From Anaerolineaceae bacterium (lineage in GTDB: Bacteria; Chloroflexota; Anaerolineae; Anaerolineales; Anaerolineaceae): a DNA stretch of 64,000 bases. The notes under the pieces are model-generated. The model searched no databases and was not told where the DNA came from. It saw nothing but the letters and a program-made list of their open reading frames with translations. The stretch is taken from contig JAENZI010000002.1 of assembly GCA_016841365.1 (NCBI GenBank), positions 186,001-250,000 of the forward strand, written 5' to 3'. A program made the position numbers and the translations under genes. The stretch's first letter is position 1, and the number at the start of each line of letters is the position of its first letter. This document shows positions 1-64,000 of this stretch, piece after piece.

Positions 1-678
1 ATCGCGGCGCCTCGGGGATTGTTCCAGGTTTTCAAGTTTATTGATAATTGTCTGAAGGATGATAAGCGGCCGAATGGGATAAGTGCTGAGAGCATTTTCA
101 ACCTGTTCGCGCAGCGGGTCATCAACATCGGCGATTCGATTGAGTGCGCGCGCCTGATGCAAACGCTTTGGCGGTAATTGGCTTAGCGATTCTTGCGCGT
201 CCTCAGTCAGGATCTGCTCACCATTTGCCCCGCAAAATGGGCAGGAAACCTGGGCTGCAAAGGGCTGTTCTTCGCCTTTTTTCCATAAGAAACTATCTGC
301 TTCGACGGTACGCTGGCAGTTGGCGCATTTAACCTCATACAAGCCCCGGATATAAGGTTCCATGCGGTCATCACCCTTGGTTGAAACTGCCAGGTCTTGC
401 ATTGCTGCGACTAATTCATCCTTCTGGGGCGCACTGGCAATGATTTTCACTAAGAAAGCCTGGATGGGGTTGTTCACGGCTGCCAGGATGGGGTAACCAG
501 CAGAGGCTATTTCGATGATCGTCATCGGGCTGAAACCGAAGGGGTCTAACACCCAATCACCGAGTTTCAGGTTAGCCTGGCACCATTTTTTAACCATCCC
601 AGCAGGGATGGGCGGCAGGAACCTGCCGAGGGGGAGCTCGGTAGGAGCTGAATTTCCGGCAATATAAGGTACTTGCAT
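1..678 (-). CDS. Methylase-fold protein with zinc ribbon, N-terminal part (runs off left edge)
   Basis: Reading the minus strand from an ATG at 678, preceded by AAAGGA, gives 226 open codons to the window edge. Near residue 40 is VLDPFG followed by FSPMTIIEIASAGYP and a later NNPI. This has the layout of motif I in beta-type DNA methylases (DPFxGSGTT...G...D.NP), but the Gly-rich loop is changed to GFSP and the usual Asp before NP is Asn. After about residue 120 there are two Cys pairs (CANC and CPFC) that form a zinc ribbon, as in large DUF1156/COG1743-like methylases. The catalytic (D/S/N)PPY motif would lie beyond the edge. It sits 81 nt downstream of the GH13 gene on the same strand. It could be an active DNA methylase or a protein that has lost S-adenosylmethionine binding; the family assignment is an inference. 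Confidence 0.6.
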   Translation of the reverse strand, partial: MQVPYIAGNSAPTELPLGRFLPPIPAGMVKKWCQANLKLGDWVLDPFGFSPMTIIEIASAGYPILAAVNNPIQAFLVKIIASAPQKDELVAAMQDLAVSTKGDDRMEPYIRGLYEVKCANCQRTVEADSFLWKKGEEQPFAAQVSCPFCGANGEQILTEDAQESLSQLPPKRLHQARALNRIADVDDPLREQVENALSTYPIRPLIILQTIINKLENLEQSPRRRD

Positions 679-759
679 CGAACCATTCCTTTGTCGATGA
701 TGTTCGATGAAATTTTTGATTTACTGCAACTCGGCTAATTTTTCATCCGGTTGTTTGTG

Positions 760-2337
760 CTAAACTTTCTTTTCTAAAATGCGCACCTGGTAGGGTGCCA
801 TGCTAATCTTTCCGGTATATGCAGTATTTTTCGTCAACAGACACGTCCAGCCGCCTTTCGGCAGTTCAAAGTTTAGAAGGCGGCTGCTGAAATTTAGTAT
901 CACAATGACACGGTCGCCTTCATATTGGCGTTCGTATGCCAGGATGAAGCGGGGTTGTTCGGTCAGAGGGGTGAAATCGCCTCGGATTAATGCAGGTGTC
1001 GACCGGCGGATTGAGATCAACTTCATCGAGAAGTTCAACATTGAATTGGGATCTGAAAGCTGCATCTCAACATTGCGCTTCGTATAGTTGTCGTTGACGG
1101 GCAGCCAGGGTTCGGCAAGTGAAAAGCCGGCATGGGGCGCGTTGCGCCATTGCATTGGTGCCCGGCATCCATCTCGCCCTTTATAAAACGGCCAGAAGTG
1201 TTTGCCAATCGGGTCTTTGATATCAGCCCTTTTTCGGATTGGGATGTCGCGCATGCCGATCTCTTCGCCATAATAAAGAAAAGGCGTGCCTTTGAGCGTC
1301 AGAAGCATCGCCAGGGCGACTTTGGCACGGCTGTCATCCTCGCCAAAGCAATAACGGGATGCTGCCCGTTTCATATCGTGGTTACTCAAAAAATTGTTTG
1401 GCCAGGCATCTGCAGCGAGCGCGTCATACCACTTGAGTACCGAATCCAGGAACCGCTGGGGGTGCCAGCGATTTTCGGCAAAATCAAAGTTGAAGGCTGC
1501 ATGAAGTTTATCATTACCACAATAAGAGGCTGTCTGCTGGGTGTCGGCTAAGAAGGTCTCTCCAACCACATAAGATTGTTTGTGCTCATCCACAATGGTG
1601 CGGATTTCTTCTAATAAAGGATACATTTCAGGTTGAGAGACATCATAAATGTGTTCCTGGCGGTCAAAACCCCTGATCCCAAATTTGGGCGGGTTATCTT
1701 TGAATTCGGGGTCTTTGAAATAAGCATTGAACACATCAAGCCGAAAGCCTTCCACACCTTTATCGAGCCAAAAGCGGAACACATCCAGCATGGCAGATCT
1801 CACTTCGGGATTGCGCCAATTGACATCAGGCTGTTCTTTAAAGAACATGTGATAATAATACTGACCCAAGTCCTCGTCATATTCCCATGCTGGACCGCCA
1901 AAAACAGCCTGCCAGTTGTTAGGCGGCTCGCCATCAGGTTTGGGGTCCTTCCAAATATAAAAATCGTGGTGAGCGTTCTCTTTTGATTGCTTCGATTTCA
2001 GGAACCAGGCATGCTGATCAGAGGTGTGGTTCAAAACCAGGTCCATGATGATGTGGATATCACGTTTTTTGGCTTCTTTCACCAGGTGTTCGAAATCCTT
2101 CATCGTTCCGAATTTGGGGTCAATCCCGGTATAGTCCGAAACATCATATCCGAAGTCGACATCCGGCGAAGGATTGATCGGCGAGAGCCAGATGGCATCG
2201 ATGCCGAGCGCCTGCAGATAATCTAATTTTTCGATGATCCCTTGCAGGTCGCCAATGCCGTCGTTGCTTGAGTCAGAAAAAGAGCGGGGGTAGATTTGAT
2301 AGATCACGCCATCGCGCCACCACAGGAAGTCCTTCAT
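760..2337 (-). CDS. GH13 alpha-glucosidase (oligo-1,6-glucosidase type)
   Basis: A 525-residue glycoside hydrolase family 13 protein that should cleave terminal alpha-glucosidic bonds of short malto- or isomalto-oligosaccharides in the cytoplasm; no signal peptide is visible. Signature blocks appear in order: YQIYPRSF near the N-terminus, DLVLNHTS, GFRLDVFN (nucleophile Asp), VVGETF (acid/base Glu) and FLSNHD. Length and motifs fit the oligo-1,6-glucosidase/alpha-glucosidase/trehalose synthase group, and the exact substrate cannot be read from sequence. The ATG at 2337 is chosen over an in-frame TTG at 2364 because AAGGA lies 10 nt upstream of it. It is divergent from nusA, with its own promoter at 2384-2412. 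Confidence 0.9.
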   Translation of the reverse strand: MKDFLWWRDGVIYQIYPRSFSDSSNDGIGDLQGIIEKLDYLQALGIDAIWLSPINPSPDVDFGYDVSDYTGIDPKFGTMKDFEHLVKEAKKRDIHIIMDLVLNHTSDQHAWFLKSKQSKENAHHDFYIWKDPKPDGEPPNNWQAVFGGPAWEYDEDLGQYYYHMFFKEQPDVNWRNPEVRSAMLDVFRFWLDKGVEGFRLDVFNAYFKDPEFKDNPPKFGIRGFDRQEHIYDVSQPEMYPLLEEIRTIVDEHKQSYVVGETFLADTQQTASYCGNDKLHAAFNFDFAENRWHPQRFLDSVLKWYDALAADAWPNNFLSNHDMKRAASRYCFGEDDSRAKVALAMLLTLKGTPFLYYGEEIGMRDIPIRKRADIKDPIGKHFWPFYKGRDGCRAPMQWRNAPHAGFSLAEPWLPVNDNYTKRNVEMQLSDPNSMLNFSMKLISIRRSTPALIRGDFTPLTEQPRFILAYERQYEGDRVIVILNFSSRLLNFELPKGGWTCLLTKNTAYTGKISMAPYQVRILEKKV

Positions 2338-2383
2338 CTTTTTATTATCCTTTTTTATTGTCAATAGAATTGTTGATTATTAA

Positions 2384-2412
2384 ATTATAGTAGATTTTAC
2401 AGTTTCAGACAA
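2384..2412 (-). promoter_or_regulatory. Sigma-70-type promoter of the GH13 gene
   Basis: On the minus strand TTGTCT (2412-2407) and a perfect TATAAT (2389-2384) are separated by 17 nt. The start codon lies about 47 nt downstream of the -10 box. Confidence 0.65.
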
Positions 2413-2512
2413 AAAAATGTTAGTCGTGATTGACGATTTTACGTTTGATTTTGGAACATGGAGAGGGGGATGGCTGCTTGGTTTTTCGACCATATATATG
2501 AAGCTCACTTAC

Positions 2513-2541
2513 TTGCACCTCACTTTGATATGTGCTAAAAT
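2513..2541 (+). promoter_or_regulatory. Promoter of the nusA-infB operon
   Basis: TTGCAC (2513-2518), 17 nt, TAAAAT (2536-2541). It would give a leader of about 110 nt before the nusA start, containing the hairpin at 2591-2613. Confidence 0.65.
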
Positions 2542-2590
2542 CACAGTTGAGTTGATAAGCTTCGGCTTATTTTTCATACCCTTTACGTTG

Positions 2591-2613
2591 AGAAGTGGGT
2601 TCCCCCCACTTTT
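2591..2613 (+). promoter_or_regulatory. Leader hairpin upstream of nusA
   Basis: AAGTGGG and CCCACTT pair across a 5-nt loop; a G-U and an A-U pair extend the stem to 9 bp, and it is followed by TTCTTTG. From memory, short GTGGG/CCCAC hairpins sit ahead of rimP in many Gram-positive genomes; here rimP is absent and the hairpin precedes nusA directly. It may act as an attenuator or RNA-stability element of the operon. Confidence 0.5.
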
Positions 2614-2659
2614 CTTTGTATCAAGCAAGATTTTTTAGTTATTTGGAGTTTGTGGCACT

Positions 2660-4546
2660 ATGAAAAGTGAATTTGCACTGGCATTTAATGAGGTTGTTGA
2701 AGATCGACAGCTTTCAAGAGAAGTCATTTTGGAAGCACTCGAGTCTGCGATGGTTTCGGCCTATCGACGCGCCGTGAATGCCTCAAATGCACAGCTTGTC
2801 GAAGCGAAAGTCGATATGGACACCGGCGAGGTGTTGATCTTTGCTGAGAAAGAAGTTGTGGAAGATGTTCAAAATAAAGATACCGAGGTTCTGCTCAGCG
2901 AAGCGCGGGAAGTTGAACCCGAAGCCGAGTTAGGTGACATGGTCGTTGTGGAGTCCACACCCGAAGATTTCGGACGTGTGGCTGCGCAAACTGCCCGGCA
3001 GGTGATTCAGCAGCGCATCAGAGAAGCTGAACGCGATATCCAGATGGAATATTTCGAGAAACAGGTTGGTGAAATCGTCAGCGGTGTTGTCCAGGCAGTT
3101 AGCGGTTATTCTGCCACGATCGGGTTGGACAAAAAAGCTGAAGGAATAATGTTGCGGAAAGATATGATCCCGCGAGAGCGTCTGCGTGTTCACGACCGGA
3201 TTCGCTGCCTGATCTACGATGTCAAAGACAACAATGCCGGTCCTAAAATTTATCTGTCACGTGCGCATCGGAAATTCTTGCGCCGTTTGCTCGAGAACGA
3301 AGTGCCTGAAATCTATCACGGTGTGGTCGAAATCCGATCCATCGCTCGTGAACCCGGCCAGAGGGCAAAGGTGGCTGTTTCAGCCACGCAGCAGGGGATA
3401 GACCCGGTTGGTGCCTGTGTTGGTGTGAGGGGTGTGCGCATCCAGGCGATTGTGCGCGAATTGAGCGATGAGAAAATCGATGTGATTGAGTGGAATAATG
3501 ATGCTGCAGTATTCATCGCCAAGGCGATCAGCCCGGCGAGGGTGATCGGTGTTTATCTGTCTGAAACAGATGAAGAAGGCAAGACAGCGACGGTTGTCGT
3601 ACCCGAAGACCAGCTCTCGCTTGCTATTGGTCGGGATGGTCAAAATGCACGCTTGGCAGCAAAGCTGACTGGCTGGCGGATTGACATCAAGAGCCAGGTT
3701 GAGGCGGCAGGAGAAGCACTGCAGAAATTGCTTGAAGATCCCGATTACCAGCAAATGGCAGAGCGGGAAACCGAGGCGATGGAGAAGGTCACCGTCATGC
3801 TGCAGAAAAAGGCAGAGGGACGGCCGCTTCCTCCAGAGGACTATGATTTCATGGCCGCTTTCATCGATCGTGTTGAGAAGCGGATCGAAAAGAAACGCCG
3901 TAAAGAAGACCTGGAAGAAAAGCGGCGCTACGAAGAAGCCCTGGCTACTGTGCCGGAGCTGACATTTGAGATCAACATCCTTGATGTGGATTTACCAGAG
4001 CATATTTTGTTTATCTTGCAGGAAGGCGGTCTGGAAACATTGGGTGACCTTGTACTGCAAATGCGGCTTGATCCCGATAAAGTCCTGGCGATGAATGGCA
4101 TTGGGCCGAAGTCTTTTGAGCAAATCTCCGAACTGACCGATGCACTGCGCGTCATTCCTGAAGAAACCCAGCCTGAAGCTGAGGTAGAAACTATTGAAAC
4201 AGAGGCCGTTGAGGCTGTTGAAGTTGTTGAAGAAGCAGAAGAGCCTGCAGTTGAAGAGACGGTTGAGGAGCAAGCACCTGAGGCAGCACCTGAGGTTTCT
4301 GAGCAAATCGAAGCGGTTGAAGAGGCTGAGGAGGTTGTTTCAGAACCTGCTAAACAAGAAAAGAAGGAAGAAGAAGATTCCTTTGACAAACTCTTCTCCT
4401 ATGACGCAAGGAAATTCGGCCGATTTGAATCTGAAAAAGCAAAACCAGATTTCAGCGACGAAGAGGTTGATAAACCGAGTAAGAAGAAGAAAAAGAAGAA
4501 ACGTCGAACATTCTCAGATGAACCTGATGAATGGGAAGATTGGTAA
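2660..4546 (+). CDS. nusA: Transcription termination/antitermination protein NusA
   Basis: NusA binds RNA polymerase and nascent RNA and modulates pausing, termination and antitermination. Of 628 residues, about 1-130 form the polymerase-binding N-terminal domain, 137-200 the S1 domain, and about 200-345 the two KH domains, with the conserved GACVGVRG and AIGRDGQNARLA loops. A helix-hairpin-helix-like segment follows near residues 445-500 (LAMNGIGPKS). The last 130 residues are unusual: a long Glu/Val/Ala-rich acidic stretch, then a Lys/Arg block and a DEWEDW end. The long tail resembles those of NusA in some other deep-branching phyla. It is the first gene of the operon; rimP, its usual upstream partner, is not there. 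Confidence 0.97.
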   Translation: MKSEFALAFNEVVEDRQLSREVILEALESAMVSAYRRAVNASNAQLVEAKVDMDTGEVLIFAEKEVVEDVQNKDTEVLLSEAREVEPEAELGDMVVVESTPEDFGRVAAQTARQVIQQRIREAERDIQMEYFEKQVGEIVSGVVQAVSGYSATIGLDKKAEGIMLRKDMIPRERLRVHDRIRCLIYDVKDNNAGPKIYLSRAHRKFLRRLLENEVPEIYHGVVEIRSIAREPGQRAKVAVSATQQGIDPVGACVGVRGVRIQAIVRELSDEKIDVIEWNNDAAVFIAKAISPARVIGVYLSETDEEGKTATVVVPEDQLSLAIGRDGQNARLAAKLTGWRIDIKSQVEAAGEALQKLLEDPDYQQMAERETEAMEKVTVMLQKKAEGRPLPPEDYDFMAAFIDRVEKRIEKKRRKEDLEEKRRYEEALATVPELTFEINILDVDLPEHILFILQEGGLETLGDLVLQMRLDPDKVLAMNGIGPKSFEQISELTDALRVIPEETQPEAEVETIETEAVEAVEVVEEAEEPAVEETVEEQAPEAAPEVSEQIEAVEEAEEVVSEPAKQEKKEEEDSFDKLFSYDARKFGRFESEKAKPDFSDEEVDKPSKKKKKKKRRTFSDEPDEWEDW

Positions 4547-4569
4547 ATTGACGCATGAGCAGCGATTAG

Positions 4570-4887
4570 ATGGTCAAGCGATCTAAACGTCGCAGCAAAC
4601 ATATACCGCGCAGAACCTGTGTGGGATGCCGTGAGGTGTTGCCCAAGCGGGCGCTAATCCGGATTGTGAACAGCCCTGAAGGTGTCAGGGTCGACCCAAC
4701 CGGAAAAGCCCACGGTAGGGGGGCATACTTGCATGACAAGCGAGTATGCTGGATGCGCGCGATGAAAGGCTCTCTTGGCCATGCTCTGAAAACCGAACTG
4801 ACTGATCAGGAAAGGCAGGATCTGCTGGCTTACATGCAGGAGAATATTCCTGACGAAAGTGCGGATGAGGCGGGGGCAGAGGAATAG
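4570..4887 (+). CDS. ylxR: YlxR/RnpM family RNA-binding protein
   Basis: A 105-residue YlxR-family (DUF448) protein. RTCVGCRE near the N-terminus and GRGAYLH in the middle are the family hallmarks. YlxR sits between nusA and infB in most bacteria that have it and has been linked to RNase P and RNA binding. The gene starts 23 nt after the nusA stop. About 110 nt separate it from infB with no other gene. Confidence 0.93.
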   Translation: MVKRSKRRSKHIPRRTCVGCREVLPKRALIRIVNSPEGVRVDPTGKAHGRGAYLHDKRVCWMRAMKGSLGHALKTELTDQERQDLLAYMQENIPDESADEAGAEE

Positions 4888-4997
4888 TCAAGATGAATTA
4901 GATCATCTGGTCGTTCCTCAGCCGATTAATAAAAGAAATTTAACCTTGGGCATCGTTGTGATGCTTTGGGATAGGGGAATTAACTTGGAGGTGTTGA

Positions 4998-6785
4998 GTG
5001 AGCGATATTGAAAATAAGATAATCATTTTACCTTACAGCATTGGTGTGCGTGATCTGGCTGAAAAATTAGAAGCCAGCCCTATTGAGGTCATCAAAGTTT
5101 TGATGGCTAATGGTGTGATGGCGAGTATTAACCAAAGTGTGGATTTTGATACTGCAGCTGTGGTTGCCAGTGAACTTGGCTTTGAACCGGAATTAGAAAA
5201 AATTGAAGAAGAAAAGCCAAAAGATGTGGGTGAAGTCCCACTGTGGCGCAAGATGATCGAAGACGAAGATGAAGCAGATCTGGAACTTCGTCCGCCTGTG
5301 GTGACCATGCTTGGTCATGTTGATCATGGGAAAACCAGCCTTTTGGATGCGATCCGCGAGACAAATGTGGCGGGTGGCGAAGAGGGTGGGATCACCCAGG
5401 GAATTGGTGCCTATCAGGTGGAGCATCATGGCCGCAAGATCACCTTTTTAGACACGCCGGGTCATGCTGCCTTCACATCCATGCGAGCCCGCGGTGCGCA
5501 AGGTGCGGACATTGTAGTGCTGGTTGTGGCTGCCGATGACGGCGTGATGCCGCAGACCAAAGAGGCTGCTAATCACGCAAAGGCTGCCCGAGTGCCGATT
5601 GTTGTAGCACTAAACAAGATGGATTTGCCCAGTGCGAACCCTGAACTGGTCAAGAAACAACTGGCAGAAATCGAACTGGTCCCGGATGAATGGGAAGGCG
5701 ATACGATGGTCGTTCCTGTTTCTGCCACCAAGAAGCAAGGCCTTGATGACCTGATGGAAGCAATTTTGCTCATCGCAGACAACAAGGAGATCAAAGCCAA
5801 CCCGGACGGAGATGTTTTGGGTACTGTTGTGGAGGCTGAGTTGGATCGGTTCAGGGGTGTAATGGCAACGCTGCTATTACAAAACGGAACGATCGAACTC
5901 GGTGATACGATTCTGGCTGGAAAAGCCCATGGCCGGATCAAAGCCATGTTTGATTATCGCGGGAACCGCATTGAGAAGGCGGGCCCATCCACACCGATTG
6001 CAGTGATGGGGTTGAACGACGTCCCGCATGCAGGCGATCTTTTCCGCGTGGTTGAATCAGAAAAAGAGGCACGTGCGATCGTTGACGATATTGAATCTGG
6101 TGAGGAGACAAAATCATCTGTGCCGAAAGTCTCTCTTGAGGATCTTTTTGAGCGGTTACAGGCTGGTGAAACCCAGGAATTGCGGTTGATCGTCAAAGCT
6201 GATGTTCAGGGGTCATTGGAGCCGATCGTCAATTCTCTAAAGGAACTTGGTGAAAAGCAAAAGGATGTTTCTATTCTGATCTTGCATCAGGAGACGGGCA
6301 ATATCACAGAAAGCGATGTAATGCTTGCGGCAGCGTCGGAAGCCATTGTGATCGGTTTTGCAGTAGAGGCTGACAACGCAGCCAAGCGATTGGCTGAAGC
6401 CGAAGGTGTTTCGGTTCGTCAATACACGATCATTTATCGCCTGATTGAGGATATTGAACGCGCCCTTAAAGGGATGCTTGAACCTGAACTGGTTGAAAAG
6501 ACCATTGGGAAAGCCAATGTGCTTGCAACATTTACGGTATCGAAGTTCAAGGTCGCTGCGGGTTGCCGTGTGATTGACGGCGAAATCCGCCGTAACGGCA
6601 AGATCAGGGTCATTCGAAACAACAATGAAATATTTACTGGTGAAATTGGTTCTTTGAAACGTGGGAAAGATGACGTGCGAGAGGTCAGAGAAGGTTTTGA
6701 GTGCGGTATTGCGCTCAAGCAGTTCCATGATTTTAAAGAAGGCGATTTGCTTGAATGTTTTGTGATTGAAGAGAAAGCATTTTAA
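4998..6785 (+). CDS. infB: Translation initiation factor IF-2
   Basis: IF-2 is the GTPase that places initiator tRNA on the 30S subunit and promotes subunit joining. The 595-residue protein is a short form, with one IF2_N domain (about 10-60) and a brief linker instead of the long disordered N-terminus of E. coli IF-2. G motifs: GHVDHGKT at 106-113, DTPGH near 152, NKMD near 206. Domains II, III and the C2 fMet-tRNA-binding domain follow. The start is GTG, 5-6 nt after TTGGAGGT. Confidence 0.98.
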
Positions 6786-6807
6786 TAGAGGATAGGAAAA
6801 AGGGAAG

Positions 6808-7221
6808 ATGCCCTCAGAAATAAGATTAAAAAGAATCCAGGATCAGATTAAACGTGTGTTGACCGAGATTCTGGAAGGTAAAGTAAACGATCCGCGTGTG
6901 CAAAGTGCCTATGTGACAGATGTTTCGGTGGATCGAGAGTTGGATTATGCGAATATTTATGTTTCGTCATTGGCAGGTGCGGAGGAAGCGGATGGCATTT
7001 TGGAAGGATTGAACAATGCCAGCGGGTTTATCCGGTTTTCACTCAGCCAGGAAATTAAGTTGCGTGTGATGCCAAAATTGCGCTTTTATTGGGATGAAAC
7101 ACCGCAGCGAGCCGATCGGATTGAATCGCTGCTGGCTGAGATCCGTGATGAACGCGAAGCGCGAGGGGAAAACACAGACGAGGATGACAAAGAACAGGAC
7201 GCAACGAACAATGACGACTGA
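6808..7221 (+). CDS. rbfA: 30S ribosome-binding factor A
   Basis: RbfA is a cold-shock-associated 16S/30S maturation factor. The 137 residues hold a KH-type fold with the family pattern ...RVQSAYVTDVSV near the N-terminus and LRFYWDET before an acidic tail (DEDDKEQD). It starts 22 nt after infB, and its last 11 nt overlap the DHH phosphoesterase gene, which suggests translational coupling. Confidence 0.95.
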   Translation: MPSEIRLKRIQDQIKRVLTEILEGKVNDPRVQSAYVTDVSVDRELDYANIYVSSLAGAEEADGILEGLNNASGFIRFSLSQEIKLRVMPKLRFYWDETPQRADRIESLLAEIRDEREARGENTDEDDKEQDATNNDD

Positions 7222-8173
7222 GATTGACCGCAAGATTGCAGAAGAAATTCAAGCCCATCAAAATTTTCTGATCGTATCCCATGTCCGGCCCGATGCCGAC
7301 GCCGCTGGATCGCTTTTGGGGTTGGGGCTGGCGCTTAAACAGGTGGGCAAAGACGTCCAGATGGTATTGCAAGATGGTGCGGATAAGTTCCACTATATGC
7401 CAGGTGTTGACTTGATCACACAAGCGCCTGTAGGCAAGCCGGATATGATCATCGTGGTCGATTGTTCAGATCCGACCAGGGTGGGGAATGTGCTTGATAA
7501 CTATGGCAAGCCAGACCTTGTTGTGGATCATCACAAGACAAACCTCGAGTTTGGCCGCTTCAATGTTGTTGAACCTGAACAAGCAGCAACAGCAGCCATT
7601 CTTTTTGACCATATCCCCCTTTGGGGGCTGGCATTTGATGCTGATGTGGCAGCATGTCTGCTCGCAGGTATTGTGGGCGACACAATCGGCTTCAGGACCT
7701 CCAACGTCAACTCGGAAGTCATGCGCAAAAGCGCAAAATTGATGGATTTGGGCGCGGATCTGACACAGGTTTACAGTGAAGAACTGGTCAAAAAACCGTT
7801 CAAAGCGGTGCATTATTGGGGGGCTGGATTGAACCGGATTGAACAAGAAAATGGGATGGTCTGGACGAGTTTGACCCTTGCTGACAGGGAAAAAGTAGGG
7901 TATGCTGGAAATGATGATGCCGACCTGGTAAATGTGCTTTCTTCGGTGCGAGAAGCCGAGATTGCATTGATATTCGTCGAACAACCAGATAACGAAGTTA
8001 AAATTAGTTGGAGAGCAAAATCTGGGTTTGACGTATCGGGTATCGCATTCGAATTTGGTGGTGGGGGGCATGCCGCTGCTGCTGGCGCAGATGTCAAGGG
8101 AACTTTAGCTGAAGTAAAGCAGCGTGTTCTTGTTGCAACCAGGAAATTAATGCAGGAAAACGCACAAAATTAA
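7211..8173 (+). CDS. nrnA: DHH/DHHA1 phosphoesterase, NrnA-type oligoribonuclease/pAp phosphatase
   Basis: A 320-residue DHH-superfamily protein that probably degrades nanoRNA or cyclic-dinucleotide-derived pNpN and 3'-phosphoadenosine 5'-phosphate using manganese. Visible motifs: SHVRPDADAAGS (motif I), VVDCSD (II), VDHHKTN (III, the DHH), GIVGDTIGF (IV) and the DHHA1 signature GGGGHAAAAG near the C-terminus. An upstream in-frame ATG at 7094 lies inside rbfA; the start at 7211 begins the conserved domain at the usual distance and overlaps the rbfA stop. The rbfA-nrnA-truB order is common. Confidence 0.93.
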   Translation: MTTEIDRKIAEEIQAHQNFLIVSHVRPDADAAGSLLGLGLALKQVGKDVQMVLQDGADKFHYMPGVDLITQAPVGKPDMIIVVDCSDPTRVGNVLDNYGKPDLVVDHHKTNLEFGRFNVVEPEQAATAAILFDHIPLWGLAFDADVAACLLAGIVGDTIGFRTSNVNSEVMRKSAKLMDLGADLTQVYSEELVKKPFKAVHYWGAGLNRIEQENGMVWTSLTLADREKVGYAGNDDADLVNVLSSVREAEIALIFVEQPDNEVKISWRAKSGFDVSGIAFEFGGGGHAAAAGADVKGTLAEVKQRVLVATRKLMQENAQN

Positions 8174-8218
8174 ATTGAAGGAGAATCAGATCAACTTCTC
8201 TGAGAGTTGGGAATAAAT

Positions 8219-9136
8219 ATGAGTGACATGGACTTTGATGTAAAAAATGCTGTCTCGGGGGTGTTGGTGATTGATAAACCAGTGGGAATGACTTCTCATG
8301 ATGTGGTACAGGTTGTCCGACGCGGAACGGGGATCCGTCGGGCGGGGCATACCGGTACCCTTGACCCGCGTGCTTCGGGCGTGCTGGTTGTGCTGGTCGG
8401 GCCGGCGGTGCGTTTGAGCGAATTTGTGTCTGCATCCGACAAACGCTACCAGGCGATCATCCGTTTGGGCGAAAGCACCGATACGTTTGACGGTGATGGC
8501 GAGATTACCAGACGGTCACCGGTGAATATCACGGAAGAGCAAATCATAGAAGCGCTGACCCAATTTGAAGGCACCGTTGAACAGGTGCCGCCAGCATATT
8601 CCGCTAAAAAGATCAATGGGCAAAAGGCGTATGAGCTTGCCAGAGAAGGTGAAGAGGTCGAACTGGAAGCCAAAGAGATTGATGTCTATCATCTTGAATT
8701 GCTGGAGTGGGACACGCCAGAAGCCATTGTAGATGTTTATTGCTCATCGGGCACTTACGTCCGCGCTTTGGCGAATGATTTGGGTGAAGTACTGGGCTGC
8801 GGCGGCCATCTGGTTGGATTGCGGCGCACCAAGAGCGGTGAATTTGCACTGCGGGATGCTATCCCATTGAGAAAGCTGGAAGAAGCCTTTGAGAATGGGG
8901 ATTGGTATAAATACCTGATCCCGGCTGCTGAGGCACTGGGTGATTGGCCTTCGCGGGAGTTGACATTTGATGAGGTTGACCTTGTTCGTCATGGGCACCG
9001 TATCCCTGTGGAAGAAGCACCTGAGAACCCGGATCACTGGGTGCGGGCGATCAGCCAGCAAGGTGAGTTGGTGGCGCTGCTGGAGTACCTGCCTGAAGAT
9101 AAAGAATGGCAGCCCCGCAAAGTCTTCTTCACGTAG
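8219..9136 (+). CDS. truB: tRNA pseudouridine(55) synthase TruB
   Basis: TruB makes pseudouridine 55 in the T-loop of tRNAs. The catalytic block GHTGTLDPRASGVL holds the nucleophile Asp near residue 45, and the protein continues with the second TruB domain and a PUA-like C-terminus (305 residues). The ATG at 8219 is preferred over an in-frame TTG at 8207; GAGAG lies about 12 nt upstream. It begins 45 nt after nrnA. Confidence 0.96.
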   Translation: MSDMDFDVKNAVSGVLVIDKPVGMTSHDVVQVVRRGTGIRRAGHTGTLDPRASGVLVVLVGPAVRLSEFVSASDKRYQAIIRLGESTDTFDGDGEITRRSPVNITEEQIIEALTQFEGTVEQVPPAYSAKKINGQKAYELAREGEEVELEAKEIDVYHLELLEWDTPEAIVDVYCSSGTYVRALANDLGEVLGCGGHLVGLRRTKSGEFALRDAIPLRKLEEAFENGDWYKYLIPAAEALGDWPSRELTFDEVDLVRHGHRIPVEEAPENPDHWVRAISQQGELVALLEYLPEDKEWQPRKVFFT

Positions 9137-9169
9137 ATTTTAAAGGTTTGATGATTATTGATAAATCAC

Positions 9170-9199
9170 GCCCTTTCTTCATGGTTATGAGGGAGGGGC
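9170..9199 (+). promoter_or_regulatory. 13-bp stem-loop covering a Shine-Dalgarno site ahead of ribF
   Basis: Bases 9170-9182 pair with 9187-9199 across a GGTT loop: 13 continuous pairs including three G-U. The 3' arm contains GAGGGAGGGG, the only strong ribosome-binding sequence before ribF. It is followed by ACTTTTAT, so it could also be a weak terminator after truB. The conserved FMN (RFN) aptamer elements are not present. Confidence 0.6.
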
Positions 9200-9205
9200 A
9201 CTTTT

Positions 9206-9229
9206 ATGACCCGGGAAATTAAGGAATGA
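9206..9229 (+). CDS. Seven-residue leader peptide overlapping ribF
   Basis: ATG at 9206 gives MTREIKE and a TGA whose first two bases lie in the ribF ATG (ATGA overlap). GGGAGGGG ends 7 nt before this ATG, whereas the ribF ATG itself has no usable site (AAGGA abuts it). Translation of the mini-gene may deliver ribosomes to ribF by termination-reinitiation. It might instead be chance. Confidence 0.45.
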   Translation: MTREIKE

Positions 9230-10188
9230 TTTGTAACGAAACTGATCAGCCGACCAACGTCATCAATTTTTTTGATTTAGACAAGCTGCCATACCGAAAT
9301 TCGATCATTACCATCGGTAATTTCGATGGCGTGCACCTAGGCCATCAGGCGCTCATCAAGCGCATGATCCAGCAAGCACAACCTGGTGGTAACCCGGTGG
9401 TCGTTGTGACTTTCTTTCCCAATCCTGCCTATTATTTCCATCCAACCAGTGATTCATTTTATTTATCTTCTCCGCAAGAAAAAGAAGCGCGCTTATGCAG
9501 CCTGGGGGTTGATGCGGTTCTCGGTTTCCGTTTTGATCGTGCGTTTGCAAATTTATCTCCTGAAGACTTTCTTACAGGGTTAAAAGAAAACCTTGGGTTA
9601 AATGTGCTGGTTGTGGGGCGCGATTTTGCCCTTGGGAAGAACCGCCAGGGAACCCTGCCAGTGATCGAGAGTATTGGCAAGGAGCTTTCCTTCAGTGTTG
9701 AAACAATCGAGCCGATCCGGTTTTCTGATCAGGATATTTCGTCCACGCAGATAAGGCGTTGTCTTGACGCGGGGGATGTGGCCTGCGCTAAGACACTGCT
9801 GGGGCGTTATTATTCGGTCAGTGGGAAAGTGGTGACGGGTTCTGATCGGGGTTCAAAGATCGGTTTACCAACAGCAAATATTGCACATTGGCCTGAGAAG
9901 AAGATCCCCGCAGTTGGGGTATATGCAACCCTTGTGCATCTCAAAGATAATGTAATGCAGGGCATCACCAATGTAGGGTTCAGGCCGACCTTTGAGCACC
10001 AAGAGAAGCCAAACATCGAAACGTTCATCTTTGATTTTGATGGTAATATCTATGGGGAAGAAATGCGATTAGACTTTGTTCAAAAGATCAGGGATGAGCA
10101 AAAATTTTCAGGCGTGGATGCGCTGCTTGCCCAGATCGAACGCGATAAAATAACCGCCCGAAAGATCTTTGATGATGTCGAAAAATAG
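9226..10188 (+). CDS. ribF: Bifunctional riboflavin kinase / FAD synthetase
   Basis: RibF converts riboflavin to FMN and then FAD. The N-terminal nucleotidyltransferase domain carries TIGNFDGVHLGHQ near residues 26-38 and the ISSTQIR block. The C-terminal flavokinase domain shows GSKIGLPTANI and GVYAT. Length (320) is normal. No other start codon exists before the first motif, so ATG 9226 is fixed despite lacking its own Shine-Dalgarno. The last 14 nt overlap the start of the ThyX-like gene. Confidence 0.96.
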   Translation: MICNETDQPTNVINFFDLDKLPYRNSIITIGNFDGVHLGHQALIKRMIQQAQPGGNPVVVVTFFPNPAYYFHPTSDSFYLSSPQEKEARLCSLGVDAVLGFRFDRAFANLSPEDFLTGLKENLGLNVLVVGRDFALGKNRQGTLPVIESIGKELSFSVETIEPIRFSDQDISSTQIRRCLDAGDVACAKTLLGRYYSVSGKVVTGSDRGSKIGLPTANIAHWPEKKIPAVGVYATLVHLKDNVMQGITNVGFRPTFEHQEKPNIETFIFDFDGNIYGEEMRLDFVQKIRDEQKFSGVDALLAQIERDKITARKIFDDVEK

Positions 10189-11605
10189 AAGAATCTATTT
10201 GCTCAGCCCGCAAGACTTAAGCCCTGAAACCATCGCAGTCACCTTTGCGAAGACCTCCCGTTCCCCCAAGCCTTTTGATGAGATTGCTGCAGAACTGACG
10301 GACGAACGCTCTGCGCAGTTCCATGAAAAATGGGTGGTGGGCTACGGTCATGCTTCTGTTGCCGAACATACGGTTTTGCATCTGGCGCTTGAATATGTCT
10401 CCCGTTTGGCAATTGAGACAATCGAAGGCAACCGGCTGGCATCTTATACCGAGAAATCCACACGCTACCAGACCTGGGATGGTACTGATTTCCACGTGCC
10501 GAAGGAAGTGCGTGGGACGCAATTCGAGTCCCCATACATTGACACTTGCAATTTACTGTTTGATACCTATGCGTCATTAGCAGCAAAGACCAGCGCCTAT
10601 CTGCACGAAACAACTGCGCGAGAAGACGGTGAATCGGAGACTGCTTTTGCGCGCAGGATCAAGTCGGATGCGACGGATGTTTGCCGTTTTCTCCTTCCGG
10701 CGGCTTCACTGGCAAATGTGGGGATGACGATCAACGCCCGAGCCCTGGAATATGCTATTTGCAAAATGCTCAGCCACCCTTTGATTGAGGTGCGGGAAAT
10801 TGGCGAAACACTGCGTGAGGTTGGAATGCGGGAAGCACCAACTTTGATCAAGTATGCTAATTGCAATGATTACATGGTTGCCACGCGTAATAAGATGCAT
10901 GATGAGGGGGTAAAGGTACAAAACAGGGATGATGGTGCCGATTTTACGCTGATCGATTACGACCAGGCAGGCGAAGAGGCTGTGTTGGCTGCGATACTAT
11001 TTCGCTTTGGCAGCGGCAGGGATTATCACAGTTGTCTGGAATACGTCCGCACGCTTTCTGGCGCCCAAAGGCAGGAACTGTTTGAAACATTAATGTCGGA
11101 CAGGGGGAAGTATGATCAGCCGCTGCGCGAATTTGAGTATGCACAGATGACATTTGATGTGGTTATGGATCAGGGTGCATATTTTGAGTTCAAACGCCAC
11201 CGGATGATGACCCAAACTGTTCAGCCGCTGACGGCTGACCTGGGTTTTGCACTGCCGAAAGTGATCATGGATTGTGGATGCGAGAAAGAGTACCTGCAGG
11301 CGATGCGCCAGGCAGGCGAATTAAGCGCTGAATTGGCGGAATGGAACCCCGATGTTGCCAGTTATATCCTCCCGAATGGGTATAACCGGCGTGTGTTATT
11401 CACGATGAATTTGCGTGAAGCCTTTCATTTCTGCCGGCTGAGAGCGGCGAAAAATGCGCACTTTTCCATCAGGCGTGTCGCTTACCGCGTGGCTGAAGCC
11501 ATCAATCAGATTTATCCTTTGCTGGGAAAATACCTCGAAGTTCCCCCAAATGAAACCCACCAGGGAATCACAGACAAATATTTCTCCAAAACTAAAATTA
11601 ACTAA
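10175..11605 (+). CDS. Tandem-domain ThyX-like protein (FAD-dependent thymidylate synthase family)
   Basis: A 476-residue protein made of two ThyX-like halves. In the first half GNRLASYTEKSTRYQ lies where ThyX has RHRxxSxNExSxRY; in the second half RHRMMTQTVQPL partly keeps the same block. Canonical ThyX is a single domain of about 220-250 residues with flavin-dependent dUMP methylation activity; this long two-domain form is a recognised but poorly characterised branch. Whether it makes dTMP is uncertain because neither half keeps the full motif. ATG codons at 10172 and 10175 lie inside the end of ribF, and the FAD-producing gene directly upstream fits a flavin enzyme. Confidence 0.8.
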   Translation: MSKNRRIYLLSPQDLSPETIAVTFAKTSRSPKPFDEIAAELTDERSAQFHEKWVVGYGHASVAEHTVLHLALEYVSRLAIETIEGNRLASYTEKSTRYQTWDGTDFHVPKEVRGTQFESPYIDTCNLLFDTYASLAAKTSAYLHETTAREDGESETAFARRIKSDATDVCRFLLPAASLANVGMTINARALEYAICKMLSHPLIEVREIGETLREVGMREAPTLIKYANCNDYMVATRNKMHDEGVKVQNRDDGADFTLIDYDQAGEEAVLAAILFRFGSGRDYHSCLEYVRTLSGAQRQELFETLMSDRGKYDQPLREFEYAQMTFDVVMDQGAYFEFKRHRMMTQTVQPLTADLGFALPKVIMDCGCEKEYLQAMRQAGELSAELAEWNPDVASYILPNGYNRRVLFTMNLREAFHFCRLRAAKNAHFSIRRVAYRVAEAINQIYPLLGKYLEVPPNETHQGITDKYFSKTKIN

Positions 11606-11746
11606 ACATCATATCTCCTGATCAGTTAATTGTGAGGTCAAACCTGATCTGTCTCCAGATCGTGTTGTGCTATAGATCAACTCCGATCCGCTGGTATGAT
11701 TAAGCTGATTTGTTTACACATTCACGATTTGGATTAAAGGTGCAAT

Positions 11747-12838
11747 ATGAAATTGGTTGCGTGGACAAAATGGTTATTTTGGAATGTTACTGAACGACGG
11801 TTACGCGCAATCTGGCGATTGGGGATTTACGTCCTTTTAGTGTTTGCTTTGATAAACCTTTTTACCTTTGTATTGCTTTTTATCTCTGCTTTTATTATGG
11901 CTGCTTTTGGCATGAACATTACCAATGCACTCTCGGGGGCGATGTCGATGCAGTTGCTGGAGAATCCCTGGGTTAATATGATTGTCACACCCGGTGCTGT
12001 TTTTCTGGCAGTTTTTGGCGCGGCGTTTATCACTGGACGGTGGGTCGACCGCAGAAAATTCGCTGATTTCGGACTCGCAATATCGAAAGCGTGGTGGCGT
12101 GATTTTGCTTTTGGGTTGGGTTTGGGCGCTGTGTTGATGGGGCTGGTTTTCCTCTTTGGCTGGCTGATTGGTTCGATAAGAGTGGTGGGGTTGCTGCAGT
12201 CATTAAGACCGGACGTCAGCGTGGTGGCGGGGTTGTTTCAATCTCTGGTATTCTTCATTTTTGTGGGACTCTATGAGGAGATGGCGCTGCGCGGGGTTGT
12301 GTTGGTCAATTTGGCAGAGGGACTGTATGGAAAATGGCTCAATAAACGCTGGGCGTTGCTTGGCGCTTGGGTGATCTCATCCCTGATCTTCGGCGCGCTG
12401 CATTGGGGCAACCCGAATGCGACCTGGGTCAGCACATTGAATATCTCGCTGGCTGGCATCTTCCTCGGGATGGGGATGGTGTTGACGGGCAGCCTGGCGA
12501 TCCCGATGGGCTTGCATATCACCTGGAATTTCTTTCAGGGCAATGTGTTCGGATTCCCTGTGAGCGGGTTGAAACTTGGGGCATCCGTCATTACGACGGA
12601 ATCGATCGGACCGCAATGGCTGACGGGCGGTGTTTTTGGGCCTGAAGCCGGGGTTTTGGGCTTAGGTGCAATGCTGATTGGCATTTTGCTGACGCTGCTA
12701 TGGGTGAGATGGAAAAGAACTGCGGGATTGCATGAGAAGATTTCAGTTTACAACCCCTGGCAGAAGGATGCTGTGCATGGTTTAGAATATGAAAATTTCA
12801 GCCAAAAGGATCAGTTAGATGACCTTGACAAGGTTTGA
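11747..12838 (+). CDS. CPBP family intramembrane glutamic endopeptidase
   Basis: A 363-residue polytopic membrane protein with about eight hydrophobic segments. The CPBP (Abi/Rce1-like) motifs are in order: YEEMALRG (EExxxR), FGALHWGN (FxxxH) and GLHITWNF (HxxxN). Related proteases process prenylated proteins, bacteriocins or sigma-regulatory proteins; the substrate here is unknown. A 141-nt gap with a small GATCTG/CAGATC inverted repeat (around 11647) separates it from the ThyX-like gene. The -35 box of the T-box promoter lies inside its last codons. Confidence 0.88.
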   Translation: MKLVAWTKWLFWNVTERRLRAIWRLGIYVLLVFALINLFTFVLLFISAFIMAAFGMNITNALSGAMSMQLLENPWVNMIVTPGAVFLAVFGAAFITGRWVDRRKFADFGLAISKAWWRDFAFGLGLGAVLMGLVFLFGWLIGSIRVVGLLQSLRPDVSVVAGLFQSLVFFIFVGLYEEMALRGVVLVNLAEGLYGKWLNKRWALLGAWVISSLIFGALHWGNPNATWVSTLNISLAGIFLGMGMVLTGSLAIPMGLHITWNFFQGNVFGFPVSGLKLGASVITTESIGPQWLTGGVFGPEAGVLGLGAMLIGILLTLLWVRWKRTAGLHEKISVYNPWQKDAVHGLEYENFSQKDQLDDLDKV

Positions 12839-12852
12839 AGTTTGCCTATAAT
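12825..12852 (+). promoter_or_regulatory. Consensus promoter of the trpB T-box transcript
   Basis: Perfect TTGACA (12825-12830), 16 nt, perfect TATAAT (12847-12852). It overlaps the stop codon of the preceding CPBP gene. Confidence 0.85.
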
Positions 12853-12864
12853 TGAACACAGAAT

Positions 12865-13189
12865 TAAATACTGAAAGACGTTGATGAGGAAGAGTAGGCA
12901 CTAACACGGTGTCACAGAGAGCGGCAAGAGGTGAGAAGCCGCACACACGCTGGTGTTGAATGGGTCTCGGAGTTTTTGAGGCGAAAGGTAACCATTAGCC
13001 TCAAACGGACACACCGCCGTTATCAGGGTGAAAGGTATGCGCAGAGATTCTGCTGTACCTGAGTAATGAGTGAGGCTGGCCTTTTCCTGTTGCATCATCA
13101 ACAGGTTTTTTGTTTAAGGCTGCCTAAGCTGGGTGGCACCACGGACAAATGCGTTCGTCCCATGATATGGGATGAGCGCTTTTTATTTT
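12865..13189 (+). promoter_or_regulatory. Tryptophan T-box riboswitch
   Basis: A T-box leader senses uncharged tRNA and antiterminates. Stem I region 12876-12990 carries AGAGTAGG; the likely specifier is TGG (12951-12953, Trp codon) followed by the usual GAA and GGTCTCGGAG. The T-box sequence GGGTGGCACC is at 13131-13140. In the antiterminator, CGGAC (13142-13146) pairs with GTTCG (13153-13157), flanked by GGG/CCC. The competing terminator is a 13-bp stem (13151-13163 with 13167-13179, loop GAT) followed by TTTTTATTTT. A second hairpin, CCTGTTG/CAACAGG (13086-13105), takes the stem III place and is itself followed by six Ts. The gene controlled is trpB, which fits the specifier. Confidence 0.93.
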
Positions 13190-13249
13190 GCTTTCCCCAT
13201 TACTCTGGCATATCAACTATTCATCATTATCAATACTGGAGGTAGCAAA

Positions 13250-14620
13250 ATGTCTGACGAAAAATCAAAATTCTTGTTGAGTGAGAACGATCTCCCCAAG
13301 CAGTGGTACAACATTCGGGCGGATATGCCTGTGGCGGATACGCCGGTGTTGAACCCTCAAACCAAGGAACCGATCACGGCGGAATTCCTGAATGTTTTGT
13401 TCCCGATGTCCTTGATCGAGCAGGAGATGAGCAAAGAACGGTACATTGACATCCCAGAAGAGGTGCGGGAAATTTACAAACTATGGCGCCCTACACCCTT
13501 AAAACGGGCACGCCGGTTAGAGAAGGCGTTGGGCACACCGGCGCATATTTACTACAAAGATGAAGGCGCATCCATTTCAGGTAGCCATAAAGGGAACACA
13601 GCGGTTGCGCAGGCTTTTTACAACAAAATTGACGGGACTAAATCGCTGACCACAGAGACCGGTGCCGGCCAGTGGGGTTCTGCCCTGGCTGTCGCCTGTA
13701 ACTTCTTTGACATGGATCTGGAAGTCTTTATGGTCAAATCATCCTATCATCACAAACCTTACCGCCGGATCATCATTGAGAGCTTTAATGCGGCAATCTA
13801 TCCCAGCCCATCTGACCAATCGGAGTATGGGAAGCAATATTTAAAGGAGCACCCGGACAGCCCCGGTTCGCTGGGAATTGCCATCTCAGAGGCGGTCGAA
13901 ACGGCTGTCAAGTCCAATGGTAAGAAGAAATATAGCCTGGGGTCGGTTTTGAACCATGTGCTTTTGCATCAATCTGTAATCGGGCAGGAATGCCTTAAAC
14001 AAATGGAAATGGCGGATGAATACCCTGATGTGGTGATCGGTTGTGTTGGCGGCGGTTCGAACTTTGGCGGTGTGGCGTTCCCGTTCTTGCATCAAAACCT
14101 GACGGAAGGTCACACCACGCGGCTGGTGGCTGTTGAACCCACCGCGACACCCACGCTTACAAAAGGCTTATACGCTTTTGATTATGGCGATACGGCAAAA
14201 ATGGCGCCGATTCTCAAGATGTTCACCTTGGGACATGATTTTATCCCGGCACCGATCCATGCTGGTGGGCTTCGGTATCACGGCATGGCGCCGCAAATCT
14301 GTATGCTTTACGAGGCAGGTTATATTGAAGCAGTTGCCGTCCCGCAGCCAGCGACATTTGCCGCAGCAATGCAGTTTGCCCAGGCTGAGGGCATTATCCC
14401 GGCGCCAGAATCGGCGCACGCCATTCGGGCAGCGATCGATGAGGCTTTGGATGCCAAAGAGAAGGGTGAAGCAAGGGTCATCCTTTTCAACCTTTCGGGC
14501 CATGGTCTATTGGATTTAGCGGCGTATGATTCATACCTGCGCGGTGAGGTGGGTGATAGCACCTTTGAAATCACCAAAGATGAGATCAGGAAGAACCTGC
14601 CCAAGGTTGATGTAATGTAA
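13250..14620 (+). CDS. trpB: Tryptophan synthase beta chain, TrpB2 type
   Basis: TrpB joins indole and serine to tryptophan with pyridoxal phosphate. The 456-residue protein has the longer N-terminus of the TrpB2 class, which usually works without TrpA. The PLP lysine is in [19 protein letters not shown] holds the catalytic Glu and [11 protein letters not shown] the phosphate loop. The ATG at 13250 follows GGAGG at 7 nt; an in-frame ATG at 13172 lies within the T-box terminator and is rejected. No trpA or other trp gene is near, so the role may be indole salvage, controlled by tRNA-Trp charging. Confidence 0.93.
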
Positions 14621-14650
14621 ATTAGATTATTTTCGGATTTTCTCCTCTGT

Positions 14651-14684
14651 AAAGTCCCCTCTCCTTAAAATATGAGGGGACTTT
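14651..14684 (+). terminator. Stem-loop after trpB, probable terminator
   Basis: AAAGTCCCCTC (14651-14661) pairs perfectly with GAGGGGACTTT (14674-14684) across 12 nt. The T-tract is short, so termination may be weak. Confidence 0.55.
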
Positions 14685-14718
14685 GATGAAACCTGCGGAG
14701 TTGCCTGAGATGTAATGG

Positions 14719-14724
14719 TATAAT
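14719..14724 (+). promoter_or_regulatory. Extended -10 promoter upstream of the 254-residue unknown gene
   Basis: TGGTATAAT: a perfect -10 hexamer at 14719-14724 with the TGn extension. No good -35 box is seen. Confidence 0.5.
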
Positions 14725-14750
14725 AGGTTGATTTTCGAAATTTTATCCCC

Positions 14751-14776
14751 TGGGCAGGTGATTTATTACCTGCCCA
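14751..14776 (+). repeat. Dyad in the 5' leader of the 254-residue unknown gene
   Basis: TGGGCAGGT and ACCTGCCCA form a perfect 9-bp inverted repeat with an 8-nt spacer (GATTTATT). It lies between the -10 box and the AGGAGG site, so it could be a transcription-factor operator or an RNA hairpin. Confidence 0.5.
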
Positions 14777-14802
14777 CAACAATGTAATTTTAGGAGGTCA
14801 GT

Positions 14803-15567
14803 GTGACTGTACATTTATATTTATCTCTTGTACCTGAAGCCCTAATTGCTTCGATGCTGGAACCTGAAGAATTCGGTAGTTATTATGCAGTTGGTACTAA
14901 GAAAAAATCCAGCGGACAGGCGATATTCCTCGAAGTTGATCCGAACTTTCGCAGTGAGTATTTCAGGATCAAAGAAGGCATGGCGCGATGCGTGCCCCAT
15001 GAAGATGGTGCGCCAAAAGCTTCCATTTACATCAGTGTTTACCGTGTGCTTGAGCATGTGGATGTTTCTGCGTTGGGTAAATTGTATCTGGTGACACAGG
15101 ATGGGCGCACCCTCAGCCTGGATCCTGCTGAACACATCCCTGATTTGGATGGCGGCTTGCATCTTTACAAAGAGATCGCCCCGGTGACCCCTTTGATCGC
15201 CAGCCGGCTCAACCCGCTTGAATTTTATGACCTGATTGTCAAGAACCCAACATCTTTGGTGACGCTCCCAGCAATTGCCTTTGCGGAATTGCGATTGGGC
15301 GAGTTAGCCAACGACCCTGAAATGGGTGAGGTGGGCGACCTGCCGTATTCCAATATGGACCACCTGCGCGAGGTCTTAAAAGATCTGCGAACCAAACCCG
15401 TGGCGACCAAGATGGTTGACCGCGGCAGCCCGGCGAGTTTTGCCTATCGCACGGTTAAAAATGGGCTTTATATCGGTAATGAATCTGCGCTGAACTACTA
15501 CCCTATGCCTTCAAGCAATGAATTGCGAGAAAACAATTATCGTTGGTGGCGTTCAGCAAATATGTAG
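14803..15567 (+). CDS. Conserved-looking protein of unknown function
   Basis: I do not recognise this 254-residue soluble protein. No signal peptide, membrane segment or known catalytic motif is visible. It begins with a hydrophobic strand-like stretch (TVHLYLSLVP) and has a Pro/Asp-rich middle and an Asn/Tyr/Trp-rich end (ENNYRWWRSANM). The start is GTG, 5 nt after AGGAGG, which is strong support that it is translated. It lies 65 nt upstream of the pyrophosphatase gene on the same strand with no terminator between, so the two may be cotranscribed. Confidence 0.75.
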   Translation: MTVHLYLSLVPEALIASMLEPEEFGSYYAVGTKKKSSGQAIFLEVDPNFRSEYFRIKEGMARCVPHEDGAPKASIYISVYRVLEHVDVSALGKLYLVTQDGRTLSLDPAEHIPDLDGGLHLYKEIAPVTPLIASRLNPLEFYDLIVKNPTSLVTLPAIAFAELRLGELANDPEMGEVGDLPYSNMDHLREVLKDLRTKPVATKMVDRGSPASFAYRTVKNGLYIGNESALNYYPMPSSNELRENNYRWWRSANM

Positions 15568-15632
15568 AAATTATTCCTGCGCTGGTTTTGCCAAACCTCT
15601 GCGCATGAAACAATCATAGTTAGGAGTAAATT

Positions 15633-17699
15633 ATGGAACAAACTTGGCTTTATATTAGTGTGGCTGCCAGCCTGCTTTCGATCGGGGCAGCAATTTACTT
15701 GTTCTTCTGGGTCAAACGCCAGGATCCCGGAACGGAAAGAGCACAGGAAGTGGCATCGTGGATTAGAGAGGGTGCGCAAACCTATCTCAAGCGCCTTTAC
15801 CTGACGCTGGCTTTTGTGGCGGTCATTCTTGGCTTTATTATCGCGGTTGTGTTCAGCTTTGACCTCGCCGAAGTGGCATCTGGAACGGTGAGCATTGCCC
15901 CCGGAAATGGCATCAAGATGGCGCTGGCCTTTGTTGGTGGTGCCGTTTGTTCAGCCATTGCGGGTTACATGGGTATGGCGGTCGCTGTGGAAGCGAATGT
16001 GCGTACCGCAACCGCTGCAAATGAATCACTCAACAAAGCCTTCCGGCTTTCTTTTTATGCTGGTTCGGTGATGGGGTTGGCAATGGTTGGCCTGGCTGTG
16101 ATTGGCATGAGTGGGATTTACCTGCTCACCGGCAACCCTGACATCATTCTTGGCTTCAGCTTCGGTGCTTCGGCATTGGCACTGCTGGCAAAAGCGGGCG
16201 GCGGAATTTACACCAAAACCGCAGATATTGCTGCAGACCTCGTCGGTAAGGTTGAGGTGGGCATCCCTGAGGATGACCCGCGTAACCCTGCTGTCGTTGC
16301 CGATAATGTTGGTGACAATGTGGGTGATGTAGCCGGGATGGGTGCGGATATTTTTGACAGTTACGTTGCTTCGACTGTGGCGGTCATGCTGTTAGGTGCA
16401 TCTGCGGCATCGCTGAGCAGCAAATATGTCGTCCTCCCGCTGATATTGTGTACTTTAGGCATCTTTGCTTCTTTGCTTGGCATTCAGTTTGTCCGTGTCG
16501 GGAAGAATGGAAAACCTGGCCCAGCGTTGAACTTTGGCACGATTATCACAACCGTTTTCTTTTCGGTATTGGTATTAGCGCTTGTTTTATTGGCTGATAT
16601 CAACATTGGCATTTTGTGGGCAACACTGACCGGGTTAATCACAGGTGTGATCATCGGTTTTACATCTGATTACTTCACGTCTGAAGAGCGGAAACCCGTC
16701 CTCGAAACCGCCCGTGTTTCTGGATCTGGTGCGGCGATGAACATCATCACCGGGTTTAGCTACGGCCTGGTGAGTATCGTGCCATCCGTGATTGGGATTG
16801 CTGTTGCAACACTTTTATCTTACTTCCTGGCAGATGCATCAGGCCTCCCGGGCATTTATGGCATCGGGATCAGCGCAGTGGGCATGCTTTCCATCAGCGG
16901 CATGATCGTTTCAGCCGACGCCTACGGCCCCATTGTGGATAATGCCCGCGGCATCGCAGAGATGTCCGGTATGGATGCAAAAGTGATTGAAACCACTGAC
17001 ACACTGGATGCAGCAGGCAACACAGCCAAGGCGATCACTAAAGGCTTCAGCATCAGCGCTGCCGCCCTGACCGTTTTAGCCCTGTTTGCTGCCTATGCTG
17101 AGGTTGTCACTGCAGCGGGGGTTGAGGTAAATATGAGCCTGCGGGACCCGATTGTGGTTGCAGGCGTTTTCCTTGGCGCAATGACACCGCCCTTGTTCAG
17201 CGCACTGACCATGCTTTCGGTTACCCATAATGCCTTCGACATGATCGAAGAAATCCGACGCCAATTCCGTGAAGACCCGGGTATTTTGGCTGGCACATCG
17301 AAACCGGATTATGCGACATGTGTGGGCTTGGCCGCGCAGGGTGCGCTGTCCTCGTTGATCCTACCTGCTTTCCTGGCGGTGGGTTTACCACTGCTGATCG
17401 GTTTTGTTTTAGGGCCAAATGCCTTGGGCGGCTTTTTGGGTGGTTCAATCTTCACGGGTGTGATCTTTGCCCTGCTGATGGCGAACTCTGGTGGTTTGTG
17501 GGATAACGCCAAGAAATACATTGAAACCGGTCAATTCGGCGGCCCTGGATCGGATGCACACAAGGCGAGCGTGGTGGGTGACACGGTTGGTGATCCCTTC
17601 AAGGACACTGCCGGCCCCTCGCTGAACACGTTGATCACCGTGATGTCATTGGTGTCATCGCTGTTTGCACCAATTATTGCAGCTTTTCACATATTTTAA
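15633..17699 (+). CDS. hppA: Membrane-bound proton-pumping pyrophosphatase
   Basis: Couples hydrolysis of pyrophosphate to proton export across the cytoplasmic membrane. The 688 residues form about 16 membrane helices. The family blocks are [36 protein letters not shown] and, near the C-terminus, [15 protein letters not shown]. In [11 protein letters not shown] the Lys sits at the position that separates potassium-independent (Lys) from potassium-dependent (Ala) enzymes, so this is probably the potassium-independent H+ type. TAGGAG stands about 8 nt before the ATG. A clear terminator follows. Confidence 0.97.
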
Positions 17700-17720
17700 T
17701 CAATAGGTTAATCTAACAAA

Positions 17721-17749
17721 AGAGGCATCCAACCGGATGCCTCTTTTTC
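17721..17749 (+). terminator. Intrinsic terminator after hppA
   Basis: AGAGGCATCC/GGATGCCTCT, 10-bp stem, AACC loop, then TTTTT. Confidence 0.9.
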
Positions 17750-17854
17750 ACTTAATTGGAATGATGTGTGATGATATTGTGGTAAAGTATGGTTACTGAT
17801 CACCAATCCATTGATGTTGGATGAATTATTGAGAAATGTGGTAAAGAGGCAAGC

Positions 17855-18115
17855 ATGATGCGTGATTTTGGGCCAGGGCTGACAGCGGATGAATTGATCG
17901 GTCTGAACGCCTGGATGATTTGCCAGAGCAAATTGCCACCCGGGGAAATTTTTAATAATGCACTCAAGGCAGCCAGGATCGTGGCTGAGGGCGGGATGGA
18001 AGCCTATTTACTATTAGAATTGTGGGAAGATGGTCATTCTGTTTGGGGAAAGCCAGGGTCGAATAAACCCATTGTGGTGACACCGACGGGGCAATTGATC
18101 CGCAGCAAGCCATAA
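17855..18115 (+). CDS. Small protein of unknown function (86 residues)
   Basis: Not recognised. A soluble protein with an Ala/Leu-rich helical middle (NALKAARIVAEGGMEAY) and a Trp/Gly/Pro/Lys-rich second half. AGAGG lies 6 nt before the ATG. It stands alone between the hppA terminator and a convergent gene that ends 13 nt away. Codon use resembles that of its neighbours. It could be a real small gene; the support is moderate. Confidence 0.55.
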   Translation: MMRDFGPGLTADELIGLNAWMICQSKLPPGEIFNNALKAARIVAEGGMEAYLLLELWEDGHSVWGKPGSNKPIVVTPTGQLIRSKP

Positions 18116-18127
18116 CGGCGGCGTGTG

Positions 18128-18922
18128 CTATTTGAGGTCCGCTTTGAGTTCTGCCTGCAGCGCTTGGGAGAAATTTGGCAGGCATTGTTTGATCAGCCGT
18201 TTCGTTTCGACAGAATCACTGAGGGCAGCCATTTGATGGAGAAAGTAAGCTGTTTCAGTGGGAGACTGCTGGGCAAGAGCATCAATGACTTTTCTCAGGT
18301 CTTTAAGGTTGGCGTGCTGCGGGTTACGGACGAGTGGGCTGATCAACCTGAAGATGACCGGTGTATTCTTAAAATCCTGCACCTCCAGGCTTTGTCTCAG
18401 CCCCGACAGACCAATCGAGATTGATTTTGGATCTTGTTGGCTGAGATAGGATTGAATGAAGGATTCCCAAACCGCGGGGAAGATGGTTTGCAGTTGGCTT
18501 GCGCCGGATGCCCAAATATCTGAGATTAAAGCCCGGTCTATGTCGTAAGCCAGCCATCGCTGGAGACGGTCAAGAATGGGTTGTGGGTTATCCACTGGCG
18601 TTTGATTGAGAAGATAAATGGCAACCTGTTTCACTTCCAGATAGGGATCCGTCCACAACTCGTCCGCCAACGCCAGCGTCTCAGCAGTGTTTTGTGCAAC
18701 CCGCGGTTTCAAGTCAATTTTGAGTTGACGGGTGACTGGATGGGGAAGGTTGTATGACCGGTGGACTGACTGAACCTTAATGGATTCGCCTGAGCGCAGG
18801 GTCCGGTTTGCGTAAAAGTCAAATAACACCGACAAGCCCCGATGAAAATTTACCGGTGCCTTGAAATCATTCAGCAAGTCAGCGATTTGAAACCGCAAAC
18901 GCGTTGGATTAACGGCTACCAT
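18128..18922 (-). CDS. HEAT-like repeat protein, possibly AlkD-type DNA alkylation repair family
   Basis: A 264-residue all-helical protein with repeated amphipathic helices, such as DPYLEVKQVAIYLL near residue 90. This spacing resembles AlkD/AlkC-type DNA glycosylases built from HEAT-like repeats, but I cannot place the key Trp/Asp/Arg residues with certainty, so the family call is tentative. It is the last gene of a minus-strand run with proS, 81 nt downstream of the proS stop, and converges with the small 86-residue gene. Confidence 0.5.
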   Translation of the reverse strand: MVAVNPTRLRFQIADLLNDFKAPVNFHRGLSVLFDFYANRTLRSGESIKVQSVHRSYNLPHPVTRQLKIDLKPRVAQNTAETLALADELWTDPYLEVKQVAIYLLNQTPVDNPQPILDRLQRWLAYDIDRALISDIWASGASQLQTIFPAVWESFIQSYLSQQDPKSISIGLSGLRQSLEVQDFKNTPVIFRLISPLVRNPQHANLKDLRKVIDALAQQSPTETAYFLHQMAALSDSVETKRLIKQCLPNFSQALQAELKADLK

Positions 18923-19003
18923 TGGTCCTCAGTTGTTGGCTGACTTCGTCCACTTTTAACAAAACCAGGCTGATCATCGAAAAAACGCAGTTGGCACTTT
19001 TGC

Positions 19004-20440
19004 CTAATAGGCCTTGGCAAAATAGGCTTTTTCAGTCGTTTCTTCACCGCTGAAAATGCATTTTCCCTTGCCGCCAGGTTGCTCCATCGGGATGCAGCGT
19101 AAAGTCGCCTTGGTATCTTCTTTTATCTTTGCTTCGTTTTCCGAGTTGGGCTTCCACCAAACATAGCACCAGCCGTTATTTTCAATGATGTCTTTGAACT
19201 CATCATAATTCTTTGGCTCAAAAATGTGCTCATCACGGAATTTTGTGGCTTTTGCCAGCAAGTTTGCCTGGATTGTCTCTAACATTTCACCCACCGTCTG
19301 GGCGATGCCCTCCTGGGCGACGAAGGATTTCCCTTCCCTGCCGAGGATATCCCTGCGAGCCAGGGCAACGCTATTCTTGGCGACATCTTTCGGGCCGATT
19401 TCCATCCGCAGAGGGACGCCGCGCATTTCCCATTCGTTATACTTGAAACCTGGTGTGACCTCTGCGCGGTCATCGACTTTGACCCGGAACTGGCTGAGTT
19501 CTGCCTTGATTCGATCGACGGTTTCCATGACTTTTTGCTGTTCTTCTTCGTTGCGGAAGATTGGAACGATCACAACCTGGATCGGCGCTAACCGCGGCGG
19601 GAAGATCAAACCCTGATCATCGCCATGGGTCATGATGATCGCCCCGATGAAGCGGGTGGAAAGCCCCCAGGAGGTCGTCCAGCAATATTGCAGGGTGTTA
19701 TTCTCGTCCAAGTACTGAATGTCGAAGGCTTTAGCAAAGTTTTGCCCCAGGTTGTGGCTGGTGCCAGACTGAAGCGCTTTTGTGTCGCCCATCATCGCTT
19801 CGATGGTGTATGAGCGGACAGCACCTGCAAATTTCTCTGTTTCGCTTTTGCGCCCGGGGATGACCGGCACTGCTGCCTCATTGAGGGCAAAGTCGGTATA
19901 GATGTTCAGCATCTGCAGGGTTTCTGCTTCTGCTTCTTCAGCGGTGGCATGGGCGGTATGCCCTTCCTGCCAGTAGAATTCCAGTGTACGCAAGAAGAGG
20001 CGTGTGCGCATCTCCCAGCGGACGACATTTCCCCATTGGTTGATCAGCACCGGCAGGTCTCTGTAAGACTGGATCCACTTGGAATACATGTGGCCGATGA
20101 TAGTTTCGGAGGTCGGTCGCACGATCAGGGGTTCCTCAAGTTCAGAACCGCCGCCGATTGTGACGACCGCCAGCTCTGGGGAGAAGCCCTCGACGTGTTC
20201 CTTTTCTTTTTCGAGGAAGGACATGGGGATAAAGAGCGGGAAGGCGGCATTCACGTGCCCGGTCGCCTTAAAGCGGGTGTCAAGTGCGTTCTGGATATTC
20301 TCCCAGAGCGCCCAGCCATAGGGTCGGACGACCATACAGCCGCGCACGGGGGCATAATCTGCCAGTTCAGCCCGTTGCACGAGTTGGTTGTACCACTCGG
20401 AGTAATTTTCTGATCTTGGGGTTAATTTCTTTTCATCCAT
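19004..20440 (-). CDS. proS: Prolyl-tRNA synthetase, archaeal/eukaryotic-like type
   Basis: Charges tRNA-Pro. At 478 residues it lacks the editing insertion of the bacterial type. The class II core begins with YAPVRGCMVVRPYGWALWE and includes LIVRPTSETIIG. The anticodon-binding domain is followed by a C-terminal extension ending in Tyr (AKAY), as in the archaeal/eukaryotic-like ProS found also in several bacterial phyla. The gene follows the LOG-family gene by 25 nt, on the same strand. Confidence 0.95.
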   Translation of the reverse strand: MDEKKLTPRSENYSEWYNQLVQRAELADYAPVRGCMVVRPYGWALWENIQNALDTRFKATGHVNAAFPLFIPMSFLEKEKEHVEGFSPELAVVTIGGGSELEEPLIVRPTSETIIGHMYSKWIQSYRDLPVLINQWGNVVRWEMRTRLFLRTLEFYWQEGHTAHATAEEAEAETLQMLNIYTDFALNEAAVPVIPGRKSETEKFAGAVRSYTIEAMMGDTKALQSGTSHNLGQNFAKAFDIQYLDENNTLQYCWTTSWGLSTRFIGAIIMTHGDDQGLIFPPRLAPIQVVIVPIFRNEEEQQKVMETVDRIKAELSQFRVKVDDRAEVTPGFKYNEWEMRGVPLRMEIGPKDVAKNSVALARRDILGREGKSFVAQEGIAQTVGEMLETIQANLLAKATKFRDEHIFEPKNYDEFKDIIENNGWCYVWWKPNSENEAKIKEDTKATLRCIPMEQPGGKGKCIFSGEETTEKAYFAKAY

Positions 20441-20465
20441 TTTCGTTTTCTTTTCTGTCTTGTGA

Positions 20466-21017
20466 TTAAGCTGCTGTTAGGTTAAAAAATTTATCTAATA
20501 TTTCAAGTGCGCCGCTTGGATTTGGCGCGAAAACGAGATACTCGCGGTGCTCCATGCGGATATACTCGCCCAATTGTGTAAAAAAGCTTTCCATGACCCT
20601 GTGCCACTGGCTGCCGATCAGAATAACCGGCTTGGGCTCCAACGCGTGAATCGCCAGTTGGTTCCAGGTTTGGCAGATCTCGAGCAGTGTGCCTACCCCG
20701 CCCGGCAGGGCAATTGCGGCATCGCAATGATCAACCAGCGTATACAGGCGTTCTCTCAACGTTTCGCAGCGCCATTCTTCAGCGACCCATTCATTTGGCC
20801 CGATCGGGCGCCAGTTCTCAATTTCCTGGCAGGTCACACCGATCACATGCGTGCCGGTTTCGCTGGCGCCTTTTGATACGGCTTCCATTGTACCCATATA
20901 GCCGCCGGTTAGCACAGTCAGGCCGGCACTGCCGAGAAGTTTGCCGAGTTGATATGCCTGCTGATAAGGCTCAGAACCAGGCTGAGGATTGGAACCGCCA
21001 AATACGCTAACTTTCAT
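20466..21017 (-). CDS. LOG family / TIGR00725-like Rossmann protein
   Basis: A 183-residue Rossmann-like protein starting KVSVFGGSNP, with GGYMGTMEAVSKGA and the PGGVGTLLEI motif. The PGGxGTxxE signature is shared by lysine-decarboxylase-like LOG proteins that release cytokinin-type bases from nucleotides, and by their bacterial homologues of unclear role. The start at 21017 (AAGGA about 11 nt upstream) overlaps the end of the MazG-like gene by 11 nt; longer in-frame starts lie inside that gene. The pairing suggests a nucleotide-housekeeping role. Confidence 0.85.
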   Translation of the reverse strand: MKVSVFGGSNPQPGSEPYQQAYQLGKLLGSAGLTVLTGGYMGTMEAVSKGASETGTHVIGVTCQEIENWRPIGPNEWVAEEWRCETLRERLYTLVDHCDAAIALPGGVGTLLEICQTWNQLAIHALEPKPVILIGSQWHRVMESFFTQLGEYIRMEHREYLVFAPNPSGALEILDKFFNLTAA

Positions 21018-21348
21018 TTTGTTTTTCATCCTTTTTGTTGTTAAACTTACCATCCCATGTACGATCTGCGTTAACTTTGAGCTTTTCGAGCACAGCTTCT
21101 TCCAGATCAATCCCCGAGATGCTGGCAAGCTGTAAAAGGTACAAGGCAACATCGGCTAATTCACTGGCTAAAAGAGAGGAATCGGCTGTTTTATCCTGCC
21201 ATTGAAAATGCTCCAACACCTCTGCTGCCTCGATGCTGAGGGAGGCGGCCAGGTTTCTGGGCGTTTGCGGACGGGGGCTGTTTGGGTCGTACCAGCCCTT
21301 TCCCTGCACGAATTCGTGCATCAGCTCTGTTAATTCCTGAATATCCAT
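21007..21348 (-). CDS. MazG-like nucleotide pyrophosphohydrolase
   Basis: A 113-residue protein of the all-alpha NTP-PPase superfamily (RS21-C6/MazG-like), which hydrolyses nucleoside triphosphates, often non-canonical or dCTP-like ones. Metal-binding acidic residues are visible in SIEAAEVLEHFQW and SELADVALYLLQLA. The C-terminus is Lys/Glu-rich. It is the first gene of the run mazG-LOG-proS-AlkD-like. A TATAAT box lies so close to the ATG that the message may be almost leaderless, and no Shine-Dalgarno is evident. Confidence 0.88.
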   Translation of the reverse strand: MDIQELTELMHEFVQGKGWYDPNSPRPQTPRNLAASLSIEAAEVLEHFQWQDKTADSSLLASELADVALYLLQLASISGIDLEEAVLEKLKVNADRTWDGKFNNKKDEKQNES

Positions 21349-21356
21349 AACTCAAA

Positions 21357-21362
21357 ATTATA
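21357..21362 (-). promoter_or_regulatory. -10 box directly upstream of the mazG-like start
   Basis: TATAAT on the minus strand ends 8 nt before the ATG at 21348, with a weak TTTTGG 17 nt upstream. Transcription would start within a few bases of the start codon. Confidence 0.45.
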
Positions 21363-21417
21363 CATGATTTAACAGTCTCCCAAAATTTTCCTTGATTGAT
21401 CAGCACACCCTAGCCGA

Positions 21418-22248
21418 TTAGATTTTCTCCGCCAGCACGCCAAAGGCACGGGGTTTGGGCGTGACCTTGAAACCGGCTTGCTTGAGCCTTTCTACCACTC
21501 CCCGGCCGACAGACGCCCCAGATTTGCTTTTGGGGTTGCCGATGTAGTGAAAAAGCCGGCCATTCGCTTTGAGGATCCTGTAAAAAGTGTCGTAAATGGC
21601 TTTTGAATACAGGTGCCCGGCGAGGTTGAAGGTGGGTGGGTCGTGAATGACCGCATTAAAATGCTCATTTTCAAACTGATCGGCCAGGTCATAACTATCG
21701 CCGACCAATTTGACGATTTTTGGGTTTGAAAATAGTTCTCTTGACCATGGGTTCTGGCGGCAGATATTGAGTACGACCGGATCGAATTCAATGGTGATCA
21801 CTTCCTCAGCCGTGCGGGCTGCCAGGATGGCGGTGTAGCCCAATCCTGTAGTGGTATCGAGGATACGCCCGTAAGGTTTGGCAAGCGCCCTGATTTTTTC
21901 GGAAGTATCTTCCAACGGTGTTGTGTCTTTGATGCGATGCATTGGGATGCCGGAGATCAACATGGTCGGTGATTTGGGGGTTGGCATCAGGCTGTAATAG
22001 CGGTTTGTGATGGCTGAAAAATCCTCAACCTTATGCAGATCGCCATCAGCCAACCTGAAACAGCCATTTTCTTCCTCGTTGATTCGGTCGACTTGAGGAA
22101 AGGTCAAAATCTGCCCATCAAGCAGCAACCAGCCTTCAGGCGTGCGCTCTACATTTGTCGTGGTTAATCCCAGGTCGAGGGACAGAGGCATGACTGCTGC
22201 AGTATTTGAACTACTCAAAGGGCGTGTTTGGTAATGCGAAAAAATCAT
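21418..22248 (-). CDS. SAM-dependent methyltransferase, COG2521-like
   Basis: A Rossmann-fold methyltransferase of 276 residues from the ATG at 22248; an in-frame TTG at 22284 has no better site. Motif I is ILDTTTGLGYTAILAA, followed by ITIEFDP (acidic strand end), and the motif IV-like segment is IHDPPTFN, which suggests methylation of a nitrogen or base substrate. The arrangement resembles a family first described in archaea (COG2521, predicted methyltransferases). The substrate is unknown. It is separated from the upstream FtsB-like gene by a terminator and from mazG by about 70 nt. Confidence 0.8.
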   Translation of the reverse strand: MIFSHYQTRPLSSSNTAAVMPLSLDLGLTTTNVERTPEGWLLLDGQILTFPQVDRINEEENGCFRLADGDLHKVEDFSAITNRYYSLMPTPKSPTMLISGIPMHRIKDTTPLEDTSEKIRALAKPYGRILDTTTGLGYTAILAARTAEEVITIEFDPVVLNICRQNPWSRELFSNPKIVKLVGDSYDLADQFENEHFNAVIHDPPTFNLAGHLYSKAIYDTFYRILKANGRLFHYIGNPKSKSGASVGRGVVERLKQAGFKVTPKPRAFGVLAEKI

Positions 22249-22281
22249 AGTTTCAATTGGTCTAATTTGGTGAGTTATGAG

Positions 22282-22317
22282 CAAAAAACAACAGGAGCGT
22301 TACAATCAGCGCCCCTG
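22282..22317 (-). terminator. Intrinsic terminator of the FtsB/DivIC-like gene
   Basis: On the minus strand CAGGGGCG pairs with CGCTCCTG (one G-U) across 10 nt, then TTGTTTTTTG. Confidence 0.8.
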
Positions 22318-22352
22318 CTTTGATTAATCTGGGAAATTATGATTCTGGGCGG

Positions 22353-22727
22353 TCAGTCACCGAAAAAGAGTTCTTGCCAGATCTCCCATTTTTCGATTTC
22401 ATCGATCACAGCATCTTCAGCTGGGGGTTGGGTGACTACCGGGTTGGCTGGCTGCATGATGATGATGGGGATATCCCCATCCTGAACCATGGCTGCTTCT
22501 TCTCGCGCCCACTTTTCAACAGCCTCATCCGATTTAGTAAACTCAAGATCAGCCTGCAAAGCGTCCCGCGTAGCCACCAGGTCAGCGTATCTTTGCTTCA
22601 GGTCTTTCTCCTGGCTGCGCAACTTTGAGAGCAGCACCATGCGCTGGTTAAAATCTAAGAGCATGAACACCAATACGATGACCAGCACAACCAGAATGAT
22701 TCGCTTGTCTTTCAGGATCTTTTTCAT
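22353..22727 (-). CDS. FtsB/DivIC-like septum formation initiator protein
   Basis: A 124-residue single-pass membrane protein: short basic N-terminus, one membrane helix (residues 10-25), then a coiled coil (RSQEKDLKQRYADLVATRDA) and the segment EKWAREEAAMV that matches the family pattern of FtsB/DivIC. These proteins link the divisome with FtsL and FtsQ/DivIB. A Pro-rich acidic tail ends the protein. AGGGAA lies just before the ATG. It is a single-gene unit between the tRNA and a terminator. Confidence 0.85.
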   Translation of the reverse strand: MKKILKDKRIILVVLVIVLVFMLLDFNQRMVLLSKLRSQEKDLKQRYADLVATRDALQADLEFTKSDEAVEKWAREEAAMVQDGDIPIIIMQPANPVVTQPPAEDAVIDEIEKWEIWQELFFGD

Positions 22728-22800
22728 AATTCCCTAAAAATGATATCTAAGAGCCTTTGTTACAATTATTGTACCATTTAACAATATCCTGAGGATATTA

Positions 22801-22830
22801 AAGCAAAACCCCTCAAGTGATTTGAGGGGT
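22801..22830 (-). terminator. Intrinsic terminator of tRNA-Leu
   Basis: ACCCCTCAA/TTGAGGGGT, perfect 9-bp stem with a 5-nt loop, followed on the minus strand by TTTTGCTT. It starts 3 nt after the tRNA 3' end. Confidence 0.88.
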
Positions 22831-22833
22831 AAG

Positions 22834-22918
<85 letters not shown>

Positions 22919-22929
22919 GATAGGTCTTT

Positions 22930-22957
22930 ATTCTATCCAAAATTTGCAATTTGTCAA
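22930..22957 (-). promoter_or_regulatory. Promoter of tRNA-Leu
   Basis: Perfect TTGACA, 16 nt, TAGAAT on the minus strand; the -10 box ends 11 nt before the mature tRNA. Confidence 0.8.
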
Positions 22958-23088
22958 CAGGAAATGCCCTTTGGAATATCTGTGAATTTCCGTCGATGTT
23001 CATTTTATGAATAGCGAAAAATTCAGGTAAAATTATTTGCATAGGCAAATGGATTTATTGTTAAGATTAATTACACAAGGAGACAAAT

Positions 23089-24405
23089 TTGAAAAATAAA
23101 ACCCGAACTTACATATGGCTCGCTTTTTATTTTATCGTGGTGTTTATCCCACTAATTCTGCTGATGATTTTGCCTCGTCCTGAGGGAAGAGAGTTTTTAC
23201 GTGAAGTATCCGTCGCTTTAGGCTTTTTGGGCATGGCTTTACTCGGCCTTCAGACGATACCGACATCACGCCTGAAATTCTTCACAAAAGCCTTTCCGAT
23301 GGACACACTCTACACGCTCCATCACAGGCTATCCATCCTAACCGTTTTGATCATCCTCATTCATCCGATTTTGTTGTTCATCAACAACCCGGCAACGCTG
23401 CAATTATTGAATGTGTTTACTGCGCCCTGGCGTGCCAAAGCTGCTGTGATTTCGCTGGTTGCAATGTTCCTGTTAATCGTTTCATCGGTATGGCGGGAAG
23501 TGATGAAGCTCAAGTATGATGTCTGGCGCTGGATCCATGATGGTTTGTCGTTTTTGGCGATCGGCTTGGCTTTATTCCATATGTTCAAGGTCAATTATTA
23601 CATGTCCCTCACCTATCAAAAGGTGCTTTGGCTGAGTCTGACAGGGATTTGGCTTGCCATCATTCTCTACATCCGGGTTGTCCGCCCAATTATCATGCTC
23701 AAAACACCCTATAAGATTGTGAAAATTGTGGAAGAACGCGGTAATTGTTGGTCACTATATCTTGAACCGGATGGACACGAAGGTTTGGACTTTGAAGCAG
23801 GGCAATTTGCCTGGATCACAACAGAATCGCCCTTCATCTTCAGGGAAAACCCGTTTTCATTTTCAACCAATGCGGATCACGATGATGATTACATTGGCTT
23901 TACGATCAAAGAGCTGGGCGATTTCACCAGCACGATCAAAGATATGAAACCAGGACAGACCGTTTATGTTGATGGTCCCTTTGGCAATTTCAGCATGGAT
24001 GAGCATGAACACAAAGATATGGTATTCATCGCAGGCGGTATCGGATCAGCACCGGTGATGAGCATGTTGAGAACGCTTGCGGATCGTCAATCTGAAGCAA
24101 AGATAGTGTTCTTATATGGTAACCCGACCTGGGACTCGATCATCTATCGAGAAGAGCTGGAAGAAATTGATAAGGCAGACAATATTAAAATTGTCCACGT
24201 TCTTGAGCGGCCGCCTGAGGGGTGGGAGGGTGAACGGGGCTTTATCAACACCGAAATTTTAAAGCGGCATCTGCCTGAGAATTACAAGGATTCGACATAC
24301 TTCATGTGCGGACCATTACCGATGATCAATGCCGTAGAAGCTTGTTTTAAAGAGCTGCACATCCCCGCGACCCATGTGTTTTCAGAACAGTATGAGATGG
24401 CATAA
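23089..24405 (+). CDS. NOX/ferric-reductase-like membrane flavocytochrome
   Basis: A 438-residue membrane protein that should move electrons from NAD(P)H through FAD and two haems across the membrane. The N-terminal half has about six helices and two His pairs with identical spacing (H78/H92 and H150/H164), the H-x13-H layout of ferric reductase and NADPH oxidase domains. The C-terminal half is a ferredoxin-reductase module: RENPFSFST (FAD), GGIGSAPVMSMLR (NAD(P) phosphate loop) and YFMCGPLPMI. The start is TTG, 6 nt after AAGGAG. The final acceptor (ferric iron, oxygen, other) is unknown. A membrane peptide gene follows at 11 nt. Confidence 0.9.
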   Translation: MKNKTRTYIWLAFYFIVVFIPLILLMILPRPEGREFLREVSVALGFLGMALLGLQTIPTSRLKFFTKAFPMDTLYTLHHRLSILTVLIILIHPILLFINNPATLQLLNVFTAPWRAKAAVISLVAMFLLIVSSVWREVMKLKYDVWRWIHDGLSFLAIGLALFHMFKVNYYMSLTYQKVLWLSLTGIWLAIILYIRVVRPIIMLKTPYKIVKIVEERGNCWSLYLEPDGHEGLDFEAGQFAWITTESPFIFRENPFSFSTNADHDDDYIGFTIKELGDFTSTIKDMKPGQTVYVDGPFGNFSMDEHEHKDMVFIAGGIGSAPVMSMLRTLADRQSEAKIVFLYGNPTWDSIIYREELEEIDKADNIKIVHVLERPPEGWEGERGFINTEILKRHLPENYKDSTYFMCGPLPMINAVEACFKELHIPATHVFSEQYEMA

Positions 24406-24416
24406 AAGGAGATAGA

Positions 24417-24515
24417 ATGGATATTCAACATTGTGTCGAACGCTGGTTACTTATGGCTACTGTGATATTGGTTGTGGTTCTGACCGTGCTGTTTGCCCTC
24501 GTGCAGGGAGGGTAG
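24417..24515 (+). CDS. 32-residue single-pass membrane peptide
   Basis: A short gene starting at ATG 24417, preceded by AAAAGGAGA at a good distance. It encodes a polar N-terminus (MDIQHCVERW), a single hydrophobic helix rich in Val/Leu (residues 11-29) and a VQGG end. It lies 11 nt after the flavocytochrome and before the terminator, so it is in the same transcript. It may be a small subunit or stabiliser of the flavocytochrome, by analogy with small membrane subunits of other redox complexes; this role is inferred. Confidence 0.7.
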   Translation: MDIQHCVERWLLMATVILVVVLTVLFALVQGG

Positions 24516-24554
24516 CCAGTAATCTTATCTGGACAATTCAATCGTGTTAAACAT

Positions 24555-24585
24555 AAAGGGACTACCTCACGAGGCAGTCCCTTTT
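24555..24585. terminator. Bidirectional terminator between flavocytochrome and cytochrome c genes
   Basis: AAGGGACT-A-CCTC pairs with GAGG-C-AGTCCCTT, with one A/C mismatch and a 2-nt apex. TTTT follows on the plus strand and TTTATG on the minus strand. Confidence 0.8.
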
Positions 24586-24615
24586 GGGTTTCTATTAAGA
24601 AGATTCTTGCTTGGC

Positions 24616-25740
24616 TTATTCAGGCCGGGTCAGGCTTGCCAGGTCAACTGAAATGGCTTCTGAGAGGTTATCCATCGTGTCATACATCACCTGGATAAGA
24701 TAGCGTGCGTTATGCATAAAGCCACCCGGATCTTCTGCCACAAGATGATAATTGTAGGTCGCTCTTACAAGCCTGGGCGTCCAACTCTGGTATTGGTTGC
24801 CGAAGTTGATTTCGCCATCGTCTGCTTCGCCGTTGCCATTCGGATCGACATACCAATAGGGAAACTGCGCGGCATATAAGATGGGTTCACCGATCACATC
24901 GGCAGCGTAGGCTTGAATGGAGTCATAGAGCATTTCGTGAACAGTGATCAACTCACCGTAGATGCCCTCGGTGGTGTCGCCATCGCCGTCAAAATCGGGT
25001 GTATCATCAACACGGATTGAGCGTAAGTCGCCAAGATCGCTGACGGCGGGATGGCAGGCAGCACAATCGCTGGCTGTAATTTCAAGCGAGTGCGGATCGT
25101 GACAATCGACACATTGCTGATAGTCTTCTACATGTGGATAGTAGCCAATGTAGTCCTTACCCGGGAATTCGTATCCGACCTGGACTTCGCTGCCGTAGCG
25201 GACAGCACCAGCGACTTTATAATGGACGTTAATGAATCCAAGATCTTCATTCACCTCATCATCAGTCAGGTCAACGGTTGCATCTGCGACAGCAACACCT
25301 GAGCGGGTGCCCTGGTGGCATTCAGCACAATTGACGCTTGATTCGAGGGTGTCAACGGTATCGCCAGAGGGGAAGTAAGCAATTTCCTTTTCATGTGCGG
25401 AAGGGTTGTGGCACACAAAACAACTGACCACAGACCCAATTTCTGCTGCTGCGTCGACAATCTGTGGCTCGCTGCCATCTTCACCGAGGTAGTCTAAGTA
25501 ACCGTATGCGCTGTGGCATTTAGCACAGTTTGCTGGAACTTCAGCCGGATCGTCTTCGTCCCAGTGGACAAAGGCTTCTGCCTCCGCATCAGCGTGACCA
25601 GATTCGTCCCATTTTGCACTGATCGCCTGGACCGTTTCCGGTCGGGGTTCGGGTGGCAGGACAACCTGCCCAATCAGGATGACGGCCAATCCCCCCAGAA
25701 AAAAGAAAATAATGAGTAAAGGCCAAACGTATTTTTTCAT
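24616..25740 (-). CDS. Membrane-anchored pentaheme c-type cytochrome
   Basis: A 374-residue exported protein with an N-terminal membrane anchor (residues 5-27) and five CXXCH haem sites at about 72-76, 107-111, 138-142, 210-214 and 226-230. Additional His residues could be distal ligands. The last 140 residues are haem-free, with Asp/Gly-rich loops (DFDGDGDTTEG, DPNGNGEADDGE) that look calcium-binding, and a segment with His and Tyr (FPYWYVD). It does not match a standard tetrahaem NapC/NrfH. It probably carries electrons outside the membrane; the partner could be the convergent flavocytochrome, although they are separate transcripts. Confidence 0.88.
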   Translation of the reverse strand: MKKYVWPLLIIFFFLGGLAVILIGQVVLPPEPRPETVQAISAKWDESGHADAEAEAFVHWDEDDPAEVPANCAKCHSAYGYLDYLGEDGSEPQIVDAAAEIGSVVSCFVCHNPSAHEKEIAYFPSGDTVDTLESSVNCAECHQGTRSGVAVADATVDLTDDEVNEDLGFINVHYKVAGAVRYGSEVQVGYEFPGKDYIGYYPHVEDYQQCVDCHDPHSLEITASDCAACHPAVSDLGDLRSIRVDDTPDFDGDGDTTEGIYGELITVHEMLYDSIQAYAADVIGEPILYAAQFPYWYVDPNGNGEADDGEINFGNQYQSWTPRLVRATYNYHLVAEDPGGFMHNARYLIQVMYDTMDNLSEAISVDLASLTRPE

Positions 25741-25841
25741 AATGGTCTTCTCCCTTTTACAAATGATACGATTAGAACGTGCTTTAATTTTACTATAGAA
25801 ATTTTGGAAGTATGTAACTATCCGGTGATGACAAGTTTCGG

Positions 25842-25847
25842 TATAAT
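25842..25847 (+). promoter_or_regulatory. Candidate -10 box for the deacetylase/M23 run
   Basis: TATAAT 40 nt before the lipoprotein start codon; no convincing -35 box. Confidence 0.35.
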
Positions 25848-25886
25848 CTTAACAATTATTCTTTATTGTTATGAACCGCTGTCCTT

Positions 25887-27038
25887 ATGAAATTTTCTAA
25901 GTTCTTCTTTGTGTCAGGTTTATTGTTACTGCTGGCGGCTTGTGTTCAACCTTCAGCGGCGCTTTCTGATACATTGAGGGGGGATACTGCAACCCAACCC
26001 ATTGAATTTCAAGCGACAACGCTTGTGCCTTCGATAACGTCGACGATAACCCATACGCCGACTGCAACTGCAACACGCACCCCTAACCCAACCGCAACGC
26101 GGACAGCAATCTCTCCGACACCTACGCCAACCATCCCAACGGTGACGACATTCATTGCAGATGAATTGAGCCCGATTGTGACCCCCGTGGGTTATTTGGC
26201 GGATACCTGCAAATACCTTGAAAACCGGTGGGGGCGTGGGAAGAGCGAACCTGGCACGATTGTTGTACCTATAATGTTCCACTCGATCGCCAAACCTGGG
26301 AGGGTGATCAGTGACGCAACGACTATCTCTACAGAATACTTCGAATTTTTCATGGCATATGCAGAGGAACTGGGCTTTTCAACGATCACGATGGATGAAC
26401 TGGTTGGATTTTTGACAGAAAACGAAAAAATACCTGAGCGGTCAATGCTTCTCATTCTTGATGACCGCCGCCCGGGTGTAACGGAATTATTTATGCCCTA
26501 CCTTGAAGCAAACGATTGGACTTTGACGCTGGCCTGGCCAACGACCGCAGGCACAAATGAGGAACTCTGGGCTCGCATGGAGTCTTTGGCTGAATCAGGA
26601 CGGCTGGATGTGCAATCACATGGGCATGATCACATCTATATTCAGGATTACACACCTTTTGAAGAGATTGAAGAAGAAATTTACCGTCCAATCGAGGTGA
26701 TCCAGGCGCATTTCGGCACAACACCTTCGGCAATCATCTGGCCTGGCGGTAATTTTAATGATGAGGCGATCCAGTTGGCGCAAGAAGCAGGGTTAAGGTT
26801 TGGGTTCACCGTCTATTCCCGGGGACCGCTGATGTTCAACTGGATTCCGCTGGGTGCGGCAGAGATGGAGATGGATGCAACGTTATACGTGCTGCCCCGT
26901 TACTGGTCAACGGCGGCTGATGTCGCCCTTAATCAGGCGGTTGCCATCAGCGAAGCAGCGAAGCAGGCGGCAAATGGCGTCAAGGCTGACGAACTGTATT
27001 ATTTAGAACACTATTGCCCGGCTTTCAAAAGGGATTAA
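25887..27038 (+). CDS. Polysaccharide-deacetylase (NodB-fold) lipoprotein
   Basis: A 383-residue exported lipoprotein with lipobox LLAAC (Cys19). A Thr/Pro-rich linker of about 60 residues leads to a NodB-type domain from residue 120 on. Motif 1 is LLILDDRRPG (metal Asp) and motif 2 SHGHDH (metal His pair), with PGG later. These enzymes remove acetyl groups from chitin, peptidoglycan or other N-acetylated glycans. No Shine-Dalgarno is obvious before the ATG. It starts a tandem run: the first of three M23 paralogues begins 4 nt after its stop, so it probably modifies the same wall or glycan those proteins act on. Confidence 0.88.
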   Translation: MKFSKFFFVSGLLLLLAACVQPSAALSDTLRGDTATQPIEFQATTLVPSITSTITHTPTATATRTPNPTATRTAISPTPTPTIPTVTTFIADELSPIVTPVGYLADTCKYLENRWGRGKSEPGTIVVPIMFHSIAKPGRVISDATTISTEYFEFFMAYAEELGFSTITMDELVGFLTENEKIPERSMLLILDDRRPGVTELFMPYLEANDWTLTLAWPTTAGTNEELWARMESLAESGRLDVQSHGHDHIYIQDYTPFEEIEEEIYRPIEVIQAHFGTTPSAIIWPGGNFNDEAIQLAQEAGLRFGFTVYSRGPLMFNWIPLGAAEMEMDATLYVLPRYWSTAADVALNQAVAISEAAKQAANGVKADELYYLEHYCPAFKRD

Positions 27039-27042
27039 GTCA

Positions 27043-28566
27043 TTGAAAATCAAAAAATTTTTATTAATACTGATTTTAGGCGTAGGCGTTTTGACCGGGT
27101 GTTATAAACCCGGGTCAACAATGGCGCCCTGGCAGGTTTCAATGGCAGGTTCTCAGGACGGGCAGCAAGTGACGGCAGATCCGCAGGCTAACAATTCTTC
27201 CGGGTCATCAGCAGTGTTAGGTTTTGTTTCTACACCAACCCCCAATGCGCCGATTGTCCTGCCTACACCTCGCACGGAAACGCTGACATACACTGTGCAG
27301 AGCGGAGATACCCTGCGCAAAATCGCCCAATCCAACCAGGTGTCGGTTTCGAAAATCAGTGCACTCAATCAAATTGAAAACCCCGACCTGATTGAGGTGG
27401 GACAGGTGTTATTGATCCCGCCTGCGACCTACGACGCAACTGCGCCGGCATTCAAGATCATTCCGGATTCAGAGCTGGTTTTCAGCCCCTCAAACGCCGC
27501 CTTTAATGTGGTTGACTTTGTCAAAACCCAGGACGGTTATTTGGCGTCCTATTCTGAAGAAGTCGATGGCGTGATATTGACCGGTGCAGAGGTGGTTGAG
27601 CGGGTCGCGGTCGAATATAGTGTCAACCCACGCCTGCTGTTGACCGTCCTGCAATATCAGGGCCGCTGGGTGACGGATAAGAACCCCCCCGAGGAGACAC
27701 GCATCTACCCGATGCGCTATTATGATGCTTATCGTGACGGCCTCTATAACCAGCTTGGATGGGCTGCCAATCTGCTAAATGAGGGGTATTACCTGTGGAA
27801 GATCAATGCCATCAGCATCTGGACCCTATCCGATAGCAGCATTGTCAAAGTCGATCCGACCATCAACCCTGGCACGGCAGGCGTCTTGAACCTGATGCGC
27901 TATCTGACTGTGGGATCGGATTGGGAAAGGGCAATTTCCGAAAATGGGATTTTCGCCACTTATTTTGGTTTCTTCGGCTATCCTTTTGACGCCGCCTTTG
28001 AACCGGTCATCCCGGAAAATCTTTCGCAGCCAACACTGGAGTTGCCCTTCGAAGTCGGCTCGGAATGGTCTTACACTGGCGGGCCCCATGGGGGCTGGAA
28101 CACAGGGTCAGCCTGGGCAGCCATTGATTTTGCACCCCCTGGTGATGCATTGGGCTGTTTCCCGAGCGAGGCATGGGTCACCGCTTCAGCGCCCGGCCAA
28201 ATCGTCTATTCAGACCATGGCGCAATAATTCAGGATTTGGACGGGGACGGCATCTGGCAAACAGGCTGGTCGATCCTTTACATGCACATCGACTCTGCCG
28301 AACGGGTGCAGGCTGGCAGTTACCTGGCTGAAGGTGACCGGATTGGGCACCCTTCCTGTGAAGGCGGTTTCTCGACGGGGACGCATTTGCATATTGCGAG
28401 GCGTTATAATGGAGAGTGGATCGCAGCAGATGGTGATCTGCCGCTCGTTTTGGGCGGATGGACGGCTGTCGGCTACGGTGTTGAATATAATGGGTATTTG
28501 GTTAACGGTAATGTGACTTTGGAGGCATGGAATGGGCGCGCGCCGATCAACGCCATCAAGCGCTAG
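27043..28566 (+). CDS. LysM / SLT-like / M23A (LasA-type) lipoprotein, paralogue 1
   Basis: A 507-residue lipoprotein (lipobox LTGC) with TTG start and AGGGA 8 nt upstream. One LysM (YTVQSGDTLRKIAQ, about residues 85-130) should bind glycan. The middle (about 180-310) has NPRLLLTVLQYQ and NPGTAGVLNLMRYL, which echo the soluble lytic transglycosylase fold but lack a clear catalytic Glu. The C-terminal peptidase domain has H349 and D362 (13 apart) and HLH at 448-450. This is the ligand spacing of M23A (LasA/beta-lytic) enzymes, not the H-x3-D of M23B. An Asp-rich loop (DLDGDGIWQTGW) lies inside the domain. It likely cleaves peptide cross-bridges of cell walls outside the cell. Confidence 0.87.
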   Translation: MKIKKFLLILILGVGVLTGCYKPGSTMAPWQVSMAGSQDGQQVTADPQANNSSGSSAVLGFVSTPTPNAPIVLPTPRTETLTYTVQSGDTLRKIAQSNQVSVSKISALNQIENPDLIEVGQVLLIPPATYDATAPAFKIIPDSELVFSPSNAAFNVVDFVKTQDGYLASYSEEVDGVILTGAEVVERVAVEYSVNPRLLLTVLQYQGRWVTDKNPPEETRIYPMRYYDAYRDGLYNQLGWAANLLNEGYYLWKINAISIWTLSDSSIVKVDPTINPGTAGVLNLMRYLTVGSDWERAISENGIFATYFGFFGYPFDAAFEPVIPENLSQPTLELPFEVGSEWSYTGGPHGGWNTGSAWAAIDFAPPGDALGCFPSEAWVTASAPGQIVYSDHGAIIQDLDGDGIWQTGWSILYMHIDSAERVQAGSYLAEGDRIGHPSCEGGFSTGTHLHIARRYNGEWIAADGDLPLVLGGWTAVGYGVEYNGYLVNGNVTLEAWNGRAPINAIKR

Positions 28567-30151
28567 GGAAAGGTACTACCAGCGACGCTTTAAGCGGATG
28601 GTCAGGCTGTTAATCATTTCGCTTGTGCTGGCGATGCTGGTGTGCGGCAGTATTGTTTATCCCGTGCTGGCGCCGGGCGCTGAAGAAAGCGTCAGCCTGG
28701 CTCAGGTTTCGACGCCTGTACCGACAGCGACGCTTGAAGTGGCAACGCCCGTGGTGACCGAAGCCCCTGCGGAGATTGTTGAACATAGACCTTCTGAACC
28801 CTTGCCAACGCAAGGCCAACTTGTCCCGCCCAGTGAAGACACGAATATTTTATATTACACTATTGCCGGCGACAGTCTTTCTATGGTCGCGGTGCGTTTT
28901 GGTGTGGATATGAACGCTATTACCTCACCGACGCCCATAGACCGAAAGGGTTTGCTCAACCCGGGTCAGTTGTTGATCATCCCCAACAACTTAGATGAGA
29001 CCAGTTCGAGCCATAAACTTCTGCCGGATAGCGAAGTCGCCTATTCGCCTTCAACTATCGATTTTGACGTTCAGGCTTATGTGGATGAGGCGGGCGGCTA
29101 TCTTTCGGAGTACCGGGAGTATTTGGCATCCACAGGCTGGACTTCTGGTGCGGATGTGATCAACCGGATCGCTTTGGAATATTCTGTCAATCCAAGGCTG
29201 CTACTGGCGTTTCTTGAATTCAAATCCGGGTGGGTTTTTGGATATCCCGACCCAGCAGATACGGTTGCCCTGACCTTTCCAATGGGGCATGTCAACGTTA
29301 TGAAAAAGAACTTGTACCTCCAGTCCGCCTGGTTTGCCAGTATGGTGATGGAAGGGTATTACGGCTGGCGGGAAGGACGCCGTTTAGTGGTGACTTTTCA
29401 GGATGGCGAGGTGCTGCGGCTGGCGCCGCAGTTGAACGCTGGCTCAGTGGGGATGATGAATGCTTTTACCTATCTCTATGAATATGACCAATGGGCTTAT
29501 TTGCTGTATGGTGAGGAGAATTTCTTTGAATTCTACGAATCGATGTTCGGCAACCCCTGGGTACGCGCCCAGCAAGTCGAACCATTGATCCCTGTTGATA
29601 CAGTTCAGCCTGAGATGATTTTGCCCTTTGAGGTCGGTGATGTATGGGCTTTCACAGGCGGACCCCATGCAGCCTGGAGTTCGGCGGATGTCTGGGCGGC
29701 GCTGGATTTTGCCCCGGCAAGCGGCGTGACGGGATGTTTCATTTCTGATTCGTGGGTGGTTGCTGCGATGGCAGGGCGGGTGATCCGTTCAGGTAACGGG
29801 GTGGTGGTAATCGACCAGGATGATGACGGCCATGAGCAAACGGGTTGGACACTGCTTTATTTGCATATTGCCGACGAAGACCGCGTGCCAGTAGGGACAT
29901 GGGTTGAGGTTGGCGACAGGATCGGTCATGCCTCCTGCTTGGGCGGGCGTTCAACCGGGACACACGTGCACCTGGCGCGGCGCTACAATGGCGAATGGGT
30001 ACCTGCGGATGGCCCTTTGCCATTCACTTTGAGCGGGTGGGAGGCAAAAGCCGGAACAATTGCATATAAGGGGTGGTTGGTCAGGGGAAGCGAAATAATT
30101 TATGCGAACACTGCCAGCACATACGAAACGCAACTCACACGAGAAGAATAA
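28532..30151 (+). CDS. LysM / SLT-like / M23A (LasA-type) membrane-anchored protein, paralogue 2
   Basis: A 539-residue paralogue anchored by an N-terminal helix (about residues 23-50) rather than a lipobox. Its start overlaps the previous gene by 35 nt and has GGAGG 6 nt upstream. A divergent LysM lies near residue 107 (YTIAGDSLSMVAVRFG). In the middle domain, NPRLLLAFLEFKSGW keeps a Glu-Lys-Ser-Gly pattern closer to transglycosylases, with NAGSVGMMNAFTYL later. The M23A ligands are H379, D392 and HVH at 478-480. The loop DQDDDGHEQTGW matches the one in the neighbours. All metal and catalytic positions appear intact. Confidence 0.86.
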   Translation: MGARRSTPSSARERYYQRRFKRMVRLLIISLVLAMLVCGSIVYPVLAPGAEESVSLAQVSTPVPTATLEVATPVVTEAPAEIVEHRPSEPLPTQGQLVPPSEDTNILYYTIAGDSLSMVAVRFGVDMNAITSPTPIDRKGLLNPGQLLIIPNNLDETSSSHKLLPDSEVAYSPSTIDFDVQAYVDEAGGYLSEYREYLASTGWTSGADVINRIALEYSVNPRLLLAFLEFKSGWVFGYPDPADTVALTFPMGHVNVMKKNLYLQSAWFASMVMEGYYGWREGRRLVVTFQDGEVLRLAPQLNAGSVGMMNAFTYLYEYDQWAYLLYGEENFFEFYESMFGNPWVRAQQVEPLIPVDTVQPEMILPFEVGDVWAFTGGPHAAWSSADVWAALDFAPASGVTGCFISDSWVVAAMAGRVIRSGNGVVVIDQDDDGHEQTGWTLLYLHIADEDRVPVGTWVEVGDRIGHASCLGGRSTGTHVHLARRYNGEWVPADGPLPFTLSGWEAKAGTIAYKGWLVRGSEIIYANTASTYETQLTREE

Positions 30152-30316
30152 CTTAAACATTTTGGGGCTGCTGCAGTCATTTTCTTAGAAATAATCAAAA
30201 CTGGACTTTTTTCACCTCTCGGAGTATGCTTGGATGTCTTGAGTCTGAATAGATGGAAAGACTTGGATTAATTACCCGAAAATTTCTAATCTCTAAATAG
30301 TCAGACTCTCTCAATT

Positions 30317-31780
30317 ATGCTTAGAAAATTAGCGCTACCCCTCATCTTACTTAGTTTGATCCTTGCGGCGTGTTCGCCATCGATGCAGCCAACCATGATC
30401 TTACCGACGAACGCAACAGAGGCACCCCCTGAAATCCCGGAAATGACCCCGTTCCCGACCCGGCCGGCTTATGAACCCGGCCATCTTGTGGACTATACCG
30501 CGCAATCTGGTGATACGCTGCCTGCGCTGGCAGCCCGTTTTAACACCTCAGTGGAAGAGATTTTAGCAGCAAATACCTTCATCCCAAGGGAAGCAACCAC
30601 CATGCCCCCCGGTATGCCGATGCAAATCCCGATCTATTACCGAGCATTGTGGGGTAACCCTTACCAGATTTTGCCCGATGCAGGGTTTGTGAACGGGCCG
30701 GATGCCGCTGCTTTTGACACAGCCGCATTTCTGGCACAGCAAGATGGATGGCTGCGGAATTACAGCGCCTGGGCTTTCAGCGGCACCCGGACTGCTGCGG
30801 CAATTATCGATTATGTGGCAATCCAATACTCAATCAGCCCCAAATTGCTGATCGCCTTGCTGGAGTATCAGAGCGGCGCATGCTCAGTTGCTGACCTGGA
30901 TGAGCAATTAGAAAGAAATATCTTAGGCCTTGAATCAAGCTATTGGACGGGGGTTTACCTTCAGCTTTCCTACGCCTCGAATATTTTGAATGATGCCTAT
31001 TACCGCTACCGGCAGGGTGATTTGCTGGAATTTGAGCTGGCAGATGGCTCCTTGGTCCGCCCTGACCCGTGGCAGAACGCTGCCAGTGTGGCGATGCAAT
31101 ATTTCTTCTCCGAGGTGGAGGATGTGGACGGCTACCTTTACGCCGTCGGACCGGATGGGTTTGCCCTAACCTATGCCAATTTATTTGGTGATCCATGGAC
31201 GATCGAACCGCATATCCCGGGGTCTTTAGCCCAACCGGCAATGCAATTACCATATAAAAACGATATTGGCTGGGCGTTCACCGGCGGTCCGCATACGGCT
31301 TGGGGGAGTATGGAACCCTGGGCTGCCCTGGACTTTGCCCCACCTTCCGAAGTCACAGGCTGTTATCCGACCTCACTGCAGACCGCAGCCGTGGCGGATG
31401 GTGTGGTTGCCAGAGTAGGCGATGGCTTGCTTGTTCTTGATTTGGATGGTGACGGGGATGAGCGCACCGGGTGGGTCGTGTTTTATCTGCATATCGCTGA
31501 GAAAGGACGTGTCGCTAAAGGATCCGTTGTCAGCGCAGGTGACCCGCTAGGGTATCCCTCGTGTGAGGGTGGCCGCTCAACAGGAACGCATATCCATATC
31601 GCCCGCAAATATAACGGCGAGTGGATGATTGCAGACGGGGTTTTGCCCTTTGTTCTTTCTGGTTGGCGTCCCATCCGGGGGGATGCGCAATATAAAGGTT
31701 GGCTGGTCAAAGATGATGTGATGGTTTTAGCAAACACCAACCCCGATAATAAGAGCACAATTCCTATCGATCTCGAATAA
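30317..31780 (+). CDS. LysM / SLT-like / M23A (LasA-type) lipoprotein, paralogue 3
   Basis: A 487-residue lipoprotein (lipobox LAAC). LysM is near residues 58-105 (YTAQSGDTLPALAARF). The middle domain carries SPKLLIALLEYQSG and NAASVAMQYFF. The M23A ligands are H326, D339 and HIH at 425-427, with loop DLDGDGDERTGW. A gap of 165 nt without a gene precedes it, and no Shine-Dalgarno is visible before the ATG, unlike paralogue 2. A strong terminator follows. The three copies differ enough that they are old duplicates, not a recent amplification. Confidence 0.86.
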   Translation: MLRKLALPLILLSLILAACSPSMQPTMILPTNATEAPPEIPEMTPFPTRPAYEPGHLVDYTAQSGDTLPALAARFNTSVEEILAANTFIPREATTMPPGMPMQIPIYYRALWGNPYQILPDAGFVNGPDAAAFDTAAFLAQQDGWLRNYSAWAFSGTRTAAAIIDYVAIQYSISPKLLIALLEYQSGACSVADLDEQLERNILGLESSYWTGVYLQLSYASNILNDAYYRYRQGDLLEFELADGSLVRPDPWQNAASVAMQYFFSEVEDVDGYLYAVGPDGFALTYANLFGDPWTIEPHIPGSLAQPAMQLPYKNDIGWAFTGGPHTAWGSMEPWAALDFAPPSEVTGCYPTSLQTAAVADGVVARVGDGLLVLDLDGDGDERTGWVVFYLHIAEKGRVAKGSVVSAGDPLGYPSCEGGRSTGTHIHIARKYNGEWMIADGVLPFVLSGWRPIRGDAQYKGWLVKDDVMVLANTNPDNKSTIPIDLE

Positions 31781-31800
31781 AGATTGTTGTTAAATAATCA

Positions 31801-31828
31801 CGGCACCCGGTTTCAGGGTGCCGTTTTG
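31801..31828 (+). terminator. Intrinsic terminator closing the M23A run
   Basis: CGGCACCC/GGGTGCCG, 8-bp stem, 7-nt loop, then TTTTGTG. It lies between convergent genes. Confidence 0.88.
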
Positions 31829-31848
31829 TGTTTGCATGAATATTGGGA

Positions 31849-33051
31849 TCAGTTTAGAAATTGCCAGGGGTTGACGGGGTAACCTTCGAGACGTAACTCA
31901 AAATGGAGGTGCGGTCCGGTGGAATTGCCCGTACTGGCCATCGATGCAATCAACTGCCCTTTCTGGACGTTAGAGCCGCAGGGCACAAGGGTGCCATCCA
32001 TCAGGTGGGCGTAGAAGGACTGCCAACCGCGGTCGTGGTCGATCACAATCAGGTTGCCATAGCCACGGTCTGACCAGCCGGAATAAACCACAACGCCCGA
32101 GTCGGCTGCGTAGATGGGACTGCCAAAATCACCGTCAAAGTCCAGGCCATTGTGGATTGGTGGGTTGTAGTCGTAACCGGAGAGCCAGGTTGCCGTTGTA
32201 GGCCAGGTGAAGGTGCCCGTGCCGACATCGCCATATAGGATGCCGCCGCAAGCACCAGGGCCAAGATAGGAATTGCCTGAGGCAGGGTTATCACGTGCCA
32301 CAACCCAGGCGACCGAAGGGCGGGTGCCGCCAGGAACAACCAGCATCTTGCCGGGTTCAATGTTCGGGTTAGCATAATCCCCGACAACGGCTGGGTCCAG
32401 CTCGTTGAGGGGGTAGTTGACGATCACATCCGGGTCAACGCCGTAAAAAGAAGCGACACCATTCAGACCTTCGCCTTCTGACCACCTGTGATAGACGCCA
32501 TTTTCAGGCAAGATGACCAGTTCGATCCCCGGGACCAATCCATCCGGTGTGTCGCCAATGATGTAGCGGTTAGACCACAGGACGGTTTCAGGTGTCAGGC
32601 CGAATTTTTCAGCGATGCCAAAGATCGTGTCACCTTGCTCAACCACGTAGCTTCTGATCTCATTGCTTGATTCAGATGTAGCAACAGTTTCAGATTCAAT
32701 TTCCGGGTTCCGAACTAATCCGCCGCCTAAGCCTGCTGTTGAAAATACAGGTGTGGAGACGGTCTCTGGCAAGGGAACCACAGTCGATGTCGGTGATTGC
32801 GTCTGGACTTCAGATGAAGCCACGCCCCGTTGTGCAATCAGCGATCCGATACCCCAGACAGCCAAAACCACTACAATAAATGTGAGAAGATAAAATCCGA
32901 TTTTAAGGATGCGGGAATCTTTTAATCCACCGGATTTTGAGGTCTCGTTTGCTTCTCTGATTGGGGTTTCTTGGATATCGTCTGTGATTAATTCGGTTTG
33001 ATCTGGCTGGGATGGATCCTCAAGCCCGGTATTTTCAAGGTTTTCACTCAT
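31849..33051 (-). CDS. LysM-M23B peptidase, membrane anchored
   Basis: A 400-residue protein with an acidic cytoplasmic N-terminus of about 45 residues, one membrane helix (about 50-70) and a Ser/Thr/Val-rich linker. Two LysM-like segments follow; the first is YVVEQGDTIFGIAEKFG. A canonical M23B domain follows with HNGLD (H-x3-D) and GPHLHFE (HxH). Such enzymes are peptidoglycan DD- or LD-endopeptidases used in growth and division. It converges with the three M23A paralogues but has the classical M23 layout, so it serves as an internal contrast to them. Confidence 0.92.
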   Translation of the reverse strand: MSENLENTGLEDPSQPDQTELITDDIQETPIREANETSKSGGLKDSRILKIGFYLLTFIVVVLAVWGIGSLIAQRGVASSEVQTQSPTSTVVPLPETVSTPVFSTAGLGGGLVRNPEIESETVATSESSNEIRSYVVEQGDTIFGIAEKFGLTPETVLWSNRYIIGDTPDGLVPGIELVILPENGVYHRWSEGEGLNGVASFYGVDPDVIVNYPLNELDPAVVGDYANPNIEPGKMLVVPGGTRPSVAWVVARDNPASGNSYLGPGACGGILYGDVGTGTFTWPTTATWLSGYDYNPPIHNGLDFDGDFGSPIYAADSGVVVYSGWSDRGYGNLIVIDHDRGWQSFYAHLMDGTLVPCGSNVQKGQLIASMASTGNSTGPHLHFELRLEGYPVNPWQFLN

Positions 33052-33347
33052 ATTTTTACTCCAAAGGCATCATAGCATTAAAAAAAAGATTGTCAAGCGG
33101 GTTTAAAGGGATATAAGGAAACCATTGATGGTTGTTATTCGCAATATTGCTGTTGATCGTTACCCATCTTTAATCAACCTAACAGTAATTGCTTTCTGCC
33201 CGTTGGGGGTTTTTGGACCATGTTGAGATATGAATGGCAAAACTGCAGCATTTGAGCTGTTAATCCAGACCCTTCTAAAGGTTCGGCAAAAATGCGTATT
33301 GAGGAAATTATTCAAAAAGGTCCACAATTTTTAGAAAATGTGGGAGT
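33052..33347. other. 296-nt stretch without a gene
   Basis: AT-rich, with stops in all frames. The only structure seen is a hairpin at 33322-33343 (CCACA...TGTGG with one mismatch) followed on the minus strand by CCTTTTTG. This is a likely terminator of the methyltransferase gene next to it. No promoter for the M23B gene was convincing. Confidence 0.6.
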
Positions 33348-33953
33348 TTAAGAGAGTGAGACCAGAGCCCATTTTTCTTTGAAGGCACCTCCTTGTTCGA
33401 GGCGGAATCCTTCAAGTATGGCATTCCATTCTGATTCATCCACATAGCCCATGGGGGGTGTGGCACCAAGGCTCAGGTAAGCAAAACCTTTAGGTTTTAG
33501 TATGCGCTTGATTTCGGATATGGCTTCTTCTCTTTCAATCGCCATCGAACAAAGCAGGCCATTTGCAAACACAAAATCAATGGAACCATTTTTGAGCAAA
33601 TCCAAATTGGATGCAGATGATACATGTGCTTCAATATGCATTATCCCGCGTTTCTTTGCCTTTTGCTGAATCTTTTTGACACATTTCTCTGCCAGGTCAA
33701 TCGCATAGACTTTTCCCGCAGGGCCAACAAGGTCAGCCAGCTTGAAAGCATATCGTCCCCATCCACAGCCGATGTCTGCGACAATTTGTCCTTTTTGGAT
33801 GTATGGTCTGACGATATCGATTGAGCGATCACCAAGCTGCACAAGGGCATCCAGGAAGGCTGGCCCGCGTTTTGAAAACCACCAATGTGCTGTCCGCCGC
33901 ACTTCTGATTCTATTGTATGAACACGATTTTGATTTTTGTTTTGCTCACCCAT
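33348..33953 (-). CDS. Class I SAM-dependent methyltransferase
   Basis: A 201-residue protein with motif I VADIGCGWGRYAFKLA, then VYAIDLAEKCV and the motif IV-like FVFANGLLCSM. Post-motif ILKPKGFAYLSLG is typical of the UbiE/arsenite-type Methyltransf_11/31 group. The substrate cannot be deduced. The gene and its small neighbour lie in a more AT-rich stretch than the surroundings, which may mean they were acquired; this is a visual impression only. Confidence 0.85.
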   Translation of the reverse strand: MGEQNKNQNRVHTIESEVRRTAHWWFSKRGPAFLDALVQLGDRSIDIVRPYIQKGQIVADIGCGWGRYAFKLADLVGPAGKVYAIDLAEKCVKKIQQKAKKRGIMHIEAHVSSASNLDLLKNGSIDFVFANGLLCSMAIEREEAISEIKRILKPKGFAYLSLGATPPMGYVDESEWNAILEGFRLEQGGAFKEKWALVSLS

Positions 33954-34032
33954 GTTTATTTCCTGCTTTCAATCGAGTAAGTTACATCCTATTTTTATTC
34001 TTGTAGAAAAACAAATTTAGGGTGTGGTGATT

Positions 34033-34239
34033 TTATTCTTCTTTTTCTTTCTCCAAATGTTCACGGATCATGGATACTTCCATACATATGATGAGTAATA
34101 AAAACCAGAAGGATAGCAAGAGCCAAAGAATTGGTGAAAAACCAAGGATTGACTTATCTAAAGCGGCAGTGACAACAGCGACAACGAACAATATCATGAC
34201 AGGCCATTCAAGAAGATCGCGCAATTTCTTAAGAGTCAC
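34033..34239 (-). CDS. Small two-helix membrane protein
   Basis: A 68-residue protein with two membrane helices (about residues 12-30 and 37-55) and a charged C-terminus (REHLEKEKEE). The start is taken as GTG at 34239 because TAGGAGGT stands 6-7 nt upstream; a longer frame from 34266 would bury that site. Function unknown. Confidence 0.7.
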   Translation of the reverse strand: MTLKKLRDLLEWPVMILFVVAVVTAALDKSILGFSPILWLLLSFWFLLLIICMEVSMIREHLEKEKEE

Positions 34240-34418
34240 GTTGATACCTCCTACAAATGAAGACAAAATTCCACCCTCAAGTATAGTATGGCATAAATAT
34301 TGATAAAATTCAATAAATTTAAAAAGAAGTGGAATTTAAAATAATGTCCAATATTGCATTTGTAAGTTCCATACATGCAAATTGAACACAAATCTCGTTG
34401 ATTTAGCAGTGAGATGGA

Positions 34419-35906
34419 TTATGGGGTTGTTGCGTGAGAAAAATATTCTGTGATGATGGGTGTCAGATCGGCTTGCGTGTGATCGTTAGCCAACGACCAG
34501 AAGTCGCTTGATGAGACAATGGTGTAGCGGTTTGTTTTGACATAATCCTTAAGCAAGCTGAAAAATGCTTCATCCCCCATCGTCTCGCGGAGATCTTGCA
34601 CAAAGTGCGCACCGTTCAGGTAGACGCTGTTGCGATAGGCTTCATACCCACCATCGAGGTAGATGGTGTTATCCACATAGCCTGCCGGGCTGTGCCCGTC
34701 AACGCGGTTTGCCCACCACCAATCAACCAGTTCGGGGTGGTATTCTTCGTAGAACAGGGCTTCTGAGTAGGTCGCCAGGGACTCATCAAGCCAGGGTTCC
34801 ATCGCCTGGTTATTGCCCACCAGGCTGAAAAACCATTGATGCGACACTTCGTGGGGGGTGATCATCGTCAGGTTGGTTTCAGGTGTGCCGTTGTAGAACA
34901 TGTAAAACCCTCGGCTCAAAAGTACCAGGCCGTCAAATTCCATGCCATGCAAGAAGTCTGCTTCCACAATGCTGACCAGGTTTCGCTCAGGCGAGCCGTA
35001 AAGATCGCTGTAGAGCGTAATCGCTTTGGCAGCCAGGTCTGCTGCTGCTTCACCAGCGGATGCTTCTTCAGGGAAGGCAAAGGATTGGATTTTAATGCCG
35101 TTGGCTTCTCTTTCGGTCAGTGTATAGATATCGCTGATTGATAAGGTGAAGGTGCGGCTGAGGGGCATTTGATAATGAATGACGTCATCGATCTCTTCTG
35201 GCAGGGTGCCGGCAGCTATCTTGAAATTTTCTCGGCGGTCGGCAAAGCGGATGGTCACATCAAAGTCGGTAGATTCAAACACAAGGTGCTCACCAACGAT
35301 CTGGCTGTTGATGATAGAAATTTCGTACGCCATCCAACCATCATCTGTGCGGGGCGGGATGAATGGGAACCAATACGCCAGGTTAAGTTGACGCCCGGTC
35401 TGACCGAAGACCCCTTCGCGGTTGGGCATGTAGAGTTCGAAGTCGTGCACAAACTCGATTTGGTCACCGGGCGCAAGCGGCTCTTCCAACGGGATGACCA
35501 TGCGATGGCTTTCCCAGCGGTAGTTTGTGATGTCGGAGCCATCACCGTACTCTACAGACTTGATGTAAATCGCATTCTGAAAGATGGTTGGATAAATGAT
35601 GAAGACCATCTCGTTGATTGGCGAGTTGGTTTTGTTGGTGTAGATTGAGCGGCTGGAGGCGGTGATAAAACGATTATAATAGTCGATATTGGCTTCAATG
35701 AAGTATTGGGTCTGCTGACCGTTAAGCGGCAGCGGAGTCGGTGTGGGTGTCGGAGAAGCGGTTGGCGCAGTTGTCGCAGTCGATGTTGAAATATCGGTCG
35801 GCGTCAACGAGGGCGCTGCGGTATGTGTTTCATTCGGGCTGCAGCCCCACAGCATCGCAGTTATTAACAAAATCAGGACTAAAGTTGTTCGATGTTTTGT
35901 TCTCAT
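34419..35906 (-). CDS. M1-family (gluzincin) metallopeptidase lipoprotein
   Basis: A 495-residue lipoprotein (lipobox LWGC) with a Ser/Thr/Pro-rich linker. A beta-rich domain like the N-terminal part of M1 aminopeptidases follows, then GMEFDG (in place of GxMEN), HEVSHQWF (HExxH zinc site) and, 18 residues on, WLDESLATYSE with the third zinc ligand Glu. The altered GMEFDG suggests a changed substrate preference compared with classic aminopeptidase N. It acts outside the cell. It stands alone, divergent from the MFS gene. Confidence 0.9.
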   Translation of the reverse strand: MRTKHRTTLVLILLITAMLWGCSPNETHTAAPSLTPTDISTSTATTAPTASPTPTPTPLPLNGQQTQYFIEANIDYYNRFITASSRSIYTNKTNSPINEMVFIIYPTIFQNAIYIKSVEYGDGSDITNYRWESHRMVIPLEEPLAPGDQIEFVHDFELYMPNREGVFGQTGRQLNLAYWFPFIPPRTDDGWMAYEISIINSQIVGEHLVFESTDFDVTIRFADRRENFKIAAGTLPEEIDDVIHYQMPLSRTFTLSISDIYTLTEREANGIKIQSFAFPEEASAGEAAADLAAKAITLYSDLYGSPERNLVSIVEADFLHGMEFDGLVLLSRGFYMFYNGTPETNLTMITPHEVSHQWFFSLVGNNQAMEPWLDESLATYSEALFYEEYHPELVDWWWANRVDGHSPAGYVDNTIYLDGGYEAYRNSVYLNGAHFVQDLRETMGDEAFFSLLKDYVKTNRYTIVSSSDFWSLANDHTQADLTPIITEYFSHATTP

Positions 35907-36029
35907 AAGATCACTGGTTTTCTTTTAGTTCATCGATTCTACCATTTTAGATCAAATTGGTGTTTCTGACATTATTTATTGCCTATTTATTATTGAACAG
36001 GTAACCTTCGCACAGAATCGGAGTTAACA

Positions 36030-37349
36030 ATGCCATCCAAACCTTCAGGGCTGCGCGGTTTCATATTGATCTGGGTGGGGCAGGTCTTTTCAATGATCGG
36101 CTCCCAAATGACCCATTTTGCAATGGGAATTTGGGCCTGGGAGCAGACGAAGCAAGCAACACCTTTAGCACTGGTTGGCTTGTTTTCCTTTGCACCCATC
36201 ATCATTTTTTCTCCTTTTGCAGGTGTTTTGGTGGACCGATGGAATCGAAAATTAGTGATGGCGATGAGTGATATTGGTGCAGGTGTGGTTACCCTGGCAA
36301 TCTTTATCCTGATGGTGACCGGCAGGCTCGAGATATGGCATCTCTACATCACTGGATTTATTGGCGGCATCTTTGGCGCCTTTCAGTGGCCGGCTTACTC
36401 TGCTGCCATCACGCTAATCGTGCCAAAGAAGCACTACGCACGCACCAGCGGGATGATTTCGATGGCGGAATCGGGTGTGGGGATCATCGCACCGATTCTG
36501 GCAGCTTTCCTGATGCCCTTGATTGGTGTTTCAGGGATCATTGCCGTTGACCTGGTCACCTTGGTGATTGCCCTGCTGTTCTTGTTGATGGTTGTGATCC
36601 CGGAACCGGAACGTCAACCCAGGGACCGATCACGCGGTGCCTTTTGGCGCGAATTGGTTTATGGTTTTCAGTATATTATCGAAAAACGCAGCCTGCTTTA
36701 TTTGCAGTTGGTGTTCTTTTTTGGTAATTTTTTCTCATCAATCGCTTTCACCCTATTAACACCGATGATCCTTGCCAGGACAGGCGGAGACTCGGCGGTG
36801 TTGGGTTCTGAGAAATCTGCCGGTGCGATAGGTGGATTGCTCGGAGGGTTGGTGATGACTGCCTGGGGCGGACCCAAGAAGAAAATCCATGGCGTGCTTG
36901 GCGGATGGATCTTTAGCGGCCTTTTGGGGCTGGGATTGTTAGGGCTTAGCCGTTCTTTAACCCTGTGGATGGCTGGCAGTTTTTTGATGACTTTTATTAT
37001 CCCATTGCTAAATGGCTCTAATCAGGCGATTTGGCAGGCGAAAGTTGTGCCGACGGTTCAGGGGCGGGTTTTCTCCGTCAGACGTTTTGTGGCACAGGTT
37101 ACCGCACCAATTTCAATGGCTATCGCCGGCCCGTTAGCTGACCGTGTTTTTGAACCTGCCATGGCCACTGATGGTCATTGGATGAACCGCCTATTCGGTC
37201 CGATGTTTGGCACTGGATCTGGCTCTGGGATGTCTTTTATTATCTTGATCTGCGGAATCTTAACGGCGATTGTAGGCTTGGTTTCATACCAGGTTCGGGA
37301 GATCCGTGAGGTTGAGGTATTGATCCCGGATTATGATGCTCAATCATAA
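36030..37349 (+). CDS. MFS transporter, MFS_3/EntS-like
   Basis: A 439-residue major facilitator protein with about 12 helices. The DRWNRKLVMAMSD loop between helices 2 and 3 is the family signature A variant. The early segment FILIWVGQVFSMIGS and the overall layout match the exporter group that includes enterobactin exporter-like proteins. GGAG lies 7 nt before the ATG. It is clearly related to the second MFS gene at 53845-55263. Substrate unknown. Confidence 0.9.
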   Translation: MPSKPSGLRGFILIWVGQVFSMIGSQMTHFAMGIWAWEQTKQATPLALVGLFSFAPIIIFSPFAGVLVDRWNRKLVMAMSDIGAGVVTLAIFILMVTGRLEIWHLYITGFIGGIFGAFQWPAYSAAITLIVPKKHYARTSGMISMAESGVGIIAPILAAFLMPLIGVSGIIAVDLVTLVIALLFLLMVVIPEPERQPRDRSRGAFWRELVYGFQYIIEKRSLLYLQLVFFFGNFFSSIAFTLLTPMILARTGGDSAVLGSEKSAGAIGGLLGGLVMTAWGGPKKKIHGVLGGWIFSGLLGLGLLGLSRSLTLWMAGSFLMTFIIPLLNGSNQAIWQAKVVPTVQGRVFSVRRFVAQVTAPISMAIAGPLADRVFEPAMATDGHWMNRLFGPMFGTGSGSGMSFIILICGILTAIVGLVSYQVREIREVEVLIPDYDAQS

Positions 37350-37352
37350 AAC

Positions 37353-37386
37353 AAACCCTGTGCATCTTTAGGTTGCCTCAGGGTTT
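37353..37386. terminator. Terminator between the convergent MFS and OsmC genes
   Basis: AAACCCTG/CAGGGTTT, 8-bp stem with an 18-nt loop; ATTA-rich on the plus side and T-rich on the minus side. Confidence 0.6.
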
Positions 37387-37434
37387 ATTAGATCCAAAAC
37401 AGATTCAATTGGTTCAAGCCATCATGTCAGATGA

Positions 37435-37854
37435 TTATTCCGCTTCTTGAATGATGATCTCGTGGGTGATCTCAGCAGATTTCTCGAGCATCGCTTGCGC
37501 CGGGCAATAGCGGGTTTCAGAGAGTTCGACAGCGCGTTCTACAGCATCCTGGTCAATGTCTTTGCCAGTCACTTTATAGGTAAGGATGATTTTTGTGAAG
37601 ACCTTTGGATGCTCCTCTGACTGCTCGATTTTTGCACCGACCTCGAAGTCGGTCACATCCTGCCGTTTTTTCTTTAAAATTGAGATCACGTCCATCCCGG
37701 TGCAGCCGACCAATCCGATAGCGAACAACTGCAGGGGGCGGAACCCCAGATCCCGTCCGCCGACGCTCTCAGAAGCATCCAGGGGGATCAGATAGCGACC
37801 ATCGGCTGTCCCTGTGAAAGCCATGCCGCCTTTCCAAACGATTTTACTTTGCAT
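37435..37854 (-). CDS. OsmC family peroxiredoxin-like protein
   Basis: A 139-residue OsmC/Ohr superfamily member. The two reactive cysteines are in VGCTGMDVI and TRYCPAQ, the usual spacing for thiol-dependent hydroperoxide reduction. It is nearer the YhfA branch than Ohr. AAGGAG precedes the start. It is the last gene in the run sigma factor, anti-sigma factor, zinc ribbon, OsmC, so it is a likely target of that redox module; the gap of 46 nt holds a hairpin. Confidence 0.92.
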   Translation of the reverse strand: MQSKIVWKGGMAFTGTADGRYLIPLDASESVGGRDLGFRPLQLFAIGLVGCTGMDVISILKKKRQDVTDFEVGAKIEQSEEHPKVFTKIILTYKVTGKDIDQDAVERAVELSETRYCPAQAMLEKSAEITHEIIIQEAE

Positions 37855-37871
37855 ATTTTGTCTCCTTTACT

Positions 37872-37888
37872 GGCCTCCGCCGGAGGCC
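37872..37888 (-). repeat. Perfect hairpin between zinc-ribbon and OsmC genes
   Basis: GGCCTCC/GGAGGCC, 7-bp stem, 3-nt loop, with no T-tract. It may tune expression of OsmC within the operon. Confidence 0.5.
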
Positions 37889-37900
37889 TTGAATAGTTTA

Positions 37901-38110
37901 TCAGGTGCAAGCGCCCGCTTCTGTCAGGCCGCAATTGGGGCAAACGAGATTGAGCATCCCGTCATATGTCATCTCTGCGGCATGGCAACGCGGGCAGGTC
38001 ATACCTTCGCGCAGCCGTTCTCCAGGCCGGATAAGGCACATTTGGCCAACCGCCATCTCATCTTCCTGTTGGCTTATATTTATATCCTCATCCTTAGGTT
38101 CAGTCGTCAT
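37901..38110 (-). CDS. Small zinc-ribbon protein
   Basis: A 69-residue protein: acidic N-terminus, then CPRC and CPNC pairs 18 residues apart (a four-Cys zinc ribbon) and an AGACT end with one more Cys. It overlaps the anti-sigma factor by 11 nt, so the two are probably translated together. No named family recognised. It may act as a redox or metal sensor or an accessory to the anti-sigma factor; that is inference. Confidence 0.75.
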   Translation of the reverse strand: MTTEPKDEDINISQQEDEMAVGQMCLIRPGERLREGMTCPRCHAAEMTYDGMLNLVCPNCGLTEAGACT

Positions 38111-38354
38111 TTTCAGGTAAATTTAGTTTCTCGAAGAGTCTTTGCCGTGCATCAGGGGGGAGGTTCACTTCACGGCCTTCTTCACGGCATAGCGTGATGG
38201 TCTTTTTCAGTGTATCCACTATGATCTGGCAGTGTTGGCAGGTTTTAATGTGGGCTTCGATTTCACTGCATAGGGTTTCATCTAAATCGCCATCAATGTA
38301 ATCATTCATTTGGCTGAGGAGGTCTTTACAATCTAAATCGTGTGAGTGTTTCAT
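38100..38354 (-). CDS. Zinc-binding anti-sigma factor (ZAS, zf-HC2)
   Basis: An 84-residue protein with the ZAS signature H-x3-C-x2-C (HIKTCQHC) and an upstream Cys (DLDCKDL) as fourth ligand; no membrane segment, so a soluble RsrA/ChrR-like type. Such factors hold an ECF sigma factor and release it on oxidation of the zinc-bound thiols. Its ATG overlaps the sigma factor stop (ATGA), typical of sigma/anti-sigma pairs. Confidence 0.9.
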   Translation of the reverse strand: MKHSHDLDCKDLLSQMNDYIDGDLDETLCSEIEAHIKTCQHCQIIVDTLKKTITLCREEGREVNLPPDARQRLFEKLNLPENDD

Positions 38355-38956
38355 AAGCTTTCACGCACCATTTTATCTGCAAAAAAGTTTGTTAGTTCTT
38401 CCCGAAGTTGCAGCCTGGCTCGCATCAAGCGCACTTTGACTGCTGACTCACTGATGTCGAGCACGTCTGCCGTCTCTTTTGTTGACAAGCCTTCTACATC
38501 CCGCAAGAGAAAGGCTGCACGGTTGGCGTCCGATAAAGTCTGGATGGCTGCGTTGATCCGCTTGCGTGATTCATTGCTGACCAGTTCTTTTTCAGGCAAG
38601 CAGCACCAATCTACAATTTGCCTGGGCAGCAGGTCGCCATTCTTGGTTTCCAGTTCTGCATCGATCTCTGTCAGGTTATCCTTGCGTTTCCGCAGGAGCA
38701 TCAGGGCTTCGTTGACAGCGATGCGATAGAGCCAGGTCGAGACTTTCGAGCGTCCTTCAAAACGATCGATATTGTCGAAGGCTTTGATGAATGTCTCTTG
38801 CAAGATGTCCTCAGCGTCTTGTGGATTGCCCAGCATTTTCATGCCCAAACGGTAGATATTGTCTGAGTTTTGATTGACAAGCTGGGCGAAAGCATGCTTG
38901 TCTTTACGGCGCAGCGCTTCGAGATCAATCTTGCTGTTTTCGTCTGCTTTATTCAT
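38351..38956 (-). CDS. ECF-type RNA polymerase sigma factor
   Basis: A 201-residue sigma-70 family protein with region 2 (DAEDILQETFIKAFDNI and VSTWLYRIAVNEAL) and region 4 (LSTKETADVLDISESAVK, a helix-turn-helix). Between them is a linker with two adjacent Cys (VDWCCLP), unusual for the family. It is cotranscribed with the zinc anti-sigma factor, which suggests response to oxidative or metal stress. The gene starts 39 nt after tsaD. Confidence 0.93.
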   Translation of the reverse strand: MNKADENSKIDLEALRRKDKHAFAQLVNQNSDNIYRLGMKMLGNPQDAEDILQETFIKAFDNIDRFEGRSKVSTWLYRIAVNEALMLLRKRKDNLTEIDAELETKNGDLLPRQIVDWCCLPEKELVSNESRKRINAAIQTLSDANRAAFLLRDVEGLSTKETADVLDISESAVKVRLMRARLQLREELTNFFADKMVRESL

Positions 38957-38995
38957 TAGATGGCTTTGGATCGGTTTTGGTTACAATTTTGATGA

Positions 38996-40021
38996 TCAAG
39001 AAAGAGGCCAGGTCGGTTTGACGTCGATATCCATTGGGCTGAAATCTTCTTTAATGTAATGGAAATAGGCAGCCCCGGCGATCATGGCAGCGTTATCCGT
39101 GCACAGCGAAAGCGGCGGGATATGGACGGGCAGGGTGGATTGCGAAAGCATTTTCTCCCGCAGGCGTTTGTTAGCACTCACCCCGCCAGCGATGATGATC
39201 TCATGAACATCATAAGCTTCTGCCGCCATGATGGTCTTTTCAACCAAAACATCAACCACTGCCGCCTGGAAGCTGGCAGCTAGGTCTGCAATCGGCAGCG
39301 GTTTCCCCTGTGATTGTAAAGATTCAACTGTTCTGAGGACGGCAGTTTTTACACCGCTGAAAGAGAAGTCCCAGGTGCCCTCTAACATGGCACGCGGGAA
39401 GGCAAAGGCGTTGGTGTTGCCATTCTGGCTTGCCTTTTGAATGGACGGGCCGCCCGGATAGGGCAGGTCGAGCAGGCGGGCTACTTTGTCAAAGGCTTCA
39501 CCAGCGGCATCATCCAGGGTGCCGCCCAAGCGCTCGTAATCCAGGTGGTCTTTGACCAGGATCAGTTCGCTGTGTCCGCCTGAGACGATCAGGGTTAGAA
39601 GTGGGAAGCGCGGTGGTTGATGCGGGGAGGTATCTGCCGGATATAACCAGGAAGAATAAATATGTCCTTCAAGATGATTGATGCCGATCAGGGGTTTTTG
39701 GGCAGCCAGCGCTAATCCCTTTGCCATATTCATGCCGACCACCAGCGACCCAGCCAGGCCAGGCCCCTGGGTGACGGCGATGGCGTCCATATCCCGAATG
39801 TTCAAATGCGACTGGTTGAGGGCTTGCTCCACAATTGCATAAATCGCTTTGACGTGTTCACGGGAAGCCAACTCGGGGAATACGCCGCCATATTCGGCAT
39901 GTAAATCTATCTGACTGGCAACGGCGCTGGAATGAATGACGCGCCCATCGCTGACTACTGCGGCTGCGGTTTCATCACAGGAGGTTTCAATACCAAGAAT
40001 TCGTGCTGTTGGGAGAGACAT
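38996..40021 (-). CDS. tsaD: tRNA threonylcarbamoyladenosine (t6A37) synthase subunit TsaD
   Basis: Transfers the threonylcarbamoyl group to A37 of ANN-reading tRNAs. The 341-residue ASKHA protein starts ILGIETSCDETAAAVV; HLEGH is the metal site and VSGGHSELI and ITGG-like GGVSAN blocks follow. The partner enzyme TsaC is at 57674-58291 in this window. The gene starts 18 nt after the M24 peptidase. Confidence 0.97.
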   Translation of the reverse strand: MSLPTARILGIETSCDETAAAVVSDGRVIHSSAVASQIDLHAEYGGVFPELASREHVKAIYAIVEQALNQSHLNIRDMDAIAVTQGPGLAGSLVVGMNMAKGLALAAQKPLIGINHLEGHIYSSWLYPADTSPHQPPRFPLLTLIVSGGHSELILVKDHLDYERLGGTLDDAAGEAFDKVARLLDLPYPGGPSIQKASQNGNTNAFAFPRAMLEGTWDFSFSGVKTAVLRTVESLQSQGKPLPIADLAASFQAAVVDVLVEKTIMAAEAYDVHEIIIAGGVSANKRLREKMLSQSTLPVHIPPLSLCTDNAAMIAGAAYFHYIKEDFSPMDIDVKPTWPLS

Positions 40022-40039
40022 TTCTGATTTCTGCCCCTT

Positions 40040-41272
40040 TCATTGCATCTTAAGGACAAGTTCCATCGGGTAATCAACAAATTTTTCGAACTTTCCATCA
40101 GCGGTGACGTAATAGGTATCTTCCAGGCGGATGCCCATGCCCCTCTCCGGGTAATACAAACCCGGTTCGATGGTGAACACGGAACCCGGGAGCAGGGTGT
40201 TGGAGGGGTCGTCTTTGCGGCTGAACCAGGGTTTTTCGTGGATGTTCAGCCCAACGCCGTGGCCCAGTGAATGGACGTAGCCGGCTTCAACCGCCGGGTT
40301 TTGACGGACTGTTTCATGCCCCTGCGCCTCGAATAGCTCACAGGTGCGGTCCTGGAACTCAGCGGCGTTCTTGCCCGTTTCCAATTCAGATACCACCTGC
40401 TGATAAACTGATTTTACCTGGTTGTAAAGGGTTTGCACATCATCCGGTGCGTATCCCAGGCACCAGGTGCGGGTGAAATCGTAAAAATAACCGCCGCCTT
40501 TTTTACATGGAAAGATGTCGAATACGATGGTCTGCCCCAAACGCATGGGGTCAGAAGGCGTTCCGCTGCTGTGGGGTATACCGGCATCCCTGCCGATGGC
40601 AAAGATCGTATCTTCGGGATTTTCTGCACCTAATTCTGCCAGCCACAGGTTGATTTTAGCTTTGACATCAGCAATGAGTAAAGGTGTGCCGTCAGGTTTG
40701 GTGAGTACCTCGTTTACAACTTTGTGCCCAGTTAGAAAATCTGCGACGCGTGAAACAACCGTCACCACTTTCTTGCCCATTTGGCGGATACGCTCAATTT
40801 CATCCGGTTCTTTTGTAGCCATCGCTTGCAGGAGCACAGCGTCCTCAAGATCGCCTTCAAAAATTAACCCGGGCATGAGTTCTTGCAGCCGGGTTAGGAT
40901 CGTGTGGTGTTTTCCTGCTTCGGTACGGCCATACACCAGCACCTTGCCTGAGGTCAGACCAATCTCTTCGAAGATCTGTTTATAAAGCATGGCGTGTGCT
41001 GTCAGCCGGTCGCCTTCCGCAAGTTGCAAACGTTCCTTAAGAGGGAATTTACTGTAATTCAGGGTCTGCAAGCCGGTTTTTGCCGCTTCCTCCCGCTCCA
41101 TTGGCGCATGGCACAAGACAATCGGTTTGTTCTGCATTTTAATTGCATCAGCCTGGGTCATATGCCCGCCGCCTGTCAGGTAAACCATGGCGGGATTGTG
41201 CTGTGCAGGGCCGGTGACCCACAGGGCCTCGGCCTGGTTTTCTTTGAGGAGTTGGTCGAGATTAGATTTCAT
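40040..41272 (-). CDS. M24 family peptidase (Xaa-Pro aminopeptidase-like)
   Basis: A 410-residue protein with an N-terminal creatinase-like domain and a C-terminal pita-bread fold. The metal ligands are visible: FDIFP and YDFTRTW (two Asp), GHGVGLNIHE (His), TIEPG (Glu) and RLEDTYYV (Glu). It should remove residues ahead of proline from peptides in the cytoplasm. It lies between selA and tsaD with short gaps. Confidence 0.93.
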   Translation of the reverse strand: MKSNLDQLLKENQAEALWVTGPAQHNPAMVYLTGGGHMTQADAIKMQNKPIVLCHAPMEREEAAKTGLQTLNYSKFPLKERLQLAEGDRLTAHAMLYKQIFEEIGLTSGKVLVYGRTEAGKHHTILTRLQELMPGLIFEGDLEDAVLLQAMATKEPDEIERIRQMGKKVVTVVSRVADFLTGHKVVNEVLTKPDGTPLLIADVKAKINLWLAELGAENPEDTIFAIGRDAGIPHSSGTPSDPMRLGQTIVFDIFPCKKGGGYFYDFTRTWCLGYAPDDVQTLYNQVKSVYQQVVSELETGKNAAEFQDRTCELFEAQGHETVRQNPAVEAGYVHSLGHGVGLNIHEKPWFSRKDDPSNTLLPGSVFTIEPGLYYPERGMGIRLEDTYYVTADGKFEKFVDYPMELVLKMQ

Positions 41273-41308
41273 CTATTGTTGCCTTTGTAGATTGGTCTAT
41301 TTGGACGA

Positions 41309-42679
41309 TTATTCCGTTTCGAGCTTGTCAATGATGCTGAAGAGGTTTCTAAGGAAAACAGCTTCCTGTTCGGGGAGGACAGTGCGCGGGTCAAACAGCA
41401 CACGGTCGTTCTCGATGCGGGCGATGATCGGCGGGTGAAGATTGCGCATGATGCGTAAGAAATCGTCTGGCTTTGGCGGGTCGAGCGCCAGCAAGATGGT
41501 GGGCAGTTCCTCAGTTGGCAGGCTACCGCCGCCGACGGTTGAAAAACCCGGGATGACCTCACCCGTTCCCAGGTATTCCCGCCAGTTTTCAGCGCGGGTT
41601 TGTAAGGTTTCAAGCGGGGCGGCAATCATCTGCCAGATTGGGATTTTTTCAATCGCTTCACCCTTGAGGTAATGTGTCAGTGTGGCTGTCAGTCCGGAGA
41701 GGGTCAGTTTATCCGGGCGCAGGGCGCGTGCCAGCGGGTGAACCCGGATGGGCTGGAGCAAATCTTCTTTGCCGATAATTATCCCCGTCTGGGGACCGCC
41801 GAGCAGTTTATCACCAGAGAAACACACCAGGTCACAACCTGCGCGAACGGATTCATGCACCGTTGGTTCGTGCGCCAATCCATAATCCGCAGTGTCGAGC
41901 ATGGCGCCTGAGCCAAGATCGTGAACCACGGGCACATTGTATTGATGGGCAACCGTCACAATTTCACTCAGCGAGGGCTCGCTGTGAAAGCCGATGACCT
42001 TGAAATTTGAGTGATGGGCGACCAGCACCAGCGCAACCTGATTGTTCTTGAGTGCGTTCTCATAATCATACAGGTGAACACGGTTGGTGGTGCCGATTTC
42101 CATTAAATTTGCGCCAGATTGGCGCATCACATCCGGGATGCGGAAACCGCCGCCAATTTCAACCAGTTGTGTGCGGGAAACAAGCACGTTCTTTCCGCTG
42201 GCAAGCGCGGAAAGTGTCAGCAAGACCGCACCTGCGTTGTTGTTCACCACAAAACCGCCTTCGGTTTGGGTCAATTGGGAGAGCAAACGGCTGGCATGCA
42301 CCGATCGTTTGCCGCGTTTGCCGCTTTCAAGATTGAATTCGAGGTTTGAATACCCTGTGACGGTTTCCGTGATCGTTTGACGGGTTTCTTTACTGAGGGG
42401 GGCACGGCCGAGGTTGGTATGCAGGATCACACCGGTGGCGTTGATCACCGGCACCAGCGTCGGTTCCAGCCACTCGTTGAGGATCGTGCGGGTTTTCTTG
42501 AAGATGGCATCAGGGGCAGGGATCGATTTTTTCTCAGTTAGCACTTCACGCCGAACCTCATCGAGGGCGGATCGCAATGCTTCGAGGCTGAGCTGTCGCC
42601 CAAAGGAGTGCACGATCGCCTGCATCTCAGGTGTTTGCAGGAGTTGATCAGTCGAGGGGAGTTGGCTAAGATCTGGCAT
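41309..42679 (-). CDS. selA: L-seryl-tRNA(Sec) selenium transferase SelA
   Basis: A 456-residue PLP enzyme that turns seryl-tRNA(Sec) into selenocysteinyl-tRNA. The N-terminal part has LPSTDQLL; INATGVILHTNLGRAPL is the classic SelA block; the PLP lysine is in CFSGDKLLGGPQ. The ATG at 42679 begins MPDLSQLPS as in the family; a longer frame enters the upstream gene. No selB, selC or selD is in the window, so the rest of the pathway must lie elsewhere if functional. Confidence 0.95.
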   Translation of the reverse strand: MPDLSQLPSTDQLLQTPEMQAIVHSFGRQLSLEALRSALDEVRREVLTEKKSIPAPDAIFKKTRTILNEWLEPTLVPVINATGVILHTNLGRAPLSKETRQTITETVTGYSNLEFNLESGKRGKRSVHASRLLSQLTQTEGGFVVNNNAGAVLLTLSALASGKNVLVSRTQLVEIGGGFRIPDVMRQSGANLMEIGTTNRVHLYDYENALKNNQVALVLVAHHSNFKVIGFHSEPSLSEIVTVAHQYNVPVVHDLGSGAMLDTADYGLAHEPTVHESVRAGCDLVCFSGDKLLGGPQTGIIIGKEDLLQPIRVHPLARALRPDKLTLSGLTATLTHYLKGEAIEKIPIWQMIAAPLETLQTRAENWREYLGTGEVIPGFSTVGGGSLPTEELPTILLALDPPKPDDFLRIMRNLHPPIIARIENDRVLFDPRTVLPEQEAVFLRNLFSIIDKLETE

Positions 42680-42689
42680 AAGTATCAAT

Positions 42690-43094
42690 TTACGCGTTCC
42701 GCTTTGGGTTCCAGCGGCTGCGTTCAAACAAACGCAGGAGGAATTCGATAAGCACAAAAACACCTGCCAAAATGAAGATCAGACCAAGTGTAAGTACGCG
42801 CCCGAGTTGCAGCCAGGCGACAGTGCAGCCGTATACGCCGACCCATAACGCCTGTCTGAGGATCACCATGCCTTCCACCGGCGGGTCACTGGGGAAACGC
42901 TTATTGAGGAAGTAAACGATCGGCAGTGCTGGCCCGCTGAGTGCGAGGACGCCCATGAAGAAGAATAACCAGCGGGGCAACAGGGTGGGCAGTGCATTTT
43001 GAATCAGGAGGACCAGCCCGCCCCAGCCAATGATGGTCAGCACTAAAGATAGCGGCAGATAAATGCGAAGAAATTTTCCGGTTGATGTTTTCAT
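42690..43094 (-). CDS. Membrane protein of unknown function, four helices
   Basis: A 134-residue protein with about four hydrophobic segments and a basic C-terminus (ERSRWNPKRNA). The start is ATG 43094 because AAGGGA stands 8 nt before it. It ends 10 nt before selA and heads that run. It resembles uncharacterised membrane proteins; no function assigned. Confidence 0.7.
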   Translation of the reverse strand: MKTSTGKFLRIYLPLSLVLTIIGWGGLVLLIQNALPTLLPRWLFFFMGVLALSGPALPIVYFLNKRFPSDPPVEGMVILRQALWVGVYGCTVAWLQLGRVLTLGLIFILAGVFVLIEFLLRLFERSRWNPKRNA

Positions 43095-43238
43095 ACTTTT
43101 TCCCTTCATCAAATATTGTAACGCATTAATCTTGCGATGGGGGGTACAGTTGCACGCAGGGGATATCGCTGCCGCTCCATTTTGAGACCAGAATGCGGTA
43201 AAATCTAGCGAAACGAGAAATGTGCATTGGAGAAAACA

Positions 43239-44066
43239 ATGGCTGCTTCCTGGCTTGCTGTGGATATGGGGATGACCAATATTGATGTGATCTTAGACCT
43301 GGGTGATACACGGAAAATGTTCATGCTGCGAAATCAACACCAGGCAGCACCTGACCAACTGCGCCAGGCATTGGAAGCCGCGTCGGATGATTTATCGGCA
43401 GATGTGGTGGTTGGCGTGACCGGCGGCCGATACCGCGATTTACCCGATCAGGTCGATGGACGACAGGTTCACAAAGTGGATGAAATCCAGGCGCTGGGGA
43501 GGGGCGGCCTGACCCTAAGCGGGCAGGATGCGGGTTTAGTGGTGAGCGCCGGCACCGGCGTGGCGATGGTGGCGGCACGCTCATCGGGGGTTGAACATGT
43601 GACGGGTTCTGCTGTGGGCGGGGGGACGTTATTAGGCTTATCTAAGATTATCCTCGGTACAGATGATGTTGCAGAAATTGACCGCTTAGCGCTGGCAGGC
43701 GATGCCTCTGCAGTGGATATCATGTTAGATGAGGCTGTGGGTGGCAAGGTGGGCAGGTTGCCTGAGAATGCCAATGCCGTTAACCTTGGTAAGCTGGATC
43801 GTGAGAACGGCTTTACCAGGGAAAATCTGGCAGCAGGCCTGGCACGATTAGTGGCGCAGGTGATTGCGGTGATTGCCATCAATGCCTCAAACTCTGTCGA
43901 CATGGAAGAGATCATCCTGGTTGGTCACTTGATGGACCTTGCATCCATCCGCAAAGAAATTGACCTGGTTGGGGAGTTCTACCATCGCACCTTCATCGTC
44001 CCGCCTGACCCGGGGTTTGGTACAGCCGCTGGTGTGCTTTCAGTATTGCGTGAATTAAACCCATAA
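43239..44066 (+). CDS. coaW: Type II pantothenate kinase (Fumble-like)
   Basis: A 275-residue ASKHA-fold protein, probably the first step of coenzyme A synthesis. LAVDMGMTNIDVIL is the N-terminal phosphate loop; SAGTGVAMV and GSAVGGGTLLGLSKIILG match the GTG...GGG block of CoaW/Fumble enzymes. GGAG lies 7 nt before the ATG at 43239. Other ASKHA activators or kinases are possible, but the GGGT-x2-GL stretch favours pantothenate kinase. It is divergent from the selA run. Confidence 0.75.
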   Translation: MAASWLAVDMGMTNIDVILDLGDTRKMFMLRNQHQAAPDQLRQALEAASDDLSADVVVGVTGGRYRDLPDQVDGRQVHKVDEIQALGRGGLTLSGQDAGLVVSAGTGVAMVAARSSGVEHVTGSAVGGGTLLGLSKIILGTDDVAEIDRLALAGDASAVDIMLDEAVGGKVGRLPENANAVNLGKLDRENGFTRENLAAGLARLVAQVIAVIAINASNSVDMEEIILVGHLMDLASIRKEIDLVGEFYHRTFIVPPDPGFGTAAGVLSVLRELNP

Positions 44067-44130
44067 TTTGACGATAAGCGGTTTGGCTTGTGCAGCGGCA
44101 TACATCCAGCCACTGTTACTTAGGATTTAA

Positions 44131-44159
44131 TTGACATTGCATGATTAATGTGATAGGAT
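44131..44159 (+). promoter_or_regulatory. Promoter of the SAM-I/metH transcript
   Basis: Perfect TTGACA (44131-44136), 17 nt, TAGGAT (44154-44159), just ahead of the aptamer. Confidence 0.75.
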
Positions 44160-44173
44160 TTGTCTAATTGGAA

Positions 44174-44285
44174 CTCATCAAGAGAGGTGGAGGGACCGGC
44201 CCTGAGAAACCTCGGCAACCACGGATCACAACCGCAGGTGCTAATTCCGGCAGAATCCGTAAGCAGGGATGTTCTGGAAGATGAG
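44174..44285 (+). promoter_or_regulatory. SAM-I (S-box) riboswitch aptamer
   Basis: The 5' P1 arm CTCATC pairs with GATGAG at 44280-44285. Conserved cores: AGAGAGGTGGAGGGAC, CTGAGAAACCTCGGCAACC, AGGTGCTAATTCC and GGATGTTCTGGAAGATGAG. SAM binding should favour the terminator downstream and shut off methionine synthesis genes metH and the HMT/MTHFR fusion. Confidence 0.97.
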
Positions 44286-44311
44286 GTGATGTTACCAGAT
44301 GGTATGCAACG

Positions 44312-44340
44312 CCTCTCAACTTATGAGAGGTTGTTTTTTT
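44312..44340 (+). terminator. SAM-I riboswitch terminator
   Basis: CCTCTCA/TGAGAGG, 7-bp core stem with flanking CAAC/TTG, 5-nt loop, then seven Ts. Confidence 0.9.
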
Positions 44341-44378
44341 AAGTTGCGCAACACACAGCGGCAGCGGAAGGCATTTGA

Positions 44379-47300
44379 ATGGATAAAAACACGAAGAATT
44401 TCACCAAACGAAAATACCTGGACGCCCTCGATGCGCGGGTTTTATTATTTGATGGGGCGATGGGCACCAACCTGGATCGCCAGAACCTGACCGCAGAGCA
44501 TTTTTGCGGCGAAGCCACCATGGGCTGTAATGATTACCTTGTGGTCACTTACCCGCAGGCGGTGGAAAAGGTGCACCGCTCGTTTCTGGAGGCAGGTGCG
44601 GATGTGATTGAGACCGACACCTTCCGTGCCAACCGGCTGACCCTGAGCGAATTTGGGCTGGGTGAGCGGGTGCATGAAATAAATGTGGCGGCTGCCTCGC
44701 TGGCACGCCGGCTGGCGGATGAATTTTCCACAGCTGACAAGCCGCGCTTTGTTGCTGGTTCGATGGGGCCAAGCGGCAAGTTGATCTCAGTGGATGACCC
44801 GGAGATGTCGGACATTGGTTTTGATGAGTTGGTGGATGTGTTCTGTGAACAGGCTGTGGGGTTGATCGAAGGCGGCGTGGATTTGCTGTTGATCGAAACC
44901 TCACAGGATATTCTTGAGGTGAAAGCAGTCATCCAGGGGATCAAAGCGGCTTTTGAGCAGACCGGTTTTACTCTGCCCATTCAGGCGCAAGTCACGCTGG
45001 ATACTACAGGACGGATGCTGCTGGGCACGGACATCGCTGCTGCCAGGGTCATCCTTGAGGGGATGGGGATTGATGTGGTCGGGTTGAATTGTTCCACAGG
45101 GCCGGATTATATGCGCGAACCGATCCGTTTCCTCACTGAAAATTCCACGCTGCCGATTTCTTGCATCCCTAACGCGGGGCTGCCGTTAAATGTGGATGGT
45201 GAAGCCGTTTATCCTATGCAGCCCGAACCTTTTGCGGATCTTCTGCTGGAATATGTCAACGAATACGGTGTGCGGGTGATTGGCGGATGCTGCGGCACAC
45301 GGGAAGATCATATCGCGCTGATCGACGAGAAGTTGAACCGGAGCCGCCCTAAACCCCCTGCACCGGAACAAGAACCGATGCTGGCTTCGCCCGTTCAGGC
45401 CATTGCCATGCAGCAGACGCCCCCGCCATTCTTGATTGGAGAGCGGTTGAACACCCAGGGATCGCGGCGCTTCAAGCGCCTGGTGTTGGCTGATGATTTT
45501 GATGGGATCATTGAGATGGGGCGGGAGCAAGTTGAGAGCGGTGCACATGGGTTGGATGTCTGTGTTGCGCTGACCGAGCGCGCAGACGAAGCAAACCTGA
45601 TGCGGCGTGTGGTCAAGCGGTTGGCGAATGCTGTGCCGGTGCCCCTGGTGATCGACACCACAGAGGTTGATGTGATTGAAGAAGCCCTTAGAGCGAACCC
45701 TGGGCGGTGTTTGATCAACTCGACCCATTTGGAATCTGGACCTGAGAAAGCACGTGAGATCCTAACCCTGGCTAAACGTTTCAATGCTGCTGTGATCGTG
45801 TTAACGATTGATGAGGAAGGGATGGCTAAAACCGTTGAGCGCAAGCTGGAAGTCGCAAAACGGATCTTTAACCTGGCGGTGGATGAGATCGGCCTTGCCC
45901 CAGAAGACCTGGTCTATGATGCCCTGACTTTTACACTGGCTACCGGCGACCCAGAACTGGCAAATTCGGCTAAGGACACCTTGCTGGGAATCACCCGGAT
46001 CAAACAGGAATTGCCTGGTGTTCTCACCTCGTTGGGGGTGAGCAATGTTTCATTTGGCCTTTCACGCCCGGCACGTGCGGTTTTAAACAGTGTGATGCTC
46101 TTTCACGCGGTAGAGGCGGGGCTGGATATGGCAATTGTCAACCCTGCACACATAAAGCCTTATGCTGAAATTCCGGCGGAGGAACGTGAACTGGCGGAGG
46201 ACCTGATCTTCAACAAGCACGACCAGGTACTCGCCAAACTCATCGCCTATTTTGAGACCGTTGAAGAAACGGATGATGGCGAGGCGGGCGGCCAGGCTGC
46301 GTTAGACGCTATGCTGCCTGAAGAACGGCTGCATTGGCGGATTTTGCATCGTCACAAAGCCGGTGTAACGGAAGATATTGACATCCTCCTTGAGACAGCG
46401 ACTGACAAGACCAAATCTGAAAAGGCGATTGAAATCTTGAATACAGTGCTTTTGCCTGCGATGAAGGATGTCGGCGATAAATTTGGTGCTGGCGAGTTAA
46501 TACTGCCATTCGTGCTGCAAAGCGCTGAGGTGATGAAGATCGCAGTTGGCTATCTTGAGAACTTCCTTGAAAAGCAAGCAGGTACCACCAAGGGTAAGTT
46601 GGTGCTTGCCACGGTTTATGGGGATGTGCACGACATCGGAAAGAATCTGGTCAAAACCATTCTCTCGAATAATGGCTACTCGGTCGTTGACCTGGGGAAA
46701 CAGGTGCCGGCTGAGACGATCATCACGCGGGCAGTGGAAGAGGACGCCGATGCGATCGGGTTGAGCGCACTGCTGGTGAGCACCAGCAAGCAGATGCCGC
46801 TGATCGTCAACGAGCTGGACCGGCGCGGGTTATCAATCCCGGTGTTGATTGGTGGTGCCGCGATCAATCCGCGTTTTGGCAAGCGCATTCTGCTGACGGA
46901 AGAAGGCCGCTACTATCCGCCTGGTGTGTTCTATTGCAAAGATGCCTTTGAAGGCCTGGCGACCATGGATGCGTTGATGAACGAAGGAAAACGCCAGGAA
47001 TTGGTCGCAAGTGTGCAAAAAGCTGCAGATTATGAATTAGGACGGGAGCTTTCACCTCAAAGGGCACGGCGCGGCGGGGCAGGGGTTTCTAAGGTGAAAA
47101 CTCTGGAGGACCTGCCTGTGCCGCCGTATTGGGGTTCTCGGCTGGTGGCGCAGATGCCGCTGGAAATGGTGGCAGAGCATCTTTCAATCAATGAGTTGTA
47201 TCGTTTATCCTGGGGCGCGAAGAACGCGCATGGCGAAGAATGGGAAAAATTGCGCGCAAATTTCGATGACCGCCTGGCGCGAATGCGCAAGGATGCAGAA

Positions 47301-47906
47301 AAAGAGGGTTGGCTAAAGCCTCAAGGTGTTTATGGTTATTGGCCGTGCCAGTCTGATGGCGATTCTCTGCTGGTTTATGACCCCGAAACCCTTGAGCAAA
47401 GTGATCCTATTGTGCTGCAAACATTTGATTTCCCACGGCAGGAGGGCGGGAATGGTTACTGCCTCGCTGATTACTTTGCCCCGAAGACGTCTGGGAAGAT
47501 GGATGTCGTCGCACTGCAAGTCGTCACGGTGGGCAGCGAGGCGACGAAACGCTTTGATGTAATGCAGGATGCTGGTGAGTATGCAGAAGCCTATTACCTG
47601 CATGGTTTCGCGGTGCAGATGGCGGAGGCGGCCGCCGATTACCTGCATGCGCACATTCGGCGCGAATTGAGCCTGTCAGCAGACCGCGGGAAGCGGTATT
47701 CGTGGGGTTACCCTGCCATCCCCGAACTGGAAGATCACCGCAAGGTGTTCGACCTTTTGCCGGCAGAATCGGCACTGGGGATGCAATTGACCTCTGCTTT
47801 TCAACTGGTGCCTGAGCAGTCCACGGCTGCGATCATTGTCCATCACCCTGAAGCCAAGTATTTCAATGTGGGCACAAGCCGGGTTCAGCAATTGATGCAA
47901 GATTGA
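44379..47906 (+). CDS. metH: Cobalamin-dependent methionine synthase
   Basis: Methylates homocysteine from methyltetrahydrofolate through cobalamin. The 1175 residues hold all four modules. The homocysteine/zinc domain (about 15-320) has LLFDGAMGTNLDR, GLNCSTGP and GGCCGT. The folate domain spans about 350-610. The B12 domain has VYGDVHDIGKN with the lower-ligand His. The reactivation domain (about 890-1175) carries RYSWGYPAIPELEDHR for SAM binding. GGAAGG is 8 nt before the ATG. The next gene starts 17 nt later. Complete and normal length. Confidence 0.98.
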   Translation: MDKNTKNFTKRKYLDALDARVLLFDGAMGTNLDRQNLTAEHFCGEATMGCNDYLVVTYPQAVEKVHRSFLEAGADVIETDTFRANRLTLSEFGLGERVHEINVAAASLARRLADEFSTADKPRFVAGSMGPSGKLISVDDPEMSDIGFDELVDVFCEQAVGLIEGGVDLLLIETSQDILEVKAVIQGIKAAFEQTGFTLPIQAQVTLDTTGRMLLGTDIAAARVILEGMGIDVVGLNCSTGPDYMREPIRFLTENSTLPISCIPNAGLPLNVDGEAVYPMQPEPFADLLLEYVNEYGVRVIGGCCGTREDHIALIDEKLNRSRPKPPAPEQEPMLASPVQAIAMQQTPPPFLIGERLNTQGSRRFKRLVLADDFDGIIEMGREQVESGAHGLDVCVALTERADEANLMRRVVKRLANAVPVPLVIDTTEVDVIEEALRANPGRCLINSTHLESGPEKAREILTLAKRFNAAVIVLTIDEEGMAKTVERKLEVAKRIFNLAVDEIGLAPEDLVYDALTFTLATGDPELANSAKDTLLGITRIKQELPGVLTSLGVSNVSFGLSRPARAVLNSVMLFHAVEAGLDMAIVNPAHIKPYAEIPAEERELAEDLIFNKHDQVLAKLIAYFETVEETDDGEAGGQAALDAMLPEERLHWRILHRHKAGVTEDIDILLETATDKTKSEKAIEILNTVLLPAMKDVGDKFGAGELILPFVLQSAEVMKIAVGYLENFLEKQAGTTKGKLVLATVYGDVHDIGKNLVKTILSNNGYSVVDLGKQVPAETIITRAVEEDADAIGLSALLVSTSKQMPLIVNELDRRGLSIPVLIGGAAINPRFGKRILLTEEGRYYPPGVFYCKDAFEGLATMDALMNEGKRQELVASVQKAADYELGRELSPQRARRGGAGVSKVKTLEDLPVPPYWGSRLVAQMPLEMVAEHLSINELYRLSWGAKNAHGEEWEKLRANFDDRLARMRKDAEKEGWLKPQGVYGYWPCQSDGDSLLVYDPETLEQSDPIVLQTFDFPRQEGGNGYCLADYFAPKTSGKMDVVALQVVTVGSEATKRFDVMQDAGEYAEAYYLHGFAVQMAEAAADYLHAHIRRELSLSADRGKRYSWGYPAIPELEDHRKVFDLLPAESALGMQLTSAFQLVPEQSTAAIIVHHPEAKYFNVGTSRVQQLMQD

Positions 47907-47923
47907 AAGTAAGGAAGTGAACG

Positions 47924-49792
47924 ATGACTGAAAAATCACGTTTTATGATTGAATTAATATCCAGAACGCGTCCCTTTGTGACGGATGGCGCGATGGGTAC
48001 ATTGCTGCACGAACGCGGTGTCGAAATTGATGCCTGCTTTGATGAGCTTAACCTGACACAGCCAGCCGTTGTAGCCGATATTCACCGGGACTATATCCAG
48101 GCTGGGGCTGAGATCGTTAAAACCAATACCTTTGGGGCGAACTGCACCAAGCTCGAGCGGCATGGTCTGGAAGACAGGGTGGAAGAGATCAATCGTGCAT
48201 CGGTCAACCTGGTGAAAAAAGTGATCGAGGCTTCATTTAAAGAGGTCTTGATTGCAGGCGATGTCGGACCTTTGGGGGTACCGCTTGCGCCATTTGGCCG
48301 CATTCAACAGGCTGAAGCCTTTGAGATTTACCTTGAACAGATCAGTGCGTTGGTGGATGCAGGCGTGGATCTGATTCTGGTCGAGACGATGGTTGACATC
48401 TTAGCGGTCAAGGCGGCTGTGGACGCGGTTAAACAGGCTGACCCGCACATGCCGGTGATCGCCTCGATGACCTTCACGCGGGATAGCCGGACCCTGTTAG
48501 GGGATCGCCCTGATGAGGTCGCCCAGCGCATGCACGAGTTCGGGGTGGACGTGATTGGCGTCAACTGCTCCGGCGGTCCTGCGCAGTTGCTGCGCATCTT
48601 GCGCCAGATGAAACGTGCTGTGCCGGATGGATATTTTTCGGTGATGCCGAACGCCGGTTTCCCAGAGAAAGTCGGCGGCCGGATCATGTACCCTGCCGGG
48701 CCGGAATATTTCCATGATTATGCCCTCTCATTCTGGCGGAACGGGGCGAATGTGATTGGCGGGTGCTGCGGGACAACGCCAGCCCATATCCGCGTGATTG
48801 CAGATGCTGTCGCTAAAACCTCTCCGGATGCGCTGGTGACTGAGATCAGGGAAATGGAAACTGTTGCAGAGCTGGAGCAGGAACCTGCCTTGGGAAAGTC
48901 CAAACTTGCAGAAAAATTGGGCGCAGGCAAGTTCGTGATTGCGGTTGAGATGGACCCGCCGCGTGGGCTTTCTACCCATAAACGTTTGGCAGGTGCCTCG
49001 CTGCTGGCAGATGCCGGCGCAGATGTGATCGATGTTGCCGACAGCCCGATGGCGCGCATGCGGATGAGCCCCTGGGCCGTCTGCCACCTGATCCAGAAGG
49101 AATTCGATATTGAGACCACGCTGCACTTCCCGACCCGGGGACGCAACCTGTTACGGGTGCAGGGCGACCTGTTGGCTGCACACGCCATGAATATCCGCAA
49201 TGTGTTTGTAGTCATGGGTGACCCGACTGAGATCGGTGATTATCCCGATGCCAGTGATTCTTATGACCTGGTGCCGACAGGTTTGATTCGGTTGATCAAA
49301 GAGGGTTTCAATGCCGGTGTAGATCAATCTGGCGGTCAGATTGGCCAACCCACCACATTTTTCGTTGGGGCTGCGCTTAACCTGTGCCCTAAGAAACCCG
49401 AGCGCGAAATTCATGTTTTGCGCAAAAAGCTCGACTCCGGGGCAGATTTCTTCCTGACACAGCCTGTGTTTGAGGTTGAAAAAGCACACGCCTTCATGAA
49501 AACCTATCAGGATCAATATGGCGAACTGAAAGTGCCTATCCTTGTGGGCGTGCTGCCGCTGGTCACAGACCGCCATGCGCGCTTCTTACACAACGAGGTG
49601 CCAGGGATCTCGATTCCGGACCAAATTCAGAAACGCATGGCTTCGGCTGGCGATGACGCGGCGGATGAAGGCGCCAGGATTGCGATCGAGTTGATCGAGG
49701 AATTCAGGGGCGATTTCCAGGGCGTTTATTTTATGCCCGCTTTCAACCGCTTTGACATGGTGGCTGAGATCATTGATCAGATCAAGGCTTGA
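47924..49792 (+). CDS. Bifunctional homocysteine S-methyltransferase / 5,10-methylenetetrahydrofolate reductase
   Basis: A 622-residue fusion like B. subtilis YitJ. The N-terminal half (to about 300) is a zinc/homocysteine methyltransferase (FVTDGAMGTLLHERGV, GVNCSGGP, GGCCGTTP). The C-terminal half (about 330-620) is a flavin MTHFR (FVIAVEMDPPRG, NVFVVMGDP, GADFFLTQPVFEVE). It would make methyltetrahydrofolate for the upstream MetH and may move methyl groups to homocysteine itself. Both genes are under the SAM-I riboswitch. A 197-nt AT-rich gap with no gene follows. Confidence 0.95.
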   Translation: MTEKSRFMIELISRTRPFVTDGAMGTLLHERGVEIDACFDELNLTQPAVVADIHRDYIQAGAEIVKTNTFGANCTKLERHGLEDRVEEINRASVNLVKKVIEASFKEVLIAGDVGPLGVPLAPFGRIQQAEAFEIYLEQISALVDAGVDLILVETMVDILAVKAAVDAVKQADPHMPVIASMTFTRDSRTLLGDRPDEVAQRMHEFGVDVIGVNCSGGPAQLLRILRQMKRAVPDGYFSVMPNAGFPEKVGGRIMYPAGPEYFHDYALSFWRNGANVIGGCCGTTPAHIRVIADAVAKTSPDALVTEIREMETVAELEQEPALGKSKLAEKLGAGKFVIAVEMDPPRGLSTHKRLAGASLLADAGADVIDVADSPMARMRMSPWAVCHLIQKEFDIETTLHFPTRGRNLLRVQGDLLAAHAMNIRNVFVVMGDPTEIGDYPDASDSYDLVPTGLIRLIKEGFNAGVDQSGGQIGQPTTFFVGAALNLCPKKPEREIHVLRKKLDSGADFFLTQPVFEVEKAHAFMKTYQDQYGELKVPILVGVLPLVTDRHARFLHNEVPGISIPDQIQKRMASAGDDAADEGARIAIELIEEFRGDFQGVYFMPAFNRFDMVAEIIDQIKA

Positions 49793-49989
49793 AATTCATC
49801 AGAACTTAGCTTTATACCTTAATTTTCTAAACAATTACTAATCCATGGGGGAATGGGGTGATTTTGGCACGAATTTTGCTAAGTTAAAGCAATGTATTTA
49901 ATTTTGGGGACAATTGGTCCAAAAAGAAAAATACTTGTCTTTGTGAATTAATTTATCAAATTACGGTAGAATATACCCCAGAGGTGACG

Positions 49990-51210
49990 ATGAACAATAA
50001 AATCAGAAAAAATACAAAATGGATACTCTTGGGATTGATAGCCATCATTTTGGCGTCATGCAATTCAACACCCCCAACGCAAGATGTTTCGATGGCGGGC
50101 ACTTATGCTGCGCAAACTCTTGCAGCTATGCCGACCGAAACTGAAGCGCCGCAGATGACCGAAGAAGTCGAACCGACCCCTACGGAAATTGAGATGACGG
50201 CAACGGCAACCATGGTGCCAGAGGTGGGACCTGTTGGTCCTGAGGATTTCCCGGAGGATGTCAACCCTTTGACGGGGTTGAGGGTTAGCGATCCCAGCAT
50301 TCTGGACCGCCGGCCTGTCTTTGTAAAAGTGGCGAACTATCCGGCATCTGGACGTCCGCATGCGGGGCTGTCATTTGCGGATATCGTCTTTGAATACTAC
50401 ATTGGTTACGGCGGCAACCGCTTTATGGCGCTGTTCTATGGACAGGATTCTGATAAGATCGGACCCATGCGGTCAGGCCGTCTTGTGGACCCGCAAATCG
50501 TCAGCCTTTATGAAGGTGTGCTGGGTTTTGAAAGCGCTTATGTCACCATCCTTGATCATATCAATGAAATATTGGGGAACCGGGCGCTTAATGGTGCAGC
50601 AGGCATCTGCCCGGCGATTTGTGATGATGGGCGTAATATTGTCACCAGTGTCTTTGGGAATTCCGGCGCGTTGACCGAACTTGCAGGTGAGCGCGGCGTG
50701 GAAAATGAACGCTACACCATGAATGGTATGGCCTTTGACACGGATGCGCCTGATGGCGGGGAGGACGGTCAACAGGCGACGATCTTGTATTCAAGTGCAA
50801 ACCGGGGGGAGTGGCGTTTTGATGAGGACAGCGGCTTATACTTGCGCTGGATCGAGGATCCTGATACCGCTGATCTTGAAATGATCCCTCTGGTAGACCG
50901 CAACACTGAAGAGCAGCTTGCTTTTTCAAATGTTGTGGTCCTTTTTGCCAGTTATACTGAATTTACCGCTTCAATGCATGATGTCGATATTTGGAATTCA
51001 ACGGGCCAGCGTGCAGTTGTGTTCAGGGATGGGCAGGCTTACGATATCACCTGGTCAACACCTGACAAAAATCAGCCCATTCAATTTATCGATGAATCAG
51101 GTGAAATCTTCAAACTGAAACCCGGAAACACATGGGTGGCGATTTTTGGTGTGAACTCTGGGGTTACAGAAGATGACGGTCTGTGGACATTTAATTTTCG
51201 GCTGCCCTGA
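49990..51210 (+). CDS. DUF3048 (YerB-like) lipoprotein
   Basis: A 406-residue lipoprotein with lipobox LASC near residue 25, an acidic Thr/Pro/Glu-rich linker, and a DUF3048 domain with the pattern NPLTGLRV, DILDRRPVFVKV-like start and IGPMRSGR. YerB-type proteins face the outside; their role in B. subtilis is unclear. ATG at 49990 follows GAGGT; an in-frame GTG at 49984 has no site. A TAGAAT box (49967-49972) lies close upstream. The phosphoesterase gene begins 3 nt after its stop. Confidence 0.85.
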   Translation: MNNKIRKNTKWILLGLIAIILASCNSTPPTQDVSMAGTYAAQTLAAMPTETEAPQMTEEVEPTPTEIEMTATATMVPEVGPVGPEDFPEDVNPLTGLRVSDPSILDRRPVFVKVANYPASGRPHAGLSFADIVFEYYIGYGGNRFMALFYGQDSDKIGPMRSGRLVDPQIVSLYEGVLGFESAYVTILDHINEILGNRALNGAAGICPAICDDGRNIVTSVFGNSGALTELAGERGVENERYTMNGMAFDTDAPDGGEDGQQATILYSSANRGEWRFDEDSGLYLRWIEDPDTADLEMIPLVDRNTEEQLAFSNVVVLFASYTEFTASMHDVDIWNSTGQRAVVFRDGQAYDITWSTPDKNQPIQFIDESGEIFKLKPGNTWVAIFGVNSGVTEDDGLWTFNFRLP

Positions 51211-51213
51211 TCG

Positions 51214-51948
51214 ATGCGAACATTAATCATCTCCGACATCCACGCGAATTTAACCGCGCTCAAAGCTGTGCTTGAGGCGGCTGAACCTTTTGACCGCGTG
51301 TGGTGCTTGGGTGATGTGGTTGGATATGGCCCCGACCCTAATGAATGTATCGAAGTTCTGCGCGATTTAACAAACCTGGCCTGTATTAAAGGTAATCATG
51401 ATGCAGCGATCCTCAGGGAGATTGATATTATCACCTTCAACTTCGAGGCACGAGCTTCGTTGGTTTGGTTAGACGGTGTCCTTAAACCCGAAAACCTCAA
51501 GTGGTTGAGGTCGAATCCGGAGCGTTTGGTGTTTGATGATGTCACAATCGTACACGGCAGCCCCCGCAACCCAGTGTGGGAGTATGTGATGGATCTGGGC
51601 ACTGCGCGTGAGAATATGAGCGATTTTGATACCCGGATTTGCATTGTGGGTCACACGCATATCCCTGGCGTCTATCAGGTGGAAGGTGAGACCCAGGAGA
51701 CCACCAAAAACCGGCGGATCGCCAACGGGAAAGCGTTCAAGATAAGCGGTACGAAAGCGATCATCAACCCAGGTTCAGTGGGCCAGCCGCGGGACCATAA
51801 CCCCCGTGCATCCTACCTAATTTATGATGATGATGGGGATGAGTGGCATTACCATAGGGTGGCTTATGATTTTGAGGCGGTGCAGGAGCGCATCCGGGCA
51901 GCGGGTCTGCCCGAACGCCATGCTAACCGATTAAAGGACGGCTGGTAG
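51214..51948 (+). CDS. Metallophosphoesterase (YfcE/PrpE-like)
   Basis: A 244-residue calcineurin-like phosphoesterase. Motifs: SDIHANLTAL, LGDVVGYGPDP, KGNHDAAI, VHGSPRNP and VGHTHIPG, giving the usual two-metal site. The GYGPDP block is seen in protein phosphatase-like and Ap4A-hydrolase-like members. Substrate unknown. It is translationally linked to the DUF3048 gene by a 3-nt gap and ends at a terminator. Confidence 0.93.
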   Translation: MRTLIISDIHANLTALKAVLEAAEPFDRVWCLGDVVGYGPDPNECIEVLRDLTNLACIKGNHDAAILREIDIITFNFEARASLVWLDGVLKPENLKWLRSNPERLVFDDVTIVHGSPRNPVWEYVMDLGTARENMSDFDTRICIVGHTHIPGVYQVEGETQETTKNRRIANGKAFKISGTKAIINPGSVGQPRDHNPRASYLIYDDDGDEWHYHRVAYDFEAVQERIRAAGLPERHANRLKDGW

Positions 51949-51973
51949 ATCCTCATCATGGTTGATTGCTAAT

Positions 51974-52017
51974 AGTTCCTGTGATTTGCGTGTCATTTAA
52001 GATCACAGGAACTTTTC
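51974..52017 (+). terminator. Intrinsic terminator after the phosphoesterase gene
   Basis: AGTTCCTGTGAT/ATCACAGGAACT, perfect 12-bp stem, 16-nt loop, then TTTCC. Confidence 0.8.
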
Positions 52018-52018
52018 C

Positions 52019-52046
52019 TTTACTTAAACCGTCCATTAAGTATAGA
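52019..52046 (+). promoter_or_regulatory. Promoter of the DUF4349 gene
   Basis: TTTACT, 16 nt, TATAGA. It lies between the terminator and the start codon at 52083. Confidence 0.5.
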
Positions 52047-52082
52047 ATTGAATTGATTTTCAAGAGAGAAATGGAGAAGAAG

Positions 52083-53051
52083 ATGAAGAAGAAACGCATT
52101 TTGTTTTTGGCCGTTTTCCTGATCCTGAGCACCTTGTTCAGTGCTTGCGCTGCGATGGGTGCACAGGACACAACTGAATCAATGGCACCTCAAGAGCCGG
52201 CTTACGATCGCGGGTATGAAGAGGCGGCTGTAGAGCAAGAGATGGCTGAGGAAAGTAAAAGCGCCGATAGCGCCAGGGGCAACTTCAATGCAGCAGTCGA
52301 TCGCATGGTGATCTACAACGCCTATCTTGAAATTGCCGTTGAAGACCCTGAAGTGGCGATGCAGTCCGTGATTGACATGGCGGAGCGTAATAATGGGTTT
52401 GTTGTCAGCTCCAATCTGAATCGAACTTACACTGGCAGCCGCAGCCTGCCAAGGGCTTACCTGACTATTCGCGTTCCTGCAGGCCAGTTGAACTCGATCA
52501 TGGACGATATCAAAGCCCTGACCCCGGAACCGAAGGAAGATGTCATTGCTGAAAATGTCTCAGGTGAAGATGTGACCGCAGAATTTACGGATCTCCAATC
52601 CCGTTTGCGCAACCTTGAAGCGGCAGAAGAAGCTCTGGTTGAGTTGATGGAAGAAGCCAGGGATCCAGAGGATGTGTTGAACATCTTTGATGAGCTGACT
52701 TACTACCGCGGTGAGATCGAGGTGGTCAAAGGCCGGATGCAGTATATCGAAGAATCGGTGGCGTTATCCGCCATTACGGTGGAGATCATTGCCAAAGAAT
52801 CGCTGCAGCCGATCGAGATTGGCGGGTGGAAGCCTGAAGGAACCGTCAAACGAGCATTAGAACGACTGATCGAAGCCGGACAATGGCTGGTGGATGCAGC
52901 GATCTGGTTTGGCATCTTCTGTCTGCCTTTCCTCATCCCGTTAGGGGTGGGCGCATACTTCCTGGTGAAGGCGATAAGAAAACACCGGGCTAATAAGAAA
53001 GCCAAAAAGATCGAAGAGATTGAATCCATCGACGAGATTGAACAATCATAA
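52083..53051 (+). CDS. DUF4349 lipoprotein with C-terminal membrane helix
   Basis: A 322-residue lipoprotein (lipobox FSAC). After an acidic linker, the DUF4349 domain begins at MVIYNAYLEIAVEDPEVA and includes a coiled coil (DLQSRLRNLEAAEEALVELM). A membrane helix lies near residues 275-300 and a basic/acidic tail follows, so both ends are tied to the membrane. Function unknown; DUF4349 proteins are often called putative lipoprotein or band-like scaffold proteins. Start chosen at 52083, 6 nt after GGAG. Confidence 0.87.
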   Translation: MKKKRILFLAVFLILSTLFSACAAMGAQDTTESMAPQEPAYDRGYEEAAVEQEMAEESKSADSARGNFNAAVDRMVIYNAYLEIAVEDPEVAMQSVIDMAERNNGFVVSSNLNRTYTGSRSLPRAYLTIRVPAGQLNSIMDDIKALTPEPKEDVIAENVSGEDVTAEFTDLQSRLRNLEAAEEALVELMEEARDPEDVLNIFDELTYYRGEIEVVKGRMQYIEESVALSAITVEIIAKESLQPIEIGGWKPEGTVKRALERLIEAGQWLVDAAIWFGIFCLPFLIPLGVGAYFLVKAIRKHRANKKAKKIEEIESIDEIEQS

Positions 53052-53082
53052 ACGCCAACAATTAATATCATTGGTAAGTGAT

Positions 53083-53119
53083 AAAGAGTGTCCTGATCCA
53101 ACAGGGCGCTCTTTTTTTT
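53083..53119 (+). terminator. Intrinsic terminator after DUF4349
   Basis: AAAGAGTGTCCTG/CAGGGCGCTCTTT, 13 bp with two G-U pairs, 6-nt loop, ending in eight Ts. Confidence 0.9.
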
Positions 53120-53159
53120 GCAGACAACTGATATTTGTGTAAATTCCGGTAATCTGACC

Positions 53160-53188
53160 TTGACAAAAATATTTCTATCGGATAATAT
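53160..53188 (+). promoter_or_regulatory. Promoter of the ArsR-like/MFS pair
   Basis: Perfect TTGACA (53160-53165), 17 nt, TAATAT (53183-53188). The regulator's own start is 44 nt downstream, which leaves room for autoregulation. Confidence 0.7.
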
Positions 53189-53231
53189 ATTTTAGTTGCT
53201 AAAAATAATTTTAACGGTGGAGGATTGTTTT

Positions 53232-53876
53232 ATGGATGGAAACTTTGAGCGCAAACCTGTTTTTCTTGTTGACGACCTGGAAACATTGCGTGCGATCACT
53301 GATCCTTTACGGCTTCAAATCCTTGAAATGCTGGCCCCTAAACCGCAAACGGTCAATCAGGTCGCCCAAAAAATGGGGCATGCTGCCAGCAGGCTTTATT
53401 ACCACTTTAACCTGTTGGAGAAACTTGGCATGATTGGCGTGTATCAAACCCGGATGGTCAATAACCTGGTTGAGAAGCTGTATTGGTTGACGGCTGAGGA
53501 TATCGAAATCGACAAGGGGTTGATGGATTTCTCACAGAGCGAAGTTCAGGAGAGCCTGGCTGGCTTGATTGCCTCTTCATTGGAGTTCGTGCAGGCAGAC
53601 ATGCTGCGCAGCATCCAGGCGCGCACCTATCACCTGGAGCAGGGAGCCAAACCCATCCCTCGTGATATTATCCTGCAATCAACACGGAAACGGCTGTCGG
53701 ATGAGACCTATGAACAATTCAAAACCAGACTGCGAGCGTTATTAAAGGAATTTTCTGAATTGCCAGAAGAAACCCGCAAAGGGGATGATGTCAATTATTT
53801 TAGTTTAGCCTGCTATATGTATCCGAATTTTTACTACGAAGAAAATGAAACAGAAAGTGAAGCAGAAAGTGAATAA
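53232..53876 (+). CDS. ArsR-family winged-helix transcriptional regulator
   Basis: A 214-residue protein with a winged helix at 18-90: TLRAITDPLRLQILEML, then VNQVAQKMGHAASRLYYHFN (recognition helix) and KLGMIGV. The C-terminal half is helical without metal motifs, so it senses another ligand or a partner. GGTGGAGG lies 8 nt before the ATG at 53232. Its end overlaps the MFS gene by 32 nt, so it probably controls that exporter. Confidence 0.88.
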   Translation: MDGNFERKPVFLVDDLETLRAITDPLRLQILEMLAPKPQTVNQVAQKMGHAASRLYYHFNLLEKLGMIGVYQTRMVNNLVEKLYWLTAEDIEIDKGLMDFSQSEVQESLAGLIASSLEFVQADMLRSIQARTYHLEQGAKPIPRDIILQSTRKRLSDETYEQFKTRLRALLKEFSELPEETRKGDDVNYFSLACYMYPNFYYEENETESEAESE

Positions 53877-55263
53877 ATCAAAGAAGAATCCCTTGAAGGG
53901 CATGAAGACATTTTTTATCATCTGGCTGGGGCAGTTAGCCTCGATGATCGGCTCAGGGTTGATCGGCTTTGCCCTGGGTGTGTGGATCTACCAACAAACC
54001 GGGCAGGCAACCCCGTTTGCCCTGACCGCACTTTTTGGCACATTACCCCGGGTATTGCTGTCGCCGGTGGCAGGTGCCGTTTCTGACCGCTGGAATCGGA
54101 AGCGGATCATGCTTGTGGCGGATTCCCTCTCTGGCCTGGTGACACTTGCTACGGCGATCCTGCTGTTGACGGGTGATATGCAGGTGTGGATGGTGTACCT
54201 GATCAGCTTCTTTGGGGCTGTCTTTGCGTCCTTCCAAGCACCCGCCTATTCTGCATCAATTGTGATGCTGGTCCGCAAAGATCAACTGACCCGGGCGAAC
54301 AGCATGGTGCAGTTAGGGGAGGCGATCGAATCGATTCTGACGCCCTTGCTGGCAGGGGCGCTGTTTGGACTGATCGGGATGCGCGGCATCATCATCATCG
54401 ATGTGGTCACATATTTCATTGCCATCTCTACATTGATTTTTGTGCATATCCCTCAACCCAAACGGCAAGATGAAGAGGCTAAAAAACAAACCTCAGTCTT
54501 CAAAGATATTTCGATTGGCTGGCAGTTTTTATCGGCCCATCGCGGCTTGTTGGGTTTGCTGATGTATTTTGCAGGTGTGAATTTCTTCGCCAATATTTCC
54601 GCCGTGATGGTTGGGCCGCTGGTGCTATCGTTCAGCACGGCAACCAGCATGGGGTTTGCACAAATGATGATGGGCTTGGGAATGTTTTTGGGCAGCCTGC
54701 TGATGAGCATCTGGGGCGGACCCAAAGGTGACCGGATCAAGCTAATCATCGGTGCAATTTCGCTTTCTTCATTAGGATTTATCATCGCCGGCTGGCAGCC
54801 ATCACTGACGTTTATCGCAGTAGGTTTATTTGTGCTGCTGTTCTTTATCCCCTTTGGTTCTGGGCCCAGCTCTGCGGTATTTGCCTCTAAAGTACCGCCT
54901 GATCTGCAGGGTCGAGTATTCTCCACGCGCAGCATGATTTCGCTTTCGATGATGCCTTTTGCCTTTTTGCTGAGCGGGATCTTTGCCGACCAGGTTTTCA
55001 ATCCGCTGCTGGTCGAAGGCGGTGCACTGGCGGATACCTTTGTGGGACGCTGGATAGGGGTTGGGCCAGGGCGGGGGATTGGCCTGATGTTGATCTTAAG
55101 CGGGTTATTTCTTTTAGTGATCAGTGCAATTGCCTATGCTAACCCCCGCATCCGCAATATTGAGCGAGAGATCCCGGATGCTGTCCATGAGGCTGTCTCC
55201 GAGGGTGGCATGGTTGCTGGAGACGAACAAGGTAAGAGTCCTCCAGTCGTCGCAAAAGGGTAA
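53845..55263 (+). CDS. MFS transporter, MFS_3/EntS-like (drug or metabolite exporter)
   Basis: A 472-residue protein of about 12 helices with a Lys-rich start, FIIWLGQLASMIGSG and the SDRWNRKRIMLVAD loop. It shares many positions with the MFS protein at 36030-37349 and is an older paralogue. The overlap with the ArsR-like gene suggests a regulated efflux unit. Substrate unknown. Confidence 0.9.
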   Translation: MKQKVKQKVNKSKKNPLKGMKTFFIIWLGQLASMIGSGLIGFALGVWIYQQTGQATPFALTALFGTLPRVLLSPVAGAVSDRWNRKRIMLVADSLSGLVTLATAILLLTGDMQVWMVYLISFFGAVFASFQAPAYSASIVMLVRKDQLTRANSMVQLGEAIESILTPLLAGALFGLIGMRGIIIIDVVTYFIAISTLIFVHIPQPKRQDEEAKKQTSVFKDISIGWQFLSAHRGLLGLLMYFAGVNFFANISAVMVGPLVLSFSTATSMGFAQMMMGLGMFLGSLLMSIWGGPKGDRIKLIIGAISLSSLGFIIAGWQPSLTFIAVGLFVLLFFIPFGSGPSSAVFASKVPPDLQGRVFSTRSMISLSMMPFAFLLSGIFADQVFNPLLVEGGALADTFVGRWIGVGPGRGIGLMLILSGLFLLVISAIAYANPRIRNIEREIPDAVHEAVSEGGMVAGDEQGKSPPVVAKG

Positions 55264-55320
55264 TGCGTTGTCTGCAAGCGGTTTAGAGTAAAGGCAATTA
55301 ATCAACAAGTTTGGCGAATG

Positions 55321-57663
55321 CTATTTAGCGACCTGGATTGAATGCACAGCGGCGGGTGGAAGATGGACTGCATAAACACTATCTCGGACAGGGTTTATTG
55401 GGCAGGGTGTACCGTTTGCCTTTGCGCCTTTAGGCACCCATGGCAGGTAGAGATAGATATTCCCTGAAACCTCACGGGCAAGGTTCAATAAGAACGACAC
55501 GGTGTGATCCGTCGCTTGCCATGCGCTGATTTCCATCCCCTGCGAAAGGTGTAGATCCCCTCCGAGGTAGGTCGGCGTTTCTGCCTGATAAGCGCGGGCA
55601 GCGACGACTCTGACGCCGTGCGGAGGAACATCACGGAACTGATGCCCAGTACCGCTACCCATGCGGCCGATTTCGCCGCTCCAAAATTCTCTAATCCACC
55701 AATCCGTTTCAGGATCAAGGTCAAATGCTTGCGGTGAAAAGGCAAGTGTGTTGGGTTCGTCAGCCCAATTAAAGCGTGCCAGCAGGTGCCAGTCTCCAGG
55801 TGTACCATCCATATCCAGCCGGAGTTTGCTGGGCGTGTTGGCATCAATCCAATCCATCACCCTGGGGCGCTGGCCAATCAGCGGCAGGAGGGCTTGCGCA
55901 ATCTGCAGCCGTTCCTGTGGCAGGGAAGGCAGGTCATCTGAAAGCAGCAGCGATCCGCCTGTCAGGCTGATGGCGGTCGCCAGGGTGTGGACTTCTGCCA
56001 GTGTGAGGTCTGAGCCCGGGCGGATCAGCAAACAGTCCGGGTCGTTGATCCACCATCTGCGATGTAGCATGGCGCGGGACAGGATGTTCTGGAGTGCATT
56101 ACGGGCGGAGGGCATGTGGGCTTCTTTATGCAGCAGGGGGCTGACCGGCGGGAAGTGGGGTTTCCAGTACCCGCTCACATCTGCGCCGATACGCATGGCA
56201 CCGAATAATCCCAGGGCGGAGCCTAACGGGCAGCCGCATGCCAACAGTGTGACATCCGGTCCGGCAGCCTGGCGTAGTGCTACCAGCCCTTTACGCAAGA
56301 TTTGAGCGCGGGTGAGGGTCGGGTCCCGGTGGATGCCATCCAGCGCTGCCGCGTATAAGAAATCCAATTTGAGGTAGCTGAAACCCCATTCCTCTACTGC
56401 GGTCCTGATCACTTCGCAGGCGTAGTTAAGGGCTTGCGGATGGGTCAGATCGAGGGCGTAGGTAAAGGCATTCCACACAAAGCCGGCGTTGACGGGTTTA
56501 CCCTTGCGGTCTCGCAGCAGCCAATAAGGATGCTCCTTTACAAGGCGGGCTTTCGGATGCACGATAAATGGTGCCAGCCATACACCGGGCGTCAACCCTG
56601 CCTGGTTCGTTTTTTCGACGATCGGTGACAAACCATCTGGGAATTCCGGCACAAAATCGAACCAGTCCCCCGGGTAGGTTTCAAAACCGTCATCGATTTG
56701 GAAGAGGTCCAGCGGAAGTTTGTGCTGCCATTCCTCAATGGTTTGCAGGTTGGCTTCAATGTTTTCTTGAGTGATATTTTGGTAGAAATAATACCAGGAG
56801 CACCAGCCAGCAGGGATTGGGCTGGTGGCATCGATCTGGTGCAGATCCGCAACCGCTTGCATGTAATTGTGGAGTTGTTCCGGTGCATCGAGGGCGATGA
56901 AACTGAGCACCGCCCAATCGGTTTTCATACTGCCGCAGGGTTCGAGAAGGGTATGATCGCCGTTTGCCCACATCTTCAGGGATGGTGATAGGCTGAAGCA
57001 GGTTTCAAGGCTGCCAAAATGCTGCTCTTGTGCAAGGAACCCCGCCAGAAGACCCAGCCGGCTGTCTTGATCGCCGATCACGCCGAACATATCACCGCTG
57101 AAATAATTGCGGCGTTTGGGTTTGGGTGTGCCCGGGTTGAAGACCATTGGGCTTTGAAAAGGGCCGAGGATCGAGGTGCGCTGGCGATCACCAAGGCTGT
57201 AAGCGCCAGTTGAGGACCAGGATTGCCAGCCATTGCTGTAGAATAACGGTTTATGTGTGTTTTCTTTGCCAAGATGCAGTGCACCGGATTTGATATTCAA
57301 CGGTGTGAGCTGTTCCACTTCAAAAGGAAGGTCGCCCTGGTTGCTGACCTCTAATTGAATGAGCATGAAGGGCTGGTGAGCGGAAAGCCCGATGCGCACA
57401 ATCAGGCTAACACCGGGCAGTTGCGTCTGGTATGAGAAAGCGGCAATTTGCGCTTGCCCAATGGGGGAAGGATCATTGTTGTCAATAACATCTCCTGGTG
57501 TAAGGGTAAGCGACTTAAGGATCTTATTGTCATCGTTCTTGAGTTTTACAACAGCCTGAATCCTTGCGCTGAGAGAAACACCATCAAAATCCAGCGAATG
57601 GAGAGAATATTGTGCGTGGTTTTCGTCATACTGTAGTTTGAGATGATCGGATTGAATATTCAA
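55321..57663 (-). CDS. GH36 alpha-galactosidase (melibiase-like)
   Basis: A 780-residue clan GH-D protein with a large N-terminal beta-sandwich (about 1-270), a TIM barrel and a C-terminal beta domain. WCSWYYFYQNITQENIE opens the barrel; FQIDDGFE and YLKLDFLYAAAL (nucleophile Asp) follow, and RIGADVSGYW carries the likely acid/base Asp. No signal peptide is seen, so it is probably cytoplasmic. It hydrolyses alpha-galactosides such as melibiose or raffinose, by family knowledge. TTG start with AAGGGGGA 6 nt upstream, 10 nt after tsaC. Confidence 0.9.
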   Translation of the reverse strand: MNIQSDHLKLQYDENHAQYSLHSLDFDGVSLSARIQAVVKLKNDDNKILKSLTLTPGDVIDNNDPSPIGQAQIAAFSYQTQLPGVSLIVRIGLSAHQPFMLIQLEVSNQGDLPFEVEQLTPLNIKSGALHLGKENTHKPLFYSNGWQSWSSTGAYSLGDRQRTSILGPFQSPMVFNPGTPKPKRRNYFSGDMFGVIGDQDSRLGLLAGFLAQEQHFGSLETCFSLSPSLKMWANGDHTLLEPCGSMKTDWAVLSFIALDAPEQLHNYMQAVADLHQIDATSPIPAGWCSWYYFYQNITQENIEANLQTIEEWQHKLPLDLFQIDDGFETYPGDWFDFVPEFPDGLSPIVEKTNQAGLTPGVWLAPFIVHPKARLVKEHPYWLLRDRKGKPVNAGFVWNAFTYALDLTHPQALNYACEVIRTAVEEWGFSYLKLDFLYAAALDGIHRDPTLTRAQILRKGLVALRQAAGPDVTLLACGCPLGSALGLFGAMRIGADVSGYWKPHFPPVSPLLHKEAHMPSARNALQNILSRAMLHRRWWINDPDCLLIRPGSDLTLAEVHTLATAISLTGGSLLLSDDLPSLPQERLQIAQALLPLIGQRPRVMDWIDANTPSKLRLDMDGTPGDWHLLARFNWADEPNTLAFSPQAFDLDPETDWWIREFWSGEIGRMGSGTGHQFRDVPPHGVRVVAARAYQAETPTYLGGDLHLSQGMEISAWQATDHTVSFLLNLAREVSGNIYLYLPWVPKGAKANGTPCPINPVRDSVYAVHLPPAAVHSIQVAK

Positions 57664-57673
57664 TGGTTCCCCC

Positions 57674-58291
57674 TTATAGAACGGCTTGTAACTCGGCTAA
57701 CGATATGGGTCCCTGCCGGAGGATCTTTAGATCCGATTCGGTGGCATCCACCACGGTAGAGGCAGTTGCCCCGGGTGTGGCACCGCCGTCCAGGATCAGG
57801 TCTACCCGTCCATCCAGTTGATCGATTACGTCCTGAGCCGTGGTCGGGTTTGGCCCGCCGGACCGGTTGGCTGAGGTGGTCGCCAGCGGCCCGGTTGCAT
57901 TCAGCAGAGCGAGGGAGAAGGCAAGGTCTGGCATCCGCACACCAATGGTTGGGTAGGGTGATAGATCGGGGGGTAGGTTCTCGTTCTTCGGCAGGACAAG
58001 GGTCAGCGCGCCAGGCCAAAAGGCAGCGGCAAGTTTGCGAACATGCTCGCCAACATACAGCAGCAAGCCATCCAATTGTTCGATTTCGCCAATCAGAACT
58101 GGCAGGGCTTTTTCTTCTGGCCGTTGTTTGGCTGTGTAAATATTTTGAATGCCCTCAGGGTCGAAGGCATTTGCCGCGATGCCGTAGATGGTGTCAGTTG
58201 GGAAGGCGATGGTGCCATGCATTTGGAGGATGCGCCTGGCTGAGGTAATCGCCTGGGGATCGTGGATGGAGAGGATGGGTGAGTGGGGCAC
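57674..58291 (-). CDS. tsaC: L-threonylcarbamoyladenylate synthase (TsaC/Sua5/YrdC)
   Basis: Makes threonylcarbamoyl-AMP for the t6A37 modification. A 205-residue YrdC-fold protein with GTIAFPTDTIYGIAAN, KQRPEEKALPVLI and TSANRSGGPNPTTA blocks. GTG start with AGGA 7 nt upstream. Lies between prmC and the GH36 gene. Partner of TsaD at 38996-40021. Confidence 0.95.
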   Translation of the reverse strand: MPHSPILSIHDPQAITSARRILQMHGTIAFPTDTIYGIAANAFDPEGIQNIYTAKQRPEEKALPVLIGEIEQLDGLLLYVGEHVRKLAAAFWPGALTLVLPKNENLPPDLSPYPTIGVRMPDLAFSLALLNATGPLATTSANRSGGPNPTTAQDVIDQLDGRVDLILDGGATPGATASTVVDATESDLKILRQGPISLAELQAVL

Positions 58292-58350
58292 AGGAGTGTC
58301 CTTTCAGAAGTATATTTACCTGCCACTATTTTAACCCCAAATGTGGGCTG

Positions 58351-59199
58351 TTACCGTCTTCGGATTTCGACAATCCGGTCACGCCCTGTCAGATCCGGGA
58401 TCAGGCGGCGTTCTGCCTCCGGAAATGCCTGTTGCGTTGCGAATAGACTTTCTTCCCCCAAAGTCGATTCAATTTCAAGCATGATCACACCCTTTGCAGA
58501 CAAACGCGTTCGGGCTTGTTCAAGCAGCGTGTTGATCAGGTTCAACCCGTCTTCGCCGCCATCCAGCGCCAGCCGCGGTTCAGATTGCAGGGCAGGCAGT
58601 TGTTCGAGGGTGCGGGAGGGGATGTAGGGCAGATTGGCAGCGATGAGGTCAAACAATCCCTGAAAGGGCGCAAGAAGATCCGCCTGGACGAAATTGATGC
58701 GTGGTTGACCAAGTTTGTGGGCATTCAACTTTGCGATGGTCAATGCTGGCAGCGAGATATCGACTGCGAAGACTCTGGCTGCCGGGGATTCGGCTGCCAG
58801 GCTGACGGCAATCGCCCCAGAGCCTGTGCCGACATCAATCACCTTAGGGTTTTCCATTTGCTTGATGTGGTCGAGGGCAAGTTCAACCAGCAGCTCGGTC
58901 TCAGGGCGTGGGATGAGGACATCCGGTGTGAGGGTGAATTCTCTGCCGTAGAACGACCAATGACCTAGGATGTAGGGTAAGGGAACACCTTGCAAAAACT
59001 GTTTGAGATAATTTTGCAAGGTATGATTTTCTTCTGTGGAAAGTGCATATTCACCGTGCGCCAGGATCCAGGCTTTGGGACGGTTCAACGCGTGGCTAAG
59101 AAGGATCAGACTGGTATTTGCCGGGTCTTCTGCTTCAACTTGTCGCAGTGTTTCCAGCATTTCCCCCCGAATCTGGTCGAGGTTAGTTAGATTTCTCAT
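58351..59199 (-). CDS. prmC: Peptide chain release factor N5-glutamine methyltransferase
   Basis: Methylates the GGQ glutamine of release factors. The 282-residue protein has an N-terminal helical domain, motif I VIDVGTGSGAIAVSLA, and ANLPYIPS where most family members have NPPY; the Asn-Leu variant keeps the Pro-Tyr. It overlaps the end of prfA by 17 nt, so enzyme and substrate are made together. Confidence 0.95.
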   Translation of the reverse strand: MRNLTNLDQIRGEMLETLRQVEAEDPANTSLILLSHALNRPKAWILAHGEYALSTEENHTLQNYLKQFLQGVPLPYILGHWSFYGREFTLTPDVLIPRPETELLVELALDHIKQMENPKVIDVGTGSGAIAVSLAAESPAARVFAVDISLPALTIAKLNAHKLGQPRINFVQADLLAPFQGLFDLIAANLPYIPSRTLEQLPALQSEPRLALDGGEDGLNLINTLLEQARTRLSAKGVIMLEIESTLGEESLFATQQAFPEAERRLIPDLTGRDRIVEIRRR

Positions 59200-60253
59200 C
59201 GACCAGCGCTAATTTTTCGGCTTCGTCCACCAGGGTCAGTTCGTTGACAAATTCATCAATGTCACCATCTAAAATACCGTTGATGTTATATGACGAGAGG
59301 TTGATGCGATGGTCGGTGACACGGTTTTGAGGGTAATTGTAGGTTCTGATTTTTTCCGAACGTTCACCTGTGCCGATTTGGGACCGGCGGGTTGCGACTT
59401 CAGTGGCGATCCGCTTTTGCTCTTCCATTTCGTATAGACGAGCTTTGAGGATGCTCATCGCACGCATTTTATTTTGCAGTTGCGAACGTTCATCCTGACA
59501 GGCGACCACCATACCGGTGGGCAGGTGGGTGATGCGCACCGCTGTGGCGTTCTTCTGCACGTTTTGGCCGCCAGCGCCCGCGGATTTGTAGACATCAATG
59601 TTGATATCCGATTCGGGAATATTGATTTCCACATCATCCACTTCAGCCAAAACCGCCACAGTGACCGTAGAGGTGTGAATCCGCCCCTGGGATTCCGTTT
59701 CCGGCACCCTTTGAACCCGGTGCACACCTGATTCATACTTCAATTTTGAATAAGCGCCATCGCCTTTGATGATGAAACTGACCTCTTTAATCCCGCCAAT
59801 GCCCGTTTCGTGCAAGGATAGGATCTCAATTTTCCAGTTATGGCGTTCTGCGTAGCGTGAATACATGCGAAAAAGCTCTGCTGCGAACAAACCGGCTTCA
59901 TCGCCGCCGGTTCCTGCCCTAATTTCCATGATCACATTGCGCTTATCACGCGGGTCCTTGGGGACGAGCATGCTCTTGAGCTGCGCTTCAAGTTCATCCC
60001 GCTGTGCAGTTAATTCTTCCATTTCCATTTCGGCCATGGTGCGTAATTCGCTATCTTCCGCGTTGAGGAGTGATTCGGTTTCCTCAATTTTCTCCATGGT
60101 GTCTTGGTAGGCACGCGCTTTTTTGACCACGGGTTCCAGTTCGGCACGTTCTTTAGAGAGCTCAATGGCTGTGGTGTAATCTTCGCCCACGGTTGCCAGT
60201 TGCCGATCGATGTCTTCGAAATGTTCAGTAATGCCTTTTAATTTTTCTAACAT
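59183..60253 (-). CDS. prfA: Peptide chain release factor 1
   Basis: RF1 reads UAA and UAG. The 356 residues include a coiled-coil N-terminus, the catalytic GGQ in SAGAGGQNVQKN and the TSTVTVAVLAEV block. RF1 type is set by the family match. It is the first gene of prfA-prmC-tsaC-GH36. Confidence 0.97.
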   Translation of the reverse strand: MLEKLKGITEHFEDIDRQLATVGEDYTTAIELSKERAELEPVVKKARAYQDTMEKIEETESLLNAEDSELRTMAEMEMEELTAQRDELEAQLKSMLVPKDPRDKRNVIMEIRAGTGGDEAGLFAAELFRMYSRYAERHNWKIEILSLHETGIGGIKEVSFIIKGDGAYSKLKYESGVHRVQRVPETESQGRIHTSTVTVAVLAEVDDVEINIPESDINIDVYKSAGAGGQNVQKNATAVRITHLPTGMVVACQDERSQLQNKMRAMSILKARLYEMEEQKRIATEVATRRSQIGTGERSEKIRTYNYPQNRVTDHRINLSSYNINGILDGDIDEFVNELTLVDEAEKLALVDEKSN

Positions 60254-60294
60254 ATGCTTTCTTATCTCTTTTATTTTATTAGTTTAGCGTAGGG

Positions 60295-60303
60295 ATTATA
60301 CCA
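60295..60303 (-). promoter_or_regulatory. Extended -10 promoter of prfA
   Basis: TGGTATAAT on the minus strand, 42 nt before the prfA start; no clear -35. Confidence 0.5.
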
Positions 60304-60415
60304 CCTGAGATGGGATAATGCTTTAAGATAGGCTGTGATTTTTGGGGATTTTACGGGTAACGCAGGGGGTGCAAGGGCATGCGTCATGCGGTATACTCAT
60401 ACCTGCGTGGAAATT

Positions 60416-61444
60416 ATGAACGGAAACAAACATCGAGTTTTTTGCACCTTTCACGATGCCCCAGCGCATCGTTTTAGCGGACACCCAGAATCCCCTCAAA
60501 GGCTTGAGGCATTGAGGGATTGGCTGGAAAACCTGCCATACCCCGAAATTGAGTGGTTGGATGAGGCGCAAGCATCAGAAGCGGATGTGATGCTGGTCCA
60601 CGAGCCGCAAGTTCTTGCATTCCTCAGGGAGGAAAGCGCACGAGGGGCACATCAATTTGAATCCGCACCATCCTATGTGACACAAGAAAGTGTTGAGGCA
60701 GCCCTTGGGGCGGTTGGTGCGACCCTGGCTGTCAGCCGGCGGATAATGGCTGAAGGCAGCGGCAGGGGATTTGCCATTGTGCGCCCGCCGGGGCATCATG
60801 CGGAACCGGACCGTTCAATGGGTTTTTGCCTGTTGAACAATACGGCGATCGCCGCAGCGGATGCCGTTGCCAGCGGCATGGAGAGGGTCGCTATAATCGA
60901 TATTGATGCGCATCACGGCAATGGGATTGAATCTGCCTTCTGGCAAACCCCGCAGGTAGGCTACCTCTCGATCCATGAAGAGGGGATCTACCCGGGAAGC
61001 GGGCAGATTGGATCAGCACCCCACGCTACTGGAAGGATTATCAACATACCCCTGCCTTCTTTTTCAGGGAATTTGGCTTACCAACAAATTTTTGACCAGA
61101 TTATTGCGCCCTGGGTCAAGTCTTTTAAGCCAGAAATGATCTTTGTGGATGCGGGATATGATGCCCATTTTTCAGATCCCCTTACTACACTGACATTGAA
61201 CACGGATGCTTATTACACGCTCACTTCGGAATTAGTCGCATTAGCAGAAGAAGTTTCTGGTGGGAGGATCATGTTTGTTTTAGAGGGCGGGTATGATCCT
61301 GTGGCATTGAAGGACAACATCCAGGCATGTTTGGCCGCAATGTGCGGTCACGAGGATTATTCTGATCATTATGGCAAGGGTCCTGGACCCCATCGGGATG
61401 TCAGCAAGCGCATTGAAGACATCAAAATTAGACATCATTTATAG
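60416..61444 (+). CDS. Histone-deacetylase-family hydrolase (AcuC/acetylpolyamine amidohydrolase-like)
   Basis: A 343-residue class II HDAC-like protein with VRPPGHHAEPD (tandem catalytic His) and IIDIDAHHGNGIE (zinc Asp and His), plus FVDAGYDAHFSDPL (second zinc Asp region) and EGGYD. In bacteria these act on acetyl-lysine in proteins such as acetyl-CoA synthetase or on acetylated polyamines. A TATACT box at about 60391 places the transcript start after an upstream in-frame ATG, so ATG 60416 is chosen. Confidence 0.92.
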   Translation: MNGNKHRVFCTFHDAPAHRFSGHPESPQRLEALRDWLENLPYPEIEWLDEAQASEADVMLVHEPQVLAFLREESARGAHQFESAPSYVTQESVEAALGAVGATLAVSRRIMAEGSGRGFAIVRPPGHHAEPDRSMGFCLLNNTAIAAADAVASGMERVAIIDIDAHHGNGIESAFWQTPQVGYLSIHEEGIYPGSGQIGSAPHATGRIINIPLPSFSGNLAYQQIFDQIIAPWVKSFKPEMIFVDAGYDAHFSDPLTTLTLNTDAYYTLTSELVALAEEVSGGRIMFVLEGGYDPVALKDNIQACLAAMCGHEDYSDHYGKGPGPHRDVSKRIEDIKIRHHL

Positions 61445-61456
61445 GAGATTTACAAA

Positions 61457-62188
61457 TTGTTAGAACTTTACTTCATCCGGCATGGACAATCGACAAATAA
61501 TGCATTTATGGAAAAACACGGCTACGAGGACTATCTCGCTGGGAGGTCGGTAGACCCGGATCTGACCAACGCCGGCGAAGAACAGGCTAAATTAGTGGCG
61601 AAGTTTCTCGCCCGTCCATACCAGGAAAACGGTTATGATCCCCAGAACCGGAATGGCTTTGGGTTGACGCATCTTTACTGCAGTTTGATGATCCGTGCTG
61701 TTAAAACCGGGTTAGCGATTTCAAAGGAAACTGGATTGCCCCTGGTGGCAAAGGATGATGTGCATGAGACAGGCGGGATGTTCTCGGCAGAGATTACAGA
61801 GGATGGCCCGGTGTTTACGGGTCACAAAGGACCCGGAAGATCCTTTTTTGAAACGGAATTTCCAGATTTGATCCTCCCAGAGGATCTCTCAGAAGAGGGT
61901 TGGTGGAACAGAGAGAAGGAGCCGCGCGATAAATATCTGTTGCGTGCCCATAAGATTATCGATGACCTGGCTGAGGAACATGCCGGAAAGGGGCATCGGG
62001 TGGGGATTGTCATGCACGGCGGGATTTTTGCCCGGATATTGACCGCCTTATTTGATATCCAGGCGGATAAATACTGGTTCCTGATGAATAACTGCGGCAT
62101 CAGCCGAATTGATATCGATGATCAAAGGCGTGTAACCCTGTCCTATATGAATAAGGTTGATCATTTGCCCGATGATTTGATCACGTAA
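61457..62188 (+). CDS. Histidine phosphatase (phosphoglycerate-mutase-like)
   Basis: A 243-residue protein with YFIRHGQSTNN (phospho-His and Arg) at the start and VMHGGIFARIL (second His) near the C-terminus. Insertions after the RHG motif suggest it is a phosphatase and not glycolytic mutase. TTG start, 9 nt after AGGAG. Runs closely with the deacetylase and GNAT genes. Confidence 0.88.
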   Translation: MLELYFIRHGQSTNNAFMEKHGYEDYLAGRSVDPDLTNAGEEQAKLVAKFLARPYQENGYDPQNRNGFGLTHLYCSLMIRAVKTGLAISKETGLPLVAKDDVHETGGMFSAEITEDGPVFTGHKGPGRSFFETEFPDLILPEDLSEEGWWNREKEPRDKYLLRAHKIIDDLAEEHAGKGHRVGIVMHGGIFARILTALFDIQADKYWFLMNNCGISRIDIDDQRRVTLSYMNKVDHLPDDLIT

Positions 62189-62205
62189 GAGGTTGAGATT
62201 GCACG

Positions 62206-62853
62206 ATGGCGAAAAATCGTCTTTCATCTGCTGATATTTCATATCGCCCAGCGCGACCATCCGATGCCGTGATGGCGGGTAAGCTTTTGTATGAAACCTT
62301 CCCCAAGAAGGCTGCATTCATCATCGGGTTGGGCAGCACAGAACGCGCAAAAAAGATCCTGGAAACAATATTTTCGATTCCTGGTCATCGCTTGAGTTAC
62401 CAGTTCACCGATATGGTGCTGCATCAGGGGCGTGTGATTGGCCTGATCACCAGTTTTCACGGAAAGGCGATGGGGAAGTTAAACCGCAAGTTGAATCGGA
62501 TCGTTTTGGGGCAGTATCGCCTGCGCGGCAAGTTGGCCTTGATTTTGCGTGCCTGGCCACTGGTTTTCATTGAGGAAGCGACATCAAAGGAATACTTCAT
62601 CAACAGCCTGTCTATCCGGAAGAACTATCGGAATCGGGGTGTGGGTGTGCTGGTATTGAACCATGCGGCTGAAAAAGCAAAGGGAGCAGGTTTGAACAAG
62701 ATGGCTTTGATGGTTGCCATTGACAATCAGGATGCACGCCGTTTCTATGAAAATCACGGGTTCAAGACCACTGCCCTGCACCTTGAAAGCAATAAACGTG
62801 TGCCTTATCTTGGTCCTGGGGTTCAGCGGATGGTCAAGACGTTATCGAATTGA
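62206..62853 (+). CDS. GNAT-family N-acetyltransferase
   Basis: A 215-residue GNAT protein. The acetyl-CoA pyrophosphate loop is RKNYRNRGVGVLVLNHA (R-x-x-G-x-G/V type), followed by NQDARRFYENHGFK (motif B). The substrate is unknown. It follows the histidine phosphatase by 17 nt and converges with the CBS protein. Confidence 0.9.
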   Translation: MAKNRLSSADISYRPARPSDAVMAGKLLYETFPKKAAFIIGLGSTERAKKILETIFSIPGHRLSYQFTDMVLHQGRVIGLITSFHGKAMGKLNRKLNRIVLGQYRLRGKLALILRAWPLVFIEEATSKEYFINSLSIRKNYRNRGVGVLVLNHAAEKAKGAGLNKMALMVAIDNQDARRFYENHGFKTTALHLESNKRVPYLGPGVQRMVKTLSN

Positions 62854-62891
62854 TGAACGGGATACCAAAATTAACTTATTCGGTTGACTAC

Positions 62892-64000
62892 TCATTCTTC
62901 AATACGAGAGACCAACACCCGGTCCACCCGACGACCATCCATATCCACAACCTCAAATCTGTAATGTTCATACTCAAACACATCCCCGGTTTTGGGGATC
63001 TTGCCCAATTGGCTCATCACCAAACCGCTTAACGTCTGGTAGATCGATTGTGCCTCAGGGGGCATATCTTTCAGGTCGAGGATTTCTTTTAGTTCGTCGA
63101 TGACGATCAGACCATCAAACAGCCACGAACCGTCTTCCCGCTGGACAGCGAGGTAATCCGTGCTTTCGCTGGTTTCGGGGATATCGCCGACGATCGCTTT
63201 GAGGATGTCATAATCTGTGACCATGCCGATGATGCCGCCGTATTCGTCCACTACAAAGGCTAAATGGACGCCCCCAGTTTGAAAATTATTCAGCGATTCG
63301 AGGGCGGGCATATTTTCAGGAAGGTAAATGGGTTCTTCGATGAAATCTTTCAAGTTAAATTCCGGGTCATCCGGGGATTGTCCTAAAAGTTCCCTGATTT
63401 GGAGATAACCTAAAATGTTGTCGATATCTCCATCAGCAACCGGAATCCTTGCGTGAGGTGTTCTTTGGAGCTCGGACCAAATTTCATCGATTGGGTCGTT
63501 AATGTCGATCCAGGCCATTTCCAGGCGGGGGGTCATTAAGGCCCCCACGCGGCGGTCTCCCAGGCGGAAGACGCTTGAGATCATTTCACGCTCTGCCGTT
63601 TCAAAAATACCGCTCTGGTGGCCTTCTTCGATCAGGACTTTGATCTCCTCCTCTGTGATCGAGGGTTCATTGCCGGGTTTGATCCCTAAAAGCCGGACGC
63701 CAAGTTCTGATGAGGCACTTAATAAACTTACGATGGGCTTGGCAATTTTTGATAGAAAACGCATGGGGATGGCAAGCGCAGAAGCAACCGCCTCGGGTTT
63801 GTTAATCGCAACGCGTTTGGGGATAAGTTCGCCGATCACCAATGAGAAATAAGTGATGATCAAAACCAGGGAAGCAAACGCAATTTCATCTGCAGAGTTT
63901 TCAAGGAAACTCACCTTTGATAGTAGTTCTGCCAAAGGCGGGGAGAGCTGTGCGGCACCAAAGGCACCAGAGAAGATCCCTACCAGCGTAATGCCGATTT
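62892..64000 (-). CDS. CNNM/HlyC/CorC family transporter-associated protein with CBS domains (runs off right edge)
   Basis: The open frame continues past 63935 to the window end, giving ITLVGIFSGAFGAAQL, the usual CNNM (DUF21) membrane text, so the CDS is partial at its 5' end. Order: DUF21 membrane segment (GELIPKRVAINKPEAV), a CBS pair (LMTPRLEMAWIDIND and later VVDEYGGIIGMVTDYDIL), then a CorC/HlyC domain with FDGLIVIDEL. Homologues help magnesium, cobalt or other ion export or were called hemolysins. Confidence 0.92.
   Translation of the reverse strand, partial: IGITLVGIFSGAFGAAQLSPPLAELLSKVSFLENSADEIAFASLVLIITYFSLVIGELIPKRVAINKPEAVASALAIPMRFLSKIAKPIVSLLSASSELGVRLLGIKPGNEPSITEEEIKVLIEEGHQSGIFETAEREMISSVFRLGDRRVGALMTPRLEMAWIDINDPIDEIWSELQRTPHARIPVADGDIDNILGYLQIRELLGQSPDDPEFNLKDFIEEPIYLPENMPALESLNNFQTGGVHLAFVVDEYGGIIGMVTDYDILKAIVGDIPETSESTDYLAVQREDGSWLFDGLIVIDELKEILDLKDMPPEAQSIYQTLSGLVMSQLGKIPKTGDVFEYEHYRFEVVDMDGRRVDRVLVSRIEE

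Follow-up and report, generated by a model that had tools for sequence, protein, structure and literature searches.

We suggest, with a probability of roughly 60%, that three tandem genes in an Anaerolineaceae genome encode membrane-tethered peptidoglycan endopeptidases that remodel the cell's own wall and are no weapon. Each protein combines an N-terminal anchor, a LysM domain, a lysozyme-like middle domain and a C-terminal peptidase of the M23A subfamily. The anchor would keep each enzyme on the side of the wall that faces the membrane, and LysM would grip glycan chains. The middle domain might act as a second adapter that recognizes glycan or stem peptide and positions the strand, and the zinc M23A domain would then cut the peptide cross-link. 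Duplication in the ancestor of Anaerolineales, or earlier, may have produced the triplet. The three copies could since have taken separate jobs, e.g. in elongation, septum splitting and filament breakage.

The window, i.e. the whole stretch of 64,000 nucleotides that was analysed, contains the genes within a run of four open reading frames on the forward strand. P0001 is the deacetylase, and P0002, P0003 and P0004 are paralogues A, B and C, respectively. Residue numbers are those of P0002 unless stated otherwise. The features are:

25887..27038, + strand: putative lipoprotein polysaccharide deacetylase (CE4/PgaB-like), PF01522; first gene, an optional neighbour
27043..28566, + strand: paralogue A, a lipoprotein with LysM (residues 83-126), pseudo-lysozyme-like middle domain (about 130-325) and M23A peptidase (about 328-495)
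27442..28038, + strand: middle domain of A, with Gln206 at the column of the SLT/GH73 catalytic Glu
28015..28512, + strand: M23A domain of A, with H349, D362, H415, H448 and H450, C372/C439 and a DxDxDG loop at D398-G403
28532..30151, + strand: paralogue B, with N-terminal hydrophobic anchor, LysM, pseudo-lysozyme-like domain (Lys at the Glu column) and M23A peptidase
29003..29617, + strand: middle domain of B, the stretch that was folded (pLDDT 96.6)
29594..30091, + strand: M23A domain of B, from Pfam and the trio alignment
30317..31780, + strand: paralogue C, a lipoprotein (LAAC) with LysM, pseudo-lysozyme-like domain (Gln at the Glu column) and M23A peptidase
30653..31243, + strand: middle domain of C
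31220..31717, + strand: M23A domain of C, from Pfam and the trio alignment
31800..31824, + strand: terminator-like hairpin of 9 pairs with a T-rich tail, directly after gene C and readable on both strands

The trio are tandem paralogues, with B and C each 36% identical to A. As called, A starts at a TTG codon and overlaps B by 35 bases. The hairpin is likely the end of the transcription unit. The argument is its position and not the number of such sites, since 9 terminator-like sites were found against 7.0 expected in shuffles. The promoter scan gave no more sites than shuffled sequences would (6 against an expected 6.5). Beyond the hairpin lies a convergent LysM/M23 gene of ordinary kind (31849-33051).

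The first gene of the run encodes a putative polysaccharide deacetylase lipoprotein, in line with the NodB-type enzyme of the preliminary description. P0001 matches Polysacc_deac_1 (PF01522; 3.9e-17, 62.8 bits) and aligns with BpsB/PgaB deacetylases. The DD pair and SHGHDH are visible and aligned with BpsB, but the usual DDG reads DDR. Of the loci compared (those of the best 80 of at least 558 relatives), 70 have room for a deacetylase upstream, and 28 of these have one there on the same strand, 17 of them within 300 bases. This low count places the deacetylase outside the conserved unit, and an essential membership was rejected. In the window itself, the gene may be co-transcribed with the trio.

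Anchors are present in all three paralogues. A and C carry lipoboxes (LTGC and LAAC, respectively), and B has an N-terminal hydrophobic segment without a lipobox. The Pfam LysM profile exceeds its cut-off in A and C and falls below it in B (18.5 bits against 20.9). LysM structures also align with residues 76-129 of the model of A. In the same set of loci, a lipobox was found in 61 of 82 A copies, 47 of 81 B copies and 57 of 67 C copies from the order, based on start codons as found, so that copies without a lipobox include wrongly called starts. B copies are thus often lipoproteins elsewhere in the order. The open reading frames, Pfam and the trio alignment agree with the layout first proposed, i.e. 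three consecutive genes each encoding a membrane or lipid anchor, one LysM, a middle domain and a peptidase.

Pfam recognizes Peptidase_M23 in all three proteins, in C below threshold (26.4 bits against 28.7). The aligned trio shares invariant H349 and D362 (13 residues apart), H415, H448-x-H450, C372, C439 and D398/D400/D402. The Asp-rich loop had previously been noticed at the same place in all three, as it is; its D-x-D-x-D-G pattern resembles a calcium-binding-type loop. Conservation was counted in 247 full-length relatives, set apart from 17 partial ones. Near-invariance extends to H349 (246), D362 (246), H415 (247), H448 (244) and H450 (245), as well as to the cysteines C372 (246) and C439 (247), and the loop is kept slightly less strictly (D398 in 232, D400 in 238, D402 in 241). 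Three of the 247 have lost peptidase-site residues. Of the 246 relatives having both His and Asp, 239 place them exactly 13 residues apart, as do all three window proteins. Such near-invariance argues that the layout is not due to chance.

Both sequence and fold comparisons lead to the same enzymes. Beta-lytic protease, pseudoalterin and LasA come first in a phmmer search against PDB. The full-length model of A, on which the peptidase fold comparison was made, reached pLDDT 91.1 and pTM 0.86. Its six best Foldseek chains are again beta-lytic protease, LasA and pseudoalterin. VIA gave Z values of 19.7 for LasA, 19.7 for pseudoalterin and 19.1 for beta-lytic protease, and the next listed entry, DipM, scored 12.8. 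By sequence and predicted fold, the trio peptidase is M23A, and a predicted zinc endopeptidase. The assignment agrees with the trio's H-x12-D matching the H(x)12D spacing given for LasA in PMC9662197. The sequence layout and the model of A thus bear out the original reading of the His-Asp pair and later HxH as M23A and not M23B. Closeness of the H, D and HxH residues in space, on which that reading had been made to depend, would be expected from the match to LasA-type structures.

The family is widespread in Anaerolineales. Matches were found in 41 of 41 sampled genomes of the order, with at least three in 36 genomes and two in five, where up to 36 candidates were scored per genome and fragments counted as matches. 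The layout had initially been called rare, which does not hold within the order. In a sample of 400 Chloroflexota genomes, the family was recovered in 48 at E 1e-30, with at most three candidates scored per genome, so that three matches mean at least three. Among these 48 genomes, 35 belong to the order, and no member of the order appears among the non-matches listed, sorted by kinship. Other orders of the class match in 12 of 20 genomes, 11 of these with one match, and the rest of the phylum sample in 1 of 345. A phage or mobile origin was considered and rejected within a search covering viral contigs and phage records. None of 12 pattern stretches in viral contigs is a relative, and the six phage records found match in the LysM part only.

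Gene order and paralogue identity are maintained together. Relatives were collected within Chloroflexota (at least 594 stretches with at least 558 relatives), and the best 80 were taken, a choice that favours close relatives. In 65 of these 80 loci, the sequence continues for 5,200 bases or more from where the first copy begins. The order A-B-C is found in 51 of the 65 and A-B-B-C in seven, with labels taken from a tree whose A clade (support 40) includes single-copy proteins of other orders. The remaining seven have a broken or partial copy (four) or fewer copies (three). The orthogroups were based on a separate tree of 95 of the 247 rows, where first, second and third genes fall into groups A, B and C with local SH-like supports of 99, 98 and 99, respectively. 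The first copies of two genomes (L106 and L107) lie outside group A in this tree. The genome under study also encodes a fourth copy elsewhere (G000:C5:8570-10120), within group B. Among cultured members of the order, Anaerolinea thermolimosa (L052), Ornatilinea apprima (L084) and Longilinea arvoryzae (L036) have three copies each.

The middle domain covers about 200 residues between LysM and peptidase. The NPRLL segment reported earlier for these domains is present in A and B, and C reads SPKLL instead. No Pfam family recognizes the domain among 75 members searched at E up to 1. Glucosaminidase (PF01832) was reported for one member (E 0.032), nine other families for one member each (E 0.042 or worse) and SLT (PF01464) for none. 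The profile of the domain retrieved no PDB sequence at E up to 10. Matches in NCBIfam and PHROGs were weak and scattered (best E 0.011 and 0.0054, respectively) and concerned at most three of the 75 members.

AlphaFold2 modelled the domain of paralogue B, on which this fold comparison was made, from 75 rows with pLDDT 96.6. The top nine Foldseek matches, none with E better than 0.22, are g-type lysozymes, autolysin E (GH73) and a tail-tip protein of a staphylococcal phage. The 50 Foldseek matches listed are mostly of this kind, with a phage neck protein, a viral spike and two glutathione transferases also among them. VIA, which re-scored Foldseek's own picks, ranked the GH73 enzyme LytB best with Z 7.7, and Z values below 8 may reflect merely a common arrangement. 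By title, all 50 VIA entries listed are lysozymes, lytic transglycosylases, glucosaminidases, a related chitinase, lysins or a phage tail tip. Profile alignments with hhalign against 27 SLT and 13 GH73 domains from Chloroflexota genomes (from an initial 30 SLT loci, 3 too close to a contig end were omitted) gave P 5e-4 and probability 31% for SLT, and P 2e-3 and probability 14% for GH73. The first core helix aligns without gaps in both, in the SLT case as KYAVNPALVQAVIKAES against EYSVNPRLLLAFLEFKS. On their own, these values (Z below 8, Foldseek E above 0.1, hhalign probabilities of 31% and 14%) are no proof of a lysozyme fold. The assignment rests on consistency and not on one score, given that such a Z may be a common arrangement. 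Weakly but consistently, the model and the profiles place the domain near lysozyme, GH73 and SLT, in keeping with the SLT-like domain first proposed.

The canonical catalytic Glu of these enzymes is lost in most members. Two separate profile alignments place the catalytic Glu of SLT and of GH73 at the same position, 206, which in the window is Gln in A and C and Lys in B. The 247 relatives have Q in 165, R in 27, E in 17, K in 9 and H in 9, followed by others. On a tree of 246 rows (without L105; L105 and L184 represent the same protein), the column changes 43 times, with seven changes between Glu and not-Glu. Metal-site residues change far less on the same tree (H349 once, D362 once, H415 never, H448 three times and H450 twice). 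A catalytic residue would not drift in this way, which makes a catalytic role of column 206 unlikely. The column being Q/K/Q in the window and drifting across the family, the glycan-cutting activity originally ascribed to the proteins is probably wrong. From its sequence, the domain looks like a pseudo-lysozyme without the canonical catalytic Glu.

The middle domain is not restricted to the class. Searched alone, its profile matches 33 of 151 genomes of the phylum, 17 of them outside the class. One protein was read from each of 14 of these 17 genomes (L175-L188), and all 14 have HxH after the middle domain. The M23B spacing H-x3-D is found in 13 of the 14, and L184 reads H-x12-D. Pfam reports Peptidase_M23 in all four of these proteins that were run (L175, L181, L184 and L188). 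The genome under study also encodes an Amidase_3 protein whose C-terminus matches the domain weakly (E 1.7e-4). The motif there, INPRVLLAIMQAEQ, aligned by eye, has Glu at the canonical column. With M23A in the class, M23B outside and a weak match after an amidase, the middle domain appears to travel with peptidoglycan cutters while the cutter changes.

By analogy, the peptidase subfamily, taken alone, would speak for lysis of other bacteria. The M23A enzymes described in PMC9662197 are bacteriolytic or elastolytic, and beta-lytic protease and LasA are described as enzymes of lysis or virulence (PMC9662197, PMC9783410). The preliminary description pictured a surface machine that binds glycan, cuts glycan and cuts peptide to lyse neighbouring or dead bacteria, for which several hydrolases side by side could also speak. 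We consider such a machine improbable. The proteins are anchored by lipoboxes in A and C and by the hydrophobic segment in B, even if shedding is possible. Every sampled genome of the order has the family, gene order and the three orthogroups are maintained, and the glycan-cutting residue is lost. Anchoring, wide spread and conserved position within the order favour own-wall metabolism over lysis of neighbours. Core wall enzymes with divided labour would also be expected to keep their gene order throughout a taxonomic order, as the trio does. Less credible still is the processing of surface proteins, e.g. a sheath or an outer layer, instead of peptidoglycan. Pseudoalterin degrades elastin, LasA aids elastin breakdown (PMC9662197) and some Chloroflexota have multilayered envelopes (PMC13319060). 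However, LysM and a lysozyme-like domain in the same chain point to peptidoglycan, as do the occurrence of the middle domain ahead of M23B outside the class and its weak match after an amidase.

The middle domain could also still cleave glycan through another acid such as E204, making the proteins two-activity hydrolases like phage phi29 gp13, which has two activities. Position 204 is E in 231, D in 11 and Q in 5 of the 247 relatives, with 14 changes on the tree, and Y250, N275 and P196 are kept in 246 relatives each. Among the 17 relatives with Glu at the canonical column, 16 belong to clade B and several have the full ESGW motif. We nevertheless regard retained activity as doubtful. P0002 of the window itself has Gln at 204, the position lies two residues before the canonical column and, on a helix, should face elsewhere, and the canonical column drifts. 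A bolder extension of the own-wall reading is plausible enough to state tentatively, short of being favoured. The middle domain would then represent a pseudo-lysozyme of Chloroflexota that is new to description and acts as a plug-in module for strand recognition or regulation, with the cutter behind it swapped. The trio of Anaerolineales, a lineage known for multicellular filaments, would form a core, possibly hetero-oligomeric, wall-opening complex.

Tethered endopeptidases acting on the own wall would be of interest beyond this genome. Chloroflexota have unusual envelopes and multicellular filaments (PMC13319060). Few named enzymes for their wall remodelling appear in the literature searched, and a widespread, positionally conserved triplet offers candidates. 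The same adapter combined with two peptidase subfamilies would cleanly illustrate module exchange. Judged by titles and abstract starts, mostly without subscription papers, the literature contained no description of the trio or the middle domain. The anchored LysM/pseudo-lysozyme/M23A layout, the ordered Anaerolineales triplet and an M23A-M23B exchange were not met in the same scope.

Each part of the trio proteins belongs to a known kind. LasA, beta-lytic protease and pseudoalterin likewise have H-x12-D-type spacing and HxH, the fold (Z 19-20) and the segment C(E/N)GG-x-S(T/S)G(T/P)H. They are released enzymes not known to carry LysM, whereas the trio is anchored and adds LysM and a lysozyme-like domain. 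The DxDxDG loop of the trio is not shown by the three alignments with these enzymes. GH73 (LytB, AtlE), SLT/GH23 and g-type lysozyme are the best structural matches of the middle domain, with the Glu-column helix free of gaps. In contrast to them, the middle domain has no Pfam match and most members have lost the catalytic Glu. A glycosidase-like domain and M23 also share one chain in phi29 gp13 (lysozyme-like plus M23) and in PrgK (LytM beside other wall-lytic domains), with 3csq and 8s0u among the structural matches. The combination of lysozyme and M23 thus exists in gp13. In PMC9662197, gp13 is a phage tail protein of M23B with H-x7-D, whereas the trio is cellular, anchored and M23A, with a pseudo-lysozyme. 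The same source describes the LytM factors EnvC and NlpD as degenerate M23 proteins, which keep the fold of a wall enzyme without catalytic residues and act in division. The trio is their mirror image, as it keeps the peptidase site and loses the glycosidase-like site. If a wall-glycosidase fold serves here as a non-catalytic adapter next to an active peptidase, this would be the case of EnvC and NlpD in reverse.

The three tandem paralogues, A, B and C, each combining an anchor, a LysM domain, a lysozyme-like middle domain and an M23A peptidase, lie among the following genes.

22353-22727, minus strand: small protein resembling the septum-formation factors DivIC and FtsB (PF04977, 3.4e-9)
23089-25740: ferric-reductase-like flavoprotein (plus strand) and adjoining multihaem cytochrome (minus strand)
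31849-33051, minus strand: membrane protein with LysM and ordinary M23 domains (PF01551, 2.9e-31)

The last of these is convergent with the trio, and the common LysM/M23 form directly adjoins the unusual one. A division gene, the DivIC/FtsB-like one, is found about 3 kb upstream. Among the loci of the best 80 of 558 relatives, its homologues occur in 7/80, those of the flavoprotein in 13/80 and those of the cytochrome in 14/80.

A second B-type copy sits between B and C, giving A-B-B-C, in seven of the 65 sufficiently long loci (L035, L043, L046, L047, L053, L055 and L064). Among 247 full-length relatives, some peptidase-site residues are missing from these copies:

L103:4003-5415
L079:7133-8971
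L055:8833-10278

These copies might be pseudo-peptidases, or else reflect alignment or assembly faults. In the phylum sample of 400 genomes, the matched stretch of the first copy includes a single TAG in each of the two remaining genomes from the window's genus (G168:C5:858310-859827 and G337:C31:5634-7151). The TAG in G168 is probably a product of start-side extension of the match, since a slightly shorter match to this copy, from the sample of 41 genomes of the order, lacks it.

A stretch weakly matching the middle domain lies in one amidase.

L115:1225-3261, minus strand, on contig C16 of the genome that holds the window: Amidase_3, Golvesin_C and a C-terminal stretch like the middle domain

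This stretch carries Glu at the canonical column, the place of the SLT/GH73 catalytic residue. Golvesin_C, in the middle part of the amidase, is also the last domain in all three Pfam-scanned M23B-type proteins of other Chloroflexota classes (L175, L181 and L188).
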